Shown: positions 1-64,000 of the stretch, piece after piece
Numbering within the stretch: the stretch's first letter is position 1
How the letters are laid out: every line of letters begins with the position of its first letter
NCBI RefSeq assembly: GCF_027924905.1
Contig: NZ_AP027055.1
Span: forward strand, 1,984,001-2,048,000
Length of the DNA stretch: 64,000 nucleotides
Source of the DNA: Limnohabitans sp. INBF002
GTDB taxonomy: Bacteria; Pseudomonadota; Gammaproteobacteria; Burkholderiales; Burkholderiaceae_C
Reading direction: 5' to 3'
Notes under the pieces: model-generated
Told to the model about the DNA's origin: nothing
Database searches by the model: none
Seen by the model: the letters and a program-made list of their open reading frames with translations, nothing else
Translations under genes and position numbers: made by a program

Positions 1-768
1 GTCTTGAATACCAAACGCCCAATCGGCCACCATGTAGCGTGGGTTGGCAATCGGTGTGTAGGGGAAGGCTTGACCGATGATGGCGCAAGTCACACCGTTC
101 ATTTCACGAATCACGTAGGGCTTGAACACCTGATCGCCAAAGTCTTGGGTTTTGATGTTTTGCGCGACGAAATCCACTTTGCCTGCAAAGTCTTTGTTGA
201 CGATTTCTTGCACGCGCTCCATGCCGTAGGTGAATTCCCAGTGGCCCGTCATCACGTCCACACCCAGCAACTTACAAGCATCCACCATGTCTTGCCCGTT
301 GGTCCACAACGAGGTGGCCGAGCCCTGCCATGTGTCACCACCATCGAGCAACAACGCGCCAGGGCGGCTAGCTTTGAGGCGCTTGACCAAGGTGGCCAAA
401 TGCGCAAAGCCACCCACTTTGCCGTAGCGCTTGGCCGCCACTTCAAAGTTCAAGTAGCTCATGCCATACGCTTCGGCGCTACCAGGACGCACACCTGCCG
501 TCTTGAGTAAATGCTCGCCCACCAAATGGGGCAACTGCCCTTTCATGCTGCCAATGCCGAGGTTGACACTGGGTTCTCTGAAATAGATGGGCTTTAACTG
601 CGCATGGCAATCGGTCATGTGCAGAAATGACACTTGGCCAAACTTCGGGATGTCATACAAACCTTTGGCAGCCACGCTGCTGTCAGCTTGGGCATAAGCA
701 TTCATATTGAGGCCGGCCATGGAGCCAGCACCCATGACTTGCATGAATTCGCGTTTGGTTAAGTTCAT
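1..768 (-). CDS. soxB: SoxB thiosulfohydrolase, N-terminal part (runs off the left edge)
   Basis: SoxB removes the terminal sulfone of SoxY-bound thiosulfate as sulfate in the periplasm, using a di-manganese centre. The reading frame is open from ATG at 768 to the window edge (256 codons seen; the family is usually about 560-580 aa). After a short N-terminal signal-like segment comes FLHMTDCHAQLKP, the metallophosphatase-type metal-binding motif typical of SoxB. Further on lie YGMSYLNFE, LLLDGGDTWQGSATS and a segment around MTGHWEFTYG, all typical of SoxB. An AGGTG Shine-Dalgarno-like stretch precedes the start. It is last in the visible soxCDYZAXB order, and an intrinsic-terminator-like hairpin separates it from soxX. 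The family call is firm; the C-terminus cannot be judged. Confidence 0.95.
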   Translation of the reverse strand, partial: MNLTKREFMQVMGAGSMAGLNMNAYAQADSSVAAKGLYDIPKFGQVSFLHMTDCHAQLKPIYFREPSVNLGIGSMKGQLPHLVGEHLLKTAGVRPGSAEAYGMSYLNFEVAAKRYGKVGGFAHLATLVKRLKASRPGALLLDGGDTWQGSATSLWTNGQDMVDACKLLGVDVMTGHWEFTYGMERVQEIVNKDFAGKVDFVAQNIKTQDFGDQVFKPYVIREMNGVTCAIIGQAFPYTPIANPRYMVADWAFGIQD

Positions 769-795
769 ATCAGCACCTACTTATTTAAATAACGT

Positions 796-828
796 AAAAA
801 AGCCGCAGACGATTCCTCATCCTGCGGC
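796..828 (-). terminator. Intrinsic-terminator-like hairpin between soxX and soxB
   Basis: Read on the minus strand, a 7-bp GC-rich stem (GCCGCAG/CTGCGGC, 802-808 and 822-828) is followed directly by six T residues. It lies downstream of soxX and upstream of soxB in the same direction, so it could end or attenuate transcription inside the sox operon. No other clear soxB promoter was seen between the hairpin and its start codon. Confidence 0.65.
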
Positions 829-839
829 CCTTTGAAAGA

Positions 840-1493
840 TTACTTGTTGACTGGCGACGCGGGGTCGAGCAACAAAGCCATCACGTGTTTGATTTGCACT
901 TCGGTCAAGATGCCTTTATGCGCAAAGCGTGGCATGTTGGAACAAGCGTTGTAAGCACGTGCATTTTGAATCTTGCCCCAGGTGTATTCCACGATGGGCT
1001 TTGACTCTGCGCTGTTGGGGTTGGTCACGCCGCGCATCTTGCCGTAGTTGTACAAACTTGGACCCAAGGTGCCATAAGACAACTCGGTCTTGCTGATTTG
1101 GTGGCAGTTGTAGCAGTTGCCGCCATTGACCGAGCCTTCGGCATCGGTCCATGTTTTTCCAGCGCCGCTTTGTGCGATCTTTTCGCCTTCTTTGAAGTCA
1201 CCCAAATACTTGCCATCGGCTGGGGCCTTGATGGTTTTCATGTTGCGAGCTTCGATTTCAGCGCTGACTTTGGCATCCAATGCCACGCCCGTGCGATCAG
1301 ACTCCGCACACAAGCGGTTATCTTCGTCAGGGCTCAAACGGTCCAGCTTAGCTTGACCTTGGGCACGGAAAGAACGCCCCAAAATGTCTTGGGTGAGTTT
1401 GTCGAGGTCAGCGCTCGAAGGCATCGGTGCAGCACATGCCGTCAGCAAGGCCACAGCGGCTGCGCTCAAGGCGATTTGATATTTGCGGTTCAT
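840..1493 (-). CDS. soxX: SoxX, monoheme c-type cytochrome of SoxXA
   Basis: SoxX is the electron-accepting cytochrome partner of SoxA; SoxXA couples thiosulfate to the carrier SoxY. The 217-aa protein has one heme motif CYNCH (C127, C130, H131) and a likely distal Met ligand in CSNMPRF (M187). The N-terminus carries a lipobox-like LLTAC with the cysteine at position 20, so the mature protein may be membrane-anchored. The start is supported by AAGGA about 8 nt upstream. It lies 11 bp after soxA. The long segment between signal and heme (about residues 30-120) fits the longer betaproteobacterial form of SoxX. Confidence 0.93.
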   Translation of the reverse strand: MNRKYQIALSAAAVALLTACAAPMPSSADLDKLTQDILGRSFRAQGQAKLDRLSPDEDNRLCAESDRTGVALDAKVSAEIEARNMKTIKAPADGKYLGDFKEGEKIAQSGAGKTWTDAEGSVNGGNCYNCHQISKTELSYGTLGPSLYNYGKMRGVTNPNSAESKPIVEYTWGKIQNARAYNACSNMPRFAHKGILTEVQIKHVMALLLDPASPVNK

Positions 1494-1504
1494 TTGCGTT
1501 GTCC

Positions 1505-2326
1505 TTATCGTTTGATCGCAGGCGCGATGGCTTCACCACCTTTGCCATTCACACCCATGTACACGCCCAAGGCGATGGTGGCATCACTGCCGAACAAGGG
1601 GTAAGGGAAACGTTGTTGACGGTAGCAATCGTTCAAGCGCAACTGAGCGCCCCACATTTGCCCGTTAGACACACGATAAGCGGGCCAAGCACCAAAGCCG
1701 TTGCCAGCACCGGGGTTCTTGGTCAGATTAGGCAAATCTTGCAAACGGATGCGCTTGTCGTCTTGGCTGTGGCAAGTAGCACAGGCAAAGTCGTGTGAGC
1801 CGCCGCGCATGAAGAACAGGCGTTGGCCCACTTCGTACATCTTGCGTTCTTCCACATGGCTTTGCGAGAGGTTGAATTTCATGCCTTTGGACTCGCCAGC
1901 AATCCATGTCGCCAACGCGGTGACATTGCTTTGCTCGCCTCGGCCAAAAGGTGTCTTGGCGATTTCTTCGCCGTTGAAGCCTTGCAACTCTTGCATGCAC
2001 GTCACCAAACGTGACTCTAGGTCTTGCACCCGTCCGGTGTCAGAGAAGTAACGGGGCAGTTCAACCCAAGCGCCTTTGACCACGCCTGCGCCTTTGCCCA
2101 AATCGCATTTTTCAAGCGATGTTTTTTTAGGGCCTCGCTTTTGCTTCCACAGGTCTTCACCTTTGGCTTCAAATAACTCGGCAGGATTGCCGTCTTGCAG
2201 CATGGCACGGTATTCGGCGATGCTGTCGGTTGACGACTTTTGGGCGAACGCAGCGGTTGACAAACCGATGAGCCCCACAGCGGCTGATAAGCCGATGCAC
2301 CTAGACGCTAGTGCTATTTTTTTCAT
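1505..2326 (-). CDS. soxA: SoxA, L-cysteine S-thiosulfotransferase subunit of SoxXA
   Basis: SoxA forms the thiosulfate-to-SoxY conjugating enzyme with SoxX. From the ATG at 2326 (GGAG Shine-Dalgarno upstream; a frame extension to 2356 lacks support and would overlap soxZ) the protein is 273 aa with a Sec signal ending near AFAQ. Only one heme motif is present, CATCH (C182, C185, H186). Cysteines C74 and C110 sit where the first heme of diheme SoxA proteins would be and may form a disulfide. C234, in RLNDCYRQQRFP, is the likely persulfidated active-site heme ligand. It is therefore a single-heme SoxA. Neighbours are soxZ upstream and soxX downstream. Confidence 0.93.
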   Translation of the reverse strand: MKKIALASRCIGLSAAVGLIGLSTAAFAQKSSTDSIAEYRAMLQDGNPAELFEAKGEDLWKQKRGPKKTSLEKCDLGKGAGVVKGAWVELPRYFSDTGRVQDLESRLVTCMQELQGFNGEEIAKTPFGRGEQSNVTALATWIAGESKGMKFNLSQSHVEERKMYEVGQRLFFMRGGSHDFACATCHSQDDKRIRLQDLPNLTKNPGAGNGFGAWPAYRVSNGQMWGAQLRLNDCYRQQRFPYPLFGSDATIALGVYMGVNGKGGEAIAPAIKR

Positions 2327-2352
2327 GTGTGTCTCCACTGCGTTCGCTGTGA

Positions 2353-2664
2353 TCACGAAACGGTTGCTTCGTCAGAGCGTGTATCGCCCTTGTTGTCTTT
2401 CCAAGTGATGCCCACTTTGTCACCGGCTTTGGCGCCTTTGATGGTGAACTGCAAGAACGGGTTCTTAGACACAGCGGGGCCCCACTCGGCTGTCATCACG
2501 ACTTTGCCGTTGAGAGTGGCTGTCACGTCTTGGATGTGCCAAGCGGGAATGATTTTTCCGGTGCCGTCTTTGCGTTGACCGGATTCCATTTCGTGGCTCA
2601 TCAAGACACGAATGGTTGCTTTGTCGCCAGCTGCTTGGGCGCGAATGCGCATTGGATCTGCCAT
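2353..2664 (-). CDS. soxZ: SoxZ, sulfur-carrier chaperone subunit
   Basis: SoxZ pairs with SoxY to make the carrier on which thiosulfate sulfur is oxidised. The 103-aa protein has no signal peptide; SoxZ is known to be exported together with Tat-dependent SoxY. It begins MADPMRIRAQ and contains HEMESGQRKD and IPAWHIQDV, characteristic of SoxZ, with the Ig-like fold ending at the C-terminus without extension. It lies 24 bp after soxY and 26 bp before soxA, all in one direction. Length and motifs match the family. Confidence 0.95.
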   Translation of the reverse strand: MADPMRIRAQAAGDKATIRVLMSHEMESGQRKDGTGKIIPAWHIQDVTATLNGKVVMTAEWGPAVSKNPFLQFTIKGAKAGDKVGITWKDNKGDTRSDEATVS

Positions 2665-2688
2665 GGTGTTTCTCCTGAAATTTCTAAA

Positions 2689-3144
2689 TTAGCCGCCGCA
2701 GCCGCCGAGTGTCACTTTGACTTCCTTCTTGGCGAAGAAAGCTTTGCCGTCATTGGTGATGGCCACCGCATACACATCTGACGATTGGCCCATTTTTGAA
2801 CGCGTGGCGAAGTTGGCTTCCACTTCAGGCGTCACGTTGAACATAGCAATCAAAGCCGATGGGTTTTTCTCCACCAACAACAACACGCGCTTGACGTTGC
2901 CCAAGCTGGTGCTCACGCCCAATGGGACAACAGCACCGTTTTCAGCGATGTCTGGTCCAGTGATGGTGACGTCCTTGCTTTCCACGGGGGCTGAGCCGCC
3001 CATGGCCTTGACAGCTTCGGCTACGCTCTTGGCGTCAAACGCAGCTTTGTCAAACGCTTGTGCGTATTGAGGGAACAGGCCAGTAGAGGCCAAGAGGCCT
3101 GCCACAGCGGCGCTGTGCTTGAGGGTCTCGCGACGAGTTTGCAT
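2689..3144 (-). CDS. soxY: SoxY, covalent sulfur carrier
   Basis: SoxY carries the sulfur intermediate on a C-terminal cysteine while SoxXA, SoxB and SoxCD act on it. The 151-aa precursor starts with a Tat signal (TRRETLK near residues 3-9, hydrophobic stretch, cleavage near YAQA) and ends in the diagnostic swinging arm GGCGG with the carrier cysteine at 149. It lies directly between soxD and soxZ. All key elements are intact, so the carrier should be functional. Confidence 0.96.
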   Translation of the reverse strand: MQTRRETLKHSAAVAGLLASTGLFPQYAQAFDKAAFDAKSVAEAVKAMGGSAPVESKDVTITGPDIAENGAVVPLGVSTSLGNVKRVLLLVEKNPSALIAMFNVTPEVEANFATRSKMGQSSDVYAVAITNDGKAFFAKKEVKVTLGGCGG

Positions 3145-3170
3145 GTAGTGCTCCTAAAAAAGGTTTTGGG

Positions 3171-4241
3171 TTATTTTGCCGCACCTGCGGCGAGCCAGTT
3201 GGCCATCGTTTTGATATCGGCTTCCGAGGCCGTTTGTGTGGGCATTGGAATTGGGCCCCACACACCAGAACCACCTGACTTGATCTTGCCAGCCAAGTAA
3301 TCGGCTTTGCCTGGATACTTTTTGGCGATATCGCTGAAGCTTGGGCCCACCACCTTGGTGTTTTGTGCATGACACGCCGTGCAGTTGTGTTTGCCGAGTA
3401 AAGCCAGAGCGGGGTCAACCACTTTGGCAGCGGGCTTTGCAGCTGGGGCTACCGATGCGGCACCGGCTGAGGTGGATTTGCTTTCTGGCACAGCCGTATT
3501 CGCACCGTGCTGTTGGCCCACCAATCGGTTTTGATCGGCCAAGTTGCCATGCGCATTGCGTGCGTAGTCAGGCAGCATGGAAGCCACTTTGGCTTCTGGG
3601 ATGCAATCTTTCATACAGGCCACGTTTGCAGTGTCAGGTTTGGCGGTGCCGTTGAACTCTTTGCCGGCCCACATGTTGTGCTTGGTGCTCATGCCGTTGC
3701 GGTTGGGCATGCGCTTTTGCACTTCGGCCATGTTTTTGTCTGACAACACGAAGTTTTCAGGCACCACATTGGCCAAGCTCAAAAGGTAAGCCGTGACCGC
3801 ATACACCTCATCAGGCTTGAGCGATTTGGGTGCCGTCCAAGGCATGGCGCGGTTGATGTAGTCCCACAGCGTAGACACCGTAGCCACCTTCATGATGGTG
3901 GTGCGTCCTGGGAAGTCTGCACGCTTCAAATTGGCCACATTGCCAGTTTTGATGTCGTCGTTGGTAGTGCCACCAATCAAGGGACTGAACACTTCGTTGG
4001 ATTCACCAAACACACCATGACAGTGGGCACACTTGGCTTCCCACAAATCCTGGCCTTGCGCTACCGAGCCTGAACCCGCAGGTAAGCCTTTGAAGTCAGG
4101 GCGCACATCAATGTCCCATGCAGCCACTTCTTTCAGCGTGGCCGGACGACCTACGCCAGGGTAAGCCGTGCTTTGTGCGCTGGCAAAACCAGCAGCAACC
4201 AACAGGGCCGTGGTCAAAACGACTTTACGAAACTTGGACAT
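3171..4241 (-). CDS. soxD: SoxD, diheme cytochrome subunit of sulfane dehydrogenase
   Basis: SoxD takes electrons from the molybdenum subunit SoxC during six-electron oxidation of the SoxY-bound sulfane sulfur. The 356-aa protein from ATG 4241 has a Sec signal (ends FASAQ), a first heme motif CAHCH (C71, C74, H75), a middle region with C209 and C213, an Ala/Pro linker near 258-275 and a second heme domain with CTACH (C287, C290, H291). The start overlaps the end of soxC by 17 bp, indicating translational coupling; an upstream extension in frame has no signal peptide in register and was rejected. Confidence 0.94.
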   Translation of the reverse strand: MSKFRKVVLTTALLVAAGFASAQSTAYPGVGRPATLKEVAAWDIDVRPDFKGLPAGSGSVAQGQDLWEAKCAHCHGVFGESNEVFSPLIGGTTNDDIKTGNVANLKRADFPGRTTIMKVATVSTLWDYINRAMPWTAPKSLKPDEVYAVTAYLLSLANVVPENFVLSDKNMAEVQKRMPNRNGMSTKHNMWAGKEFNGTAKPDTANVACMKDCIPEAKVASMLPDYARNAHGNLADQNRLVGQQHGANTAVPESKSTSAGAASVAPAAKPAAKVVDPALALLGKHNCTACHAQNTKVVGPSFSDIAKKYPGKADYLAGKIKSGGSGVWGPIPMPTQTASEADIKTMANWLAAGAAK

Positions 4242-5595
4242 TCTTGACCTCGCCGTTTTCTTGCACCAACCAAGATTGGATGGCGTTGTTGTGATAAATC
4301 GAACGGGTGCCACGTGCTGCACGCAAGTGCTTGTAGGTGGGCTGCACGAATCCAGTTTCGTCTGTGGCGCGGCTTTGGATGATGGCAGGCTTGCCGTCCC
4401 AAACCCAGTCGATGTTGAAGCGCGTCAGCGCTTTGCTGAGCACCGGTGTTTCCAAACGGGCTTGGCGCCAGTTGCGGCCACCATCGACTGACACGTCAAC
4501 TTTTTTGACCTTGCCACGACCCGACCAAGCCAAACCTGTGATGTTGTAGAAACCCTTATCCAACAACACCTGGCCGCCAGAAGGCGTGGTCACCACGCTC
4601 TTGCACTCTTGAATGTTGGTGTACTGACGGTGTTGGCCATCGGGCATCAAGTCCATGTAATGCACAGCTTCGTCTTTGGCTGCATAGGGCATATCGCCCA
4701 CTTCGATGCGACGCAGGTACTTGACCCAGCTGACACCTTGAATGCCAGGCACGATCAAGCGTAAGGGGTAGCCATTTTCAGGACGCAGCATTTCGCCGTT
4801 TTGCCCATAAGCCACCAGAACTTCGCCTGACAAGATGAGGCTCATTGGAATGGTGCGGGTCATGGAAGAACCGTCACCACCTTCAGCCAAGATGAATTTG
4901 GCGTTCTTGAAATCAGCGCCCGCAATTTCGAGCAAGGTGATAAGCGGCACACCTGTGAACTCGCTGCATGACACCATGCCATGTGTGTATTGCACGGTGG
5001 GCACGGCCACATTGCCCCACTCAACTGCAGTGTTCGCACCGCATTCAATGAAGTGAAAACGTGAGACAGAGGGCAAACGCATGATTTCGTCCATGGTGAA
5101 CACTTTGGGTGTTTTCACCATGCCGTTGATCATGAAGCGGTGCTTAGAGGGGTCGATGTCCCACCAGCCTTGGTGATGACGCTCAAAGTGCAGACCACTC
5201 GGCGTGACGATGCCAAACAACGACTGCAAAGGTGCGAACGACACCGAGGCTTGCGTAGTTTGTGTCAAGCCTGGGCTTTGACGACGCTGCACATTGGACT
5301 CGAACTTAGACGGGACACCGTAGCCATTGTTGGCAGCCACACCTTGACCTAAGCCTGTGGCGTGCTCCGGCAAATTCAAGATATGAGGATCGCCCCCTTC
5401 GGTAGGGACTGGGTTGCCCTGCCCCAAGGCCATGGGTGCCGCAGCACCTGCGGCGGCAGCGGCAAACGCGCTGCGAATGAAGCTGCGTCGGCCCGTCTTG
5501 CTCTCGGCAATGACGGTGCGAATGCCGTCACGGTCTAAAAAGTTTTCGGGCGCTTTTTGAACGCGGCCCGATTGAATGCCATCTGGTGTTTTCAC
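4225..5595 (-). CDS. soxC: SoxC, molybdopterin sulfane dehydrogenase subunit
   Basis: SoxC belongs to the sulfite oxidase family and with SoxD oxidises the sulfane sulfur on SoxY, so thiosulfate can go fully to sulfate without stored sulfur. I place the start at GTG 5595, which has AAGGA 6 nt upstream; an in-frame GTG at 5610 is the alternative. The 456-aa protein has a twin-arginine motif GRRSFIR (36-41), a sulfite-oxidase-type core with the likely Mo-ligand cysteine C185 in HFIECGANT, and a C-terminal dimerisation domain with VDVSVDGGRNW. It is the first gene of the soxCDYZAXB run, after an AT-rich promoter region. Confidence 0.94.
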   Translation of the reverse strand: MKTPDGIQSGRVQKAPENFLDRDGIRTVIAESKTGRRSFIRSAFAAAAAGAAAPMALGQGNPVPTEGGDPHILNLPEHATGLGQGVAANNGYGVPSKFESNVQRRQSPGLTQTTQASVSFAPLQSLFGIVTPSGLHFERHHQGWWDIDPSKHRFMINGMVKTPKVFTMDEIMRLPSVSRFHFIECGANTAVEWGNVAVPTVQYTHGMVSCSEFTGVPLITLLEIAGADFKNAKFILAEGGDGSSMTRTIPMSLILSGEVLVAYGQNGEMLRPENGYPLRLIVPGIQGVSWVKYLRRIEVGDMPYAAKDEAVHYMDLMPDGQHRQYTNIQECKSVVTTPSGGQVLLDKGFYNITGLAWSGRGKVKKVDVSVDGGRNWRQARLETPVLSKALTRFNIDWVWDGKPAIIQSRATDETGFVQPTYKHLRAARGTRSIYHNNAIQSWLVQENGEVKNVQVS

Positions 5596-5692
5596 AGACA
5601 GTCCTTCCACATATAGTTATATATCAATACCCGCTAATATAAATCATCTCTGATAGGGTATCCATCGGGTTTACGCCATAAACCGAATTAGC
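5596..5692 (-). promoter_or_regulatory. AT-rich region upstream of soxC, probable sox promoter/operator
   Basis: The 97 bp between the small cytochrome gene and soxC are much richer in A/T than the flanks. They hold ATATA-GT-TATAT at 5611-5622 and, on the minus strand, ATATTAGCG at about 5634-5642. A similar ATATAAGCG lies before the divergent transporter gene (7643-7651). This would fit a shared operator for a sox regulator, for example the ArsR-type protein at 13960-14409, but the match is short and no exact -10/-35 pair can be fixed. Confidence 0.4.
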
Positions 5693-6007
5693 TCAACGAA
5701 ATTTGTAGTGCTGTTTGTTCAGGACAGCGGCAACAGCATTGGTATCTTCAGGGAAGAATCCGAGGTTGAGCTCAGTGTTGCAGTACTCCACCATGCCGCG
5801 CAATGTGCCTGCTGTGTTGATACGGCCTTTGGGGTTATAGATGGCACTGCCATCGCCACCCACGCGACGAATATGACATTCGTTGCACTGATTTTCAGCA
5901 ATCAGTTTTTCGCCGGCTTTGAGGTCAGCATCTTTAAACAAGGCGTGCTGCTGCGCATTGGCAATGCTTGCAACTGCCAACAAAATCAAGAACAAAAACT
6001 TTCTCAT
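5693..6007 (-). CDS. Small periplasmic monoheme cytochrome c
   Basis: The 104-aa protein has a Sec signal (RKFLFLILLAVASIANA) and one heme motif CNECH (C41, C44, H45). It is probably a soluble electron carrier for the Sox or sulfide-oxidising enzymes. ATG 6007 has AAGGAG 7-8 nt upstream, which decides the start over a longer frame beginning at 6136. It lies 85 bp downstream of the thioredoxin gene and about 100 bp upstream of soxC, all on the minus strand. No distal methionine in a classical position is obvious; the only late candidate is in RGMVEYC. The exact family within cytochromes c is not recognised. Confidence 0.85.
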   Translation of the reverse strand: MRKFLFLILLAVASIANAQQHALFKDADLKAGEKLIAENQCNECHIRRVGGDGSAIYNPKGRINTAGTLRGMVEYCNTELNLGFFPEDTNAVAAVLNKQHYKFR

Positions 6008-6092
6008 GACATGTCTCCTTGTTACTTTTCTTGCAAAAGCTCGGATCGGTAATCCGAGATGCCGCGCCATGCTGATTCGGTTTTGATGGGAA

Positions 6093-6578
6093 TCATGTAC
6101 CCGCCTCAACTCGTCGCGCCACAGCCAACTGCTCATCTAGGTAAGCACCATAAAAATCAGGCAAATACGCACCTTTTAAACGCGTGGCCACTTCGCGCCC
6201 ATGGGCGCCAAAGAACAACACCGTCGGTGCTAGCTTGATGCCTTGCTTACGCACCCATGCGTCTTGCGTGAGTGGCGTGCCATCGAAATCAATCAAGGCG
6301 CGGTTGTCACGCATGTCCACTTGCACCACCGGCAAGCCCGATGCGAGCATGGGGTGCAAATAGTTCTCCCGCACCACTTTGCAAAATGGACAGCCGTGCA
6401 AACTGACCATCACAACCAAAGGTTGCTTGGCCTGCAGCGCTTGTGCCAATGAGGCCTGCAATGACCCAGTGGTGGGCAAGGCCACTGGCGCTGCCATCGC
6501 ATCCAACGTGGCCACGCCCGCCATACACAAGGCCAGACCTTGCATGGCTTGGCGACGAGAAAAGTGTGTGGTGGGCAT
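6093..6578 (-). CDS. soxW: SoxW-like periplasmic thioredoxin-fold protein
   Basis: The 161-aa protein begins with a twin-arginine-like signal (SRRQAM then a hydrophobic stretch ending MAA) and has a thioredoxin fold with redox motif CPFC (C63, C66) and a cis-proline segment KLAPTVLFF. In Sox clusters such proteins (SoxW/SoxS type) keep SoxY or other thiols reduced. The ATG at 6578 overlaps the stop of the upstream metallohydrolase gene, so the two are probably co-translated. The gene name is by context; a general thiol:disulfide reductase is the alternative. Confidence 0.75.
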   Translation of the reverse strand: MPTTHFSRRQAMQGLALCMAGVATLDAMAAPVALPTTGSLQASLAQALQAKQPLVVMVSLHGCPFCKVVRENYLHPMLASGLPVVQVDMRDNRALIDFDGTPLTQDAWVRKQGIKLAPTVLFFGAHGREVATRLKGAYLPDFYGAYLDEQLAVARRVEAGT

Positions 6579-7558
6579 CACTTAGCTTCTTGCTCCATGA
6601 GCAAATAGGTGTTGTAGGCGTTCATGCGGTTCGCGGATTTGAAAAGAGGCATTTTCTCGAACTTCGACCAATCTGTGTTGACATAGGCGCTTTCGAATGG
6701 CTCCATGTCTTTGGCCGCACGCCCCATGGCCTCACGCAAATACAACAAGTAGTCGCGCGTGAGGGTCATGTCGCCTTTAGGGTCGTTCGAAATGGGGCCG
6801 TGGCCGGGCACCACCCAGCGGGCATCAAACTTGAGCAGGCTTTGCATGGCCTCTATCCAGTGACGGCTATCGGCTTGGCCGACAAACGGAATACGGTTAC
6901 GAAACACAAGGTCACCCGCAAACAAAACTTTTTGCTGCGGCAAGTACACCACCAAGTCTTCGGCGGTGTGTGAAGGGCCAACAGGTTGGATGTCAAATCG
7001 CACACCACCCACCGTCAAGACTTGTGGGCCACTCAGCCACTCATCCGCAGGCACCAAGCGCGTCTTCTCATCGACCCAAGGCCAGAGTTCTTGACGCGAA
7101 CTCTCCAAACGCAAACGCGCTGTGTCTGAAGTTAGGTATTCACGCGCAGCTCCGTGGGCCACGATGCGCGCCCCTAAATCTTTGAACACTTGCAAACCAT
7201 AAATATGGTCAGCGTGGTAGTGGGTCAACACCACGGTGTGAATCGGCTTGCGTGTGACTTTGGCAATTTCAGCCACCAAGCGACGCGCCAACTCTGGCGA
7301 ACCCAAGGCATCGATCACCACCACGCCTGCGGGCGTGACCACGAACCCTGCATTGGAGATGAAGTTTTGATTCGCCGACGACCCCATCTCTGAAACGCCT
7401 TGGACGTAATAAACCTCAGGCACCACTTGCTTGGCTTGCATCAAAGGTTTAGTCACAGCAACAGTAGGCGCAGATGTTTGCGCTTGTACCGACACGGCAA
7501 GACCTAGGTAGCCACAAAACCAACACACGCAAAGTTGGCGCACAAAAGCCAGTTTCAC
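6578..7558 (-). CDS. soxH: SoxH-like periplasmic metallo-beta-lactamase-fold hydrolase
   Basis: The protein has an N-terminal signal peptide (ends VSVQAQ) and a full metallo-hydrolase core: THYHADH (H113, H115, D117, H118), PSHTAEDL, FAGDLVFRNR and VVPGHGPIS, so the two-metal site is intact. SoxH proteins of this fold occur in sox operons and act on small thiol or persulfide substrates, though their exact reaction is unsettled. GTG at 7558 is preferred, with AGGAGA 8 nt upstream; an in-frame GTG at 7564 lies too close to that site. It shares a 107-bp divergent promoter region with the thiosulfate transporter. Confidence 0.78.
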   Translation of the reverse strand: MKLAFVRQLCVCWFCGYLGLAVSVQAQTSAPTVAVTKPLMQAKQVVPEVYYVQGVSEMGSSANQNFISNAGFVVTPAGVVVIDALGSPELARRLVAEIAKVTRKPIHTVVLTHYHADHIYGLQVFKDLGARIVAHGAAREYLTSDTARLRLESSRQELWPWVDEKTRLVPADEWLSGPQVLTVGGVRFDIQPVGPSHTAEDLVVYLPQQKVLFAGDLVFRNRIPFVGQADSRHWIEAMQSLLKFDARWVVPGHGPISNDPKGDMTLTRDYLLYLREAMGRAAKDMEPFESAYVNTDWSKFEKMPLFKSANRMNAYNTYLLMEQEAK

Positions 7559-7592
7559 AATCACTTCTCCTCAAACAGCAGGCCAATCTAGG

Positions 7593-7610
7593 GCTTGACA
7601 TACATCAAGC
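7593..7610. promoter_or_regulatory. FNR/CRP-family-like binding site between soxH and the YeeE gene
   Basis: A perfect dyad GCTTGA-N6-TCAAGC is present, containing TTGAC-N4-ATCAA, which equals the FNR/Anr/Dnr-type consensus TTGAY-N4-ATCAA. Its centre is about 64 bp before the transporter ATG and about 43 bp from the soxH start, so it could serve either promoter. Oxygen- or redox-linked control is an inference from the site alone; no fnr gene lies in the window. Confidence 0.55.
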
Positions 7611-7665
7611 AGCGCCTGAACCAGAGCACTTAGCATAGTCCAAATATAAGCGTAGACTAAATCAT

Positions 7666-8742
7666 ATGAATCTCACTGCACTGAATGAAACTTATGGCGA
7701 GTCCGCTGTCTTGGCCGTTGGTGGCTGGGTCATTGGTCTGTTGTTTGGATTTTTTGCCCAGCGCTCTAAGTTTTGCCTGCGTGCAGCCGTTGTGGAGTTT
7801 TGGCACCATCAATTTGGGGAAAAACTTTCAGTTTGGTTGCTCACATTTTCTGCAGCAGTCATTGCCATTCAAAGCCTCATTGTGTTGGGCGACCTCGACG
7901 TCAGCACCGCACGTCAGCTGGCCACGCGGGGCAGCTTGTCCGGCGCACTGATTGGCGGCTTGCTGTTTGGTGCAGGCATGATCATGACCCGCGGGTGTGC
8001 CAGCCGCTTGCTCATTTTGTCAGCCAACGGCAATTTACGTGCTTTGCTATCGGGCTTGGTGTTTGCCGTTACTGCGCAATCGGCTTTGTCAGGAGCGCTC
8101 TCGCCTCTGCGCCAAGAGATCACCAACCTTTGGACGGTGGAAGGCGGCAGCAGCCGTGACCTGTTGGCCATGTTGGGTCTGAGCCACACCACAGGATTGG
8201 TCATTGGATGCGTTTGGCTGTTGGCTGCGTTGTACTTCACCACACGCACCACGCAACGTGCATGGATGTGGATAGGCGGCATTGGCACCGGCTTGAGCGT
8301 GGCGATGGCTTGGTGGTTTTCGTACAGCGTGTCTAAAGCCTCGTTCGAAGTGGTGCACATCCAAGGCATCACCTTCAGCGGCCCGTCAGCCGAGTGGCTC
8401 ATGCGCGTGCTGGCCCCCAATCCACCAGCCATTGGTTTTGACTTTGGTTTGTTGCCTGGTGTTTTCCTGGGCTCGTTCTTTGCTGCGTGGCTAGGCAAGG
8501 AACTCAAATTGGAAGGGTTCAAAGACGGCTATGCCATGCGCCGCTACATCGTGGGCGCCATCTTCATGGGATTTGGTGCCATGCTGGCAGGCGGTTGTGC
8601 GGTAGGTGCCGGCGTGACAGGCGGGGCTATTTTTGCGCTGACAGCTTGGCTTGCTTTGATTGGCATGTGGATGGGCGCAGGCTTGGTCGACCGATGGATG
8701 GATCCGCCACCCGTGAGTGCCCCCACGTTGATGCAACCTTGA
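7666..8742 (+). CDS. YeeE/YedE-family thiosulfate transporter (TsuA-like)
   Basis: The 358-aa integral membrane protein has about nine to ten hydrophobic segments and the conserved cysteine motifs of the sulfur-transport YeeE/YedE family: FAQRSKFCLRAA near residue 35, MTRGCASR near 110 and GGCAVGAGVTGG near 310. In TsuA such cysteines relay thiosulfate through the inner membrane. In this context it probably brings thiosulfate into the cytoplasm or handles persulfide sulfur alongside periplasmic Sox oxidation. It is divergent from soxH and followed by a long hairpin. The exact substrate is inferred from the family. Confidence 0.82.
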   Translation: MNLTALNETYGESAVLAVGGWVIGLLFGFFAQRSKFCLRAAVVEFWHHQFGEKLSVWLLTFSAAVIAIQSLIVLGDLDVSTARQLATRGSLSGALIGGLLFGAGMIMTRGCASRLLILSANGNLRALLSGLVFAVTAQSALSGALSPLRQEITNLWTVEGGSSRDLLAMLGLSHTTGLVIGCVWLLAALYFTTRTTQRAWMWIGGIGTGLSVAMAWWFSYSVSKASFEVVHIQGITFSGPSAEWLMRVLAPNPPAIGFDFGLLPGVFLGSFFAAWLGKELKLEGFKDGYAMRRYIVGAIFMGFGAMLAGGCAVGAGVTGGAIFALTAWLALIGMWMGAGLVDRWMDPPPVSAPTLMQP

Positions 8743-8789
8743 GCGGCGACGGTTGATTCGAATTCTTACGTTATAGTTTTCAACGTACT

Positions 8790-8832
8790 GGCAAACGCCA
8801 TCACTGGGTTAACCCCGTGATGGCGTTTTGCC
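8790..8832. terminator. 43-bp near-perfect palindrome between the transporter and soxE
   Basis: GGCAAACGCCATCAC pairs with GTGATGGCGTTTTGCC with one bulged T, and the interior GGGTTAACCC is itself a palindrome, so the whole element folds into about 20 bp with one mismatch. It follows the transporter stop by 47 bp. It has no clear U-tract outside the stem, so it may be a terminator, an mRNA-stabilising end or a protein-binding palindrome. Confidence 0.6.
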
Positions 8833-8886
8833 ATTCTCGATATATTACTGATCACTGATTAATTAAATCTGCTCAACGAGGTTTCG

Positions 8887-9222
8887 ATGAAAACAACATC
8901 TCCCCACTTGTTGCGTTTGCTGGCCGCCGCAGCCTTGATGCTGGGTGCCAACGTCGCATCACACGCCCAAGACAAAGCCACGCAATTGCACAACCGCGCC
9001 ACCGCTGCCATGTGTGCCAACTGCCATGGCACCGAAGGCCGCACCATCGAAGGCTCAGCTATTCCCTCGTTGGCTGGCATGCCCAAAGACTACATGGTGT
9101 TGCAAATGAAAGCCTTCAAAGAAGGTACACGTCCTGCCACAGTGATGCACCAAATCACCAAAGGCCTGACCGATGCCCAAATCGACACCATCGCCAATTA
9201 CTACGCTGCTACCAAGCGCTGA
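8887..9222 (+). CDS. soxE: SoxE-like cytochrome c, heme subunit of flavocytochrome c sulfide dehydrogenase
   Basis: The 111-aa periplasmic protein has a Sec signal (ends ASHAQ) and one class-I type heme motif CANCH (C43, C46, H47), with a possible distal methionine in YMVLQM. It is the expected electron acceptor for the flavoprotein encoded 13 bp downstream. Together SoxEF (FccAB-like) oxidise sulfide to sulfane sulfur and pass electrons to the respiratory chain. Pairing with soxF gives the call; the cytochrome alone could not be distinguished from other small c-type cytochromes. Confidence 0.85.
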   Translation: MKTTSPHLLRLLAAAALMLGANVASHAQDKATQLHNRATAAMCANCHGTEGRTIEGSAIPSLAGMPKDYMVLQMKAFKEGTRPATVMHQITKGLTDAQIDTIANYYAATKR

Positions 9223-9235
9223 TCAAGGATTCATC

Positions 9236-10522
9236 ATGAAACGTCGCAGTTTTGTTCAAGCCTCTATGGCTCTTGGTTCTTTTGGCGCACTCGGCAGCAT
9301 GGTCGGTTGCGCATCGGTGGGCCGCGTGCCCGAAAAAGCACGCGTGGTCGTGGTGGGTGGCGGCTATGGTGGCGCAACTGCTGCTAAGTACGTGCGCATG
9401 TTGTCGAACTACCAAATCGATGTGACCTTGATTGAGCCGAATGGTGAGTTCGTGTCCTGCCCGATCTCCAACTTGGTGATTGGCGGCAGCAAGACCATGG
9501 CAGACATCACCACGCCCTACGACAAGCTCTCTGGCAAGCATGGTGTCAACATCGTGCGGGACTACGTTGCCAGTGTCGACCCCGTCAAAAAGACGGTGAC
9601 TTTGGCCAGTGGCCCCAGCATTCGCTACGACAAGCTGGTCATGTCGCCTGGCATTGACTTGATGTTCAACACCATCGAAGGTTTGAAAGAAGCCAACGCC
9701 TCCGGTCAAATTTTGCAAGCTTGGAAAGGTGGCCCGGAAACTTTGGCCCTGCGCAAACAACTTGAGTCAATGGACGATGGCGGCGTGTATGCCATCACCA
9801 TTCCAGAAGCGCCCTACCGCTGCCCACCCGGCCCGTACGAACGAGCCAGCCAAGTGGCACATTACTTCAAGCAACACAAGCCCAAGTCAAAAGTGCTGAT
9901 CTTGGATGCCAACCAAGACGTGACCTCCAAAGGTCCGTTGTTCAAGAAGTTCTGGGCAGACAACTACAAAGGCATCTTGGAATACATGCCGCAGCACAAA
10001 GTCGTGGCAGTTGACGCCAAGACCAACACCTTAAAGTTTGATGTGCAAAACGATGTCAAAGCCAACGTGCTCAACGTGTTACCTGCCATGCGCGCGGGTG
10101 GCATTGCCGTGCAGTCGAGCTTGGCCAACGTCAACGCACGTTGGTGCGGCGTGCACTACCAAACCTTTGAGTCCACACAAGCCAAAGACATTCACGTCAT
10201 TGGTGACTCCATCATGCTGGCCCCGCTCATGCCCAAGTCGGGTCACATGGCCAACTCGCACGGCAAGGTCACAGCAGCCGCCATCGTGGCGCAGTTGTCG
10301 GATATGCCGGTCAACCCAGCACCATTCCTCAGCAACACTTGCTACAGCTTTGTGAACGACAAGTTGGTGGTGCACGTAGCATCGGTTCACCAATACGATG
10401 CCAAAGACAAAACCTACAAAACCGTGCCAGGCTCGGGCGGTGTGTCTGCAGCGCCTAACGAACTGGAAGGCATTTACGCGTGGAATTGGGCCCAAAACAT
10501 CTGGGCCGACAGCTTGATGTGA
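9236..10522 (+). CDS. soxF: SoxF/FccB flavoprotein subunit of sulfide dehydrogenase
   Basis: The 428-aa protein starts with a Tat signal (MKRRSFVQAS), then an FAD-binding dinucleotide fold VVVVGGGYGGATAAK. FVSCPISN resembles the site where FccB attaches flavin through a cysteine. Further cysteines in YRCPPGPYE, RWCGVHY and NTCYSF provide candidates for the redox-active disulfide that binds sulfide. Start ATG 9236 has AAGGA 7 nt upstream; a longer frame from 9173 overlaps soxE and has no signal in register. It is in an operon with soxE and the following DsrE-like gene (11-bp gap). Confidence 0.92.
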   Translation: MKRRSFVQASMALGSFGALGSMVGCASVGRVPEKARVVVVGGGYGGATAAKYVRMLSNYQIDVTLIEPNGEFVSCPISNLVIGGSKTMADITTPYDKLSGKHGVNIVRDYVASVDPVKKTVTLASGPSIRYDKLVMSPGIDLMFNTIEGLKEANASGQILQAWKGGPETLALRKQLESMDDGGVYAITIPEAPYRCPPGPYERASQVAHYFKQHKPKSKVLILDANQDVTSKGPLFKKFWADNYKGILEYMPQHKVVAVDAKTNTLKFDVQNDVKANVLNVLPAMRAGGIAVQSSLANVNARWCGVHYQTFESTQAKDIHVIGDSIMLAPLMPKSGHMANSHGKVTAAAIVAQLSDMPVNPAPFLSNTCYSFVNDKLVVHVASVHQYDAKDKTYKTVPGSGGVSAAPNELEGIYAWNWAQNIWADSLM

Positions 10523-10533
10523 GAATGCACCAC

Positions 10534-10965
10534 ATGAATATCTTCAAATATATTTCACACGCTCTCACAGCCTTGTTGCTGGCATTGAGTTTCAGCTCGG
10601 TACAAGCACAAGACATCAAGGTGGTCTACCACGTCAACACAGGCGTGGACACCGCAGCGGCCATCTTGGGCAACGTACGCAATCACTTGAATGCAGATCC
10701 AACAGCCAAAATTGTGGTGGTCACTCATGGCCCTGGCATCGACTTTTTGTTGGATGGCGCCAAAGACAACAAAGGCCGCGAGTTCAGCGGCATGGTGTCT
10801 GACTTGTCTGGCAAAGGTGTGCAGTTTCGCGTGTGTAACAACACGCTGACCTCGCGCAACATCGATGCCAACAAAGTGTCCATGGATGCCAAGATCGTGC
10901 CATCAGGCGTGGCCGAAGTGGCGCGCTTGCAAGCCAAAGAAGGTCATGTGTATCTCAAGCCATAA
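10534..10965 (+). CDS. Secreted DsrE-like protein of the sulfide-oxidation operon
   Basis: The 143-aa protein has a Sec signal (ends SSVQAQ) and a DsrE/DsrF-like alpha/beta fold: KVVYHVN, AAAILGNVRNHL, KIVVVTHGPGIDFLL and a late FRVCNNTL with a cysteine near residue 107. Cytoplasmic DsrE/TusD relatives carry persulfide sulfur on a cysteine; a periplasmic member after soxEF could accept sulfane sulfur from sulfide oxidation, which is inference. It lies 11 bp after soxF and is followed by a strong terminator. An upstream ATG at 10525 is an alternative start adding three residues. Confidence 0.75.
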   Translation: MNIFKYISHALTALLLALSFSSVQAQDIKVVYHVNTGVDTAAAILGNVRNHLNADPTAKIVVVTHGPGIDFLLDGAKDNKGREFSGMVSDLSGKGVQFRVCNNTLTSRNIDANKVSMDAKIVPSGVAEVARLQAKEGHVYLKP

Positions 10966-10983
10966 CACGTCAATGCTTCTATG

Positions 10984-11011
10984 AAAAGGGCCGCAATTGC
11001 GGCCCTTTTTT
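10984..11011 (+). terminator. Intrinsic terminator after the soxEF-dsrE operon
   Basis: AAAAGGGCCGC-AATT-GCGGCCCTTTTTT forms an 8-bp GC-rich stem with flanking A and T runs, 18 bp after the DsrE-like stop codon. It closes the plus-strand sulfide-oxidation operon. Confidence 0.9.
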
Positions 11012-11023
11012 ATTTCATCAACT

Positions 11024-11086
11024 GGCGTACGGTCTTGCCCGTACGTGGCTTATCGAATTTTCAAATACTGTGATTTTTTCTACAGT
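11024..11086 (+). promoter_or_regulatory. Operator/promoter module, copy 1 (for the 59-aa membrane protein)
   Basis: The module contains the dyad CGTACGG-N6-CCGTACG (11026-11045), then TGGCTTATCGAATTTTCAAA and, further on, TTTCTACAGT. TTTTCA (11058-11063) and TACAGT (11081-11086) are spaced by 17 bp and fit a sigma-70 promoter; the dyad centre is then near -58, a class-I activator position. The first 42 bp match copy 2 (11739-11780, opposite strand) at 40 positions. The best candidate binder is the FixJ-type regulator encoded nearby, or the MarR-like protein. Confidence 0.75.
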
Positions 11087-11135
11087 GAGGTATCTGCAAA
11101 CCCGTGCATTTGTTCCAAGCCAAAGAAAGCCTCAC

Positions 11136-11315
11136 ATGACACCCGTTGTTACACAAGTTCTGCTCAAGAAAAAGAAGCAGCAAACGCTGGCACGTTCAAT
11201 GGCCACCAAAGAAGATCCAACCAGCGAGCAACAGATGTACTACAAAGATGTGGCTGGGTTTTTTATCTTCTTGCTGGTCGTCTTCACCGTGTTGATGATT
11301 TCGCTTTATGCCTGA
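11136..11315 (+). CDS. Small single-span membrane protein, function unknown
   Basis: The 59-aa protein has a basic, soluble N-terminal half (LLKKKKQQ) and one C-terminal transmembrane helix (about residues 37-57, GFFIFLLVVFTVLMISLY). The start ATG 11136 is chosen because it gives a compact protein; the ribosome binding site is weak (AAAGAAAG). It is driven by promoter module copy 1 and converges on the MarR-like gene, 11 bp away. I do not recognise a family. It could be a small subunit or modulator of a membrane complex controlled by the adjacent two-component system. Confidence 0.6.
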   Translation: MTPVVTQVLLKKKKQQTLARSMATKEDPTSEQQMYYKDVAGFFIFLLVVFTVLMISLYA

Positions 11316-11326
11316 TGCGAGGTCAA

Positions 11327-11710
11327 TCAACCCACGGTTGATGCAGGCATCAGAGTTCCCAAGTATTCAAAATAGGCAAGGGCCTTCTCTGCGGGCTCAA
11401 TAAATTTCACACGACGGTCAACCGTGTCGACGACCACATGAATCAATTCAGCATCTCGCAAGTTGTCAATTTTTCGGCTCACCGCAGATGGGCTGAGGAA
11501 CAGTTCGTCACGCAACTCCAAGGCCTGCATCATGGATAAAGGCTGCTGCATCGCATATCGAACCGCAATGATTTCAAGCAGTCTTTGCTCATCGGGTGGA
11601 ATCAACAAAGGTTTTTGATGCGATTGACGGGCCTTGTGTACGGCCAACAAAAAATCTAAATATTTGAGTTTTACAGGCGCAAGCGTTGCACCTTGTTGCT
11701 GATCAGTCAT
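11327..11710 (-). CDS. MarR-like winged-helix transcriptional regulator
   Basis: The 127-aa protein has a winged helix-turn-helix near residues 48-100: PLSMMQALELRDELFLSPSAVSRKIDNLRDAELI, followed by a wing with VVDTVDRRVKFIEPAEKAL, as in MarR-type proteins. ATG 11710 lies just downstream of a TACAGT -10 element (11718-11723), so its transcript may be nearly leaderless. It is preceded by promoter module copy 2, the inverted duplicate of the one driving the facing 59-aa gene, so the two are likely co-regulated. The ligand is unknown. A longer frame from 11737 would start upstream of the predicted transcript start. Confidence 0.7.
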   Translation of the reverse strand: MTDQQQGATLAPVKLKYLDFLLAVHKARQSHQKPLLIPPDEQRLLEIIAVRYAMQQPLSMMQALELRDELFLSPSAVSRKIDNLRDAELIHVVVDTVDRRVKFIEPAEKALAYFEYLGTLMPASTVG

Positions 11711-11717
11711 AGTGATG

Positions 11718-11780
11718 ACTGTAGAAACAATTCGCAATTTTGAAAATTCGATAAGCCACGTACGGGCTAGGCCGTACGCC
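11718..11780 (-). promoter_or_regulatory. Operator/promoter module, copy 2 (for the MarR-like gene)
   Basis: On the minus strand this repeats copy 1: CGTACGG-N6-CCGTACG (11759-11778), TGGCTTATCGAATTTTCAAA, a diverged 12-base spacer, and TTTCTACAGT ending at 11718. Spacing between dyad, -35-like TTTTCA and -10 TACAGT is identical to copy 1, which argues for functional conservation rather than chance. Confidence 0.75.
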
Positions 11781-11788
11781 CAAAAGAA

Positions 11789-12382
11789 TTAATGGATGCG
11801 TTCAATGCTCATGCGAACCAGCTCGGCCAAGGTCTTGGCACCCAGCTTCTCCATCACACGCCCTTTATGCACTTCCACCGTGCGTGGGCTGATGCCCAGC
11901 AAAGCGCCAGCCTCGCGATGTGTCATGCCTTGAGCGATGGCTGTCATCACTTCACGCTCACGGGGTGTCAACGTCTCAAACGACTGGGTTCGAACGGTAG
12001 AAACGGCGTTCGATTTGAGCCGCTCAAACGCACGCTCAATGGCGTCAAGCAATATCGACATGACGACCGGTTTTTCAAGAAAGTCGACCGCTTGGTTCAA
12101 AAAGGCGCGACGCATCACGTCCACATCAGCAAAGGCCGTGAGGAAAATCACTTCTATAGGGTGATGCAGACTGCCTAACTTCTCTTGCAAATCAAGCCCG
12201 CTCATGCCGGCCATGTTGAGGTCCAATACCAAACAGCAAGGCTTATCGGGCGCAGCGCTTAGAAAAGCCTCGCTGCTTTCATAGGTGCGGCAATCAAACC
12301 CTTTGAGACCCAGCATGATGGACAAGGAATCACGCACAGACGCATCGTCGTCCACGATACAAACCAAACGGCTCTCATTCAT
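11789..12382 (-). CDS. FixJ/NarL-type response regulator
   Basis: The 197-aa protein has a receiver domain (residues 5-120; acidic pocket DDD at 11-13, phosphoacceptor D54 in LVLDLNM, conserved T/K positions in FLTAFAD and FLEKPV) and a C-terminal LuxR-type helix-turn-helix (TPREREVMTAIAQGMTHREAGALLGISPRTVEVHK). ATG 12382 overlaps the end of the sensor kinase gene by 8 bp, so they form a coupled pair. The dyad CGTACGG-N6-CCGTACG, present just downstream of its gene and before the 59-aa gene, is a plausible target. The C-terminus lies 8 bp from copy 2 of that module. Confidence 0.9.
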   Translation of the reverse strand: MNESRLVCIVDDDASVRDSLSIMLGLKGFDCRTYESSEAFLSAAPDKPCCLVLDLNMAGMSGLDLQEKLGSLHHPIEVIFLTAFADVDVMRRAFLNQAVDFLEKPVVMSILLDAIERAFERLKSNAVSTVRTQSFETLTPREREVMTAIAQGMTHREAGALLGISPRTVEVHKGRVMEKLGAKTLAELVRMSIERIH

Positions 12383-13952
12383 CGACGCAATCTCCAAGGG
12401 GAAGAAGGATTTGAAAACATTTCTCAGGGTGCGCTTGATAACGCAACACGCCCCCGTTATTTTCAACCAGTGAGCGACTCACTGACAAACCCAACCCCAA
12501 GCCATCTTTTTTCTTGGAATAAAAGGGCCTGAACACTTGATCGGCCGCATCTGCATCTAGCAACGTGCCTTGGTCGATCACGCGGATGCTCAGCATCTGC
12601 TTTTCATCTGCGTTGACGCGAACCGTCACTTGAGCCCCTGAAGGTGACGCATCAATGGCATTTTTTAACAAGTTACCCAAGGCGGTGCTGATCTGCACAC
12701 GGTCCACCAAGACATGATCTTCATGGTGTGTGTAGACCGTGACCAAGGCCACATCTGCCTTGGCGGCCTTGTGTGCAAAACGCGCCACGCATTCATCTAC
12801 CAAATGCGTGACCGAGGTGTCTTGCAAAGACGATGCACCTGAAATGAAATAACTGCGCAAGCCCCGCACAATATCTGTCGCACGCAAGGCCTCATTCACC
12901 ACATTGCGCAGCATGGTGACGAGCTGCGTTTGTTGTGCATCTGTCATTTTTTCTTTTTGCAGTTCGGTCAGCATGAGTGCCGATTCCGCATAAGCGCTCA
13001 AAGCACTCATGGGCTGATGCAGCTCGTGCGCCAGCGACCCAGCCAATTCACCCGCAGCCACCAGCTGCAAGCTGTCACGCAAGCGCTCTTCCGTGCGCAA
13101 ACGTTCATCCACCACCGTTCCAATGATGAGTCCCGTCAACGACAAACTGAGCATGACAATTTGCATGTCCATCAAATCAGCAGGCTGCACCCCCACTCGC
13201 GTGGCAGAAAACACCAAAGGCAACTGAATGAGCGCTGCAACCAACGTGGCACCTGGCAGCGAATACGTGGCCGCGATCAAGCCCAACACAAAGAACAGCG
13301 AGAAAAAATATTTCATCTGGTCTTCAATGGGCAATGAAAAAATCAGCCATAAACAGATGGCTAAGCCCAACATCAGAACCCAAAACAAAACACTGCGAAA
13401 CATCTGTAGGTATTGCACATGGCGCCGCTTGTCAGCCGCGACAAAAAACAACGGCAGCAGCACCATCAAACCCAACAAATCGCCGATAAAGAAACGGTGC
13501 ACAGCGCCTAAGAAGTCATGCGTAGACAGCACGCCAATCCAAGTCTGCGTGCCCACATAGGCCATGGCTGTAAACAAAGCGCCGCAAAGAATTACCGCAC
13601 CCAGCACGAAAACGTCATGCCGATTGCGTAGCGCGGTGCGCCCCGCCAAAGTCCACCGCAAAGTCAAAGCAATCGCTGCATAGCAAGTCACAAGTACCGC
13701 GTTGCCCAAGACCACGGCAGGTGACAAAAACAAAGTGCCACGAACCAAACTGTCTGACAGGCCCAACGTGAGATACACCCATGTCATCCATGAGTTGCCA
13801 GCCCAAAAAAGAAACAACACCTCGAGCGCCGCAGGAGGATTCCAGGGCGTGATGTTCAGGTCACCAATGGGGTAGATGTAGCTAAGCTTGTCGACGGCAA
13901 AGAACAAGCATGAAAAAACCAGCGCGATGGCGATTTTTTTGAGGTTCAGCAT
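12375..13952 (-). CDS. Membrane sensor histidine kinase with MASE1-like sensor domain
   Basis: The 525-aa protein has about eight hydrophobic segments in residues 1-280, resembling the MASE1 integral membrane sensor (WNPPAALEVLFLFWAG, HRFFIGDLLGLMVLLPLF). It then has a short coiled coil, a HisKA domain with phospho-acceptor H309 in LAHELHQP, and an HATPase_c domain with N-box NLLKNAIDA and G-box GLGLGLSVSRSL. No PAS domain is seen, so the signal is probably sensed in or through the membrane. ATG 13952 is 7 bp after the ArsR-type gene; longer frames run into that gene. It is co-transcribed with the response regulator. Confidence 0.9.
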   Translation of the reverse strand: MLNLKKIAIALVFSCLFFAVDKLSYIYPIGDLNITPWNPPAALEVLFLFWAGNSWMTWVYLTLGLSDSLVRGTLFLSPAVVLGNAVLVTCYAAIALTLRWTLAGRTALRNRHDVFVLGAVILCGALFTAMAYVGTQTWIGVLSTHDFLGAVHRFFIGDLLGLMVLLPLFFVAADKRRHVQYLQMFRSVLFWVLMLGLAICLWLIFSLPIEDQMKYFFSLFFVLGLIAATYSLPGATLVAALIQLPLVFSATRVGVQPADLMDMQIVMLSLSLTGLIIGTVVDERLRTEERLRDSLQLVAAGELAGSLAHELHQPMSALSAYAESALMLTELQKEKMTDAQQTQLVTMLRNVVNEALRATDIVRGLRSYFISGASSLQDTSVTHLVDECVARFAHKAAKADVALVTVYTHHEDHVLVDRVQISTALGNLLKNAIDASPSGAQVTVRVNADEKQMLSIRVIDQGTLLDADAADQVFRPFYSKKKDGLGLGLSVSRSLVENNGGVLRYQAHPEKCFQILLPLGDCVDE

Positions 13953-13959
13953 CCAATGT

Positions 13960-14409
13960 TTAATGCGACAAATCGCTATCAATGGCGATTTGAGTACACA
14001 CCGCACGGCACAGCGTGACGACGCGCTCATTGATGATGCGGTAATAGATTTGCACGCCTTCACGGCGACGACCCAAAATTTTGGCTTTGAACAAGGTGTT
14101 CAAGTGCTGCGACATATTGGGTTGGGTGGTGTCGATTTCTTCAAGCAACTGCCCCACGTTTTTTTCTTCGTTGCACAAGCAGTTGATGATTTTCAAACGC
14201 ATGGGCGCTGACATCACACGGAAAGTTTCGGCAGCCAAATCAAACATCACATCCAGATTTGGACTTTCAGTTGTCGTTTTTTTCGGCGTCTTGGCAGAGG
14301 TCTTCACCGTTTTGGCGACAAGCTTTTTGACCACCGGTTTTTTTACGGCCACAGGTTTGGTCGCCGTCTTTGCTTTGACGGGTGTTGGGTTTGTCTTTTT
14401 AGTAGCCAT
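13960..14409 (-). CDS. ArsR/SoxR-type repressor with lysine-rich N-terminal tail
   Basis: The 149-aa protein has an ArsR winged helix (about residues 52-130: AETFRVMSAPMRLKIINCL, TTQPNMSQHLNTLFKAKILGRRREG, YYRIINERV). Cysteines C77/C79 lie before the recognition helix and C134/C138 in the last helix, close to the positions of the persulfide-sensing cysteines of SqrR/BigR/SoxR proteins. Unusually, residues 1-48 form a Lys/Ala/Thr/Pro-rich tail like histone H1 tails. It is the first of three regulatory genes (ArsR, kinase, response regulator) and follows plsC by 15 bp. A role in controlling the sox genes is inferred from these cysteines and proximity. Confidence 0.8.
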   Translation of the reverse strand: MATKKTNPTPVKAKTATKPVAVKKPVVKKLVAKTVKTSAKTPKKTTTESPNLDVMFDLAAETFRVMSAPMRLKIINCLCNEEKNVGQLLEEIDTTQPNMSQHLNTLFKAKILGRRREGVQIYYRIINERVVTLCRAVCTQIAIDSDLSH

Positions 14410-14424
14410 AGGTTTAAAAGGATA

Positions 14425-15156
14425 TCACTTGCACAAATCGGCTACTGAGGTTTGCAGACTTTGCGCCCACTCGCGGCGGTTGCGTCCATCGGCGTGCTGC
14501 TTGTCGCCATAACGCACTTGCGCCAGCAGCGGCGGTGCGCACAACGTGCGCCACAAAGAACTGATCAAGGTGTCATGGTCGTGGTAGCAAGGCGCCAAGC
14601 TACGTTCTTGGGTATGCGCATCCATGAACTGCAATGCAACGGGCTGAATCGGTGCTTCTGCAGAAATGGCTGCTTGCAACAAATTGGCATGAAACGGCAG
14701 CACCGTGATGCCATCGCCCGTAACGCCTTCTGGGAACACGGCCAGCACTTGACCTTCACACAAAGCAGACGCCATTTGATGGACCACGCGCATCGCATCG
14801 TTGCGCGAGCCACGCTCGATGTAGAGCGATCCACCGCCGGTGGTCAGCACGCCCACCAAAGGCCAGCTGCGAATTTCAGACTTGGCCACAAAGCGGCAAT
14901 GGCAAGCGGCATGCATCACCAAGATGTCGAGCCACGAAATATGGTTGGCCGCCATCAAGACAGGGCCCTGTGCCGGGTGGCCTTTGACGCGCACCTCAAT
15001 GCCGATGATGGCCAACATGCCGCGCGCCCATACCTCGACTGCACGGGCTTGTTGCTCGTCGCTGAGTTTGGGGAATGCGGTGCGCACCATCCAATAGCCA
15101 CGCAAGACCTGCGCGATGACGCGCAGAAACTTGGCGATGGCGTGCAAGCTGCGCAT
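14425..15156 (-). CDS. plsC: 1-acyl-sn-glycerol-3-phosphate acyltransferase
   Basis: The 243-aa enzyme makes phosphatidic acid in the inner membrane. It has an N-terminal hydrophobic helix, the HX4D catalytic motif in ANHISWLD (about residue 71), the substrate-binding block SLYIERGSR and the FPEG motif in AVFPEGVTGDG. ATG 15156 overlaps the pyrC' stop codon by one base (TGATG), so translation is coupled. The next gene downstream is the ArsR-type regulator. Motifs and length agree with the family. Confidence 0.92.
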   Translation of the reverse strand: MRSLHAIAKFLRVIAQVLRGYWMVRTAFPKLSDEQQARAVEVWARGMLAIIGIEVRVKGHPAQGPVLMAANHISWLDILVMHAACHCRFVAKSEIRSWPLVGVLTTGGGSLYIERGSRNDAMRVVHQMASALCEGQVLAVFPEGVTGDGITVLPFHANLLQAAISAEAPIQPVALQFMDAHTQERSLAPCYHDHDTLISSLWRTLCAPPLLAQVRYGDKQHADGRNRREWAQSLQTSVADLCK

Positions 15157-16472
15157 CAAGCCGCTTGGTAGGCCACGCGACCCGCCACCAAGGTGGCTTT
15201 GACGCGTGCAGGCAAAGACATGCCTGTCATGTCAAACGCAAACGGTGTGTGCTTGCCTTGGCTATGCAAGGCATCGGGTGTGACATGCCATTCAACCGTG
15301 GGGTCAAACACCACGATGTCGGCCACACCGCCCACATGCAACTGGCCCAAGCTGTTGCTTTGACCTTGCACTTTGCCCAACACTTTGGCGGGCTGTGCCG
15401 TCAACACGTCCAAAGCACGCAGCACACTCACTTTGCTGTCCTGTGCCCACTTGAGCGAGAGGCTGAGCAACAGCTCTAAGCCCGTCGCACCCGATTCGGC
15501 TTCGGCAAATGGCAAAGCCTTGCCATCGTTGTCGATGGGCGTGTGGTCAGACACCAAAGCATCGAGGGTGCCGTCGGCCAGCGCCGCACGCAGTGCCTCG
15601 CGGTCGCGCTGTTGGCGCAACACAGGCGTCACGCGTGCGCGGCTGTCGAAGTAGCCAATGTCGTGGTCGCTCAAATGAAGGGAGTTGATGCTCACATCAG
15701 CCGTCACTGCCAAGCCTTCTTTCTTGGCAGCACGCACCAGCTCTACGCCTTCGGCGCTCGAGATGCGACACAAGTGCACACGGGCTTTGGTGCTGCGCAT
15801 CAAAGCGAAGATGGTGTGCAGGGCAATGGTCTCAGCTGCCACAGGCACGCCGCCCAAACCCAAACGGGTGGCGAGCGGGCCACTGGCTGCCACGCCCTTG
15901 CCCAAATGCATTTCTTGCGGACGCAACCACACGGTGTATCCAAAAGTGGCCGCGTATTGCAAAGCGCGTTGCAGCACTTGGGTGTTTTCCAACGGCACTT
16001 CGGCTTGGCTAAAGCCCACGCAACCTGCGTCGGTGAGGTCTGACATTTCGGTCAGTACTTCGCCTTTCAAACCACGTGTGAGTGCGCCCAGCGGAAACAC
16101 GCGCGCACGGTGCAGTTTTTCGGCGCGGAACTTGAGCATCTCAATCAAGCCTGGCTCGTCCAACACGGGGTCTGTGTCGGGTGGGCACACGAGGCTGGTG
16201 ACACCACCGGCCACAGCGGCGGTGAGCTCGGAGGCCAGCATGCCTTCGTGTTCGTAGCCGGGTTCGCGCAAGCGCACTTGCAAGTCGACCAAGCCGGGCG
16301 CGACGATGCAGCCCTTGGCGTCGATGGTTTGTTCGGCCTTGAAGTTGGCGGGCAACTTCTCGCCTGCTTTGGCAATCGCCACGATGTGGCCATCAGCCAC
16401 CGCCACATCAGCGGTGTGGTCAAAGCCAGAGGCTGGGTCGATGACACGACCGTTTTGAATCAGGATGTTCAT
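15156..16472 (-). CDS. Dihydroorotase-like PyrC', probably non-catalytic
   Basis: The 438-aa protein has the amidohydrolase fold of class I dihydroorotases, with conserved [31 protein letters not shown] and LVSDHTPID. The first metal-binding motif, normally DxHxHxREPG, reads [10 protein letters not shown]: both histidines are replaced (Q65 and R67), and the usual carboxylated-lysine region is altered. It is therefore probably the inactive PyrC' that stabilises the PyrB dodecamer, as known in Pseudomonas; an active dihydroorotase should exist elsewhere in the genome. It overlaps pyrB by 4 bp. Databases often label such proteins simply dihydroorotase. Confidence 0.88.
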
Positions 16473-17446
16473 GCTTCATTCCCCGCCACGATGGACATCA
16501 CGGCCATACGCACAGCAATACCAAACGTCACCTGCGACAAGATGACACTTTGCGGTCCATCGACCACGGCAGAGTCAATCTCCACCCCGCGGTTGATGGG
16601 ACCAGGGTGCATCACGATGGCGTCGGGTTTGGCCAATTGCAACTTCTCTTGCGTGAGACCAAACGACTTGAAATATTCTTGGCTCGATGGCAACAAGGCA
16701 CCGCTCATGCGCTCGTTTTGCAAGCGCAGCATGATGACCACGTCGCAATCCTTGATGCCTTCTTCGAGGTTGTTGAACACCTTCACACCCATGGCCGACA
16801 AGTCGCTGGGCACCAAGGTCTTGGGGCCCACCACGCGCACTTCGGCGCAGCCGAGAGTGGTGAGCGCGTGAATGTCAGAGCGCGCCACACGCGAGTGCAA
16901 CACGTCGCCCACGATGGCCACGGTGAGGTTGGTGAAATCTTTTTTGTAGTGACGGATGGTGTACATGTCCAGCAAGCCCTGCGTGGGGTGTGCGTGACGG
17001 CCGTCACCGGCGTTGACCACGTGCACATGGGGTGCGACATGTTCAGCAATCAGATACGGCGCGCCCGACTCGCTGTGGCGCACCACAAAAATATCAGCCG
17101 CCATCGCGCTCAAGTTGGCGATGGTGTCAAGCAGCGACTCGCCTTTCGCTGCGGATGAACGCGCAATGTCGAGGTTGAACACATCGGCCGACAAACGTGT
17201 GGCGGCAATTTCAAACGTGGTGCGCGTGCGTGTGCTGTTTTCAAAAAACAGGTTGAACACGCTCTTGCCGCGCAAGAGTGGCACCTTCTTCACTTCGCGA
17301 TCGTTGACCGAGACGAAGTTGGCGGCGGTGTCCAAGATGTGGGTGAGGATGTCGCGTGACAAACCTTCGGTGGAGAGCAGGTGAATCAGCTCGCCGTTTT
17401 TGTTGAGTTGGGGGTTGCGTTTGTAGAGCATAGGAGTTCTTGTCAT
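16469..17446 (-). CDS. pyrB: Aspartate carbamoyltransferase catalytic chain
   Basis: PyrB condenses carbamoyl phosphate and aspartate, the first committed pyrimidine step. The 325-aa protein has the carbamoyl-phosphate loop [11 protein letters not shown] (near 70), [16 protein letters not shown] and HPGPINRG. No regulatory chain gene (pyrI) is present; instead it is followed by pyrC', overlapping by 4 bp, which suggests the PyrB-PyrC' holoenzyme type. ATG 17446 overlaps the pyrR stop codon by one base; an in-frame ATG five codons later is possible. Confidence 0.95.
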
Positions 17447-17949
17447 CAGCCCTTCACTGAAAAATTAAATTGGCCGTGGTCGTCTTTGGTCAGCGCCAGC
17501 GATTGGGTGGCGGGCAGTGCCACACGGGCTGCCGCGTAGTCGGCCTGAATGGGCAGCTCGCGGCCACCGCGGTCCACCAACACGGCCAGCTGCACATTGG
17601 CAGGACGGCCGTAGTCAAACAACTCATTGAGCACGGCGCGGATGGTGCGACCGGTGTAGAGCACATCGTCGAGCACGATGAGGTGCGCGCCATTCACTTC
17701 AAACGGCAGCTTGGTTTGGCCGCCATCGGCCAAGCCGCGTTGCGCGAAGTCGTCGCGGTGCATGGCGGATGAGATGCTGCCGGCCTCGCCTTCGAGCTTC
17801 AAATCTTTTTGCAAACGTGCGGCCAGCCAAGCACCACCTGAAGTGATGCCCACCAAACGTGTGGTGGGCGTGAGCATGCTGCGCACGCCTTTGAGCAGCT
17901 CTTTGTACAAGCTCTCTGCGTCCAGCATGAGGTTTCCGTGGGTACTCAT
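17446..17949 (-). CDS. pyrR: PyrR bifunctional pyrimidine regulator / uracil phosphoribosyltransferase
   Basis: The 167-aa protein has the PRPP-binding signature [12 protein letters not shown] and the [10 protein letters not shown] loop of PyrR. It may regulate pyr expression or act as a salvage uracil phosphoribosyltransferase. ATG 17949 is preceded by GAGAG and overlaps the ruvX stop as ATGA, so a frame extension to 17985 is unlikely. No obvious pyr attenuator hairpin is visible, because its upstream DNA is ruvX coding sequence. Confidence 0.9.
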
Positions 17950-18422
17950 AAGTTCTCTCGAAAAAATTGGTTGAGGATGATGCAAGCCGATGCAGCGTCT
18001 GCATCTTTGGCGCCTTGACTGTGGGCTTCGGTGGTGCTGTAACGCTCGTCCACTTCAAACACAGGCAGGTTGAAGCGGCCGTTGAGTTGGCGTGCAAATT
18101 TTTTGGCCTTGGCCGTGTTCTCGTGTGCCGCGCCGTCTGGGTGATACGGCACGCCCACCACCAACGCGTCTGGCTGCCACTCAGCAATGCGTTTAGTGAT
18201 GAGGGTCCAGCGAGCATCGCCTTCGGCATTCACCGTGGCTTGCGGCTGTGCCTCGCGCAACATGCGGCTGCCATAGGCCACGCCGGTGCGTTTGACACCG
18301 AAGTCAAACGCCAAGAAAGATTGAAAGTGCGGTGGCACAACAGGCTTGGCCGCAGAGACCAACGGTGCGCCCGCTTGCAATGCCGCATCGCTGGCCGCGT
18401 TCACATTCACAACGTCGCTCAT
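17946..18422 (-). CDS. ruvX: RuvX/YqgF Holliday junction resolvase-like nuclease
   Basis: The 158-aa protein has the RNase H-like YqgF fold: FLAFDFGVKRTGVA (first acidic residue), ALVVGVPYHPDG and VFEVDERYSTTEAH. YqgF proteins process 16S rRNA 5' ends and may act on junction DNA. An Ala/Val-rich extension of about 30 residues precedes the domain. It overlaps yqgE by 4 bp and pyrR by 4 bp, the usual yqgE-ruvX-pyr order of betaproteobacteria. Confidence 0.9.
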   Translation of the reverse strand: MSDVVNVNAASDAALQAGAPLVSAAKPVVPPHFQSFLAFDFGVKRTGVAYGSRMLREAQPQATVNAEGDARWTLITKRIAEWQPDALVVGVPYHPDGAAHENTAKAKKFARQLNGRFNLPVFEVDERYSTTEAHSQGAKDADAASACIILNQFFRENL

Positions 18423-19096
18423 GAATGCCCCACTTCGCTAGAGAGCATCCACGACTCCAAGCCCAGCAGCTTCATGGCACGTTCGTAGCGTTGGTCCACC
18501 GGCGTGTCAAAAATCACAGCCGTATCGGCACCCACCGTGAGCCAGCTGTTCTCGGCCAGCTCGGACTCCAGCTGGCCTTCACCCCAAGCCGAATAGCCCA
18601 GAGAAATCAGCACACGTGTGGGGCCAGCCCCCATCGACAAGGCTTCGAGCACGTCTTTGGAGGTGGTCATTTCCAAGCCACCGGGAATGGTCATGGTGGA
18701 GGCATAAACAGATTCTTTGGCCGGTTCTTTGTTGCTCACGGCGCTCAAGGCCGCAGCCTCTTGGGCTGCTTCAATGACATCATCTTGGCCCGCTTCATCC
18801 GTAGGCACATCGACCAGCATGGCATCGTGCAACACAAAGCCGCGTTCGGTGTGCACTGGCCCGCCTTGCAGCACAGGGGCATTCATCAAGTCTTGGCGAT
18901 GCAGGGGCAAGTCGACTTTTTCAAACAAACCTTCCATCGACAAGTCGCTGGGTTTGTTGATGACCAGACCGAGTGCGCCGCGTTCGCTGTGCTCACACAC
19001 ATAGACCACGCTTTTGGCAAAAGCCTCGTCTTCCAAACCGGGCATGGCAATCAAAAAATGATGCGTCAGGTTGATGGAGGCAGAATCAGCGGTCAT
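18419..19096 (-). CDS. YqgE/AlgH family protein
   Basis: The 225-aa protein has the YqgE hallmarks: LTHHFLIAMPGLEDEAFAKSVVYVCEHSERGALGLVINKP at the start (cited in parts: FLIAMPGL and GLVINKP), GGPVHTERGFVLH and LISLGYSAWGEGQLE. Its molecular role is unclear in all species. An insertion of about 30 residues (near 105-130, Ala/Glu-rich) lengthens it over the usual 185-190 aa. It heads the operon with ruvX and is divergent from the photolyase gene with 22 bp between starts. Confidence 0.88.
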   Translation of the reverse strand: MTADSASINLTHHFLIAMPGLEDEAFAKSVVYVCEHSERGALGLVINKPSDLSMEGLFEKVDLPLHRQDLMNAPVLQGGPVHTERGFVLHDAMLVDVPTDEAGQDDVIEAAQEAAALSAVSNKEPAKESVYASTMTIPGGLEMTTSKDVLEALSMGAGPTRVLISLGYSAWGEGQLESELAENSWLTVGADTAVIFDTPVDQRYERAMKLLGLESWMLSSEVGHS

Positions 19097-19118
19097 ATTG
19101 CAATTTTAAAGGGTGAAC

Positions 19119-20618
19119 ATGCCTAGTCAGTCGTCTAAATCCGCACACCACTTGCCCCACGTGGACAAAGGGCTGATGTGGTTCCGCCGCGACCTGCGCG
19201 CGTTTGACAACGCGGCGCTGTTTCACGCCCTCAAAAGCTGCAAACAAGTGTATTGCGTGTTTGTGTTTGACAAGGCCATCTTGGACAGCCTGCCCCGCGC
19301 GGACCGCCGTGTGGAGTTCATCCGCGAGTCACTGGTGGCGCTGGATGCCGAGCTGCACGCCGTGGCGGGCCTTGCCGGTGCAGGCCTCATCGTGCGCCAC
19401 GCCGTGGCCGCTGATGAAGTGCCTCGCCTCGCCCACGAGCTGGGCGTGCAAGAGGTGTTTGCCAACCACGACGACGAGCCGGATGCATTGGCCCGTGACG
19501 CCCATGTGCGCGGTGCTTTGGCCAACTTTGGTATTGGTTTTCAAACCTTCAAAGACCATGTCATTTTTGAGCGCAGCGAGGTGCTGACCCAAATGGGCAA
19601 GCCCTACGGCGTGTTCACCCCCTACAAAAACGCATGGCTGCAAAAGGTCAACGACTTTTATCTGAAGTCCTACCCCGTGGGCAAGTACATCAAGGCCTTG
19701 GCCGCGCGGCCCAAGGCCTACCAAGTGCCCGTCCCCACATTGGCCGACATTGGCTTTGAGCCCACCAACCTCAGCAGCTTGCACGTGCCCACCGGCAGCC
19801 CCGGCGGCTTGGCCTTGTTTGAAGACTTCTTCGACCGCATGGACAAGTACGACGACACGCGCAACTTCCCCGCCATCAAAGGCCCCAGCTACTTGGGCGT
19901 GCATTTGCGCTTTGGCACGGTGTCCATTCGCCAGCTGGCCTCCACCGCGTACAAACGCATGTTGGTGGGCTCCAAAGGCGCTGAGACGTGGCTATCGGAG
20001 CTGATTTGGCGCGATTTTTATCACCAAATCTTGCACCACCACCCGCGCGTGGTGACGGGCGCCTTCAAGCCTGAGTACGACGAAATCAAGTGGGACCACC
20101 ACAAGCACGCCAAAGAACTGTTTGCGGCTTGGTGCGAAGGCCGCACAGGCTACCCGCTGGTCGATGCGGCGATGGCGCAAATCAACCAAACCGGCTACAT
20201 GCACAACCGCCTGCGCATGGTGGTGGCCAGCTTTTTGACCAAAGACCTTGGCATTGATTGGCGCTGGGGCGAGCGCTATTTTGCCGAGCATCTGAACGAC
20301 TTTGACCTCGCCGCCAACAACGGCGGCTGGCAGTGGGCCAGTTCTAGCGGCTGCGATGCACAGCCCTACTTTCGCATCTTCAACCCCACCAACCAAAGTG
20401 AAAAATTTGACCCCGAGGGCAAGTTCATTCGCCGCTACGTGCCCGCGCTGGCCAAGCTCAGCAACAAAGCCATCCACGCGCCGTGGTTGGCTAAGCCCAT
20501 CGAGTTAGAAGCTGCCGGCTTTGTGTTGGGCCGCGATTACCCCAGCCCCATCGTTGATCACGCCGAGGCACGCAAGCTCACACTCGAGCGGTATGGGGTG
20601 GTGAAGAAGGTGAAGTAA
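19119..20618 (+). CDS. phrB: Deoxyribodipyrimidine photolyase (CPD photolyase)
   Basis: The 499-aa flavoenzyme repairs cyclobutane pyrimidine dimers with light. The N-terminal Rossmann-like antenna domain starts LMWFRRDLRAFDNAAL; the FAD-binding C-terminal domain has ELIWRDFYHQIL, TGYPLVDAAMAQI, GYMHNRLRM and NNGGWQWASSSGCDAQPYFRIFNP, the signature region of class I photolyases. ATG 19119 has AAAGGG 6 nt upstream; an in-frame GTG at 19113 is the alternative. It is transcribed away from yqgE. Confidence 0.94.
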   Translation: MPSQSSKSAHHLPHVDKGLMWFRRDLRAFDNAALFHALKSCKQVYCVFVFDKAILDSLPRADRRVEFIRESLVALDAELHAVAGLAGAGLIVRHAVAADEVPRLAHELGVQEVFANHDDEPDALARDAHVRGALANFGIGFQTFKDHVIFERSEVLTQMGKPYGVFTPYKNAWLQKVNDFYLKSYPVGKYIKALAARPKAYQVPVPTLADIGFEPTNLSSLHVPTGSPGGLALFEDFFDRMDKYDDTRNFPAIKGPSYLGVHLRFGTVSIRQLASTAYKRMLVGSKGAETWLSELIWRDFYHQILHHHPRVVTGAFKPEYDEIKWDHHKHAKELFAAWCEGRTGYPLVDAAMAQINQTGYMHNRLRMVVASFLTKDLGIDWRWGERYFAEHLNDFDLAANNGGWQWASSSGCDAQPYFRIFNPTNQSEKFDPEGKFIRRYVPALAKLSNKAIHAPWLAKPIELEAAGFVLGRDYPSPIVDHAEARKLTLERYGVVKKVK

Positions 20619-20639
20619 GAAGCGAGGCGGTACAAGAGG

Positions 20640-21287
20640 CTATTCGCCTCTGAGGGCCGCCAGCACATTCGCCTGCGGCTCACGCACGCTGCCCACTGCA
20701 AAGTGCTGCAGCAAGCGGCTCACCTCTTGGGCGCCGCTCAGGCTGGCTTTGATGTCGTCGGCGACGCGCTTGGCACGCAAGCGCGCCAGTTGCACCGCCA
20801 ATGAATCGGCCACTTGTTGCACGGCCGTCAACTGCACATCTTGGGCAAGTTGGGCCATGCTTTGCACATCCAGTTGGGCCTCGGTGGGCAGGTCCAACTC
20901 AGGCGACTCAGACCAATCGTTCAGGATGCTCACCAAGCGCTGCGAAATCACGTCGGCTTGTTCTAAAAACAGCAGATGGTTGATGACTTGCAAGCTGTCT
21001 TCGATGGGCATGTCGTGCTCATTGAATTGCTCGCGCAGCAGCAAGCCACTCAATACTTGTGAGGCGGCACTGGCCTCAGGCGCGTCGATGCTGCGGCCAG
21101 GGGCCAGACGCAAGCCTTCAAAAAAATGGGTGGCCAACGACCAAAAGGTACGCCAACCAGGAAGGGTTTCAGCATCGAGCTGACGCTGACACATCAGCTC
21201 CAACTGCCGAGCCGAATGCAAATGCACGGCTGGACGGTGGCGCAGCAAGGCCAGCACATGGCTTTCAAACTGCGCACGTACTTCCAT
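20640..21287 (-). CDS. Uncharacterised alpha-helical protein after rubredoxin; possible ChpA/PilL-like remnant
   Basis: The 215-aa protein has no signal peptide or membrane segment and is predicted almost wholly helical. The stretch GWRTFWSLATHFFEGLRL...ASQVLSGLLL loosely recalls the segment between Hpt domains in betaproteobacterial ChpA/PilL kinases (pattern FW-A--FFE-L then AS-VL). In related genomes rubredoxin is often followed by the pilGHIJL chemosensory genes, so it may be what remains of that cluster; this is weak inference. No phospho-acceptor histidine motif is seen. It lies 5 bp after rubredoxin and ends 21 bp from the photolyase stop, convergent. Confidence 0.65.
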   Translation of the reverse strand: MEVRAQFESHVLALLRHRPAVHLHSARQLELMCQRQLDAETLPGWRTFWSLATHFFEGLRLAPGRSIDAPEASAASQVLSGLLLREQFNEHDMPIEDSLQVINHLLFLEQADVISQRLVSILNDWSESPELDLPTEAQLDVQSMAQLAQDVQLTAVQQVADSLAVQLARLRAKRVADDIKASLSGAQEVSRLLQHFAVGSVREPQANVLAALRGE

Positions 21288-21292
21288 GAGGT

Positions 21293-21460
21293 TTAGATTT
21301 GGACCATTTCAAAGTCTTCTTTGCGCGCGCCGCACTCTGGACAGGTCCAGTTCATGGGCACATCGGCCCAAGCAGTGCCGGGGGCGATGCCGTGCTCGGG
21401 CGCGCCGGTCTCTTCGTCATAAATCCATCCACAAATCAGACACATCCAGGTATTAGCCAC
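21293..21460 (-). CDS. Rubredoxin
   Basis: The 55-aa protein binds one iron through two CxxC pairs, CLICG and CPECG, in the standard rubredoxin layout (WMCLICGWIYDEETGAPEHGIAPGTAW cited in parts: GWIYDEETG, GIAPGTAWADVP). It is a one-electron carrier in the cytoplasm. GTG 21460 gives the normal length; an ATG at 21496 would add 12 atypical residues. It is divergent from thiD with 51 bp between starts. Confidence 0.93.
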   Translation of the reverse strand: MANTWMCLICGWIYDEETGAPEHGIAPGTAWADVPMNWTCPECGARKEDFEMVQI

Positions 21461-21511
21461 AGTATTTCTTTCGTCAACGCATAGAATGAAAAGCATTGTA
21501 TCGACCCACCC

Positions 21512-22444
21512 ATGGCGCCAGAAAACACCCCACCCTCTCCTGAACTTGTGCTGTCTGACGAAACCAGCGCCGCGCCCCCCTGTGTGCTGGTTTTCAATGC
21601 CAACGACCCCAGTGGTGCCGGTGGCTTGTCAGCCGATGTGCTGGCCGCTGCGTCAGTAGGCGCTCACGCGCTGCCGGTGGTGACGGGTGCTTACATGCGC
21701 GACACCGCTGAAATTTTTGACCACATCGCCTTTGACGATGACGCCGTGGCCGAACAAGCCCGCAGCGTGCTGGAAGACATCAGCGTGCAAATCATCAAGG
21801 TAGGCTTTTGCGGCAACCCCGACAACCTCAGCGTGATTGCCGAAATCAGCACCGATTACGCCGAAGTGCCAGTGGTCGCCTACATGCCCAACCTCTCGTG
21901 GTGGGAAGACGAACAAATTGACGCCTACCTCGACGCTTTCCGCGAATTGATCTTGCCCCAAACCACGGTGCTGGTGGGCAACCACAACACCTTGTGGCGC
22001 TGGCTGCTGCCCGAGTGGAGCAATGAGAAAAGCCCCAGCCCGCGCGACATTGCGCGCGCCGCCGCCGAAGTGGGCGTGCCCTACGTGCTGGTGACCGGCA
22101 TCAACCACCCCGACCAACATGTAGAAAACGCCTTGGCCACCGCCCACACCGTGATGGTGAGCGAACGTTTTGAGCGTTTTGACGCCATGTTCTCTGGCGC
22201 AGGCGACACCCTCAGCATCACGCTGGCGGCTGTGTTGGCCGCAGGCACCGACCTAGAGCTGGCCACACACGAAGCCTTGAATTACCTCGACCAAAGCCTC
22301 AACAGCGGCTTTCGCCCAGGCATGGGCCACATCGTGCCCGACCGCTTGTTTTGGGCTGAAGAAGACGAGGCAGGCGAAGACAGCGATGGTCTGCCAGCCA
22401 CCGCCGAAGACTTCTCGCTGCCTCGACATGAAACCAAACATTGA
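21512..22444 (+). CDS. thiD: ThiD-like hydroxymethylpyrimidine/phosphomethylpyrimidine kinase
   Basis: The 310-aa ribokinase-fold protein has NANDPSGAGGLSADVLAAAS at the nucleoside-binding site, KVGFCGNPDNL and the anion-hole motif FSGAGDTLS near the C-terminus. These fit ThiD, which phosphorylates HMP and HMP-P for thiamine synthesis. The N-terminal 20 residues and the acidic C-terminal tail (EEDEAGEDSDG) extend beyond the family core. It diverges somewhat from classical ThiD, so a related kinase activity is possible. It runs into hemL with a 12-bp gap. Confidence 0.85.
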   Translation: MAPENTPPSPELVLSDETSAAPPCVLVFNANDPSGAGGLSADVLAAASVGAHALPVVTGAYMRDTAEIFDHIAFDDDAVAEQARSVLEDISVQIIKVGFCGNPDNLSVIAEISTDYAEVPVVAYMPNLSWWEDEQIDAYLDAFRELILPQTTVLVGNHNTLWRWLLPEWSNEKSPSPRDIARAAAEVGVPYVLVTGINHPDQHVENALATAHTVMVSERFERFDAMFSGAGDTLSITLAAVLAAGTDLELATHEALNYLDQSLNSGFRPGMGHIVPDRLFWAEEDEAGEDSDGLPATAEDFSLPRHETKH

Positions 22445-22456
22445 CATCTGAAGACC

Positions 22457-23752
22457 ATGACCGATTTGAACCAAACCCTGTTTGACCGCGCCGCCAAAGT
22501 CATCCCCGGTGGCGTGAACTCGCCCGTGCGCGCGTTTCGCGCCGTGGGCGGCACACCGCGCTTTGTGCAACGCGCCCAAGGCGCTTACTTTTGGGATGCC
22601 AACGGCCAAAAGTACATCGACTACATCGGCTCTTGGGGCCCGATGATTTTGGGCCACGGCAACCCCGTGGTGCTTGAAGCTGTGCAAAAAGCGGCCTTGG
22701 ATGGCTTCTCATTCGGCGCACCGACCGAGCGCGAAATTGAACTGGCCGAAGAAATTTTGAAGCATGTGCCATCGATGGAGATGGTGCGTTTGGTCAGCTC
22801 CGGCACCGAAGCCGGCATGAGCGCTTTGCGCTTGGCACGCGGTGCCACGGGCCGCAGCAAGTTCATCAAGTTTGAAGGTTGCTACCACGGCCACTGTGAT
22901 GCCTTGCTGGTCAAAGCAGGCTCGGGCCTTGCCACTTTTGGTAACCCCACCAGCGCGGGTGTGCCGCCTGAAGTGGTGCGCGACACCTTGGTGCTCGAGT
23001 ACAACAACATTGAGCAACTCGAAGAAGCCTTCAAGTTGCACGGCAAAGAACTGGCCTGCGTGATGATTGAACCCATCGCAGGCAATATGAACTTTGTGCG
23101 CGCGTCTGTGCCCTTCATGAAACGCTGCCGCGAGCTGTGTACCGAATACGGCGCGCTGTTTGTGTTTGACGAAGTGATGACCGGTTTCCGCGTCGCGTTG
23201 GGCAGTGCGCAAAGCGTGTACGCCCAACTCATTCCAGGCTTTCAGCCCGACATCACGGTGCTGGGCAAAGTCATTGGCGGCGGCATGCCGCTGGCGGCCT
23301 TTGGTGGCCCACGCGCCATCATGCAGCAGCTCGCCCCCACTGGCCCTGTGTACCAAGCAGGCACTTTGAGCGGCAACCCTGTGGCCACCGCTTGCGGCTT
23401 GGCCACCTTGCGCGAAATTGCCAAGCCCGGCTTCTTTGACGCGCTAAGTGCCCGCACACAAAGCTTGGTCGACGGCCTCACAACGGCGGCCGCCAAAGCG
23501 GGTGTGCCCTTCAGCGCCGATTGCCAAGGCGGCATGTTTGGCTTCTTCTTGTTGCCAGAGCTGCCACACAACTACGCCAAGGTCATGACCAGCGACAGCC
23601 CCAAATTCAACAAGCTGTTCCACGGCTTGCTCGACCGTGGCGTGTACATCGCACCGGCCTTGTACGAAGCAGGCTTTGTGAGCGCAGCACACACCGAGGC
23701 AGACATTGCCCAAACCGTGTCAGTGGCCGCAGAGGTCTTTGCGCAGCTATGA
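22457..23752 (+). CDS. hemL: Glutamate-1-semialdehyde 2,1-aminomutase
   Basis: HemL makes 5-aminolevulinate from glutamate-1-semialdehyde, so this organism uses the C5 route to heme. The 431-aa protein is a class III aminotransferase with [13 protein letters not shown] at the start, [16 protein letters not shown] (PLP phosphate site), FDEVMTGFR and the PLP lysine in [12 protein letters not shown] (about residue 270). Length is normal. The stop overlaps the ATG of a 50-aa reading frame (ATGA). Confidence 0.96.
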
Positions 23753-23901
23753 AAAAACGCACAGTGGCTCGGCCTCTAGTGGCTGCACCTGCGGCATCGA
23801 CAGACGGACCACGCGGTTTGAACGTGGGCTTTGTTTCCACCATCGGTGCCAAACTGCATGGCGCGGTGACGTTTCAGCTCAAGTACAACCTTCGCCCTTA
23901 A
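23749..23901 (+). CDS. 50-aa reading frame coupled to hemL, unknown
   Basis: ATG 23749 overlaps the hemL stop codon as ATGA and opens 50 codons ending TAA. The product starts [17 protein letters not shown] and ends [13 protein letters not shown]; it has no signal peptide or membrane helix. No family is recognised. The overlap suggests translational re-initiation, but the frame is short and could be chance. Confidence 0.4.
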
Positions 23902-23951
23902 CTCTTTCTCTCTTCTCGTCCTTCTCGGGCGTTTTTCCCACAAGGACTTTC

Positions 23952-24305
23952 ATGAAAAAAACATTCCAACTTCAAGTCGAAGGCAAACACCCCGACCGTT
24001 TGCTCGAAGCCATCAAACACGACATTCGCAAATACCTCAAGCGTGAGCGCCGTCGCGATCTGCCGGAAGGTGCCGACTTTTGGGATTTCGATTGCAAATT
24101 CGGCTTGACCGAAGAAACCGCTGAAGTGGTGCACTTGGCCAACGTCATCACCTGCATCGACGATGCTGTGGCAAAAGAAGCCAAACAGTTTTACGTCGAG
24201 ATCTTGGCCAAACACGGCGTGCGCACCAAACGCCCCGCCGGTGAAGCACAGGAATACCAAGAGCGTCATGCCTTGGATGGTTTGGACGATGACAACAACG
24301 ACTGA
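23952..24305 (+). CDS. DUF6172 family protein
   Basis: The 117-aa protein begins MKKTFQLQVEGKHPDRLLEA and continues with KYLKRERRRDLPEGADFWDFDCKFG, a conserved pattern of a Burkholderiales protein family known to me as DUF6172. It is soluble and charged with an acidic C-terminal end (DGLDDDNND). AAGGA precedes ATG 23952; a longer frame from 23706 runs through hemL. Function is unknown. A bidirectional terminator follows. Confidence 0.85.
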   Translation: MKKTFQLQVEGKHPDRLLEAIKHDIRKYLKRERRRDLPEGADFWDFDCKFGLTEETAEVVHLANVITCIDDAVAKEAKQFYVEILAKHGVRTKRPAGEAQEYQERHALDGLDDDNND

Positions 24306-24344
24306 TCGTTAATGGATGATTTGCGCTGATTCGCAAGCGCCCAC

Positions 24345-24375
24345 AAAAAAAGCCACCTTCGCAGGTGGCTTTTTC
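24345..24375. terminator. Bidirectional intrinsic terminator
   Basis: AAAAAAGCCACCT-TCGC-AGGTGGCTTTTTC forms a 7-8 bp stem with A and T tracts on both sides. It separates the convergent DUF6172 gene and DEAD-box helicase gene. Confidence 0.9.
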
Positions 24376-24400
24376 ATTTGCAGAATTTCAGAGCTGAGGC

Positions 24401-25786
24401 TTATTCGCTTGGTGGTTCTGGTCGCTCGTCTTTTGTCGCTGCCGCAGCCGCAGCCGCCCGCAACTTGTCCTTCTTGCTTGGACGTTTGCCTTTGATGCCG
24501 CCGGTACCGTCATTGAGTGGCGACACAGGAGGCGGCACTTCGGTGGGCTCAAAGCCTTCCAGCACTTCGACCGGCAGCTGAATCTTTTGGCGCTTTTGAA
24601 TCAGCTGCCAATGCGCCAGCGTGGCGGCGGTGACAAAGCTCACCGCTTCGCCACTTGCGCCCGCGCGGCCTGTGCGGCCAATGCGGTGGGTGTAGTCGGT
24701 GGCTGAACGTGGCAAGTCGTAGTTGACCACCACAGGCAGCTGCGCGATGTCGATGCCACGCGCCGCGAGGTCGGTGGTGACCACCACTTCCCAACGTTCT
24801 TCTTTAAACTCGGCCAACACATCTTGGCGCGCGCCTTGGCTCATCTCGCCATGAAACGCGGTGGCAAACACGCCTGCTTTGTAGAGCTTGTTGGCCACAT
24901 GCTCACACGCGTAACGCGTGGCCACAAAGACCAACACACGCTTCCACGCGTGGGTTTTGATCAGGTGGCGCAGCAAGGTCGTGCGGCTTTTTTCGTCCAC
25001 CTGAATCGCACGTTGTGCAATGTCGGGCGTGTGTGCTTCAGTGTGCGCAATGGTGATGCGCGCGGGGTTGCTCAGCAGCGCCTCGACCAAGGTTTGCACT
25101 GCAGGCTCGAAGGTGGCGCTGAACAACAAGTTTTGTCGCTTGGTAGGTAGCAGCGCCAAGATGCGGTGCAACTCTTCGGCAAAGCCGAGGTCGAGCAAGC
25201 GGTCGGCTTCGTCCAACACCAGGTGCTGCACTTGGCCCAAGTTCAAGGCGTTGTGATCGACTAGGTCGAGCAAGCGGCCGGGCGTGGCCACCACCACATC
25301 GGCACCGCTGCGCAAGCTCATCATTTGCGGGTTGATGGACACGCCACCAAACACCGTGCCTACTTTGATGGACTGCGTGAGAGGCCGCGCCAAATCGCGC
25401 AACACGTCGCTCACCTGTGTGGCGAGCTCGCGTGTGGGCACGAGCACCAGCACTTGGGTGATGCGCTTCTTCGGCGCTTCGTCACGCGACGCGGCTGTGG
25501 CCATGAGCAGTTGCAACACGGGCAGCACATAGGCCGCCGTCTTGCCAGAGCCAGTTTGTGCAGTAGCCAGCACATCGCGGCCATTCAGCACGGGACCAAT
25601 GGCTTCGACTTGAACTGGGGTGGGTGCGGTGAAGCCCGCTTGGGTCGCCGAGCTTTGTAACTCAGCGTTGAGGCCGAGTTGAGCAAAGCTAACAGATGCA
25701 GGCTCTTGCGTCAGCGCAGCGGCCGTGGAATCGGCCGATGCAGACTGCGCCGCATCGCGCGGCGCGTGGGTGTTGTCAATGTTCAA
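24401..25786 (-). CDS. DEAD-box RNA helicase (RhlE-like)
   Basis: The 461-aa ATP-dependent RNA helicase shows all core motifs: Q-motif APTPVQ, Walker A AQTGSGKT, PTRELA, VATPGRLLD, DEAD, SAT, ARGID and HRIGRTGR. The C-terminal 60 residues are a basic Lys/Ala-rich tail, as in RhlE-type helicases of ribosome assembly or RNA decay. The only reasonable start in the N-terminal region is TTG 25786; no ATG or GTG lies upstream of the core. It precedes no obvious operon partner; purH lies 10 bp upstream in the same direction. Confidence 0.92.
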   Translation of the reverse strand: MNIDNTHAPRDAAQSASADSTAAALTQEPASVSFAQLGLNAELQSSATQAGFTAPTPVQVEAIGPVLNGRDVLATAQTGSGKTAAYVLPVLQLLMATAASRDEAPKKRITQVLVLVPTRELATQVSDVLRDLARPLTQSIKVGTVFGGVSINPQMMSLRSGADVVVATPGRLLDLVDHNALNLGQVQHLVLDEADRLLDLGFAEELHRILALLPTKRQNLLFSATFEPAVQTLVEALLSNPARITIAHTEAHTPDIAQRAIQVDEKSRTTLLRHLIKTHAWKRVLVFVATRYACEHVANKLYKAGVFATAFHGEMSQGARQDVLAEFKEERWEVVVTTDLAARGIDIAQLPVVVNYDLPRSATDYTHRIGRTGRAGASGEAVSFVTAATLAHWQLIQKRQKIQLPVEVLEGFEPTEVPPPVSPLNDGTGGIKGKRPSKKDKLRAAAAAAATKDERPEPPSE

Positions 25787-25795
25787 TGGGGGCGA

Positions 25796-27382
25796 TCAAT
25801 GACGGAAGTGGCGCACGCCGGTGAACACCATTGCCACGCCGCGCTCATTCGCCGCATCGATGACTTCCTGGTCGCGCATGGAGCCACCGGGCTGGGCCAC
25901 GCAAGTGGCACCTGCGTCCACCACCACGTCGAGGCCATCGCGGAAGGGGAAGAAGGCGTCGCTGGCCACCACGGTGTTTTGCAGGCTCAGCTTGGCCGCT
26001 TCGGCCTTGATGCTGGCGATGCGGGCGGAGTCGAGGCGGCTCATTTGGCCTGCGCCCACGCCCATGGTCATGCCGTTTTTGCAGAACACGATAGCGTTCG
26101 ACTTGACGAACTTGGCCACTTTCCAGGCGAACAGCAAATCATGCAGCTCTTCAGGGGTGGGCTGCTTGACGGTGACGATCTTCAAGTCAGCCAGCGCCAG
26201 CTCGTGGTTGTCGGCGCTTTGCAGCAGCAGGCCGGAGCCCACGCGCTTGGTTTCCAAAGCGTTGCGCACATCGCCGTAGTTGGCAGGCAAGGCGATTTTC
26301 ATCAAGCGCACGTTGACTTTGCTCTTGAACACTTCCAACGCTTCGGCGCTGAAGTCAGGAGCCATCAGCACTTCGACGAATTGCTTGCTCACGGCTTCGG
26401 CAGCAGCCTTGTCCACGGGGCGGTTGAAGGCGATGATGCCGCCGAACGCGCTGGTGGGGTCGGTCTGGAAGGCCTTGCTGTAGGCCTCGAGCGGGTTCGC
26501 ACCCACGGCCACACCGCAAGGGTTGGCGTGTTTGACGATGACGCAAGCTGAGGTGTCAAAGCTCTTCACGCATTCCCAAGCCGCATCGGCGTCGGCGATG
26601 TTGTTGTAGCTGAGTTCCTTGCCTTGCAGCTGGACACCGGTGGCGAGTGAGCCAGCAGCGGGTGCGAGGTCACGGTACCAAGCGGCTTGCTGGTGGCTGT
26701 TTTCGCCGTAACGCAGGTCTTGCACTTTGACGTATTGCTCGTTGAACTGGCCGCTGAACTGGGCGCGCTCGGGCACGTATTCTTCGCTCAGTTTTTCAGC
26801 TTCAAAGTTCACGCTGGAGAGGTAGTTGCTGATCGCGCCGTCGTATTGGCTGATGCGGTTGAACGCGGCCACCGACAGGGCAAAGCGCAGCTTGTCGCTC
26901 AACTTGCCGCTGGTTTTGAGTTCAGCAATCACATCCGCGTATTGGCTGGCGTCGGTGACGATGCCCACGTCTTTCCAATTTTTGGCGGCCGAGCGCACCA
27001 TGGCGGGGCCGCCAATGTCGATGTTCTCAATCGCGTCGGCCAGCGTGCAACCGGGCTTGGCCACGGTAGCTTCAAACGGATACAAGTTAACGATGAGCAA
27101 ATCAATCGTGTCGATGTTGTGCGCTTTCAAAGCAGCCATGTGCTCGGGCGTGTCGCGGCGCGCCAGCAAGCCGCCGTGCACTTTGGGGTGCAAGGTTTTC
27201 ACACGGCCATCGAGCATTTCGGGAAAGCCTGTGACTTCGGCCACTTCGGTCACGGGCAAGCCTTGTTCGGCCAAGAGCTTGGCGGTGCCGCCGGTGGAGA
27301 TCAGGCCCACGCCCAAGGCGTGCAGGTCACGCGCGAGTTCGACGATGCCGGTTTTGTCAGAGACGGAGATGAGTGCTTTCAT
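25796..27382 (-). CDS. purH: Bifunctional AICAR formyltransferase / IMP cyclohydrolase
   Basis: PurH performs the last two steps of IMP synthesis. The 528-aa protein starts with the MGS-like cyclohydrolase domain ([33 protein letters not shown]) and continues with the AICAR transformylase domain ([44 protein letters not shown]). All regions are intact and the length is normal. It follows fis by 12 bp. Confidence 0.97.
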
Positions 27383-27394
27383 TGGGGTGCAGTC

Positions 27395-27631
27395 TTATTT
27401 GATGAGTTTGTGATCGAGAAGTTTTTTGCGCAGCGTGTTGCGGTTGAGGCCCAGCCATTCGGCGGCGCGCGACTGGTTGTGGTCGGCCTGCTGCATCACC
27501 ACTTCGAGCAGCGGTTTTTCAACCACGCGCACCATCATGTCGTGCATGTTGTCGGGCTCTGTGCCTTTGAGGTCGCGGAAATAGGTTTCGAGGCTGGCAC
27601 GTACCACCTCTTCAATGTGTTTTTTACTCAT
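27395..27631 (-). CDS. fis: Fis-type nucleoid-associated DNA-binding protein
   Basis: The 78-aa protein has the four-helix Fis fold with the C-terminal helix-turn-helix NQSRAAEWLGLNRNTLRKKL, close to the C-terminal domain of NtrC-family regulators. It bends DNA and modulates rRNA and other promoters. The start overlaps the end of dusB by 8 bp, the same dusB-fis arrangement as in enterobacteria, so it is expressed from the dusB promoter. Confidence 0.95.
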   Translation of the reverse strand: MSKKHIEEVVRASLETYFRDLKGTEPDNMHDMMVRVVEKPLLEVVMQQADHNQSRAAEWLGLNRNTLRKKLLDHKLIK

Positions 27632-28658
27632 GCAAAGCTAAGGGTTCTACTAATAAAACAGGTTCGGGCAAGCGCTCATGCGCCTGCGCCAGGTCATCGA
27701 AGAAGGTAGCCACGGCGCGGTGTTGCGACGCGCTGTCTTCTAGGGTGTTCATGTGTTGGCGAAACGCCTCGCCACCGGGCAAGCTGCGGATGTACCAAGC
27801 AATGTGTTTGCGGGCGCTGCGCACGCCGGTGCTCTCGCCATACAGGGCGTAGTGCTCGTCCAGGTGCGCCAGCAACAAGCGGCTCACCTCTTCCACCAAA
27901 GGCTGAGCCAAATGCTCGCCCGTGGCCAAGTAGTGCGATATCTCACGGAATATCCAAGGGCGGCCTTGTGCGGCGCGACCAATCATCAGCGCATCGGCGC
28001 CGGTGAGCTTCAAAACTTCTTTGGCTTTCTCGGGCGAGTCAATGTCGCCATTGGCCACCACGGGCACGCGCACGGCTTGCTTGACAGCGGTGATGGTGTC
28101 GTACTCGGCCAAGCCTTTGTAGCCTTGCTCGCGGGTGCGGCCATGCACGGTGATCATTTGCACGCCAGCAGCTTCGGCAGCGCGGGCCAAGGCCACGGCG
28201 TTTTTGTGTGCGTCGCACCAGCCGGTGCGCATCTTCAAGGTCACAGGCACGTTGTGGGGTTGTGCGGCATCGACCACCGCTTGCACGATGGACATGGCCA
28301 AGGGCTCGTCTTGCATCAAGGCAGAGCCCGCCCATTTGTTGCACACCTTCTTGGCGGGGCAACCCATGTTGATGTCAATGATTTGCGCACCGCGCTCAAT
28401 GTTGTACACCGCCGCCTCGGCCATCATGGCCGCATCGGTGCCGGCAATTTGCACGGCGATGGGGCCGCTCTCGCCCGTGTGGTCGGCGCGGCGTGAGGTT
28501 TTGAGGCTGGTCCACAAATCTTTGCGCGAGGTGACCATCTCGCTCACCGCATAGCCCGCACCCAACTGTTTGCACAACATGCGAAACGGCCGGTCGGTCA
28601 CGCCAGCCATCGGCGCGACAAACAGGTTGTTTGCCAGTGTGTATGGACCGATGTGCAT
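27624..28658 (-). CDS. dusB: tRNA-dihydrouridine synthase B
   Basis: The 344-aa flavoenzyme reduces uridine to dihydrouridine in the tRNA D-loop. It has the FMN-binding TIM barrel start NNLFVAPMAGVTDRPFR, the catalytic-cysteine region INMGCPAKKVCNKWAGSAL, and RTREQGYKG and NGDIDSPEKA further on. The HxxRK-like helical domain is at the C-terminus. It heads the dusB-fis-purH run. Confidence 0.95.
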   Translation of the reverse strand: MHIGPYTLANNLFVAPMAGVTDRPFRMLCKQLGAGYAVSEMVTSRKDLWTSLKTSRRADHTGESGPIAVQIAGTDAAMMAEAAVYNIERGAQIIDINMGCPAKKVCNKWAGSALMQDEPLAMSIVQAVVDAAQPHNVPVTLKMRTGWCDAHKNAVALARAAEAAGVQMITVHGRTREQGYKGLAEYDTITAVKQAVRVPVVANGDIDSPEKAKEVLKLTGADALMIGRAAQGRPWIFREISHYLATGEHLAQPLVEEVSRLLLAHLDEHYALYGESTGVRSARKHIAWYIRSLPGGEAFRQHMNTLEDSASQHRAVATFFDDLAQAHERLPEPVLLVEPLALHE

Positions 28659-28791
28659 GGGGTGGGAAGAGTTGAGGCGCTTAAAAAGGAGGCGTGATTG
28701 TACCTGCCCAAAATTTCAGCATGCGGTCTGAAAATGACGATTTTGTAAGGGTTTGCGAAGAATTGACAGCGGCCCTCACTACACTGCGGGC

Positions 28792-29286
28792 ATGGAAATT
28801 TGGATGCAATCTGTGCTGGCCGCCTTGGCCCTGCCCGAATACGGCCTGAGCACCGTGTTTGTGGTGTCGCTGATCTCGGCCACCCTGCTGCCCATGGGCT
28901 CGGAGCCCGTGGTGTTTGGCTTGGTCAAACTCAACCCCGAATTGTTTTGGCCCGCCATTTTGGTGGCCACCGCTGGCAACACCATTGGCGGCGCCATCAG
29001 CTGGTGGATGGGCCACGGCGCGCACAAGGTGAGCGACAAAGTGCGACACAAAGAAACCTCCGCGCAAGACGCCCGCGCCCTGCGCTGGCTGCACGCCTTA
29101 GGCCCCAAAGCGTGTTTACTCAGTTGGCTGCCTGGCGTGGGCGACCCGCTGTGCGCAGTCGCCGGCTGGTTGCGCCTGCCCTTTTGGCCTTGCGTGGCCT
29201 ACATGGCGGTGGGTAAGTTTGCGCGGTACCTGGTGATGACGGGTGGGTTGCTTTGGGTGTTTCCGCAGCATTGGGGCATTGGTTAA
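28792..29286 (+). CDS. DedA/YqaA-family membrane protein
   Basis: The 164-aa protein has about four to five hydrophobic segments and the family block SLISATLLPMGSEPVVFGLV, NTIGGAISWWMGHG and SWLPGVGDPLCAVAGWLRLP, typical of short YqaA-type DedA homologues (putative lipid flippase relatives). The ATG at 28792 is preferred over an upstream in-frame start because it begins just before the first helix. It is convergent with the toxin-antitoxin pair, with no gap at the stop codons. Confidence 0.85.
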   Translation: MEIWMQSVLAALALPEYGLSTVFVVSLISATLLPMGSEPVVFGLVKLNPELFWPAILVATAGNTIGGAISWWMGHGAHKVSDKVRHKETSAQDARALRWLHALGPKACLLSWLPGVGDPLCAVAGWLRLPFWPCVAYMAVGKFARYLVMTGGLLWVFPQHWGIG

Positions 29287-29601
29287 TCAAACTGCAGCTA
29301 ATCGCTCAACCGTATCTGGATACTTTTCGACGAGGCGAATCAGCAAAGCCGCATGTGGATTAGGTTTCGCGCGCCCCTGCTCCCAGTTCTCCAGTGTGCG
29401 CGGCTTGGTGCGCAAGTAACGCGCAAACACAGCGCGCGACAAATGCAGGCGTTCGCGCAGCGCCAGCAGTTCATCGGCTGTCACCTCCGGCGCTGGTTTG
29501 TCCTCCACCACATGCGTGCGCAGCGTTTGTTTACCCGCACGTGCGTTACCCAGGGCGTCAAAGCCTTCGCTCAGTTCTACAAACAGGTTTCGCTTTTTCA
29601 T
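29287..29601 (-). CDS. HigA/NadS-like antitoxin with Xre helix-turn-helix
   Basis: The 104-aa protein has a helix-turn-helix at about residues 47-75 (RERLHLSRAVFARYLRTKPRTLENWEQG), the pattern seen in HigA-2/NadS antitoxins, with an N-terminal half that may wrap the toxin. It overlaps the toxin gene by 4 bp (ATGA). As in higBA systems, toxin comes first and antitoxin second. It should repress the shared promoter through the dyad at 29943-29957. Confidence 0.88.
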   Translation of the reverse strand: MKKRNLFVELSEGFDALGNARAGKQTLRTHVVEDKPAPEVTADELLALRERLHLSRAVFARYLRTKPRTLENWEQGRAKPNPHAALLIRLVEKYPDTVERLAAV

Positions 29602-29936
29602 CGCCGTGCCTCCAGCTCGATTTTCAACATGTGTTTGAGTGCCTTCTTTTCATCAGGACTCAAGTCCGTCATTTCGTCTTTGTCGTACAGCGTAAACAAC
29701 CAAAACTGGCTCGCATCGTCCCACCAGTAATAAATGACTCGTAAGCCACCACGCTTGCCCTTGCCTCGGCGCGCATCAGCGTGTCGCAACTTGCGAAGCC
29801 CACCTGTACCTTCAATGACATCCCCCGATTCAGGGTTCTTCATGATGGCCGTTTGCAGCCCACGAAAACCTTCATCGTCTAGATAGTCAGTTCGATAGCG
29901 CGAAAACGCTGGTAACTCAACAAAAACGGCTTTCAT
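29598..29936 (-). CDS. HigB-like RelE-superfamily toxin
   Basis: The 112-aa basic protein fits HigB-2/RelE-type mRNA interferases: FVELPAFSRYR, then GGLRKLRHADARRGKGKRGGLRVIYYWW with the conserved basic patch, and FTLYDKDEMTDLSPDEKKAL. Such toxins cleave mRNA at the ribosome and are neutralised by the downstream antitoxin. It is the first gene of the two-gene operon. The catalytic residues are not certain from sequence alone, but no truncation is seen. Confidence 0.88.
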   Translation of the reverse strand: MKAVFVELPAFSRYRTDYLDDEGFRGLQTAIMKNPESGDVIEGTGGLRKLRHADARRGKGKRGGLRVIYYWWDDASQFWLFTLYDKDEMTDLSPDEKKALKHMLKIELEARR

Positions 29937-29942
29937 ATATTG

Positions 29943-29957
29943 TACGCAAACAGCGTA
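29943..29957 (-). promoter_or_regulatory. Probable operator of the higBA-like operon
   Basis: The inverted repeat TACGC-AAACA-GCGTA lies 7-21 bp upstream of the toxin start, where type II antitoxins usually bind to repress their own promoter. The surrounding ATTGT/TATAGT is AT-rich and may hold the -10 element. Confidence 0.6.
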
Positions 29958-30128
29958 TAGTTTTTATGTTGTCAAGCCTAGCTAGCTAAGCAGGCTAACG
30001 GTGATAGCTAAGTTAGTCTTTTGCAGATGTTTGGCATAACGCGGGTAGGCAGCGCCTTCCTCTTAAAATACAAGGCTTGCTGCCTTTCACGTTTTTGGGC
30101 AGCCCCTCTCCTACTCACGCCCCTTTAG
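29958..30128. other. Intergenic region before lysS
   Basis: No gene is seen. It contains an AT-rich start, the direct repeat TAGCTAAG at 29983-29990 and 30005-30012 with nearby GCTAGC palindromes, and TAAAAT (about 30064-30069), a possible -10 for lysS. No clear -35 could be fixed. Confidence 0.4.
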
Positions 30129-31670
30129 ATGTCTAACAACAACACCCCCGCCACGCCCGAAGCCGCTCCCGTCGACGAAAACCAACTCATGGCCGAGCGC
30201 CGCGAGAAGCTCAAGGTCATGCGCGAGCGCCAAGCCGCGGGCCAAGGCGTTGCCTTCCCCAACGATTTCAAGCCCGCGCACCACGCTGCCACCTTGCACG
30301 AGCTGCATGGCGACAAAACCGCCGAGGTGTTGACCGAAGAAGGCCAGTTCGCCAAAGTGGCAGGCCGCATGATGCTCAAGCGCGTGATGGGCAAGGCCAG
30401 CTTTGCCACGCTGCAAGACAGCACAGGTCGCATCCAGATTTACGTCACACGCGATGACGTGAGCGAAGAGCTCTACGCCGATTTCAAACACTGGGACTTG
30501 GGCGACATCGTGGCCTGCGAAGGTAAGTTGTTCAAAACCCGCACCGGCGAGTTGTCCATCCACGCCACCAGCATCCGCATGCTCACCAAGAGCCTGCGCC
30601 CCATGCCCGACAAGTTCCACGGCGTGGCTGACCAAGAGATCAAATACCGCCAACGCTACGTCGATTTGATGACCGATGAAACCGCTCGCAAGCGCTTCAT
30701 GGCGCGCAGCAAAGCGGTCAGCGGCATTCGCGACTTCATGGTGCAACACAACTTCCTCGAAGTCGAAACGCCCATGCTGCACCCCATCCCCGGCGGTGCC
30801 AACGCCAAGCCGTTCACCACGCACCACAACGCGCTGGACCAAGAAATGTTCTTGCGCATCGCGCCTGAGCTGTACTTGAAGCGCTTGATCGTGGGCGGTT
30901 TTGAGCGCGTGTTCGAAATCAACCGCAACTTCCGCAACGAAGGCATCTCGGTGCGCCACAACCCCGAGTTCACCATGATGGAGTTCTACGCGGCGTATTG
31001 GAACTACCAAGACCTGATGCACTTCACCGAAGAGCTGGTGCGCGATGCCGCCATGAAGGCCGCTGGCACCACGCTGCTCACCTACGGTGGCAAGCCGGTG
31101 GACCTGAGCCAGCCGTTTGAGCGCCTCACGATTCGTGAAGCCATCCTCAAGCACACCGAAGCGGGCGACAACGTGGACAACGCCACATGGTTGATCAACG
31201 CCTTGCAAAAACTCGGTTTCAAAGAAGAGAAAGACAAACTCTCCACCCGCAGCTTGGCCAGCTTGCAAGTGATGTACTTTGAAGAAACCGTGGAAGAAAA
31301 GCTGTGGCAGCCCACCTTCATCTGCGAGCACCCTGTGGAAATTTCACCCTTGGCCCGTGCCAGCGACAACAAGCCCGATGTGACCGAGCGTTTTGAGCTC
31401 TACATCACAGGCCGCGAGTTCGGCAACGGCTTCAGCGAGTTGAACGACGCCGAAGACCAAGCTGCACGCTTCCACGCCCAAGTGGCTGCTAAAGACAGCG
31501 GCGACGACGAAGCCATGTTCTACGACCATGACTTTGTGCGCGCCCTCGAATACGGCATGCCACCCACCGGCGGCTGCGGCATTGGCATTGACCGTTTGAT
31601 GATGTTGCTGACCGACAGCCCCAGCATCCGCGATGTCATTTTGTTCCCTGCTTTGCGCCGCGAAGCTTAA
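30129..31670 (+). CDS. lysS: Lysyl-tRNA synthetase (class II)
   Basis: The 513-aa enzyme charges tRNA-Lys. It has an N-terminal OB-fold anticodon-binding domain ([17 protein letters not shown], about residues 75-160) and the class II core: motif 1 around [13 protein letters not shown], motif 2 [24 protein letters not shown] (cited in part) and motif 3 [16 protein letters not shown]. The first 20 residues are a Pro/Ala-rich extension. A bidirectional terminator follows 20 bp after the stop. Confidence 0.97.
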
Positions 31671-31689
31671 AGCGACTAGGCCCCAAAAC

Positions 31690-31725
31690 AAAACGCCTCC
31701 TAGTGATTGACTAGGAGGCGTTTTT
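31690..31725. terminator. Bidirectional intrinsic terminator after lysS
   Basis: AAAACGCCTCCTAG pairs with CTAGGAGGCGTTTTT, a 10-bp GC-rich stem with A/T tails. It separates convergent lysS and the coiled-coil membrane protein gene. Confidence 0.92.
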
Positions 31726-31740
31726 GTTGGTGCGTACAGT

Positions 31741-32127
31741 TTAGAAAAACCGGCTGAACACGACAGCACCTAAGCCCACAAACGCCAGCACCAAACCACC
31801 CACCATCAGGCGAAGGGTTTGACGCAGTCCGCTCACCGCAGCCACCAAGCCAGCGTTTTGTTCGGCCAGCTCGCGCACGGTGTGTGTGAGTTGGGTGTGG
31901 CGTTGCTGCAGCTCGTCAAGCTGCATATTCGCTGCAAGCAACCGGTTTTTCAACTCACCCAAGCTGGGCACATCGTCGTGTGCATTGGGTGTAGCCATGG
32001 GTTGTGGTGTCGCCTCTGCCCGCTTGCGGTCCATCAGCTCGCGGGCTTTTTCAAGCACGTTGGGCGCATGAGAAATCACATCCCCCCAGGGAATCACTTT
32101 GAGTGCAGAGAGCCAAGGGATTGCCAT
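31741..32127 (-). CDS. Hypothetical coiled-coil protein with C-terminal membrane helix
   Basis: The 128-aa protein has an N-terminal amphipathic part (IPWLSALKVIPWGDVISHAP), a coiled coil with leucine heptads (about residues 58-105, LKNRLLAANMQLDELQQRH) and a C-terminal membrane helix (LRLMVGGLVLAFVGLGAVVF). It could be a tail-anchored inner-membrane protein. ATG 32127 is 4 bp after the stop of the binding-protein gene; an earlier in-frame start at 32151 would overlap that gene. No family is recognised. Confidence 0.7.
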   Translation of the reverse strand: MAIPWLSALKVIPWGDVISHAPNVLEKARELMDRKRAEATPQPMATPNAHDDVPSLGELKNRLLAANMQLDELQQRHTQLTHTVRELAEQNAGLVAAVSGLRQTLRLMVGGLVLAFVGLGAVVFSRFF

Positions 32128-32131
32128 GGCG

Positions 32132-33094
32132 TTACTGGGGCTGAAAGCCACTGTTCTTGATCATCTTGGTCCACACCTGCGTGTAAGCGCGTTCACGTTG
32201 CTCCAACTGGTGCGAGTTCATGTAGCCCACAGTGAGGCCCATTTTGGTGAGCTGCTCATGCACATCGGGCATGGCCAACACTTTGGACAAGGCCACACCG
32301 AAGTGGTTGATAGTGGCTTGTGGTGTGCCTGAGGGGGCGAAGATGCCGTAGTAAGGCATGTCTTCCAAACCGCTCAAACCCAGCTCTGCAAAGGTGGGCA
32401 CATCAGGCAGCGCCGCTTGACGCTTAGAGCCCAACACCGCCACCACGCGCACTTTGCCCGCCTTGTGGTTTTCAATGAAGTCAGGCACCGAGCCCACACC
32501 TGCGGCAATTTGGTTACCCAGCATGTCAGCCATCATCGGTGCGCTGCCGCGATATGGCGCAGAGATCAAATCGAGTTTGAACTTGTCGCCCACTACTTTC
32601 ACCAAAAACTCAGGCGTTGACGCTGGAGCTGGAATGCCCACCGCTCCTTTGCCGCCTTGGGCCTTGACCCAAGCCACGTACTCAGTGAACGACTTGGCAG
32701 GTGTGCCGCCAGACACAGCATAGGCGTTCACAAAGGTGGCAAAGCCAGCCACGGGTGCAAAGTCGTGTGCAGGGTCGTAGCCTGGGTTCTTGACCACCAA
32801 GGGCAAGATAGAAATGGTGTGGTCGTGCGAGAGGAACAACACCGAGCCATCGGCAGGTGCTACTTTCAATGCTTGCGCTGCGAGTTGACCGCCTGCACCG
32901 GGTTTGTTCTCAACCACCACGGGGGTACCCAACTCGTCTTTGAGTTTCTCAGCCAAGATGCGGGCCACCGCATCGGTGCCGCCGCCTGGCGGAAAGCCAA
33001 CCATCAGCTTGATGGGTTTGGCGTTTTGCGCCGCAGCCAAGCCACAGCTCAGGGCCAAGGCTAAAACTGCAAAGTGACGGCGAGAAGGAAACAT
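32132..33094 (-). CDS. Bug-family tripartite tricarboxylate-type solute-binding protein
   Basis: The 320-aa periplasmic protein has a signal peptide (ends GLAAAQN) and the Bug (TctC-like) fold: IKLMVGFPPGGGTDAVARILA, VVENKPGAGGQLAA, APYRGSAPMMADMLGNQI and FAELGLSGLEDMPYYG. Such proteins bind small carboxylates and are greatly expanded in Burkholderiales. No membrane transporter genes (TctA/TctB) lie next to it, so it is an orphan binding protein. AAGGAG is 8 nt before ATG 33094. The ligand cannot be predicted. Confidence 0.92.
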   Translation of the reverse strand: MFPSRRHFAVLALALSCGLAAAQNAKPIKLMVGFPPGGGTDAVARILAEKLKDELGTPVVVENKPGAGGQLAAQALKVAPADGSVLFLSHDHTISILPLVVKNPGYDPAHDFAPVAGFATFVNAYAVSGGTPAKSFTEYVAWVKAQGGKGAVGIPAPASTPEFLVKVVGDKFKLDLISAPYRGSAPMMADMLGNQIAAGVGSVPDFIENHKAGKVRVVAVLGSKRQAALPDVPTFAELGLSGLEDMPYYGIFAPSGTPQATINHFGVALSKVLAMPDVHEQLTKMGLTVGYMNSHQLEQRERAYTQVWTKMIKNSGFQPQ

Positions 33095-33123
33095 GGCGGA
33101 ACTCCTTATTGAAAACAAATAAA

Positions 33124-33333
33124 TCAGACTTGATCTGGGTTAGCAGCTGGCACCACACCGTCTGGGTTTTGAGCGTGGTCAGGGTCTTGCTCGGGTGGCA
33201 TTTCTGGGTTCTGGCCAAACTCGCCATCGGGCGAGCTCTTGCGCGCATCGCGTTCGCGCAATTTCTCTTCTTTCTTCTTTTTCTTGGCTAACTCGCGTTG
33301 GCGTTTTTCGTAGTTGTAATTGGGCGTTGCCAT
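33124..33333 (-). CDS. Small charged protein, conserved-looking, unknown
   Basis: The 69-aa protein has a basic N-terminal half (YEKRQRELAKKKKKEEKLRERDARK) and an acidic, Pro-rich C-terminal half (QNPEMPPEQDPDHAQNP). Proteins beginning MATPNYN-EKRQRE occur in many Burkholderiales, to my knowledge without assigned function. It is probably partly disordered and may bind nucleic acid. It lies between nagZ and the Bug gene. Confidence 0.65.
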   Translation of the reverse strand: MATPNYNYEKRQRELAKKKKKEEKLRERDARKSSPDGEFGQNPEMPPEQDPDHAQNPDGVVPAANPDQV

Positions 33334-33370
33334 GTGAGCTTTCGTGGGTAGTGGTGAACGTATGTGCGCG

Positions 33371-34453
33371 TTAAGGCAACAAGTCCAAAGCCCGCAAGTA
33401 TGCGGGGTGAGTCATCAGCGCGTCCCAAGCTAGCGGCGAAGTTTTGGGCAGCAGTGCGCGACGGCGTTGTTCGCTGGCGTCACTGGCATGCCATTGGTTT
33501 TTAACGAGGCGTTCGGTCAAGCCTTCGAGCATGTCATCGACCCCATGACCATTGCCAATGCTTTGGTTACACAAGAGCACGAGGTCGCAGCCAGCATTCA
33601 ATGCCGCCACGCCCGCTTCGGCAAAGCTGACCGAGCGGCCTTCGATGCGACGTGCGCCTTCCATCGACAAATCGTCGCTGAAGATGGCGCCGTTGAAATG
33701 CAACTGACCGCGCAAGATGTCTTGCAACCAACGTGACGAAAAGCCAGCGGGCAAGGCATCGACCTTGGGATAGATGACGTGCGCGGGCATCACGCTGGTC
33801 AGCGTGGTGGTGAGCCACTGATAAGGCAATGCGCAGTCGCCCAAGATGGCTTTGAGGCTGCGCTTGTCGACCGGAATATCCACATGCGAATCAGCCTTCA
33901 CAAAGCCGTGGCCCGGAAAGTGTTTGCCACAGTTGGCCATGCCCGCCAGCAACAAACCGTGCATGACGCTCTTGGCCAGCGTGGTAGCCACGCGTGGGTC
34001 GCGGTGGAAAGAACGGTCGCCAATCACACTACTCTCGCCATGTTCGAGGTCGAGCACGGGGGTGAAGCTGAAGTCCACACCACACGCGCGCAGCTCGCTG
34101 GCCAGCACATAGCCGCTGGCGGTGGCGGCGTCCATCGCTGCCATAGCGCCACTACCGGGCTGCCCCTTTTTGTCTTTCATCCACAGCTCGCCCAAGGCGC
34201 GCATGGGTGGGATGTGCGTGAAGCCATCGGTGCGAAAGCGCTGCACGCGCCCGCCTTCGTGGTCTACACAAATCAACAAATCGTCGCGCACAGCCTTGAT
34301 GTCCGCACACAGCTGGGTGAGCTGTTGGCGGTTGGCCCAGTTGCGACCAAACAAAATCACGCCGCCTGTGAGCGGGTGTTTCAAGCGCGTGCGGTCAGCG
34401 GCGGTCAGCTGGGTGCCTGCGATGTCAAGAATGAGGGGGGCGTGGTGAGACAT
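33371..34453 (-). CDS. nagZ: Beta-N-acetylhexosaminidase NagZ (GH3)
   Basis: The 360-aa cytoplasmic enzyme releases GlcNAc from recycled anhydromuropeptides in peptidoglycan turnover. GH3 motifs are present: LILDIAGTQLTAADR at the start, GKHFPGHGFVKADSHVD containing the His/Asp catalytic loop, and IFSDDLSMEGA with the nucleophile aspartate. Length is normal. It is last in the lepA-lepB-rnc-era-recO-pdxJ-acpS-nagZ series, 16 bp after acpS. Confidence 0.95.
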   Translation of the reverse strand: MSHHAPLILDIAGTQLTAADRTRLKHPLTGGVILFGRNWANRQQLTQLCADIKAVRDDLLICVDHEGGRVQRFRTDGFTHIPPMRALGELWMKDKKGQPGSGAMAAMDAATASGYVLASELRACGVDFSFTPVLDLEHGESSVIGDRSFHRDPRVATTLAKSVMHGLLLAGMANCGKHFPGHGFVKADSHVDIPVDKRSLKAILGDCALPYQWLTTTLTSVMPAHVIYPKVDALPAGFSSRWLQDILRGQLHFNGAIFSDDLSMEGARRIEGRSVSFAEAGVAALNAGCDLVLLCNQSIGNGHGVDDMLEGLTERLVKNQWHASDASEQRRRALLPKTSPLAWDALMTHPAYLRALDLLP

Positions 34454-34469
34454 AAATCAGAGGTTCGTT

Positions 34470-34865
34470 TCAGCTGTTCTTTTCAACAACACAGTAACTG
34501 GTGGCGTAATCAGACTCATCGCTCACGCTGACGTGGGCGCTCAAGCCTTTGGCTTCAAACCAATCTTTGAGCACACCGTGCAAGACGATGGTCGGCTGCC
34601 CGCTGGGCAGCTTGGCCACTTCGCACAAGCGCCACGTCATGGGCATGCGCATGCCCAAACCCACCGCTTTGCTGAATGCCTCTTTGGCCGAAAAGCGCGT
34701 GGCCACATAGCGCACACCGCGCTCGGGCCAACGCTCGCTGCGGGCGCGGTAGGTGTTCATCTCGTTGTCGCTCAACACCTTTTGCGCAAAACGCTCGCCG
34801 TGCTTTTCTAAAGACGCACGGATACGGCGAATGTCGCAAATGTCGGTGCCGATGCCGTAAATCAT
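34470..34865 (-). CDS. acpS: Holo-[acyl-carrier-protein] synthase
   Basis: AcpS transfers phosphopantetheine to the acyl carrier protein. The 131-aa protein has [13 protein letters not shown] (Mg-binding aspartate) and [13 protein letters not shown], the two AcpS signatures. It lies 8 bp after pdxJ and before nagZ. Length and motifs are standard. Confidence 0.95.
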
Positions 34866-34873
34866 TTATTGCC

Positions 34874-35623
34874 TTAAGCCTGCGACATGCACGCGTTGTA
34901 GGCGCGAACAGTTTCTGTGTAGCCCAGCTCTAGCGCGTCGGCAATCAAGGCGTGGCCGATGGACACCTCTTGCACGCCGGGCACGGTGGCGACGAAGGTG
35001 TGCAGGTTGTCGCGGTTCAGGTCGTGGCCTGCGTTGATGCCAAGGCCAGCCTTCAGGGCGGCTTCAGCGGTGGCTTTGAAAGCGGCCAACGTTGAAGCTT
35101 GTTTGGGCGTGCCATAGGTTGAGGCATAGGTCTCGGTGTACAGCTCCACACGGTCAGCGCCGACGGCTTTGGCCGCAGCCATGGCCTCAGGCACAGGGTC
35201 CATGAACAGGCTCACGCGCGCTCCAAGGGCTTTGGCTTCGGCGATGAGGGGCTTCAAGCGCTCGGCGTCTTGTGGAAAAGTCCAGCCGTGGTCGCTGGTG
35301 AACTGGCCTTCGCTGTCGGGCACAAAGGTCACTTGATGGGGGCGCACTTGGCGCACAAAGTCCATCAGGTTGTGAAACGGGTTGCCTTCGATGTTGAACT
35401 CGCGGTCGGGCCAGGCCTTGAGCAACGCCGCCAAGTCATGCACATCACCAGCGCGGATATGGCGCTCGTCAGGGCGTGGGTGCACGGTGATGCCCGCAGC
35501 GCCCGCCTCTAGGCACAGGGTGGCCGCACGCGTGACGCTGGGGATGCCCAAATGGCGGGTGTTGCGCACCAAGGCCACTTTGTTGAGGTTGACCGACAAG
35601 GCGGTTTTTGTGTGTTGGGACAT
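34874..35623 (-). CDS. pdxJ: Pyridoxine 5'-phosphate synthase
   Basis: PdxJ joins aminoacetone phosphate and deoxyxylulose phosphate to make pyridoxine 5'-phosphate. The 249-aa TIM barrel has SVNLNKVALVRNTR, GITVHPRPDERHI and NAGHDLNRDN, all catalytic or phosphate-binding segments of the family. ATG 35623 is preferred; a TTG in frame at 35635 overlaps recO. It follows recO by 8 bp. Confidence 0.95.
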   Translation of the reverse strand: MSQHTKTALSVNLNKVALVRNTRHLGIPSVTRAATLCLEAGAAGITVHPRPDERHIRAGDVHDLAALLKAWPDREFNIEGNPFHNLMDFVRQVRPHQVTFVPDSEGQFTSDHGWTFPQDAERLKPLIAEAKALGARVSLFMDPVPEAMAAAKAVGADRVELYTETYASTYGTPKQASTLAAFKATAEAALKAGLGINAGHDLNRDNLHTFVATVPGVQEVSIGHALIADALELGYTETVRAYNACMSQA

Positions 35624-35631
35624 GGCGTGAA

Positions 35632-36399
35632 TCAAAGGGATTGCAGGTCAATCATCATCTGCCGAGTGCGCAGTGTTTTGACCCCGCAATGGTAGTGCAG
35701 CAAGGCCCGTAGCTGGCCCTGCAAGGCGTTGCGTTGCTCGGGTGGCATCTCGGCACACAAACGCAGCGTGGCGGTGAATGGCGCGTCTGTGGACAGGCTG
35801 TCGTGCAGCTGCAGCCACACGTTGCCAGCGAGGCCCGTGCGGTCTTGCGCGTTGTGGGTACGCAGGCCGCCTTCGGCCACCAGCACATACAAGGCATCGG
35901 GCTGCAAGGCCGCAAGCGTGAGGGTTTGGGCGTTGAGTTCGGGCAAGAAACCAATGTCGCGCAGCAGCAGCAATTCAAAGGCGCGCAGCGCAGGGGCAAT
36001 CGTGCCTTCGTGGCCAGAGGCCAACACCTGAACCACTTGGCGGTACAGGTCAAACAAACTGGGATGCGGGTCGTCGCGTGCCAACAAGCGCAGCAGCAAC
36101 TCATTGATGTAATAGCCCGACAGCAGCGCTTCGCCTGTGGGCATGATGTGACCGCCCACCCATTCAGCGCCCTTCAAGGTGCGAATTTCGGCATCGCCGG
36201 AATAGCTGACGTACAGCGGCTGCAAAGGCAGCAGCACAGGGCGAAAGTTAGAGCTGGGTTTTTTAGCGCCTTTGGCCACCAAGGCCACCCGACCAAAGTG
36301 GCGGGTGAAGGTTTCCAAAATCAGGCTGGACTCGCTCCAGTCGTAGCGGTGCACCACGAACGCAGGCTCGTCCTGAATGCGGGGAATGCCCCGCGACAT
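35632..36399 (-). CDS. recO: DNA repair protein RecO
   Basis: RecO helps load RecA through RecF/RecR and anneals ssDNA. The 255-aa protein has an N-terminal OB fold ([35 protein letters not shown], cited in part), then a helical domain ([27 protein letters not shown]). The four-cysteine zinc site of some RecO proteins is absent. ATG 36399 lies 16 bp after era; a longer frame to 36450 would overlap era. Confidence 0.92.
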
Positions 36400-36415
36400 G
36401 GTGAAGGTGCTGGAT

Positions 36416-37423
36416 TTACTCGTAGCCAAAGCTACGCACCCGCGCTGCATCGTCGGCCCAACCGGAGCGGACTTTGACCCACAGCTCTAAGAACACTTTG
36501 GCGTCGTAGAGCTTTTCCAACTCGGTGCGGGCTTCCATGCCCATGCGCTTCAAGCGCTCACCTTTGTCGCCGATGACCATGGCTTTGTGACCATCGCGCT
36601 CCACCACGATGGTGGCGGCAATACGCACCAAGCGTTTGACGCCTTTGGTCTTGCCCTTTTCTTCTTCGAACTTGTCGATGACGACGGTCGAGGTGTAAGG
36701 CAATTCGTCACCGGTCAGGCGGAACAATTTTTCACGCACCATTTCGGCGGCCATGAATTTTTCGCTGCGGTCGGTCAGCTCGTCAGCGGCGTACATCCAG
36801 GCTTGCTCGGGCAGGTATTTTTCGGCGATGCCCAAGAGGCGCTGCACATCTTTGTCGTTTTTGGCCGACATGGGCACGATTTCGGCAAAGGGGTGGCGCT
36901 CTTGCATGGACTGCAGCCACAGCATGATCTCGGGACGGTTTTTCATCGTGTCGAGCTTGTTCGCCACCAAGATGGTGGGAATGCCAGGCGCGAGCAGCGA
37001 CAGCACTTTTTCGTCAGCGGGGGTAAAGCTACCTGCCTCGACCACCAAGAACACCACGTCCACATCGCCCACAGCGCCTTGCACGGCTTTGTTGAGTGAT
37101 TTGTTCAAGGCGTTGCCGTGGATGGTTTGAAAACCAGGCGTGTCCACAAACACATATTGCGATGCGCCTTGGGTGTGCATGCCGGTGATGCGGTGACGCG
37201 TGGTTTGCGCCTTGCGTGAGGTGATGCTGATTTTTTGGCCCACCAACGCATTGAGCAAGGTCGACTTGCCCACGTTGGGTTTGCCCACGATGGCAATCAG
37301 GCCACAGCGTTGGTCGGCAGGCGCCACCACCGCTTGGCTGGCCACGACACGGTTGCCTTTGCTGGCAGCCAGCATGGCGTCGATGTCTTGAAGGGATTGT
37401 TCGTTTTTTGGAGGAGTCGCCAT
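36416..37423 (-). CDS. era: GTPase Era
   Basis: Era binds the 3' end of 16S rRNA and monitors 30S assembly. The 335-aa protein has a short N-terminal extension, GTPase motifs [10 protein letters not shown] (G1), DTPGF (G3) and NKLD (G4), and a C-terminal KH domain with [22 protein letters not shown]. Its ATG overlaps the rnc stop by one base (TAATG), the usual rnc-era coupling. Confidence 0.97.
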
Positions 37424-38148
37424 TATTTGAGCCCGTTGTCTTTGATGATTTGGAGCATGGCTGCTGCGGCGGCTTGCTCTCCTGCGCGGCGCGAGCCGCC
37501 AATGCCACGCTCGCAGCGGGCCAGTTCGGGAACTTCACATTCCACGTCAAAGGTTTGTTTGTGCGCCGCACCCAAGGTGCCGACCACACGGTAGATAGGC
37601 AGCTTGAACTTACGCGCTTGCAGCCATTCTTGCAACTCCGTTTTGGCATCTTTGCCAACCGCTTGCATCTCGGGGTTCACCTCGACCTTGGAAAAAATGC
37701 GTTGCACCAAGGCGTCTGCGGCTGCATAGCCTGCGTCAAGGTACACCGCACCCAGCACAGCCTCTAAGGCATCGGCCAAGATGGAGGGGCGCTTTTGGCC
37801 ACCCGAATTCATCTCGCCTTCGCCCAATCGCAAGATGCCCGACAAGCCCAGCTCAACCGCCAAATGGTGCAACGTGTCTTGCTTGACCAAGTTGGCGCGC
37901 ACACGCGAGAGGTCGCCTTCGGGCAAAGTGTTCAGGCGTTGGTACAGCAAATTGGCAATGGCCAAATTGAGCACCGAGTCGCCCAAGAACTCCAAGCGTT
38001 CGTAGTGGTCCGAGCTGAAGCTGCGATGCGTCAAGGCCTGCGTGAGCAACGCAGGGTTTTGAAAGGTGTACGCGAGACGCGCTTGAAGCGTCTCAAGGAT
38101 GTGTTGTTGAGACGGGCTGGGTCGGTCTGAGCGTGCGCGTGAGGTCAT
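37423..38148 (-). CDS. rnc: Ribonuclease III
   Basis: RNase III cleaves double-stranded RNA in rRNA processing. The 241-aa protein has the catalytic signature [14 protein letters not shown], the second acidic segment [15 protein letters not shown] and a C-terminal dsRNA-binding domain (about residues 170-240, [18 protein letters not shown]). ATG 38148 overlaps the lepB stop as ATGA, supporting this start over 38190. Confidence 0.97.
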
Positions 38149-39140
38149 TGAAATGCGCCGATGCGCGAGAGGCTGCCAAAGTTCATCCAAACAAAGAAGG
38201 CTTTGCCCACAATGTTTTTCTCTGGCACAAAGCCCCAGTAGCGCGAGTCGAGTGAGTTGTCGCGGTTGTCACCCATCATGAAGTAGTGGCCGGCGGGTAC
38301 TTTGCAGGTCACGCCTTCGACGGTGTAGCGACAGTTGTCTTTGAACGCAAAGTCGTCAGCGCCCGGCACGAATGAGGGGCGGTCTTTGTCATTCAGCAAA
38401 TTGTGGGTACGCACGCCAGTCATCTCGCTTGACTTGCTACCCAAGGGCAGCTTTTCTTCAAACTGAGAGATGTAGCGCATGCTGTCTTCTTCAAAGAAAT
38501 CGGTGCGAACTTCTTTGCTCACAGCTTGGCCATTGATGGTAAGTTGCTTGTTCAGGTAAGCCACTTCGTCACCGGGCACACCGACCACACGCTTGATGTA
38601 GTCGAGGCTGGGCTTGGGTGGGTAGCGGAACACCATGACGTCACCACGCTGCACGGGATTGCCGTCCGTCAGCTTGAGGTTGAGCACGGGCAAGCGCACA
38701 CCGTAGTGGTATTTGTTCACCAAAATCAAGTCGCCCACCAACAAGGTGGGAATCATCGAACCGGATGGGATTTTGAAAGGCTCAAACAAAAAGGAGCGCA
38801 ACACAAACACCACGGCGATGACGGGGAACAAACCCGCTGTCCAATCCAGCCACCAAGGCTGCATGTACAGACGCTCTTTGGCCTCGGTCACATTCACATC
38901 GGTCTGAGCAATGCCTTGGGCATGCAACTCGGCGGTGCGCTTGTCAGCTTGCGCTTGCAGTGCTTCAGCCGCGGCTTTGCGCTGAGGCAAGAAATAGAAC
39001 TGCTCGGCCAACCAGTAGATACCGGTCACCACGGTGGCCATGAACATGAGCAAGGCAAAGTTGCCCTCAATCATGCCCACATACCAAAAACCAGCGTAGC
39101 CCAGAAAGGCGGCCAGTACGAATGCGGTCAACGTCGCCAT
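38145..39140 (-). CDS. lepB: Signal peptidase I
   Basis: LepB removes Sec and Tat signal peptides on the periplasmic side of the inner membrane. The 331-aa protein has two or three N-terminal membrane helices (residues 2-50 and around 95-112), box B IPSGSMIPTLLVGD with the catalytic serine, box D YIKRVVGVPGDEV with the general-base lysine and box E GDNRDNSLDSRYWG. It overlaps lepA by one base and rnc by four. Confidence 0.97.
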   Translation of the reverse strand: MATLTAFVLAAFLGYAGFWYVGMIEGNFALLMFMATVVTGIYWLAEQFYFLPQRKAAAEALQAQADKRTAELHAQGIAQTDVNVTEAKERLYMQPWWLDWTAGLFPVIAVVFVLRSFLFEPFKIPSGSMIPTLLVGDLILVNKYHYGVRLPVLNLKLTDGNPVQRGDVMVFRYPPKPSLDYIKRVVGVPGDEVAYLNKQLTINGQAVSKEVRTDFFEEDSMRYISQFEEKLPLGSKSSEMTGVRTHNLLNDKDRPSFVPGADDFAFKDNCRYTVEGVTCKVPAGHYFMMGDNRDNSLDSRYWGFVPEKNIVGKAFFVWMNFGSLSRIGAFQ

Positions 39141-40948
39141 TAATCCTCCACCTGCAAAATGGCCAAGAAGGCTTCTTGTGGAACCTCAACTGAGCCAATT
39201 TGCTTCATGCGTTTTTTACCTGCTTTTTGCTTCTCAAGCAGCTTGCGTTTGCGGCTGATGTCGCCGCCATAGCATTTTGCCAGCACGTTCTTGCGCAAAG
39301 CCTTGATGGTCTCGCGCGCAATGATGTTGGCACCAATGGCGGCTTGAATCGCCACGTCATACATCTGACGGCTGATGATTTCGCGCATCTTGGCTACCAC
39401 CGCACGGCCACGGTACTGCGACTGCGAACGGTGCACGATGATGGACAAGGCATCCACCTTCTCGCCGTTGAGCAAGATGTCGACCTTCACCACATCCGAG
39501 GCGCGGTACTCTTTGAACTCATAGTCCATCGAGGCGTAGCCGCGTGAGACCGATTTGAGTTTGTCAAAGAAGTCGAGCACGATTTCGCCCAAAGGCATTT
39601 CGTAGGTCAACATCACTTGGCGACCGTGGTATGCCATGTTCATTTGCACGCCGCGCTTTTGGTTGGCCAGTGTCATCACCGCGCCCACGTAGTCTTGCGG
39701 CATGTACAAGTGCACCGTCACGATGGGTTCGCGAATTTCGTGCAACTTGCCTTGGTCAGGCATCTTGGATGGGTTTTCAACCATCACCACTTCGTCACCA
39801 GGCATGACCACTTGGTAGACCACGCTTGGCGCGGTCGTGATCAAGTCTTGGTCAAACTCGCGCTCCAAGCGCTCTTGCACGATTTCCATGTGCAAAAGCC
39901 CTAAGAAGCCACAACGGAAACCAAAGCCCAGCGCTTGCGACACTTCGGGTTCGTATTGCAAAGACGCGTCGTTGAGCTTGAGCTTTTCCAGCGCATCGCG
40001 CAGGCCGTCGTATTGGTTGGCTTCAGTGGGGTACAGACCCGCAAACACCTGAGGCTGAATTTCTTTAAAACCAGGCAAGGCTTGTTCAGCAGGGCCTAAG
40101 TTGTTGGGCAGTTTCTTTTCCAAGGTGATGGTGTCACCCACCTTGGCGGCTTGCAACTCTTTGATGCCCGCAATGATGTAGCCCACTTGACCGGCTTCGA
40201 GCGACTGACGTGGCTCGTTGCCCGGGGTGAACACGCCCAGGTTGTCGGCGTTGTAGACAGCCTCTGTGGCCATCATTTTGAAACGCTCGCCTTTGCCTAA
40301 ACGGCCATCGACCACACGCACCAACATCACCACACCCACGTAACTGTCAAACCAGCTGTCGATGATCATGGCGCGCAGCGGCGCGTCTTTGTTACCTTGG
40401 GGCGGTGGAATTTTGGCGACCACGGCTTCTAAGATTTCGTCGATGCCCAAACCTGTTTTGGCTGAGCATGGAATCGCGTCGGTGGCATCAATGCCAATGA
40501 CGTCTTCAATTTCTGCCTTCGCGTTCTCTGGATCGGCGTTGGGCAAATCCATCTTGTTGAGCACGGGCACAACCTCGACACCAAGGTCGAGTGCGGTGTA
40601 ACAGTTGGCAACCGTTTGCGCTTCCACACCTTGAGAAGCATCGACCACCAGCAAGGCGCCTTCGCAGGCAGAGAGTGAACGCGACACCTCATACGAGAAG
40701 TCCACGTGACCCGGTGTGTCGATCAAATTCAGGTTGTAGACCTGACCGTCTTTCGCTTTGTATTGCAGCGCAGCGGTCTGTGCCTTGATAGTTATCCCAC
40801 GTTCTTTTTCGATGTCCATCGAGTCGAGAACTTGCGCTTCCATGTCGCGCTCTTCAAGTCCTCCGCAACGCTGAATCAAACGATCTGCGAGCGTAGATTT
40901 GCCGTGATCGATGTGGGCAATGATTGAAAAGTTTCTGATGTTATTCAT
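39140..40948 (-). CDS. lepA: Elongation factor 4 (LepA)
   Basis: LepA is a ribosome-bound GTPase linked to 30S biogenesis and back-translocation. The 602-aa protein has G1 [30 protein letters not shown] (G3), NKMDLP (G4) and the LepA-specific C-terminal domain ([19 protein letters not shown], ending in [12 protein letters not shown]). ATG 40948 gives the usual N-terminus; a GTG at 40960 is in frame. A hairpin with a U-tract ends 45 bp upstream of this start, in its probable leader. Confidence 0.97.
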
Positions 40949-40993
40949 CAACGGGGACACTTAAGTGATTGAATTCAAAGGGAGAGCGCCATG

Positions 40994-41024
40994 AAAAAAG
41001 GGCGCGTCATGTGCTGACGCGCCC
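40994..41024 (-). terminator. Terminator-like hairpin in the lepA leader (possible attenuator)
   Basis: On the minus strand GGGCGCGTCA-GCACA-TGACGCGCCC, a perfect 10-bp stem, is followed by TTTTTT. It ends about 45 nt before lepA and lies downstream of a plausible lepA promoter (-10 TACAAT at 41065-41070, minus strand). It either ends the mucD transcript or attenuates lepA. Confidence 0.8.
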
Positions 41025-41406
41025 AGAACCAACAAGCAATGGCAACTGCATAAGTTGGTAGTTCATTGTAGGCAAAAACCCGGATTTGCACAGCGGTCTC
41101 AACACGACCGAGGCCTCGTTGCGGGTTCGCAACATGAATTTATCCACAACTTATTAACATTTTGACAAAGGGGTTTTGGGGCAACTTGTGGGTGATCTGT
41201 GGATCACCTGTGGAGTCAGTCAACCAATCCCGTATCGTGGAGTTTTGGGCTTGCGATATATCGCAAAAACGCATTCAGCCCCTCAATTCTATACAAAAAG
41301 GGCTTGAACACTTTATTTAAGTTAGCGAGTACCAACTTAAAAACTATTTTTAGGATCTCAAAAATATTTTGAGAATCACCCTGATTCCCGACTTTGGCCT
41401 AGGGGT
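41025..41406. other. Gene-free region between lepA and mucD with DnaA-box-like cluster and palindromes
   Basis: No coding frame is supported. Seen here are a perfect DnaA box TTATCCACA (41140-41148) and three TGTGG-starting 9-mers on the plus strand at 41187, 41198 and 41209, spaced exactly 11 bp (TGTGGGTGA, TGTGGATCA, TGTGGAGTC). There are also the 16-bp perfect palindrome TTGCGATATATCGCAA (41251-41266) and the dyad CTCAAAA-ATA-TTTTGAG (41357-41373). The stretch 41280-41400 is AT-rich. A lepA promoter on the minus strand is likely near 41065. Confidence 0.6.
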
Positions 41407-42891
41407 TTAACGCAGGGGTCGAATCACTGTGTATTGCGCCCATTCGCCACGGCGAATCAAAAGGCTCACAGGTTTGCTGCGATCCAGCTTGGCGGTCAGG
41501 GCTTCGAGGGTCTGCACATTGGGCGTTTCGATGTTGGCCAAGGCCAAAATCACGTCGCCTTCTTGGATGCCAGCACGCGAAGCAGGCTCGGCCACGGCAT
41601 CCACACGCACGCCGCCGCCGCGCAATTTGAGTTCTTTTTTCTGCGCATCGGTGAGTTCGCTCACCGTCAAACCCAGCACCTTGGTCACGGTGCCCGCCTG
41701 CGGCTTTTCTGCGGCTGCGGCTTTCTTCACGGGTTTGTCGGCTTCAAACTCACCCACGGTGATCTGCATGTCTTTGACACTGCCGCGTCGCCACACTTGA
41801 ATGGCGCTGCGGGTGCCTGGCTTGGTGTTGCCCACCATGCGTGGCAAGTCGCTCGACTTGTCGATGGTCTTACCTTCGAACTTCAAGATGATGTCACCCG
41901 GCTCCAAGCCTGCTTTCTCGGCGGGCGAGCCTTGCTCGACACCGCGCACCAACGCACCCTGCGTTTTGGACAAGCCCAGTGATTCAGCGACATCTTTGCT
42001 CACTTGGTCAATCTGCACGCCCAAGCGGCCACGCTGCACTTTGCCAGTGGCGCGCAGCTGTTCGCTCACACGCACCGCTTCGTCAATCGGAATAGCAAAC
42101 GAGATGCCCATGAAACCACCCGAGCGCGAATAGATTTGGCTGTTGATGCCCACCACCTCACCGCGCATGTTGATGAGCGGCCCGCCTGAGTTGCCAGGGT
42201 TGATGGCCACATCGGTTTGGATGAATGACAAGTAGTCGCCCGTGTCGCGCTGCTTGGCACTGACGATGCCGGCGGTGACGGTGTTTTCCAAACCAAAGGG
42301 TGAGCCAATGGCCATCACCCACTCACCCACTTTGAGACGGCTCACATCGCCAATCTTCACAGCGGGAAGGCCTGTGGCTTCGATCTTCACCACGGCCACG
42401 TCTGTACGCTTGTCCATGCCCACGATGCGTGCTTTGAATTCACGCTTATCAGGCAGCGTGACCAACACCTGGTCTGCCCCCTCCACCACGTGCGCATTGG
42501 TCATGACGTAGCCATCGCCCGACAAGATAAAGCCCGAGCCCACACCTTTGGGTTGCGCCTCTTCGGGCTGGCCACGGTTGGGGCGTTGTTGACGCGGTCC
42601 GTTGGGCGTATTGGGTGTCGGCATGGGCACACCAAAGAAGCGGCGGAAGAACTCTTGCATTTCCGCATCCTGATCGCTGCTCTGTACATCACGAGGTGCG
42701 GCTTTCTCCATCGTGCGGATGTTCACCACCGAAGGGCCCACCTGCTCGACCAACTCGGTGAAGTCTGGCAAGCCGCGCACCCCTTGTGCATTCACGGGCT
42801 GGACCAGCGCCATAGTCAAGCCCGCGCCCCACAACGAGGCGCACAACAAACCAACAGAGACAGAACGCTTGAACGCGAATGGACGTGCCAT
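41407..42891 (-). CDS. mucD: MucD/DegQ-type periplasmic serine protease with two PDZ domains
   Basis: The 494-aa HtrA-family protease degrades misfolded periplasmic proteins. It has a signal peptide (ends PVNAQG), a trypsin-like domain with catalytic triad H (TNAHVVEG), D (RTDVAVVKI) and S (NPGNSGGPL), a Pro/Asn/Gln-rich loop near 95-115, and two PDZ domains (about 280-370 and 405-490). AAGGA precedes ATG 42891 at 9 nt. In relatives it follows rpoE-rseA-rseB; here it directly follows a YgfX-like gene. Confidence 0.94.
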   Translation of the reverse strand: MARPFAFKRSVSVGLLCASLWGAGLTMALVQPVNAQGVRGLPDFTELVEQVGPSVVNIRTMEKAAPRDVQSSDQDAEMQEFFRRFFGVPMPTPNTPNGPRQQRPNRGQPEEAQPKGVGSGFILSGDGYVMTNAHVVEGADQVLVTLPDKREFKARIVGMDKRTDVAVVKIEATGLPAVKIGDVSRLKVGEWVMAIGSPFGLENTVTAGIVSAKQRDTGDYLSFIQTDVAINPGNSGGPLINMRGEVVGINSQIYSRSGGFMGISFAIPIDEAVRVSEQLRATGKVQRGRLGVQIDQVSKDVAESLGLSKTQGALVRGVEQGSPAEKAGLEPGDIILKFEGKTIDKSSDLPRMVGNTKPGTRSAIQVWRRGSVKDMQITVGEFEADKPVKKAAAAEKPQAGTVTKVLGLTVSELTDAQKKELKLRGGGVRVDAVAEPASRAGIQEGDVILALANIETPNVQTLEALTAKLDRSKPVSLLIRRGEWAQYTVIRPLR

Positions 42892-42905
42892 GATTTTTTC
42901 CTTCA

Positions 42906-43340
42906 CTACATTTCAAAGCGCTGGTACACAGCGCGACGCAAATCTTGCCAACGGACGTTTGACTGTTGAGCTTCTAACCAAAGCCAAGTTGGCGATGCTT
43001 GGAGTGTGTCAGATGCGGGCTGCCAGCGCAAAAGCAAGGCCTGCTGCATATCGCAAGCCACATGCACCTCCCCCAACGCATCGTCAATCGCGTCACCGCG
43101 ACCGTGCAAGCACCAGACTTGACCATTCCAACTCAAAGTTCCGGTGAACTGCAACGATTTCCCACCCCACACCGAGGCCAGCACCACACACAAGCCGCTC
43201 AAAGCCATGGTGACGCTGAAGGGCTGTTGGTACGACCAAGCCCCCAAGACAGCCAACGCAGCAATCAGCAATCCCATAAAACAGGTACGCTGAAAAGCAC
43301 AACGCCCCACCGGATACGAGACCGATGGGGCGTTGTGCAT
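42906..43340 (-). CDS. YgfX/CptA-like small membrane protein
   Basis: The 144-aa protein has two hydrophobic helices (about residues 20-37 and 43-58) and a soluble end with LSWNGQVWCLHG and TWLWLEAQQSNVRWQDLRRAVYQ. This spacing (W-G--W in the first strand, LWL----WRDLRR near the end) resembles the YgfX family; remote homology is my inference. It lies 10 bp after fabF and 14 bp before mucD. In related genomes the sigma-E cluster starts after this point. Confidence 0.6.
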   Translation of the reverse strand: MHNAPSVSYPVGRCAFQRTCFMGLLIAALAVLGAWSYQQPFSVTMALSGLCVVLASVWGGKSLQFTGTLSWNGQVWCLHGRGDAIDDALGEVHVACDMQQALLLRWQPASDTLQASPTWLWLEAQQSNVRWQDLRRAVYQRFEM

Positions 43341-43350
43341 GGCGAAAACC

Positions 43351-44595
43351 TTAGATGCGTTTGAAAACTAACGCGCCGTTGGTGCCGCCAAATCCGAAGT
43401 TGTTTTTCAGAGCGACATCAATCTTCATATCGCGCGCGGTGTTGGCGCAGTAGTCCAAGTCGCACTCGGGGTCTTGGTTGAAGATGTTGATGGTGGGTGG
43501 GCTCTTTTGGTTGTGGATGGCCAAAACCGTGAACACACTCTCAATACCGCCAGCGCCGCCCAACAAGTGGCCAGTCATCGACTTGGTGGAGTTCACCACG
43601 GTCTTCTTGGCGTGATCGCCCAACGCCGCTTTGATGGCGTTGGTTTCGTTGATGTCGCCCAGCGGCGTGGAGGTGCCGTGTGCGTTCAAGTAATCGACTT
43701 GATCGGCATTCACACCGGCGTTGCGCAGCGCACTGAGCATGGCGCGGCGTGGGCCGTCCATGTTGGGGGCTGTCATGTGGCCGGCGTCAGCGCTCAAGCC
43801 GTAGCCACCCAACTCTGCATAAATCTTGGCACCGCGTGCTTTGGCGTGTTCGTACTCTTCGAGCACCAACACACCCGCACCTTCGCCCAAGACGAAACCA
43901 TCGCGGTCGCGGTCCCAAGGACGTGAAGCGGTCGCAGGGTCGTCATTGCGGGTCGACAAAGCACGCATGGAAGCAAAGCCACCGACGCCCAAGGGCGACA
44001 TGCAGCATTCAGAACCGCCAGCAATCATCACGTCGGCATCGCCGTACTCAATGTGGCGACCGGCTTCGCCAATGCTGTGCAAGCCTGTGGTACAGGCTGT
44101 GACCACGGCCAAGTTAGGGCCCTTGAAGCCGTAACGCATGGACACGTGACCGGAAATCATGTTGATGATGGACGCTGGCACGAAGAATGGCGAAATGCGA
44201 CGTGGACCTTTGGCCAACAGTTCGCTGTGCATGTCTTCAATCAGCGGCAAGCCGCCAATGCCAGAGCCGATCACGACGCCAATGCGCGTCGCTTCTTCTT
44301 CGCTCAGGGCTTCGCCCGTGGCCAAGCCTGAGTCTTGAACCGCTTGCATCGCCGCCGCGATGCCGTAATGAATGAACTTGTCCATGGCACGCGCCTCTTT
44401 CGGGGCGATGTATTGGTCAAGGTCTAAATCTTTCACTTCACCAGCGAAATGGCAGTTGATTGCAGACGCATCAAAACGGGTGATGTTCGCAATGCCAGAT
44501 TTACCAGCTAAAAGATTGGCCCAAGCGTCAGCCACCGTGTTACCCACGGGGCTGATACAACCTAGGCCGGTCACGACGACGCGACGACGGCTCAT
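43351..44595 (-). CDS. fabF: Beta-ketoacyl-ACP synthase II
   Basis: FabF elongates acyl-ACP by condensation with malonyl-ACP. The 414-aa thiolase-fold enzyme has catalytic Cys in [12 protein letters not shown], His in [11 protein letters not shown] and His in [13 protein letters not shown], with [16 protein letters not shown] at the start. It lies 16 bp after acpP in the fab operon. Complete and normal in length. Confidence 0.97.
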
Positions 44596-44611
44596 GCGGT
44601 GTTCCTAGTAG

Positions 44612-44860
<249 letters not shown>

Positions 44861-44944
44861 CTAAGGGTTGTGAATAAGACCGCTATTTTAACCGGACGGA
44901 CTGACCGTATTGATTCTGTTTGGCTTCTTTGTCAATTCATGGCT

Positions 44945-45688
44945 TTAAGCCATGAACATGCCGCCGTTGACGTGCAACTCTTGACCCGTCACATAACTGG
45001 CGTGTGCGCCAGCCAAATAGGCCACGGCGTGTGCAATGTCAGCAGGTTTGCCGAGGTGTCCCAGAGGGATTTGGCCCAGCAAGGCTTTTTGTTGTTCTTC
45101 GGGCAACGAAGCCGTCATGTCGGTTTCGATGAAGCCTGGGGCCACGCAGTTGACCGTGATGCCACGGCTACCCAACTCGCGCGCCAAAGCGCGGGTCATG
45201 CCTGCCACACCGGCCTTGGCCGCTGCATAGTTGGCTTGACCGGGGTTGCCCGATGCGCCCACCACGCTGGTGATGCTGATGATGCGGCCGTAGCGCTGTT
45301 TCATCATGGGGCGAATCACGGCGCGTGACACGCGGAACACAGCCTTGAGGTTGGTGTCCAGCACGGCATCCCAGTCGTCATCCTTCATGCGCATGGCCAA
45401 GGTGTCGCGGGTGATACCGGCGTTGTTCACCAACACGTGCAAAGCGCCGTGGTCTTTGGTGATTTGGTCAATCAAAGCTTCGACAGCGGCGCCGTCGTTC
45501 ACATTCAAATTCGCACCACGGCAGCCTGCGTGGGCAGACAAAGCTTGGCTAATTTTGGCTGCGCCGTCGTCCGACGTGGCCGTACCGATGACCAAGTAGC
45601 CTTGTTGGGCCAACTCTTGGGCAATGGCTGCGCCGATGCCGCGCGAAGCGCCGGTTACCAAAGCAATGTGTTGTTTGTTGTCGCTCAT
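44945..45688 (-). CDS. fabG: 3-oxoacyl-ACP reductase
   Basis: FabG reduces 3-oxoacyl-ACP with NADPH. The 247-aa short-chain dehydrogenase has TGASRGIGAAIA (cofactor site), NNAGITRD, catalytic Ser in SITSVVGASGN and YxxxK in YAAAKAG. It sits between fabD and acpP. Confidence 0.97.
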   Translation of the reverse strand: MSDNKQHIALVTGASRGIGAAIAQELAQQGYLVIGTATSDDGAAKISQALSAHAGCRGANLNVNDGAAVEALIDQITKDHGALHVLVNNAGITRDTLAMRMKDDDWDAVLDTNLKAVFRVSRAVIRPMMKQRYGRIISITSVVGASGNPGQANYAAAKAGVAGMTRALARELGSRGITVNCVAPGFIETDMTASLPEEQQKALLGQIPLGHLGKPADIAHAVAYLAGAHASYVTGQELHVNGGMFMA

Positions 45689-45703
45689 GTTCTTCTCTTC
45701 TGA

Positions 45704-46654
45704 TTAAGCAAGCGCAGTTTTGACTTCAGCCAAGCTGGCGGGGTCAAACAAAGGCAAGCCAGTTAAATCTGCGTCGATGCGCTTGACCATGCCAGCCAAA
45801 ACCTTGCCCGGGCCGCATTCGACCAAGGTGGTCACGCCGCGCGCCTTGATGGCGGCCACGCACTCGACCCAACGCACAGGGCCAAAGGCCTGGCGATAGA
45901 GCGCGTCGCGGATGCGGTCGGCATCGGTTTCAACCGCTACATCAATGTTGTTCACCACGGGGATTTGCGCTGCGGCAAATGAAGTGGCTGCTAATTTTTC
46001 TTTCAGACGCTCGGCTGCTGGCTTCATCAAGCTGGAATGGAAAGGTGCAGACACAGGCAAAGGCAGAGCGCGCTTGGCACCGTTGGCTTTGAGCACTTCG
46101 CATGCTTTTTCAACAGCGGCTTTGCTGCCAGCAATCACGGTTTGGCCGGGGTCGTTGAAGTTCACGGCCTCGACCACTTCGGCAGAACCTGCGCCAAACG
46201 TGGCTTGCGCTTCAGCACAGCCCGCAATCACTTTGTCGGCAGGCAAGCCCAAAATGGCAGCCATCGCACCTGTGCCCACAGGCACGGCCTCTTGCATGGC
46301 TTGCGCGCGGAAGCGCACCAGCGGGGCAGCTTGCGCCAGCGTCAACACGCCAGACGCGACCAAAGCTGAGTATTCGCCCAAAGAGTGGCCAGCCACCACA
46401 CTTGGCACAGCGCCGCCTTCAGCCAACCAAGCACGATAAGCTGCCACGGCAGATACCAACATCACGGGTTGCGTGTTGGTGGTCAAGCCCAAAGCTTCTT
46501 TAGGACCTTCGTGGATGAGCTTGGCAATGTCTTCGCCCATGGCGTCAGACGCCTCGACCAAAGTTTGCGCCACCACAGGGTTGTCGCCCCAAGCGTCGAG
46601 CATGCCGACCGATTGAGAGCCTTGACCTGGAAATACAAAAGCAAATGAAGTCAT
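45704..46654 (-). CDS. fabD: Malonyl-CoA:ACP transacylase
   Basis: FabD charges ACP with malonate. The 316-aa protein has FVFPGQGSQSVGM, the nucleophile motif GHSLGEYSALV, the arginine segment VRFRAQAMQ and the catalytic histidine in VSAPFHSSLMKP. ATG 46654 gives the family start; a longer frame to 46726 would run into fabH. It lies 19 bp after fabH. Confidence 0.97.
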   Translation of the reverse strand: MTSFAFVFPGQGSQSVGMLDAWGDNPVVAQTLVEASDAMGEDIAKLIHEGPKEALGLTTNTQPVMLVSAVAAYRAWLAEGGAVPSVVAGHSLGEYSALVASGVLTLAQAAPLVRFRAQAMQEAVPVGTGAMAAILGLPADKVIAGCAEAQATFGAGSAEVVEAVNFNDPGQTVIAGSKAAVEKACEVLKANGAKRALPLPVSAPFHSSLMKPAAERLKEKLAATSFAAAQIPVVNNIDVAVETDADRIRDALYRQAFGPVRWVECVAAIKARGVTTLVECGPGKVLAGMVKRIDADLTGLPLFDPASLAEVKTALA

Positions 46655-46673
46655 CACGTATCCGGAAAATTTG

Positions 46674-47675
46674 TTACAGCTTGACAAGCACCGCGCCCCA
46701 AGTAAAGCCGCCGCCCACGCCTTCAAGCATGAGGGTCTCGCCTTTTTTCACTTGACCGCTACGCACGGCCTTGTCCAATGCCAATGGAATGGACGCAGCC
46801 GAGGTGTTGCCATGATCGTGAACGGTCAAAACCACCTTTTCCATAGGTAGTTTCAGCTTTTTGGCTGTGCTTTGGATGATGCGGATGTTGGCTTGGTGTG
46901 GAATCAGCCAATCGATGTCGCGGTCCGTCAAGCCTGCTTTGTCGAGCACGGTGCGTGCGGCGCCTTCCAGCAGGCCCACGGCCAACTTGAACACGGCTTG
47001 GCCGTCCATCTTGAGCACAGGGTCGCCCAAAATGTTGCCATTGCGCACGTGGCCTGGGACGCACAAGATGCCCACATGCTTGCCATCGGCGTGAATGTCA
47101 GTGGCCAAGATGCCGGGCGTCTCAGACGCTTCCAGCACCACCGCGCCAGCGCCGTCACCAAACAACACGCACGTGGTGCGGTCTTGGAAGTCGAGCAAGC
47201 GCGAGAAAATTTCAGAACCCACCACCAAAGCACGTTTGGCCGAGCCCGCGCGAATCATGGCGTCGGCCACCGTCAGCGCGTAAATAAAGCCACTGCACAC
47301 GGCCTGCACGTCAAACGCGGGGGCGCCCGCAATCCCAACAGCCTCCTCGTCCAACTGCGCCAGCTTGTGCTGCAAGATGCAGGCGGTCGATGGGAATACC
47401 ATGTCTGGGCTAGACGTGGCCACAATGATGAGGTCAATGTCTTGGGGGCGGCGACCCGCGGCGTCGAGGGCTTGTTTGCAAGCCTCAAAAGCCAAGTCGC
47501 TGCTGTTCATCTCTGGTGCCGCGAAATGGCGGGCACGGATGCCTGTGCGTTCAACAATCCATTCGTCAGAGCTTTCCACACCTTGTGCGGCCAGTTCTGC
47601 GACCAAGTCTGCGTTGGTCAACCGGCGGGGTGGGAGAAAACTTCCGGTGCCAGTGATTCGGGAGAAAAGGGTCAT
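46674..47675 (-). CDS. fabH: Beta-ketoacyl-ACP synthase III
   Basis: FabH starts fatty-acid synthesis from acetyl-CoA and malonyl-ACP. The 333-aa enzyme has catalytic Cys in [12 protein letters not shown], His in IPHQANIRI and Asn in [26 protein letters not shown] is at the N-terminus. It lies 12 bp after plsX. Confidence 0.97.
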
Positions 47676-47687
47676 TAATCAGGTGGC

Positions 47688-48719
47688 TCAGGCCGAGGCG
47701 TCTGATTGTCCTAGGGCTAACAAAGGAGCCGCATGGGCAATGCGTGAACGCACACGTTCGAGCAAGTTATGGTGGGCTGCATCATACGCGCGGTTCAAAG
47801 CAGTACCAAAGGCCACATCATCGGCGGAACCGTGGCTCTTAAAAACAATGCCATTCAAACCCAAAAGCGCGGCGCCGTTGTAACGGCGGTGGTCTACCTT
47901 GTCTTTGAAATCAGAAAGAACAGGATAAGCAAAGATAGCCGCAATTTTGGTGAGGATGTTACGCGTAAACGAATTTTTCAGTGTTTCACTGATCTTGTGC
48001 GCCAAGCCTTCGCTGGCTTTCAAGGCCACATTACCGACAAAGCCATCGCACACGATCAAATTGACCGTGCCTTGGTAAATGTCGTTACCTTCGACGTTGC
48101 CATAGAAGTTCAAATCACCAGAATTAGCCGCAGTTCGCAGCAGTTCACCTGTTTTTTTGATAACTTCGTTGCCTTTGATGTCTTCTTCGCCGATGTTCAA
48201 CAAACCCACCGTGGGGCTTTCAATGTTGTCAAGCACCGAAACCAGTGCTGAACCCATGACCGCGAACTGCAACAAATGCTGAGGCGTGCAATCCACGTTG
48301 GCCCCCAAATCGAGCATGGTAGTGCCGCCGCCTTTGAAGTCGGGCATGCGACCCGCAATGGCTGGACGGTCAATGCCGTCGATGGTTTTGAGCACATAGC
48401 GTGCGATCGCCATCAAAGCGCCCGTGTTACCTGCAGATACCACCGCTTGGGCGGCACCGCTTTTGACCTGCTCAATCGCGACGCGCATAGACGAGTCTTT
48501 TTTGCGGCGCAAGGCAACTTCGATGGGGTCGTCCATGGCCACCACGTCGGAGGCCGCGACCACTTGAGCTCGGGGGTGTGAAAAAGACGACAACGCATCG
48601 GGCAGACCCACCAGCAAGAGCTTGGCGTCTGGATGCGTGTCTAAGAAACGGCGACAGGCCACGAGCGTGACACGTGGGCCATGGTCGCCACCCATGCAAT
48701 CAACAGCAAGAGTGGTCAT
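47688..48719 (-). CDS. plsX: Phosphate acyltransferase PlsX
   Basis: PlsX makes acyl-phosphate from acyl-ACP for phospholipid synthesis. The 343-aa protein begins [14 protein letters not shown] and has [24 protein letters not shown] and [14 protein letters not shown]-like [16 protein letters not shown], all conserved in PlsX. It follows rpmF after a terminator-like hairpin. Confidence 0.96.
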
Positions 48720-48736
48720 GCAGGTTTCTTCTCGTC

Positions 48737-48776
48737 AAAAAAACAAAAGCCCGAGGCGCCTAAGACAGCCACGGGC
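48737..48776 (-). terminator. Terminator-like hairpin between rpmF and plsX
   Basis: On the minus strand GCCCG-T-GGC pairs with GCC-T-CGGGC around a 10-nt loop, followed by TTTTGTTTTTTT. It may partly uncouple the fatty-acid genes from yceD-rpmF transcription. Confidence 0.7.
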
Positions 48777-48794
48777 CAATGAAGAATGAAGTAA

Positions 48795-48977
48795 TTAAGC
48801 TTCAGACTTGGTCTTCAACACTTTGCGACCACGGTAGAAACCGGTGGGGCTGATGTGATGACGCAAGTGGATTTCACCAGTCGTTGGCTCAACGGCTGTA
48901 CCTGGGGCTGTCAACGCTGTGTGAGAGTTGTGCATGCCGCGCTTGGAAGGAGATTTTTTATTTTGCTGAACAGCCAT
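48795..48977 (-). CDS. rpmF: 50S ribosomal protein L32
   Basis: The 60-aa basic protein has the L32 start [18 protein letters not shown] and [14 protein letters not shown]. It lacks the cysteine zinc knuckle present in some bacteria (C-minus form). It lies between yceD and plsX, as in most proteobacteria. Confidence 0.97.
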
Positions 48978-49076
48978 GATCGGCTCCTGGAACTAAATGT
49001 GGTTGATCATTGGGCCACAAACCAACCGGGGTCAGCGTGACACGAAGCCTAAGATTATAGCCCAACTCCCCAGGTT

Positions 49077-49616
49077 TCAGTGCCTGCGCGTTTTGAGCGA
49101 TGCCAACACGGCAAACGGGTTGGGCTTGGCCTCAGACAAGATGGCCTCCTCTTCTGGCGAAGTTGGCGCCTGCTCACTCAAACATGCAGGATGCATAGGC
49201 ACCAAAGGCATGCTCATCAGCAACTCATCCTCAATCAACGCCATCAAATCGAAGCTGTCTTCCAAGACCAACAGGTCTTCTTCCGACTCGTCGTCTTCCG
49301 CCAAAGCCGTGGCTTCATCGGCCACAAAGCGGAAATCTTGCTCAATCAGCAACGCCACCGGCACGGGGTGCAAACAGCGTTGACACGTCAAAGGCACGGT
49401 CGCTTTGGCTTCGAGGTGCAACCACGTCGCGTCTTTGCCACTTTGGTCTGGGTCGAGGGCACCTTGCGCCGACCACGACACATGACCCGTGACCTCGCCA
49501 CTGCAGTCTGCGGCCAAGCGCTCAAACTCGACGAGCGGTGTGTCGCCCTCCAAATGCATTTGCGCTTTGGCAAAGGCTTTGACATCGAGGGCGTGAAGAT
49601 TCTTTGGTTTTTGCAT
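49077..49616 (-). CDS. YceD/DUF177 family protein
   Basis: The 179-aa protein has the conserved CQRCLHPV block near the middle, preceded by ATVPL, and an acidic segment EDDESEEDLLVLEDSFDLMALIEDELL (cited in part), as in YceD proteins linked to 23S rRNA accumulation. The C-terminus ends NPFAVLASLK. ATG 49616 is chosen; an in-frame GTG at 49640 would lie within 3 bp of the divergent maf start. It precedes rpmF by about 100 bp. Confidence 0.88.
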   Translation of the reverse strand: MQKPKNLHALDVKAFAKAQMHLEGDTPLVEFERLAADCSGEVTGHVSWSAQGALDPDQSGKDATWLHLEAKATVPLTCQRCLHPVPVALLIEQDFRFVADEATALAEDDESEEDLLVLEDSFDLMALIEDELLMSMPLVPMHPACLSEQAPTSPEEEAILSEAKPNPFAVLASLKTRRH

Positions 49617-49642
49617 GCGCGCCAGTGTAAGAGAATCCACCC

Positions 49643-50248
49643 ATGTCTATTGCTCAACGCGCCCTGATTTTGGGCTCTACCTCCCGTTACCGCCGTGAAT
49701 TGCTGCAACGCTTGCGCGTGCCTTTTGACGTGGTCAGCCCCGAAGTCGACGAAACCCCGCTGCCAGACGAAACCCCACAAGCCCTGGCCACCCGCTTGGC
49801 CTTGGCCAAAGCCAAAGCTGTGGCCGCGCTTCACCCCCACGCCGTGGTGATTGGCTCAGACCAAGTGGCCGACCTCAACGGCGAACCACTGGGCAAGCCC
49901 GGCACCCATGAACGCGCCGTGCTGCAACTGCAACGCATGCGCGGCCAAACCGTGGTGTTTCAAACCGCCGTGTCAGTGGTGTGCCAAGCCAGCGGCTTTG
50001 AACAAACCGAACTCGCCCAAATCAAGGTGCGCTTTCGCGACCTGAGCGACGCTGAAATCGAAGCCTATTTGCGCGCCGAAGAACCCTACGACTGCGCAGG
50101 CAGCGCCAAAAGCGAAGGCCTGGGCATTGCCCTGCTCGACGCCATCGACAACGACGACCCCACCGCCCTCATTGGCTTACCCATGATTCGCACCGCCCGC
50201 TTGTTGCGCGCGGCTGGCATTGACTTGCTGGGAGCGATGAAGCCATGA
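49643..50248 (+). CDS. Maf-like nucleotide pyrophosphatase
   Basis: The 201-aa protein has LILGSTSRYRRELLQRL at the start, VSPEVDETPL, VVIGSDQVADLNGEPLGKPG and YDCAGSAKSEGLG, the Maf/YceF signature set. Maf-type enzymes hydrolyse non-canonical or methylated NTPs. YceF-type specificity (7-methyl-GTP) is suggested by its place next to yceD and rpmF. It overlaps the next gene by 4 bp. Confidence 0.92.
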   Translation: MSIAQRALILGSTSRYRRELLQRLRVPFDVVSPEVDETPLPDETPQALATRLALAKAKAVAALHPHAVVIGSDQVADLNGEPLGKPGTHERAVLQLQRMRGQTVVFQTAVSVVCQASGFEQTELAQIKVRFRDLSDAEIEAYLRAEEPYDCAGSAKSEGLGIALLDAIDNDDPTALIGLPMIRTARLLRAAGIDLLGAMKP

Positions 50249-51015
50249 CAGCGCCAACCCAAAAAGGCACGCTCTACCTCGTGCCCACCCCACTGGACTT
50301 TGGCTGCGACACCCAAGCCCCCATCACCGATGTGCTGCCGCAAGAGACCTTGCGTGTGGCCGCCGGCGTGACGCACTGGATTACCGAAAACGCCAAAAGC
50401 ACCCGCGCCTTCTTGAAGCGCGTCGATGCCCATGTGCCGCTGGCCCAAACCATCCAAGAAAACACCATCACCGAGTTGCCCCGCGAGGTGCACAAAAAAG
50501 GCGACCACACGGGCGACTTTGACGCCAAGCCCATGCTCAAAGCCGCGTTGGCTGGCCACGACGTAGGCTTGGTCAGCGAAGCGGGCATGCCTGCGGTGGC
50601 TGACCCTGGCTCGTCCGTGGTGCGCGCTGCGCATGAGCTGGGCATTCGCGTCGTGCCGCTGGTGGGCCCTGTGTCATTGCTGCTGGCCTTGGCCGCGAGT
50701 GGCTTGAACGGCCAAAACTTTGCGTTTGTCGGCTACTTGCCGCAAGACGGCGCGGCCCGCACCCAGCGCTTGCGCGAGCTAGAAGGCCTCGCTGCCAAAC
50801 ACGGCCAAACTCAGATGTTCATCGAAACACCCTACCGCAACCAAGCCCTGTGGGATGCGCTGGTGAACGGCCTGCAAGGCAACACCCGCTTGGCACGCGC
50901 CAGCGGTTTGACCATGGCCAGCATGCAGGTGCAATGCAAAACGGTGCAGGCTTGGCGCAGCGCGGGCAAGGCGCAAATCTCGGGTGAGCCGACTGTGTTT
51001 TTGATTGGCAAGTGA
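50245..51015 (+). CDS. Tetrapyrrole-methylase-fold SAM methyltransferase (RsmI-like)
   Basis: The 256-aa protein has the TP-methylase fold typical of RsmI (16S rRNA C1402 2'-O): TLYLVPTPL, DVGLVSEAGMPAVADPGSSVV and FVGYLPQDGAARTQRLREL and MFIETPYRN. It is shorter than RsmI (about 280 aa) and lacks its C-terminal domain; the usual N-terminal RsmI pattern is diverged, so it may be a paralogue with another target. It is translationally coupled to maf and followed by a terminator. Confidence 0.82.
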   Translation: MTAPTQKGTLYLVPTPLDFGCDTQAPITDVLPQETLRVAAGVTHWITENAKSTRAFLKRVDAHVPLAQTIQENTITELPREVHKKGDHTGDFDAKPMLKAALAGHDVGLVSEAGMPAVADPGSSVVRAAHELGIRVVPLVGPVSLLLALAASGLNGQNFAFVGYLPQDGAARTQRLRELEGLAAKHGQTQMFIETPYRNQALWDALVNGLQGNTRLARASGLTMASMQVQCKTVQAWRSAGKAQISGEPTVFLIGK

Positions 51016-51035
51016 CGCAGCACAGCACCATGAAG

Positions 51036-51060
51036 AAAGGCTCCTTTCGGAGCCTTTTTC
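51036..51060 (+). terminator. Intrinsic terminator after the maf operon
   Basis: AAAGGCTCC-TTTC-GGAGCCTTTTTC makes a 7-9 bp stem with a T-run, 20 bp past the methylase stop. Confidence 0.9.
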
Positions 51061-51113
51061 TTTTATAGCAACAGCGAGCAAGTCGCTGGCCATCTATGAA
51101 ATATCAGCGCAAG

Positions 51114-52082
51114 TTAACGCACTTGGGGCATGGTCTGCATGGCCCGCACCGCACCTTCGCCAATGGCAGCGCCAAAGCGTTTCGCCAAGCGCTCGGCCAC
51201 GTTGTCATGACGGGTGTAGTCAATGATGTCTTCGGCTTTCACGATTTCGCGAGCCACGTAGTCAAGGTTGCCCAAGCCATCAGCCAAGCCGAGCTCCACC
51301 GCTTGCTCGCCGCTCCAAAACAAGCCACTGAACAACTCGGGCGTTTCTTTCAAGCGCTTGCCACGGCCATCGCGCACCACTTGGATGAACTGTTGGTGAA
51401 TTTGGTCGAGCAAGGTTTGTGCGTGTGCGCGTTGGGGTTTGGTTTGTGGGCTGAAGGGGTCAAGGAAACCTTTGTTCACGCCCGCCGTCATCAAGCGGCG
51501 CTCCACACCGAGCTTGTCCATCAAACCCGTGAAACCAAAACCGTCCATGAGCACACCAATGCTGCCCACGATGCTGGCTTTGTCCACGTAAATTTCATCA
51601 GCCGCCACAGCGATGTAATAAGCCGCCGAAGCACATGACTCTTCCACCACGGCGTACACCGGCTTTTTGTGCTTTTCTTTCAAACGACGAATCTCATCGT
51701 TGATGATGCCCGCTTGCACAGGGCTGCCGCCGGGCGAGTTGATTTGCAACACCACGGCTTGCGAGCCTTCGTCTTCAAACGCAGCGCGCAAAGCGGTAAC
51801 CACCCACTCGGCGCTGGCATCGGCACCATCGGCAATCTCGCCTTTGATGGCCACCACAGCGGTGTGCGGCTGGCTGGGGCTGGTGCCACCGACGCCGCCT
51901 TTGTGCATGCCCGTCCAAAGCAACACGACCACCAAAGCAAACCAAGCCATGCGGAAAAAGATGCGCCAGCGGCGGCTGGCACGTTGCTCGGCCAGGGTGG
52001 CGAACGCCAAGCGCTCCAAGGTGTCGCGCTCCCACACTGTTTTGTGGCTGGGGTTTTCGGGGTTTGCGTGATGTTCAGACAT
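51114..52082 (-). CDS. S49-family signal peptide peptidase (SppA-like)
   Basis: The 322-aa membrane-anchored protease has one N-terminal transmembrane helix (about residues 42-60), then the ClpP-like fold: VAIKGEI, LQINSPGGSPVQAG, SCASAAYYIAVAADEIY with the candidate nucleophile serine, SIVGSIGVLMDGF and AGVNKGFLDPF with the candidate catalytic lysine. It degrades cleaved signal peptides or membrane fragments. It is a short, single-domain form as in SohB/SppA of Gram-positives. Confidence 0.9.
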   Translation of the reverse strand: MSEHHANPENPSHKTVWERDTLERLAFATLAEQRASRRWRIFFRMAWFALVVVLLWTGMHKGGVGGTSPSQPHTAVVAIKGEIADGADASAEWVVTALRAAFEDEGSQAVVLQINSPGGSPVQAGIINDEIRRLKEKHKKPVYAVVEESCASAAYYIAVAADEIYVDKASIVGSIGVLMDGFGFTGLMDKLGVERRLMTAGVNKGFLDPFSPQTKPQRAHAQTLLDQIHQQFIQVVRDGRGKRLKETPELFSGLFWSGEQAVELGLADGLGNLDYVAREIVKAEDIIDYTRHDNVAERLAKRFGAAIGEGAVRAMQTMPQVR

Positions 52083-52101
52083 GTCGGGAGGTTTTCACAA
52101 A

Positions 52102-52485
52102 TTAATCTAGAAATTCGAAAGGCTTTAAGTTGTACGCAGTATGCCAGTGGACCACGCCATCCAGTTCGCTGAGCGCAATCTTGACCAAGCCACCTCGGCA
52201 AGGCCCGCCTGCGCATTCACCGGTATCGGGCGCGTATTCAGCGCCGTGCGTGGCGCACAACAGCCAGCGACCTGAGGCATCAAAAAACTGGTCCGGCTGG
52301 TAATCCATTTCCATCGCCACATGCGTGCATCGGTTCAGATAAGCATGCGGCTGGCCTTCAAAACGAATCGCAAAGGCGCGGCAGGTTTGACCAGCAAACA
52401 CCACATCAAACGGCACAGCGCGGCCGCCTTCGGCCAAGTCTGGGCTGTTGCACAGGGGAATCACGTGTGGCAAAGACTCAGGCAT
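52102..52485 (-). CDS. Rieske [2Fe-2S] ferredoxin-like protein
   Basis: The 127-aa protein has the two Rieske cluster motifs CTHVAM (Cys-x-His) and CATHGAEY (Cys-x-x-His), with normal spacing. It has no signal peptide, so it is a soluble ferredoxin-type Rieske protein, possibly serving an oxygenase. It overlaps gph by 8 bp and lies 19 bp before sppA; no partner oxygenase is nearby. Confidence 0.9.
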   Translation of the reverse strand: MPESLPHVIPLCNSPDLAEGGRAVPFDVVFAGQTCRAFAIRFEGQPHAYLNRCTHVAMEMDYQPDQFFDASGRWLLCATHGAEYAPDTGECAGGPCRGGLVKIALSELDGVVHWHTAYNLKPFEFLD

Positions 52486-53137
52486 GGGCGGACAACCAAT
52501 CGTGCAACTCCTTCACAGAGTGCGCGATAAAACGTGGATTCAAGGGTTCAAACTGACCGTGGTCGTGCGCGCCGTAGCTCACGCCCACACTGGCGCATCC
52601 TGCGTTGACCGCCATTTGCAAGTCGTGCGTGGTGTCGCCAATCATCAAGGTGCGCTCGGGCTCAACGCCAAACTCGCGCATCAGCTCGTGCAACATGCGC
52701 GGGTGCGGTTTGCCTGCCGTTTCGTCTGCCGTGCGCGAGCCATCGAACACACCTTTGAGTTCGGACGTGTGCAACGCTTCGTCCAAGCCACGGCGGCTTT
52801 TGCCTGTGGCGACCGCCAGCCAGTGGTGACGTTCACGCAAAGTGGCCAGCAAAGGCAACACGCCTTCAAACAAAGCAATGTCGTTGGCGTGCTTCATGTA
52901 GTGAAAGCGGTAGCGTTCGCCCAGCAACGGGTATTTGTCTTGCGGCACATCCGGCGCTGCATGGGCCAAGGCTTGCATGAGCGCCATGCCAATCACATAC
53001 GACGCGGCCTCGTCCGAGGGCTTGGCCCCGCCCACATCCACCACCGCCAACTGAATGCAGCGGGTGATGATTTGCGTGGAATCAAACAGCGTGCCGTCCC
53101 AATCGAAGGCGATCAAATCAAACTGGCGTGGGCGCAT
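52478..53137 (-). CDS. gph: HAD-family phosphatase, Gph-like (phosphoglycolate phosphatase)
   Basis: The 219-aa protein has HAD motifs: DWDGTLFDS (motif I), VATGKSR (II), GKPHPRM (III) and MIGDTTHDLQMA (IV), with a helical cap. Gph removes phosphate from 2-phosphoglycolate; related substrates are possible. It follows rluC by 3 bp and overlaps the Rieske gene, giving rluC-gph-Rieske-sppA. Confidence 0.88.
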   Translation of the reverse strand: MRPRQFDLIAFDWDGTLFDSTQIITRCIQLAVVDVGGAKPSDEAASYVIGMALMQALAHAAPDVPQDKYPLLGERYRFHYMKHANDIALFEGVLPLLATLRERHHWLAVATGKSRRGLDEALHTSELKGVFDGSRTADETAGKPHPRMLHELMREFGVEPERTLMIGDTTHDLQMAVNAGCASVGVSYGAHDHGQFEPLNPRFIAHSVKELHDWLSAHA

Positions 53138-53140
53138 GGC

Positions 53141-54154
53141 TTAAACGTCGAGATGCGGTTGGATGATGGGCGGCTGGACCGAGTCCACGAAGTTTTTCAA
53201 CTCCGGTGGCAGCGGCGCTTGCAAGGTGACGAGACGATGACTTTGTGGATGCTGAAACTTGAGCTGCCACGCATGCAAGAACATGCGCTTGAGGCCCATC
53301 TTTTGCAGAATTTTGTTTTGCTCGAAATCGCCGTATTTGTCGTCACCCGCAATCGGGTGACCTTGGCTGGCCAGATGCACACGAATTTGGTGGGTGCGGC
53401 CCGTCTTGATGGTCACTTCCAACAAAGTGTAGGGGCCCACCGTGCGCGCCACGCGCACCAGCGTGATGGACCGCATGCCGTTGGGGTCGTCTTTGCCGAC
53501 CACTTTGACACGACGTTCGCCCTCGCCCACGCCGTTCTCGACCGTGTACTTGAACAAAGGCGAGTCGATCACTTTCTTGTTCGACGGCCACAAGCCCAAC
53601 ACCAACGCCAAATACGTTTTGCCGGTTTCGCGGTCGCGGAATTGGTCCTGCAGGTTTTTCAATGCGCTGCGCTTTTTGGCCACCAGCAACACGCCCGAGG
53701 TTTCGCGGTCCAAACGGTGCACCAGCTCCAAGTTGGTTGAGGCGGGGCGGGCCCGGCGCAGTTGCTCGATCACGCCAAAGCTCACGCCGCTGCCGCCGTG
53801 CACGGCCACGCCAGCGGGTTTGTCGATGGCCATCATGCACTCGTCTTCCATCAGCACGGGAAATTCACGCGCTGGAGCCGGCGCATCGGCCTTGGCCTGC
53901 ACTTGGGCTGAGATGCGCACGGGCGGTAAACGGATCAAATCGCCCGTCTCCACCCGTTGCTCGGCAGAGGCACGGCCTTTGTTCACCCGCACTTCGCCCG
54001 AGCGAATGATGCGGTAAACGTGGGTTTTTGGCACACCCTTGAGGTGGCGCATGAGGAAGTTGTCCAGGCGTTGACCCGCCGAGTCTTCATCGACCGTGAG
54101 TGTTTTTACCGAAGGGGTGGGGGTTGGGGCCAAAGCCCCTATAATGTGATTCAC
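53141..54154 (-). CDS. rluC: 23S rRNA pseudouridine synthase RluC
   Basis: RluC makes pseudouridines 955, 2504 and 2580 of 23S rRNA. The 337-aa protein has an N-terminal S4 domain (QRLDNFLMRHLKGVPKTHVYRIIRSGEVRVNKGR, cited in part) and the catalytic motif VHRLDRETSGVLL with its aspartate. The start is GTG 54154; no ATG lies near. It is divergent from rne with a 560-bp gap, as in E. coli. Confidence 0.94.
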   Translation of the reverse strand: MNHIIGALAPTPTPSVKTLTVDEDSAGQRLDNFLMRHLKGVPKTHVYRIIRSGEVRVNKGRASAEQRVETGDLIRLPPVRISAQVQAKADAPAPAREFPVLMEDECMMAIDKPAGVAVHGGSGVSFGVIEQLRRARPASTNLELVHRLDRETSGVLLVAKKRSALKNLQDQFRDRETGKTYLALVLGLWPSNKKVIDSPLFKYTVENGVGEGERRVKVVGKDDPNGMRSITLVRVARTVGPYTLLEVTIKTGRTHQIRVHLASQGHPIAGDDKYGDFEQNKILQKMGLKRMFLHAWQLKFQHPQSHRLVTLQAPLPPELKNFVDSVQPPIIQPHLDV

Positions 54155-54714
54155 CAGCGTTTTGCTCTAAGTGCTTGATTTAACACAGATTAGACCATGT
54201 ACTGACGAACGCGGTAAGGTCGATGCCCCTTTTGTGCCCGAGACGCAGACCCAGTACCCAAGAGACTGAGTGGCACTCGCCCCAAAAGTTGAGCCGACGC
54301 TCAGAAAACACTGAAACGGAATACCCCAAGTTGTGGAGGCTCTTTTTGAAAAGCCTCCATGACGGATCACTGCAAGAAGCAAAAACGATGGTTGTGGCAA
54401 TGTTGATGTTGATGGAACTCTGCACAGAGTGGCTTTTGCCACGGTCTGTGTACAGCGTTGCGCGTCGCATCTATGCCAGCTGGACCAGCCCTGTCTCCCC
54501 TGCACCGGCTCATCAAGCCACGCACTCGACAACAGGACAACCGCGACTTCTTGCCCTTATCCACGCGCCCACCCACCGTCCCCTGCGCTGATCTCACATT
54601 GATTAGCGCGGCGGCGACGGTCTCAGCGGCAATTCCCTTCGTTCTCTGACGTCCCTCAGGCATCGTTGGCCCGTCATGGGCCTGTGATGATTTGACACGT
54701 GAAGGAACCGCATC
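54155..54714 (+). ncRNA. Long structured leader (5' UTR) of rne, with candidate promoter
   Basis: There is no supported gene between rluC and rne. A TTGATT-17-TGTACT pair (54175-54203) is a candidate promoter; a perfect TATAAT at 54140-54145 lies inside the rluC start. Two strong hairpins follow: TGGAGGCT/AGCCTCCA (54334-54359) and CACAGA-GTGGC-TTTT-GCCAC-GG-TCTGTG (54423-54450, 11 bp with a GG bulge). A long structured rne leader is the hallmark of RNase E autoregulation in other proteobacteria; this one shows no sequence resemblance I recognise. It is annotated as leader RNA by inference. Confidence 0.55.
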
Positions 54715-57690
54715 ATGAAACGGATGCTAATTAACGCAACCCAGTCGGAAGAACGCCGCCTGGCCATCGTCGACGGCCAAAAACTGCTCGACTATGAAAT
54801 CGAAATCGAAGGCCGCGAACAGCGCAAAGGCAACATCTACAAAGCCGTAGTCACCCGCGTCGAGCCATCTCTCGAAGCTTGCTTTGTGGATTACGGCGAA
54901 GACCGCCACGGCTTCTTGCCGTTCAAAGAAATTTCCAAACAGTACTTCGCCGAAGGCGTGTCGGTGAGCCAAGCGCGCATCCAAGACGTCATCAAAGAAG
55001 GCCAAGAGCTGTTGGTCCAAGTGGAAAAAGAAGAACGTGGCAACAAGGGCGCAGCCCTGACCACCTTCATCTCGCTGGCTGGCCGCTATGTGGTGCTCAT
55101 GCCCAACAACCCACGCGGTGGTGGCGTCAGCCGCCGCATCGAGGGCGACGACCGTGCAGAACTCAAAGAAGCGATGGACCAATTGGAATACCCCAAGGGC
55201 ATGTCCATCATCGCGCGCACCGCTGGCATTGGCCGCAGCGCCCCTGAGTTGCAATGGGACTTGAACTACTTGCTCAAGTTGTGGACCGCCATTGACGGCG
55301 CCAAGGGTGCCAAAGGCGCGTTCTTGATTTATCAAGAATCCAGCTTGGTCATCCGCGCCATCCGTGACTACTTCAACCATGACATCGGCGACATCTTGAT
55401 CGACACCGATGACATCTATGAGCAAGCGCATCAGTTCATGGCCCACGTCATGCCTGAGCACGCCGCTCGCGTGAAGCGCTACAGCGACGAAACCCCGCTG
55501 TTCAGCCGCTTCCAAATCGAACACCAAATCGAGTCGGCCTACGCCCGCACCGTCAACCTGCCATCCGGCGGCGCGATTGTGATTGACCACACCGAAGCCT
55601 TGGTGTCGGTGGACGTCAACTCGGCCCGCGCCATCAAAGGCGGCGACATTGAAGAAACCGCCACCCGCACCAACCTCGAAGCCGCCGACGAAGTGGCCCG
55701 CCAAATGCGCTTGCGCGATTTGGGTGGCCTGATCGTCATCGACTTCATTGACATGGACGAAAGCCGCAACCGCCGTGACGTGGAAAACCGCTTGCGCGAA
55801 GCCTTGCGCCACGACCGTGCCCGCGTGCAATTTGGCACCATCAGCAAATTCGGCTTGATGGAAATGAGCCGCCAACGCCTGCGCCCTGCGCTGAGCGAAG
55901 GCGCTTCGATTCCATGCCCACGTTGCGGCGGCTCTGGCCACGTGCGTGACACCGAGAGCTCGGCTCTGCAAATCTTGCGCATCATCCAAGAAGAGGCCAT
56001 GAAGGACAACACGGCTGCCGTATACGCCCAAGTGCCGGTGGAAGTGGCCTCGTTCTTGTTGAACGAGAAGCGCACTGAGATTGCCAAGATCGAAATCCAA
56101 CAACGCTTGAACGTGTTGCTCGTGCCAAACAAGACACTGGAAACACCCAACTACAAGTTGGAGCGTCTGAAGCACGACGACCCACGCCTCGACCGCGTGG
56201 AAGCCAGTTACAAAATGGCCGAGGAGTTTGAAGACCCCACCGCCGTGACACGTCGCTCACAAGAGCCCACCAACAAGCAAACGCCTGTCATCAAAGGCGT
56301 GTTGCCTGATGCACCGGCACCCGCGCATGAGCCTAAGCCTGCTGCACCTGCGAAAGCACCTGCACACGCACGCGGCCCTAAGCCTGCGGCCAAAGCACCT
56401 GAAGCTAAATCGGGCGGCTTGTGGGGTTGGTTCACTGGCTTGTTCAGCAGTGACTCGGAAGAAAAAGCCAAGCCAGCCGTGGGCGACAAAAAGCCAGGCG
56501 AACGCGGCGAGCGCCGTGATGGCCGCAGTGCCAATGGCCGAGGCGGCCGTGGTGGTCGCGGTGGCCGTGGTGGTGACCGCGCCGAACGTGGCACTGAAGG
56601 CCGTACCGAGCGCAACGCCGAAGGCCGCACTGAGCGCAACGCTGAAGGCGTTGAAGCCCGTGGCGAACGCCCAGCGCGCGGTGAGCGTGCAGAGCGCGGC
56701 GAGCGCAATGTGGAACAACGCGGTGAAGGTGGTCGCAGCGAGGGTGGCCGCGAAGGCCGTGGCCCACGCCAAGACCGCAACCGCGGTGGCCGTGGTGAAG
56801 GTCGCAACGGTGAAGGCCGTAACGTCGAAGGCCAAGCGGCTCTCGACAACAACGCCTCCCCCGAAGCCCAAGCCGAAGCACGCGCCAAAGCGCGCAACGA
56901 GCGCATGGCCCGCGAAGAGCGTGGCGAAAGCACCGAAGGCGGCAACGAGCCACGCGAACCTCGCGGTGACCGTGCTGAACGCGGCGAACGTGGTGAGGGC
57001 CAAGGCCGTCGCGAACGTAGCCCACGCGGCGAACGCAACGAAGGCCGCCGTGAGCGCGCCCCACGCGTTGACGAAAACGGCAATCCAGAAGTTTTGCCAC
57101 TCGACAACGCCGCAGCCACCGAAGGTCAAGCACCGCAAACCGACGAGAACGGTGGCGAGCGTCGTGAGCGCCGCTCACGCGACCGCTACGGCCGTGACCG
57201 CCGCGAGCGTGGCGACCGCGCACCGCGTGAAGAAGGTTCTGCAGAACACGCCGATCAAGGCCCAGCCGCTGAGCACGACAACACGTCTCAAGAGCAAGCG
57301 CCTCAAGAAGCCCGCGAGCCTCGCCAACCCCGTGAACCACGCGGTGAACGTACTGAGCGCCAAGAGCGTCCAGAGCGCAGCGAGCGTTCGGAACGTGCCC
57401 CACGTCAAGCGCCTCGTGAAGCCTCACAGCCAGAAGCACCTGTGGCACAAGCCGCTGCACGCCAAGGCATGCCAAGCATCCAAGCGTTCACATTGCCTGT
57501 GTCTGCGATGCAAGCAGTGGCCCAAAGCAGCGGTTTGGAATGGGTCAACTCCAATCCAGAAAGCATCGCTGCGGTGCAAGCTGCGATTGCAGCCGAGCCC
57601 AAGCCCGTGCATGTGCCACGCGAGCGTCCACCTGTGGTGATCTTGGATGAAGGTCCATTGGTGTTGGTTGAGACCCGCAAGGATCTGTAA
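54715..57690 (+). CDS. rne: Ribonuclease E
   Basis: RNase E starts mRNA decay and matures rRNA and tRNA. The N-terminal ~510 residues are the catalytic half: start KRMLINATQSEERRLAI, S1 domain (about 38-120), metal-binding VDVNSARAIKGG and LIVIDFIDMDE, and the zinc-link CPRCGGSG. Residues ~525-900 are low-complexity: Pro/Ala linker, a membrane-targeting-like GLWGWFTGLF segment (about 565-575), then RGGRGGRGG and ER/GER repeats, followed by acidic/Gln-rich stretches. The last 60 residues end VHVPRERPPVVILDEGPLVLVETRK. GAAGGA precedes the ATG. The tail resembles a degradosome scaffold and RNA-binding arm. Confidence 0.96.
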   Translation: MKRMLINATQSEERRLAIVDGQKLLDYEIEIEGREQRKGNIYKAVVTRVEPSLEACFVDYGEDRHGFLPFKEISKQYFAEGVSVSQARIQDVIKEGQELLVQVEKEERGNKGAALTTFISLAGRYVVLMPNNPRGGGVSRRIEGDDRAELKEAMDQLEYPKGMSIIARTAGIGRSAPELQWDLNYLLKLWTAIDGAKGAKGAFLIYQESSLVIRAIRDYFNHDIGDILIDTDDIYEQAHQFMAHVMPEHAARVKRYSDETPLFSRFQIEHQIESAYARTVNLPSGGAIVIDHTEALVSVDVNSARAIKGGDIEETATRTNLEAADEVARQMRLRDLGGLIVIDFIDMDESRNRRDVENRLREALRHDRARVQFGTISKFGLMEMSRQRLRPALSEGASIPCPRCGGSGHVRDTESSALQILRIIQEEAMKDNTAAVYAQVPVEVASFLLNEKRTEIAKIEIQQRLNVLLVPNKTLETPNYKLERLKHDDPRLDRVEASYKMAEEFEDPTAVTRRSQEPTNKQTPVIKGVLPDAPAPAHEPKPAAPAKAPAHARGPKPAAKAPEAKSGGLWGWFTGLFSSDSEEKAKPAVGDKKPGERGERRDGRSANGRGGRGGRGGRGGDRAERGTEGRTERNAEGRTERNAEGVEARGERPARGERAERGERNVEQRGEGGRSEGGREGRGPRQDRNRGGRGEGRNGEGRNVEGQAALDNNASPEAQAEARAKARNERMAREERGESTEGGNEPREPRGDRAERGERGEGQGRRERSPRGERNEGRRERAPRVDENGNPEVLPLDNAAATEGQAPQTDENGGERRERRSRDRYGRDRRERGDRAPREEGSAEHADQGPAAEHDNTSQEQAPQEAREPRQPREPRGERTERQERPERSERSERAPRQAPREASQPEAPVAQAAARQGMPSIQAFTLPVSAMQAVAQSSGLEWVNSNPESIAAVQAAIAAEPKPVHVPRERPPVVILDEGPLVLVETRKDL

Positions 57691-57725
57691 ACCACACGCC
57701 CCGCAAGGGGTTTGAACCCCCAAGC

Positions 57726-57757
57726 AAAACGGCCTAGATCACTCTAGGCCGTTTTTG
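57726..57757. terminator. Bidirectional terminator between rne and hemY
   Basis: AAAACGGCCTAGA-TCAC-TCTAGGCCGTTTTTG gives a 13-bp stem with A/T ends. It separates convergent rne and hemY. Confidence 0.93.
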
Positions 57758-57790
57758 TTTAGCGATGCAATGATGAAGGCTTGGCGATGT

Positions 57791-59089
57791 TTACGCGGCC
57801 ACCTCAGCAGCGCGCTTCCAGCACAACTGGGCGCGTGCTGTTTCTTCTTTCTGCTCGGCCAGCTGAGCCAAGGTGCGCCAGGCTTGGCGCTGCATGTCGG
57901 GGTTTTTGAGCTGCGGTGCAGCTTGCTCCAGCATTTGCTGCGCCTTGCCCCACAGAGCGTGATGCCAACACACCAGGCCTGCCAAATATTGCAACTCCAC
58001 CCAGCGTGGGTAGGTTTGACGCGCGCGGTCAATGCTGGCCAGCCAATCTGAATCGGCAGGCAGCAGCACCAAGGCACGTGCCAGAGTTTGGGCCACACGC
58101 TCGCGAACAGCAGGCGTGCAACTGTCTGGCTTTTGCACCATGCGATTCCACAAAGGCGTGAGCCAAGGCATCACGGCGGTGGCTTCGCCACTGAGTTTGA
58201 GCATGCGCTGCGCGGCATGCAACACCACCTCGGGCTGCTCGCGCTCTGTGGGCTCCAACGCATCCCACGCGCGCTGCAATTGGGCGCTGTCGTGCGCTTC
58301 GTTCAAGCTGGCCACGGCCAACTCACGCAGCAAACTTTGCGCGGCCGTCTCAGAAAATGCGCCATGTTTGGCCAGCAAACGTGCGGTGTCGAGGGCCAAG
58401 GTGTGTTGTTGGTCGAGGCGCGTCGCTTTCAGGCGCATACGCAAGGCCAAGGTGCGACGCGCGGGGCCGTGGCGCAAACCATCTAACCAGCGCAGTGCTT
58501 CAGGGGCATCACGGTCACTCAAAGCCCAACGGGCTGCGCCCAAATAGGCAGATTCGATGGCTTCATCCACCGCCTCATCCGCTTGTTCACGGCCCAAGGC
58601 CATGACCGCTTGCAAATGCGACACACGGGCATCACGGTCACGCAAGGCATGGGCGCTTTCGGCGGCAATCAGGTGCGACAAAGCGCGGAGCTGTTGTGTG
58701 TGGCGTAGCGCGGGGTCGTCTGCCGTGCGCACCGAAGCCAACAAGGCCTCCAAAGCCAGCGCTTGTTCAGCCGACTTGACGGCACGCACATAGCGGCCAC
58801 TCCACAACTGAGACAGTGCATCCAACAAAGCCGCGTGCATGGCACGCTCTTTTTGTTGCAAGCGCCAGCGGCGGGCTTGGTGGGGCAATTCAAACAGGGC
58901 CGACATGGCGCGCCATGCCAAGTGCAGCATCACAAACAGCGCCACCAACACCAGCAATACCAAATTGAGCGACAGGTCGACACGGTAAGGCGACCAAAAC
59001 ACGGTGACCGTGCTTTGGTTTCCGCCGGCCAACAAGGCCGAGGCCACGGCCACACCGAACAAGGCAACAAACCACAAAGCGGCTTTCAT
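57791..59089 (-). CDS. hemY: HemY-like TPR membrane protein of the heme operon
   Basis: The 432-aa protein has two N-terminal membrane helices (residues 3-20 and about 40-60) and a large helical TPR-like domain (about 85-430) as in gammaproteobacterial HemY. Its function in heme synthesis is unproven; it is not the Bacillus protoporphyrinogen oxidase of the same name. ATG 59089 lies just after the hemX stop; a longer frame to 59224 has no support. Confidence 0.88.
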   Translation of the reverse strand: MKAALWFVALFGVAVASALLAGGNQSTVTVFWSPYRVDLSLNLVLLVLVALFVMLHLAWRAMSALFELPHQARRWRLQQKERAMHAALLDALSQLWSGRYVRAVKSAEQALALEALLASVRTADDPALRHTQQLRALSHLIAAESAHALRDRDARVSHLQAVMALGREQADEAVDEAIESAYLGAARWALSDRDAPEALRWLDGLRHGPARRTLALRMRLKATRLDQQHTLALDTARLLAKHGAFSETAAQSLLRELAVASLNEAHDSAQLQRAWDALEPTEREQPEVVLHAAQRMLKLSGEATAVMPWLTPLWNRMVQKPDSCTPAVRERVAQTLARALVLLPADSDWLASIDRARQTYPRWVELQYLAGLVCWHHALWGKAQQMLEQAAPQLKNPDMQRQAWRTLAQLAEQKEETARAQLCWKRAAEVAA

Positions 59090-59090
59090 A

Positions 59091-60179
59091 TCAGCGCCCC
59101 GCTGCAGCTGTGGTGAGGGCCGCGATGGTGTCGTCCACACGCGGGATTTCAATTTGCTTAGCCTGCGCCAGCACTTCACGCGCCAGCGCCAAGGTGGTTT
59201 GGCCTTGGCGGGTTTGCATGTCAAAGTAACGCACCAAGTCGTCGTTGGCTTGCTTCATGTCAGATTGCACGGCATCGAAGTGACGGGCCAACAAACCCAA
59301 ACGTGCATTGAGCAAACGCAGCTTGAGGTTTTCGCGCACAAAGAAACTTTGGTCGGGTGACAGCATGCTGGCTTCGGGTTTGCCAATGCGACTGACGCGA
59401 ATCAGGCTTTGGGCGTCGTCCCAAACGTCAGACAGCACCTTCTCCCACCAGCTCATGCTGATGGCCTTGGCCCAGCTCGTGGTGGGCACGGCTTGCACCG
59501 GTTTTTCTTTGGGCGCATGGCCCACCGCGTTGAGCAAAGGCAAGGTGTCGACCACGCGCACCAGCTCGTCGAGCTTGAACAGCAAGGCCGGGGTGTCAGC
59601 CACAGCCGTGGCTTTGATGCGTTCAATGTCGCGGGTGACCGCACGCAGCACGGGTGCGAGGCGGGGTTGTGCGACTTTGGTCAAACGTTGCTCGGCCGAG
59701 TTGAGCGCGGCCAACAAAGGCTGCACGCTGCCAGTGAGCTGGGCTTGTTGCTGCGCCAAACGAATGGCGGATTCAATGTCGACCACCAAGTTTTCGTCGC
59801 GCGAGCGCGAGAGGCTTTGCATCAGGTCTTCGAGCTGGCTGCGTTGCAAGGCCACTTCGCTGAGCTTGGCGTCGGTCACCGACAAGCGGGCGGCAGTTTC
59901 GCGCGCCAACTCTTCGGCTTGTTTGGACGTCACACGCGCTTCCACCGCTTGGCTACCGGTGTCAGCGCTTTGGCGCGCCAGTTGTTCTTGAATGCCCGAG
60001 AGCTTGGCCCACATCAGGCCCGAGCCCACAGCGCCCACCACGGCCAATGCGCCGATGCTGCGGATGAGCCACGTGTTGGCGTCCGTGCGGGTGCTGGCGA
60101 ACTCGCTGGCGTTGGCAAGCGGTTCAGTCGTCGGGCCCAAGGGTGGGAGATTGGAGGTGTCGTCGTGCTCTGGCTTCAT
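59091..60179 (-). CDS. hemX: HemX-family membrane protein
   Basis: The 362-aa protein has one membrane helix near residues 38-55 (SIGALAVVGAVGSGLMWAKL), then a long coiled coil (about 60-130, Gln/Glu/Arg-rich) and a helical HemX domain to the end. It is often misnamed uroporphyrin-III methyltransferase; no methylase motifs are present. ATG 60179 overlaps the hemD stop as ATGA, so hemD-hemX are coupled. Confidence 0.88.
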   Translation of the reverse strand: MKPEHDDTSNLPPLGPTTEPLANASEFASTRTDANTWLIRSIGALAVVGAVGSGLMWAKLSGIQEQLARQSADTGSQAVEARVTSKQAEELARETAARLSVTDAKLSEVALQRSQLEDLMQSLSRSRDENLVVDIESAIRLAQQQAQLTGSVQPLLAALNSAEQRLTKVAQPRLAPVLRAVTRDIERIKATAVADTPALLFKLDELVRVVDTLPLLNAVGHAPKEKPVQAVPTTSWAKAISMSWWEKVLSDVWDDAQSLIRVSRIGKPEASMLSPDQSFFVRENLKLRLLNARLGLLARHFDAVQSDMKQANDDLVRYFDMQTRQGQTTLALAREVLAQAKQIEIPRVDDTIAALTTAAAGR

Positions 60180-61012
60180 GCCAGACATTCTAATGAGCGA
60201 AGCATATCCGCGACATGGGGGCGAGAGAGGTGAACCGCACCAAAACCCAGCGTCTGCGCCGTTTGGGCAATGCGGGCATGGGTGGCGATACAGCGGGCGT
60301 TGGCCCAACTTTGAGCGGGCAAGGCGTGGGCAAGGTGTTGGATGGCTTGCGAGCTGCTGAAGCACCACACGCTGCCGTCGGTGGCAGCTTGGGCGGCCTG
60401 CGCTTTTTGCTGGGTCGACCACACGGGCGCGCGGCGCTCATAGGCCACCACAAACTGAGCCGATGCGCCTGCGACCTGCAGCTGTTGGGCCAGCCAATCG
60501 CGGCCTGTGCCGGTGAGTGCGGCGTTGGGCTCTGGTTGTGCGGCTGCCGTGTCTGAACACACGTCATGGCCCCGAACAATCAGCACAGCTTGCCCCACTT
60601 TCACCTGCGCGGCGACACGCTGCCACAAGGCTTCCGAGTCAAACTGCGCCGCGTCGGTGGCAGGGCTGTCAATGCACGCTTCGGGCACCCCCGCTTGCAA
60701 CAAGGCTTTGTGCGTGCCCGGACCCGTGGCCCAGCAACGCGGGCCGTTGGCCCAAGTGGGGCTTGTGATCTGCCCCGCATCGGCACGCAGGGCCGCTGGT
60801 TGGCTGTCAAAGAAATAGCGCACGGCTTGTGCGCTGACAAACATCACGGCTTGCCATTCGGACCAGTGCGCCCACGCTTGCAACACGGGCTGTAAATATC
60901 TAGCGGGGCCGACCTCAATCAAGGGCAAGGCCAGCGCTTGGTGGCCAGCGGCTTGCAGCGCATCGACCCACGCTGGCGCATCGCCTGCGGGTCGGGTGAT
61001 GATGACGCGCAT
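60176..61012 (-). CDS. hemD: Uroporphyrinogen-III synthase
   Basis: HemD closes hydroxymethylbilane with inversion of ring D. The 278-aa protein has the two-lobed HemD pattern: VIITRPAGDAPAWVDAL at the start, VMFVSAQAVRYFF, CWATGPGTHKALLQAG, and VWCFSSSQAIQHL and CIATHARIAQTAQTLG in the second half. HemD is weakly conserved, but operon position between hemC and hemX agrees. Confidence 0.92.
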   Translation of the reverse strand: MRVIITRPAGDAPAWVDALQAAGHQALALPLIEVGPARYLQPVLQAWAHWSEWQAVMFVSAQAVRYFFDSQPAALRADAGQITSPTWANGPRCWATGPGTHKALLQAGVPEACIDSPATDAAQFDSEALWQRVAAQVKVGQAVLIVRGHDVCSDTAAAQPEPNAALTGTGRDWLAQQLQVAGASAQFVVAYERRAPVWSTQQKAQAAQAATDGSVWCFSSSQAIQHLAHALPAQSWANARCIATHARIAQTAQTLGFGAVHLSRPHVADMLRSLECLA

Positions 61013-61027
61013 GGCAGGCCGCGCGGT

Positions 61028-61966
61028 TTAGTGGGCGCCTTGGGCACGCAACTGGGCGGCCACCGATTCGCCCAACACATTGGCGGCTTCGCGTGAAGCG
61101 GGGTCAGCAGCGTCCAAGGTTTGTTTGACTTCAGCGCGCAACAACACGGGCGCGCCCGATGGGTCGCCCCACGCAGCTTGCAAGTGCAGCACGCCGTTGG
61201 TCAACGTGGCATGTGCCGCCAAGGGCATGGAGCAGCTGCCGCCCATGGCACGGCTCACGGCGCGCTCGGCGGTCACGGTCAGCCAAGTGGCGGCATCGGC
61301 CAGCGGGGCCAAGGCTTGGGCCACGTCGGCACGGTTGCTGCGCACCTCAATGCCCAATGCGCCCTGCCCTGCGGCGGGCAGCATCTCGGTGGTTTCAAAA
61401 ATGTGACGAATGCGCTCACCCAAGCCCAAACGCTTCAAGCCCGCAGCGGCCAACACAATGCCGTCGTACTGGCCTTCGTCGAGCTTGCGCAAACGGGTGT
61501 CGAGGTTGCCGCGCAAGGGCTGAATCTTCAAATCGGGTCGCAAAGCGCGCAGCAGCACGGTGCGGCGCAGGCTGGAAGTGCCCACCACCGCGCCTTGCGG
61601 TAAATCATTCAGGTGCGCGTATTGGGACGACACCCACGCATCGCGCGGGTCTTCGCGCTCCATCACGCAGGCCAGGTCAAAACCTTCGGGCAAATCCATG
61701 GGCACGTCTTTGAGGGAATGCACGGCCAAGTTGGCGCGGCCTTCTTCGAGTGCCACTTCGAGTTCTTTCACAAACAAGCCTTTGCCGCCCACTTTGCTCA
61801 AACTGCGGTCCAAGATTTGGTCGCCTTGCGTGGTCATGCCCAGCAGCGCCACGCTGTGGCCTTGAGCCTGCAGCAAGGCTTGCACGTGCTCAGCCTGCCA
61901 CATGGCCAAACGGCTTTCGCGGGTGGCGATGGTCAAGGAAACGGGGGTTGTGGAGGCAGTAGGCAA
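61028..61966 (-). CDS. hemC: Porphobilinogen deaminase (hydroxymethylbilane synthase)
   Basis: HemC joins four porphobilinogens using a dipyrromethane cofactor on the cysteine in [13 protein letters not shown]. The core starts [18 protein letters not shown] and includes [15 protein letters not shown] and [18 protein letters not shown], intact. No ATG or GTG is available: TTG 61966 gives a normal N-terminus ([17 protein letters not shown]), while TTG 62014 would add 16 atypical residues. A rare start codon is thus likely. It heads hemC-hemD-hemX-hemY and is divergent from argH. Confidence 0.94.
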
Positions 61967-62133
61967 AACAAAACTCGCTTTTTCAGAGCCACGACAGGCG
62001 TGTGGCGAAATCAATTGCGGTAAATGTTAGCAGGCGCACCCAAGCGCTGAACGCACAGATCACACGCCCCACGAAGACGAAACCGAAGCGCCATCGCGGG
62101 AAGCGGCCGCCAGCCCGATAAAATCTGACCTAT

Positions 62134-63582
62134 ATGACAAACCAACTCGACAAAAAATCCCAAGCGTGGTCCGCCCTGTTTTCTGAACCCATGAGCGAGT
62201 TGGTCAAGCGCTACACAGCCAGCGTGTTCTTTGACAAACGCTTGTGGCAAGCCGACATCACGGGCAGCTTGGCCCACGCGGAGATGCTGGGCCACCAAGG
62301 CATCATCGGCAAAGACGACCACGCCGCCATCCAAAAAGGCATGGCGCAAATTTGGTCTGAAATTGAATCTGGCCAGTTCGAGTGGAAGCTCGACCTGGAA
62401 GACGTGCACCTGAACATCGAAGCCCGCCTCACCCAATTGGTGGGCGATGCTGGCAAACGCCTGCACACCGGCCGCAGCCGCAACGACCAAGTGGCCACCG
62501 ACGTGCGCCTGTGGTTGCGCAGCGAGATGGACCTCATCATCGATCTGTTGGTCGATTTGCAAAAGTCGCTCGTGGAAGTGGCCGAGAAGAATGTGGAAGT
62601 CATCTTGCCCGGCTTCACCCACTTGCAAGTGGCCCAGCCCGTGAGCTTTGCCCACCACCTGTTGGCCTATGTGGAAATGTTTGCACGTGACGCTGAGCGC
62701 ATGAGCGACGTGCGACGTCGCACCAACCGCCTCCCTTTGGGCAGCGCCGCTTTGGCTGGCACCACCTACCCGCTGGACCGCGAGCGCGTGGCCCGCACAC
62801 TGGGCATGGTCGACGAACACGGCAACGCACAAGTCTGTCAAAACAGCTTGGACGGCGTGAGCGATCGCGACTTCGCCATTGAGTTCACCGCCGCCGCTTC
62901 GCTGTGCATGGTGCACATCAGCCGCATGTCAGAAGAGTTGATTTTGTGGATGAGCCAAAACTTTGGCTTCATCAAAATTGCTGACCGCTTCACCACCGGC
63001 AGCTCCATCATGCCGCAGAAGAAAAACCCAGACGTGCCCGAACTCGCACGCGGCAAAACTGGCCGTGTGGTCGGCCATTTGATGGGCCTCATCACCTTGA
63101 TGAAAGGCCAGCCCCTGGCCTACAACAAAGACAACCAAGAAGACAAAGAGCCGTTGTTTGACACGGTGGACACACTCAAAGACACGCTGCGCATCTTCAG
63201 CGAAATGGTGGGCGGCCAAGTCAACCCAGCCACGGATCAAAAAGAAGGCGGCATCACCGTCAACGCCCAAGCCATGGAAGACGCCGCCAAAAAAGGCTTT
63301 GCCACCGCCACCGACTTGGCCGACTACTTGGTGAAAAAAGGCCAGCCCTTCCGCGATGCACACGAAACCGTGGCCCACGCCGTCAAGGCCGCCGCCAGCC
63401 ACAACTGCGATTTGTCTGAGTTGCCGCTTGAAGTGCTGCAAAGCTTTCACCCCGCCATCGAAAAAGACGTGTACGACTGCTTGAGCCTGCATGGCTCACT
63501 CAATGCCCGCAACACACTAGGCGGCACAGCCCCCGTGCAAGTGCGCGCGCAAATTGAGCGCCACCACAAACGCTTAGGCTGA
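62134..63582 (+). CDS. argH: Argininosuccinate lyase
   Basis: ArgH releases arginine and fumarate from argininosuccinate. The 482-aa protein of the fumarase/aspartase superfamily has [13 protein letters not shown], the signature [12 protein letters not shown] and catalytic His in [17 protein letters not shown] about 20 bp before the ATG may be part of its -10. It is divergent from hemC, and a DUF2127 gene follows in one base. Confidence 0.97.
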
Positions 63583-63583
63583 C

Positions 63584-64000
63584 ATGTCCGACGTCAAAGA
63601 CCCGCGTAGCGCGCTCCAAGCCATCGCGATCTTTGAAGCGACCAAAGGCATGGCCGCTCTGGCCGGTTTGATTGGTGTGCTTGACTTGCTGCACCGCGAT
63701 GTCCGCGCTGTGGTCTTGACGCTGATTGGACGCTTTGGCCTAGACCCCGAGGCGCACTACCCGTCCCTGCTGCTGCATTACGCCGACTTGTTGCCAGACA
63801 CCGATGTCCACATGTTGGTCATGTTGGCCTCGGCCTACATTGCGTTGCGCTTCATTGAGGCCACGGGTCTTTGGCTGGGCAAGGCCTGGGGTGAATATTT
63901 GGGCGCACTCTCAGGCGGCATTTACATTCCGTTTGAGGTTATGCATTTGATCGACGAGCCCTCATGGATGAACGCTTTCATCGTGACATTGAATGCAGCC
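63584..64000 (+). CDS. DUF2127 family membrane protein, partial (runs off the right edge)
   Basis: ATG 63584 lies 1 bp after the argH stop and the frame stays open for 139 codons to the window end. The visible part has SALQAIAIFEATKGMAALAG, a pattern typical of DUF2127, and at least three hydrophobic segments (about 18-35, 80-98, 110-125; GLWLGKAWGEYLGALSGGIYIPFE, cited in part). The function of the family is unknown. Confidence 0.82.
   Translation, partial: MSDVKDPRSALQAIAIFEATKGMAALAGLIGVLDLLHRDVRAVVLTLIGRFGLDPEAHYPSLLLHYADLLPDTDVHMLVMLASAYIALRFIEATGLWLGKAWGEYLGALSGGIYIPFEVMHLIDEPSWMNAFIVTLNAA

Follow-up and report, generated by a model that had tools for sequence, protein, structure and literature searches.

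The window, the whole stretch of 64,000 nucleotides that was analysed, comes from Limnohabitans sp. INBF002 (genome G000), and at positions 11024-11780 it holds two inverted copies of what appears to be one promoter region, facing each other across a gene for a 59-aa protein (TM59) and a gene for a MarR-like regulator (Table 1). What controls these two genes, and is the repeated element peculiar to this locus? Comparison with relatives suggests that the copies, modules A and B, are dedicated promoters of the adjacent two-component system, whose regulator very probably co-activates the TM59 and MarR-like genes. The module is conserved more widely than the window alone shows, with a likely controller that can be assigned to it. 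The preliminary description had the two genes converging with 11 bp between them and a kinase/response-regulator pair next door, and the reading frames and Pfam matches agree on both points. The response regulator and kinase genes overlap, and module B lies about 11 bp past the stop codon of the former, while TM59, a small protein with a hydrophobic stretch by eye, sits behind module A. The flanks hold a sulfur-oxidation-like cluster (7666-10965: YeeE/YedE-type transporter, cytochrome c, FCSD flavoprotein, DsrE-like) and an ArsR-family gene (13960-14409) whose best equivalog, BigR, scores 60.8 of 155 bits, below the cut-off. Control of sulfur oxidation was considered as a role and rejected, as the stretches fetched from G066, G036, G064 and G080 showed no fccAB, DsrE-like or ArsR gene next to the system, and the module therefore does not travel with them.

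Table 1 Features of the locus, in window coordinates.
Feature	Position	Strand	Remarks
Terminator-like inverted repeat and T run	10984..11009		13-nt perfect arms; after fccAB/DsrE-like genes, before module A
Promoter module A	11026..11087	+	Points at 59-aa gene; R1 48.2 bits, E 4e-14 (window, unfiltered search; R1 built partly from modules A and B themselves)
Module A parts	Palindrome core 11028-11043; CGAAT 11054-11058; -10 TACAGT 11081-11086	+	
TM59, 59 aa	11136..11315	+	By eye, a basic N-terminal region ahead of a single C-terminal hydrophobic segment
MarR-like winged-helix regulator, 127 aa	11327..11710	-	Pfam MarR E 8.7e-5
Promoter module B	11717..11778	-	Points at MarR-like gene; R1 48.2 bits, E 4e-14 (window; R1 as for module A)
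Module B parts	Palindrome core 11761-11776; CGAAT 11746-11750; -10 TACAGT 11718-11723	-	
FixJ-type response regulator	11789..12382	-	Pfam Response_reg and GerE
Membrane histidine kinase, MASE1-like sensor region	12375..13952	-	Pfam HATPase_c E 4e-19; family alignment A1

The response regulator carries Response_reg (69.7 bits) and GerE (66.3 bits) domains, both over the Pfam cut-off, and its best NCBIfam match is FixJ at 166.2 bits, under the equivalog cut-off of 255; on these matches it is FixJ-like, not FixJ. It is nearer to FixJ than to UhpA (166 versus 60 bits, NCBIfam), and its best PDB matches are 1yio and, in second place, the FixJ structure 5xso. The kinase matches the NCBIfam model of FixL with 128 bits over residues 296-506, the kinase part, below the equivalog cut-off of 850, and Pfam MASE1 with 28.5 bits over residues 8-284 (gathering score 29.8); no PAS was found among its Pfam matches. 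The third protein is called MarR-like because its 22.8 bits for Pfam MarR fall under the gathering score of 24.6. Its ATG lies 7 nt past its -10 in G000, G072 and G074 (window 11708-11723; also L063 and L064), and its mRNA is therefore probably leaderless or nearly so. Four more MarR-like relatives, 26-38% identical, are encoded elsewhere in the window genome (G000:C1:1440706, 859906, 891025 and 1657568).

An inverted-repeat search bore out the reported match of 40 of 42 bp between 11024-11065 and the reverse complement of 11739-11780 (42 nt, 95% complementary), along with the equidistant downstream element, which falls in a further paired stretch (11073-11086 with 11718-11731; 14 nt, 93%). 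The dyad CGTACGG-N6-CCGTACG was likewise found in both copies, as exact matches at 11026 and 11759, and CGTACGG-N4-8-CCGTACG occurs at no third place in the 2,594,181 bases of the window genome; by arithmetic, a 64-kb stretch should contain about 0.0002 exact occurrences of 14 fixed bases. With up to three mismatches allowed, the window holds 3 matches to the dyad where 1.73 would be expected, so that in this form it is no rarer than by chance. The evidential weight lies in the exact copies, the rigid 63-bp module and the position of that module. The motif first described is thus real, but its six-base spacer is not free, as relatives show the palindrome TAmGGnCnnGCCCkTA. Similarly, a conserved element exists, but it is longer than the dyad, whose exact letters are lineage-specific and were found in 1 of 61 genomes, the window genome itself. 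For this reason the exact dyad fails as a search key, and the palindrome TAmGGsCnnGsCCkTA and then profile R1 were used after it. The palindrome alone, with up to one mismatch, was discarded as non-specific, since its backward control was at least as common in 6 of 10 genomes. Without mismatch it has a single occurrence in each of 8 of the 10 genomes; seven of these adjoin the two-component system, and the eighth (G064) lies within a coding frame, which we take to be hemE-like, without CGAAT at the fixed position.

Aligned across relatives, the module consists of the 16-bp palindrome, 10 bp, CGAAT, 22 bp and TAnnnT, with rigid spacing over 63 bp. Seventeen sites adjoining the system align without gaps over this length with 15 invariant columns, namely T3, G6, G7, C14, C15, T17, A18, G20, C29, G30, A31 and T33, together with T56, A57 and T61 of the -10 element. 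These sites form alignment A3 and profile R1 and were drawn from 24 seen, leaving out near-copies (G072 A, G072 B, L075 and G174), two sites without CGAAT (L078 and G473) and L073, in which the palindrome is one base shorter. In 20 of 23 sites (L073 not counted, near-copies included), CGAAT lies exactly 10 bp past the palindrome; the exceptions are L078, G473 and G085 (CGACT). If transcription starts 7 bp past the -10, the palindrome is centred at -57.5 and CGAAT spans -39 to -35, in keeping with the earlier placement of the dyad near -58. The TTTTCA at 11058-11063 does lie 17 bp from TACAGT at 11081-11086, as first described, but as a -35 it is conserved in the nearest relatives only; what is conserved instead in the 63-bp alignment is CGAAT, just upstream of it. 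The preliminary description had also asked, as a check, whether the dyad is conserved near the system while the flanking DNA diverges, and between G000 and G074 the module is kept in this way.

In the family sample, the module (R1, E <= 0.001) was found in 7 of 399 genomes and the kinase (E <= 1e-70) in 9 of 399, with all seven module genomes among the nine (Fisher p 1e-13, both counts of 399 being taken as one sample with identical handles), and in each of the seven the module adjoins the two-component system. As five of the seven contributed to R1 and the other two (G408 and G174) are near-copies of training loci, the order sample is the fairer test: here R1 matched in 6 of 399 genomes, four of them neither in the training set nor close to it (G756, G047, G638 and G809), and all four matches lie beside the kinase or regulator gene. 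Across 87 kinase loci (1.24 Mb), 42 R1 matches were found in 31 loci at E <= 1, with matches in 22 loci at E <= 0.01. All 42, several of which are the reverse face of an already counted palindrome, are no farther than 500 bp from the kinase-regulator block, where roughly a fifth would be expected by chance in loci selected by their kinase, with a mean length of 14 kb. No R1 match was found at E 1 in 56 of the 87 loci. Among individual genomes, G226 and G473 have the kinase and no module at E <= 0.5, and the same-genus G064 has the kinase without a module there, with only a weak partial R1 match on another contig. The relatives comprise the genome sample and 80 named loci, of which L070, L071, L072, L075 and L077 were taken as the same contigs as the G066, G036, G080, G408 and G064 loci and are non-independent of them. 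Upstream of the kinase gene in L186, L187 and L110, a match on the antiporter side is accompanied by a weaker partial match facing the kinase, as if these were divergent copies, one of them for autoregulation.

In the clade of the window, it is small proteins, of membrane character as judged by eye, that are encoded behind the module. The module precedes TM59-like genes in G000, G072, G074, G066, G036, G080, L073 and L074, and genes for proteins of 57-74 aa, each with two hydrophobic segments, in L069, L071 (the G036 contig), L073, L074 and L075. TM59 itself gave no Pfam match at E 0.1 and no NCBIfam match at E 0.01, and its dN/dS (0.35 versus G072; 0.13 versus G074, with dS saturated) indicates a protein that is fast-evolving but under purifying selection. 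Of 61 same-genus genomes, six have a TM59 match, and all six belong to the seven with a close orthologue of the regulator (E <= 1e-70; Fisher p 1e-7); the TM59 model was built from those same six genomes, and the 55 match-free genomes played no part in building it.

MarR-like orthologues adjoin the system in G072, G074, G066 and G036, and four gene orders were distinguished. Two facing modules enclose the TM59 and MarR-like genes in G000 and G072 only; in G074, which also has two modules, the MarR-like and TM59 genes converge on a 752-aa gene lying between them; G066 has one module followed by TM59 and MarR; and in G036 one module is followed by a 74-aa gene, TM59, the kinase, the regulator and, after about 80 bp, MarR. 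The 752-aa frame of G074 (L064 6658-8916) appears by eye to be a fusion of OsmC-like and YcaO-like parts. A toxin-antitoxin pairing of TM59 and MarR was rejected, as TM59-like genes occur in L072-L074, where no MarR homologue was detected. Taken together, the comparison supports the existence of a module with fixed spacing, a tie between it and the system, and the linkage of the TM59 and MarR-like genes to it in four orders; the earlier reading of a compact unit that would co-activate a membrane protein and a regulator is supported in that both genes stay linked to the module throughout these orders.

Binding to palindromes close to the promoters of their own genes is common among MarR proteins. 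The MarR-like protein, which had been named as an alternative binder, might therefore bind both modules and autoregulate a two-gene unit, with the two-component system a bystander. One module does lie directly upstream of the MarR-like gene, and TM59 and MarR-like genes remain linked throughout the four orders, but L069 and L072-L075, which gave no MarR homologue at E 1e-3 (L072 being a 5.4-kb contig), still have the module next to the kinase pair, and it is also kept at Ideonella- and Rubrivivax-type loci with an antiporter downstream. We consider this reading very unlikely, since the module is kept at loci without a detected MarR homologue, and the comparison points instead to binding of the palindrome by the FixJ-type regulator. 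That a mobile or invertible element left the inverted repeats behind, and that their similarity is a by-product of duplication, is extremely improbable. The 42-bp repeats around a 673-bp segment, and the 752-aa gene between the two converging genes in G074, would suit such an origin, but single 63-bp modules complete with their -10 lie beside the system in genomes without a second full-length copy, and no recombinase-like gene was recognised among the open reading frames listed between the repeats. A dedicated promoter of the two-component system thus remains our preferred reading of the module.

Among more distant relatives, it is Na+/H+ antiporter genes that follow the module. For example, a PF07399 antiporter stands behind the module in L099 (E 1.7e-187), this type often following a 104-aa protein, while other loci have Mrp/Mbh-type operons divergent from the kinase, and one L095 subunit matches MbhD and MbhE. 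The PF07399-type query matches 28 of the 80 named loci, the Mrp/Mbh query 12 and the CitMHS-family query, which we take to be NhaD-like, one, leaving 39 without a match to any of the three; six further loci have a pentapeptide-repeat neighbour in common with the CitMHS-family locus. The 104-aa type protein is present in G350 with no PF07399 match anywhere in the genome. An Ion_trans channel gene lies downstream of the regulator in L076, and an ion-channel gene similar by sequence occurs in L078, each with a one-helix protein beside the kinase pair (L076 7659-9898, L078 10511-12510); no R1 match was detected in either locus. In G085 (L174 1-3564), the module that lies past the regulator gene is followed by HlyD-family and RND-like efflux genes (the latter by eye), which are possible further cargo. 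PF07399 is present in G072 and G064 and was undetected in G074, G066, G036, G080 and G408. The window genome's own PF07399 gene was rejected as a target: it is 1.1 Mb away, and its best unfiltered R1 match is partial (7 bits, E 0.09).

A kinase tree places the ten small-protein loci in one group (SH-aLRT 96) and module-bearing rows on either side of the midpoint root, and the module is therefore probably older than its present cargo; the tree is a quick one of 90 rows without an outgroup, midpoint-rooted for drawing and with long branches flagged.

Several known systems resemble parts of this one. UhpA/UhpB/UhpC combines a MASE1-type kinase, a LuxR-type regulator and a membrane partner, as may be the case here, but UhpC is a transporter homologue and the window regulator is closer to FixJ. 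Like FixL/FixJ of the Alphaproteobacteria, the system pairs a LuxR/FixJ-type regulator with a very small regulon, although both window proteins score under the FixJ/FixL NCBIfam cut-offs, and whereas the target of FixJ is fixK, the targets here would be small membrane proteins, MarR or antiporters. The fixK promoter holds GTACGTAG (PMC13327599, excerpt), and an excerpt of PMC4999443 gives TAAGTAATTTCCCTTA as its FixJ site and places CSNAATWT at -33 and TAAG near -64. By eye, the two promoters share a plan, with a 16-bp near-palindromic site (TAAG...CCCTTA in fixK) upstream and an AAT element downstream, but letters and place differ, CSNAATWT lying at -33 there versus CGAAT at -39 here (PMC4999443, excerpt). 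The sensors also differ, FixL sensing O2 via haem (PMC4999443, excerpt) and the window kinase having a MASE1-like multi-pass sensor region. What is known is thus the FixJ-like two-component system and the type of promoter; what is unusual is the cargo.

From these observations, a mechanism can be proposed in which a signal would lead the membrane kinase to phosphorylate the FixJ-type regulator, and a phosphorylated regulator dimer would bind the 16-bp palindrome centred near -57.5. The bound regulator, together with CGAAT at about -39, would recruit sigma-70 polymerase to a promoter whose -10 is good but whose -35 is poor, such that module A would drive TM59 and module B the MarR-like regulator, and both would be made together. 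A binding site upstream of the polymerase core contacts beside a poor -35 is the logic of an activator-type promoter, and the palindrome near -57.5 is placed in this way, suggesting that both promoters are activated, not repressed. That the regulator might bind the palindrome but repress, or act in its non-phosphorylated form, so that the signal switches the genes off, seems quite unlikely in view of this placement. FixJ has been reported to repress nitrogenase expression in R. palustris, but it stimulates fixK, whose promoter contains the GTACGTAG site (both PMC13327599, excerpt). Under the activation favoured here, the signal is at a guess an ion, pH or the membrane-energy state, because relatives place Na+/H+ antiporters behind the module.

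The presence of a small membrane protein behind the system's putative promoter recalls PhoQ/PhoP, under whose control the 47-aa membrane protein MgrB is made and inhibits the kinase PhoQ (PMC8404706, excerpt). The window kinase and regulator are, however, of another class, and the likeness of TM59 to MgrB is one of description. FixT, a receiver protein, similarly acts on FixL in the FixL-FixJ system (PMC7078487, excerpt). With these precedents for action of a small protein on a kinase, contact between TM59 and its kinase may be guessed at, and TM59 is a candidate feedback or accessory partner of the kinase, though this role is less likely than not.

No description or name for this family of MASE1-like kinases and FixJ-type regulators was found in the literature, in which subscription journals were thinly covered. 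It is conceivable, if somewhat doubtful, that the family in the Burkholderiales combines a fixed module with exchanged cargo, drawn from different Na+/H+ antiporter families in many lineages and consisting of very small membrane proteins in the window's clade, with these small proteins serving as feedback partners of an ion-sensing kinase and the duplicated module adding a MarR-like second tier. The two-component family gains a precise binding-site prediction, a local regulon of very small size and, in the Na+/H+ antiporters, a functional clue. In addition, membrane proteins of 50-65 aa, of which the tested members are without a family match, are flagged as likely parts of such systems. Across the family, this looks like a promoter architecture that has been retained over a large divergence while the cargo that it regulates swaps.
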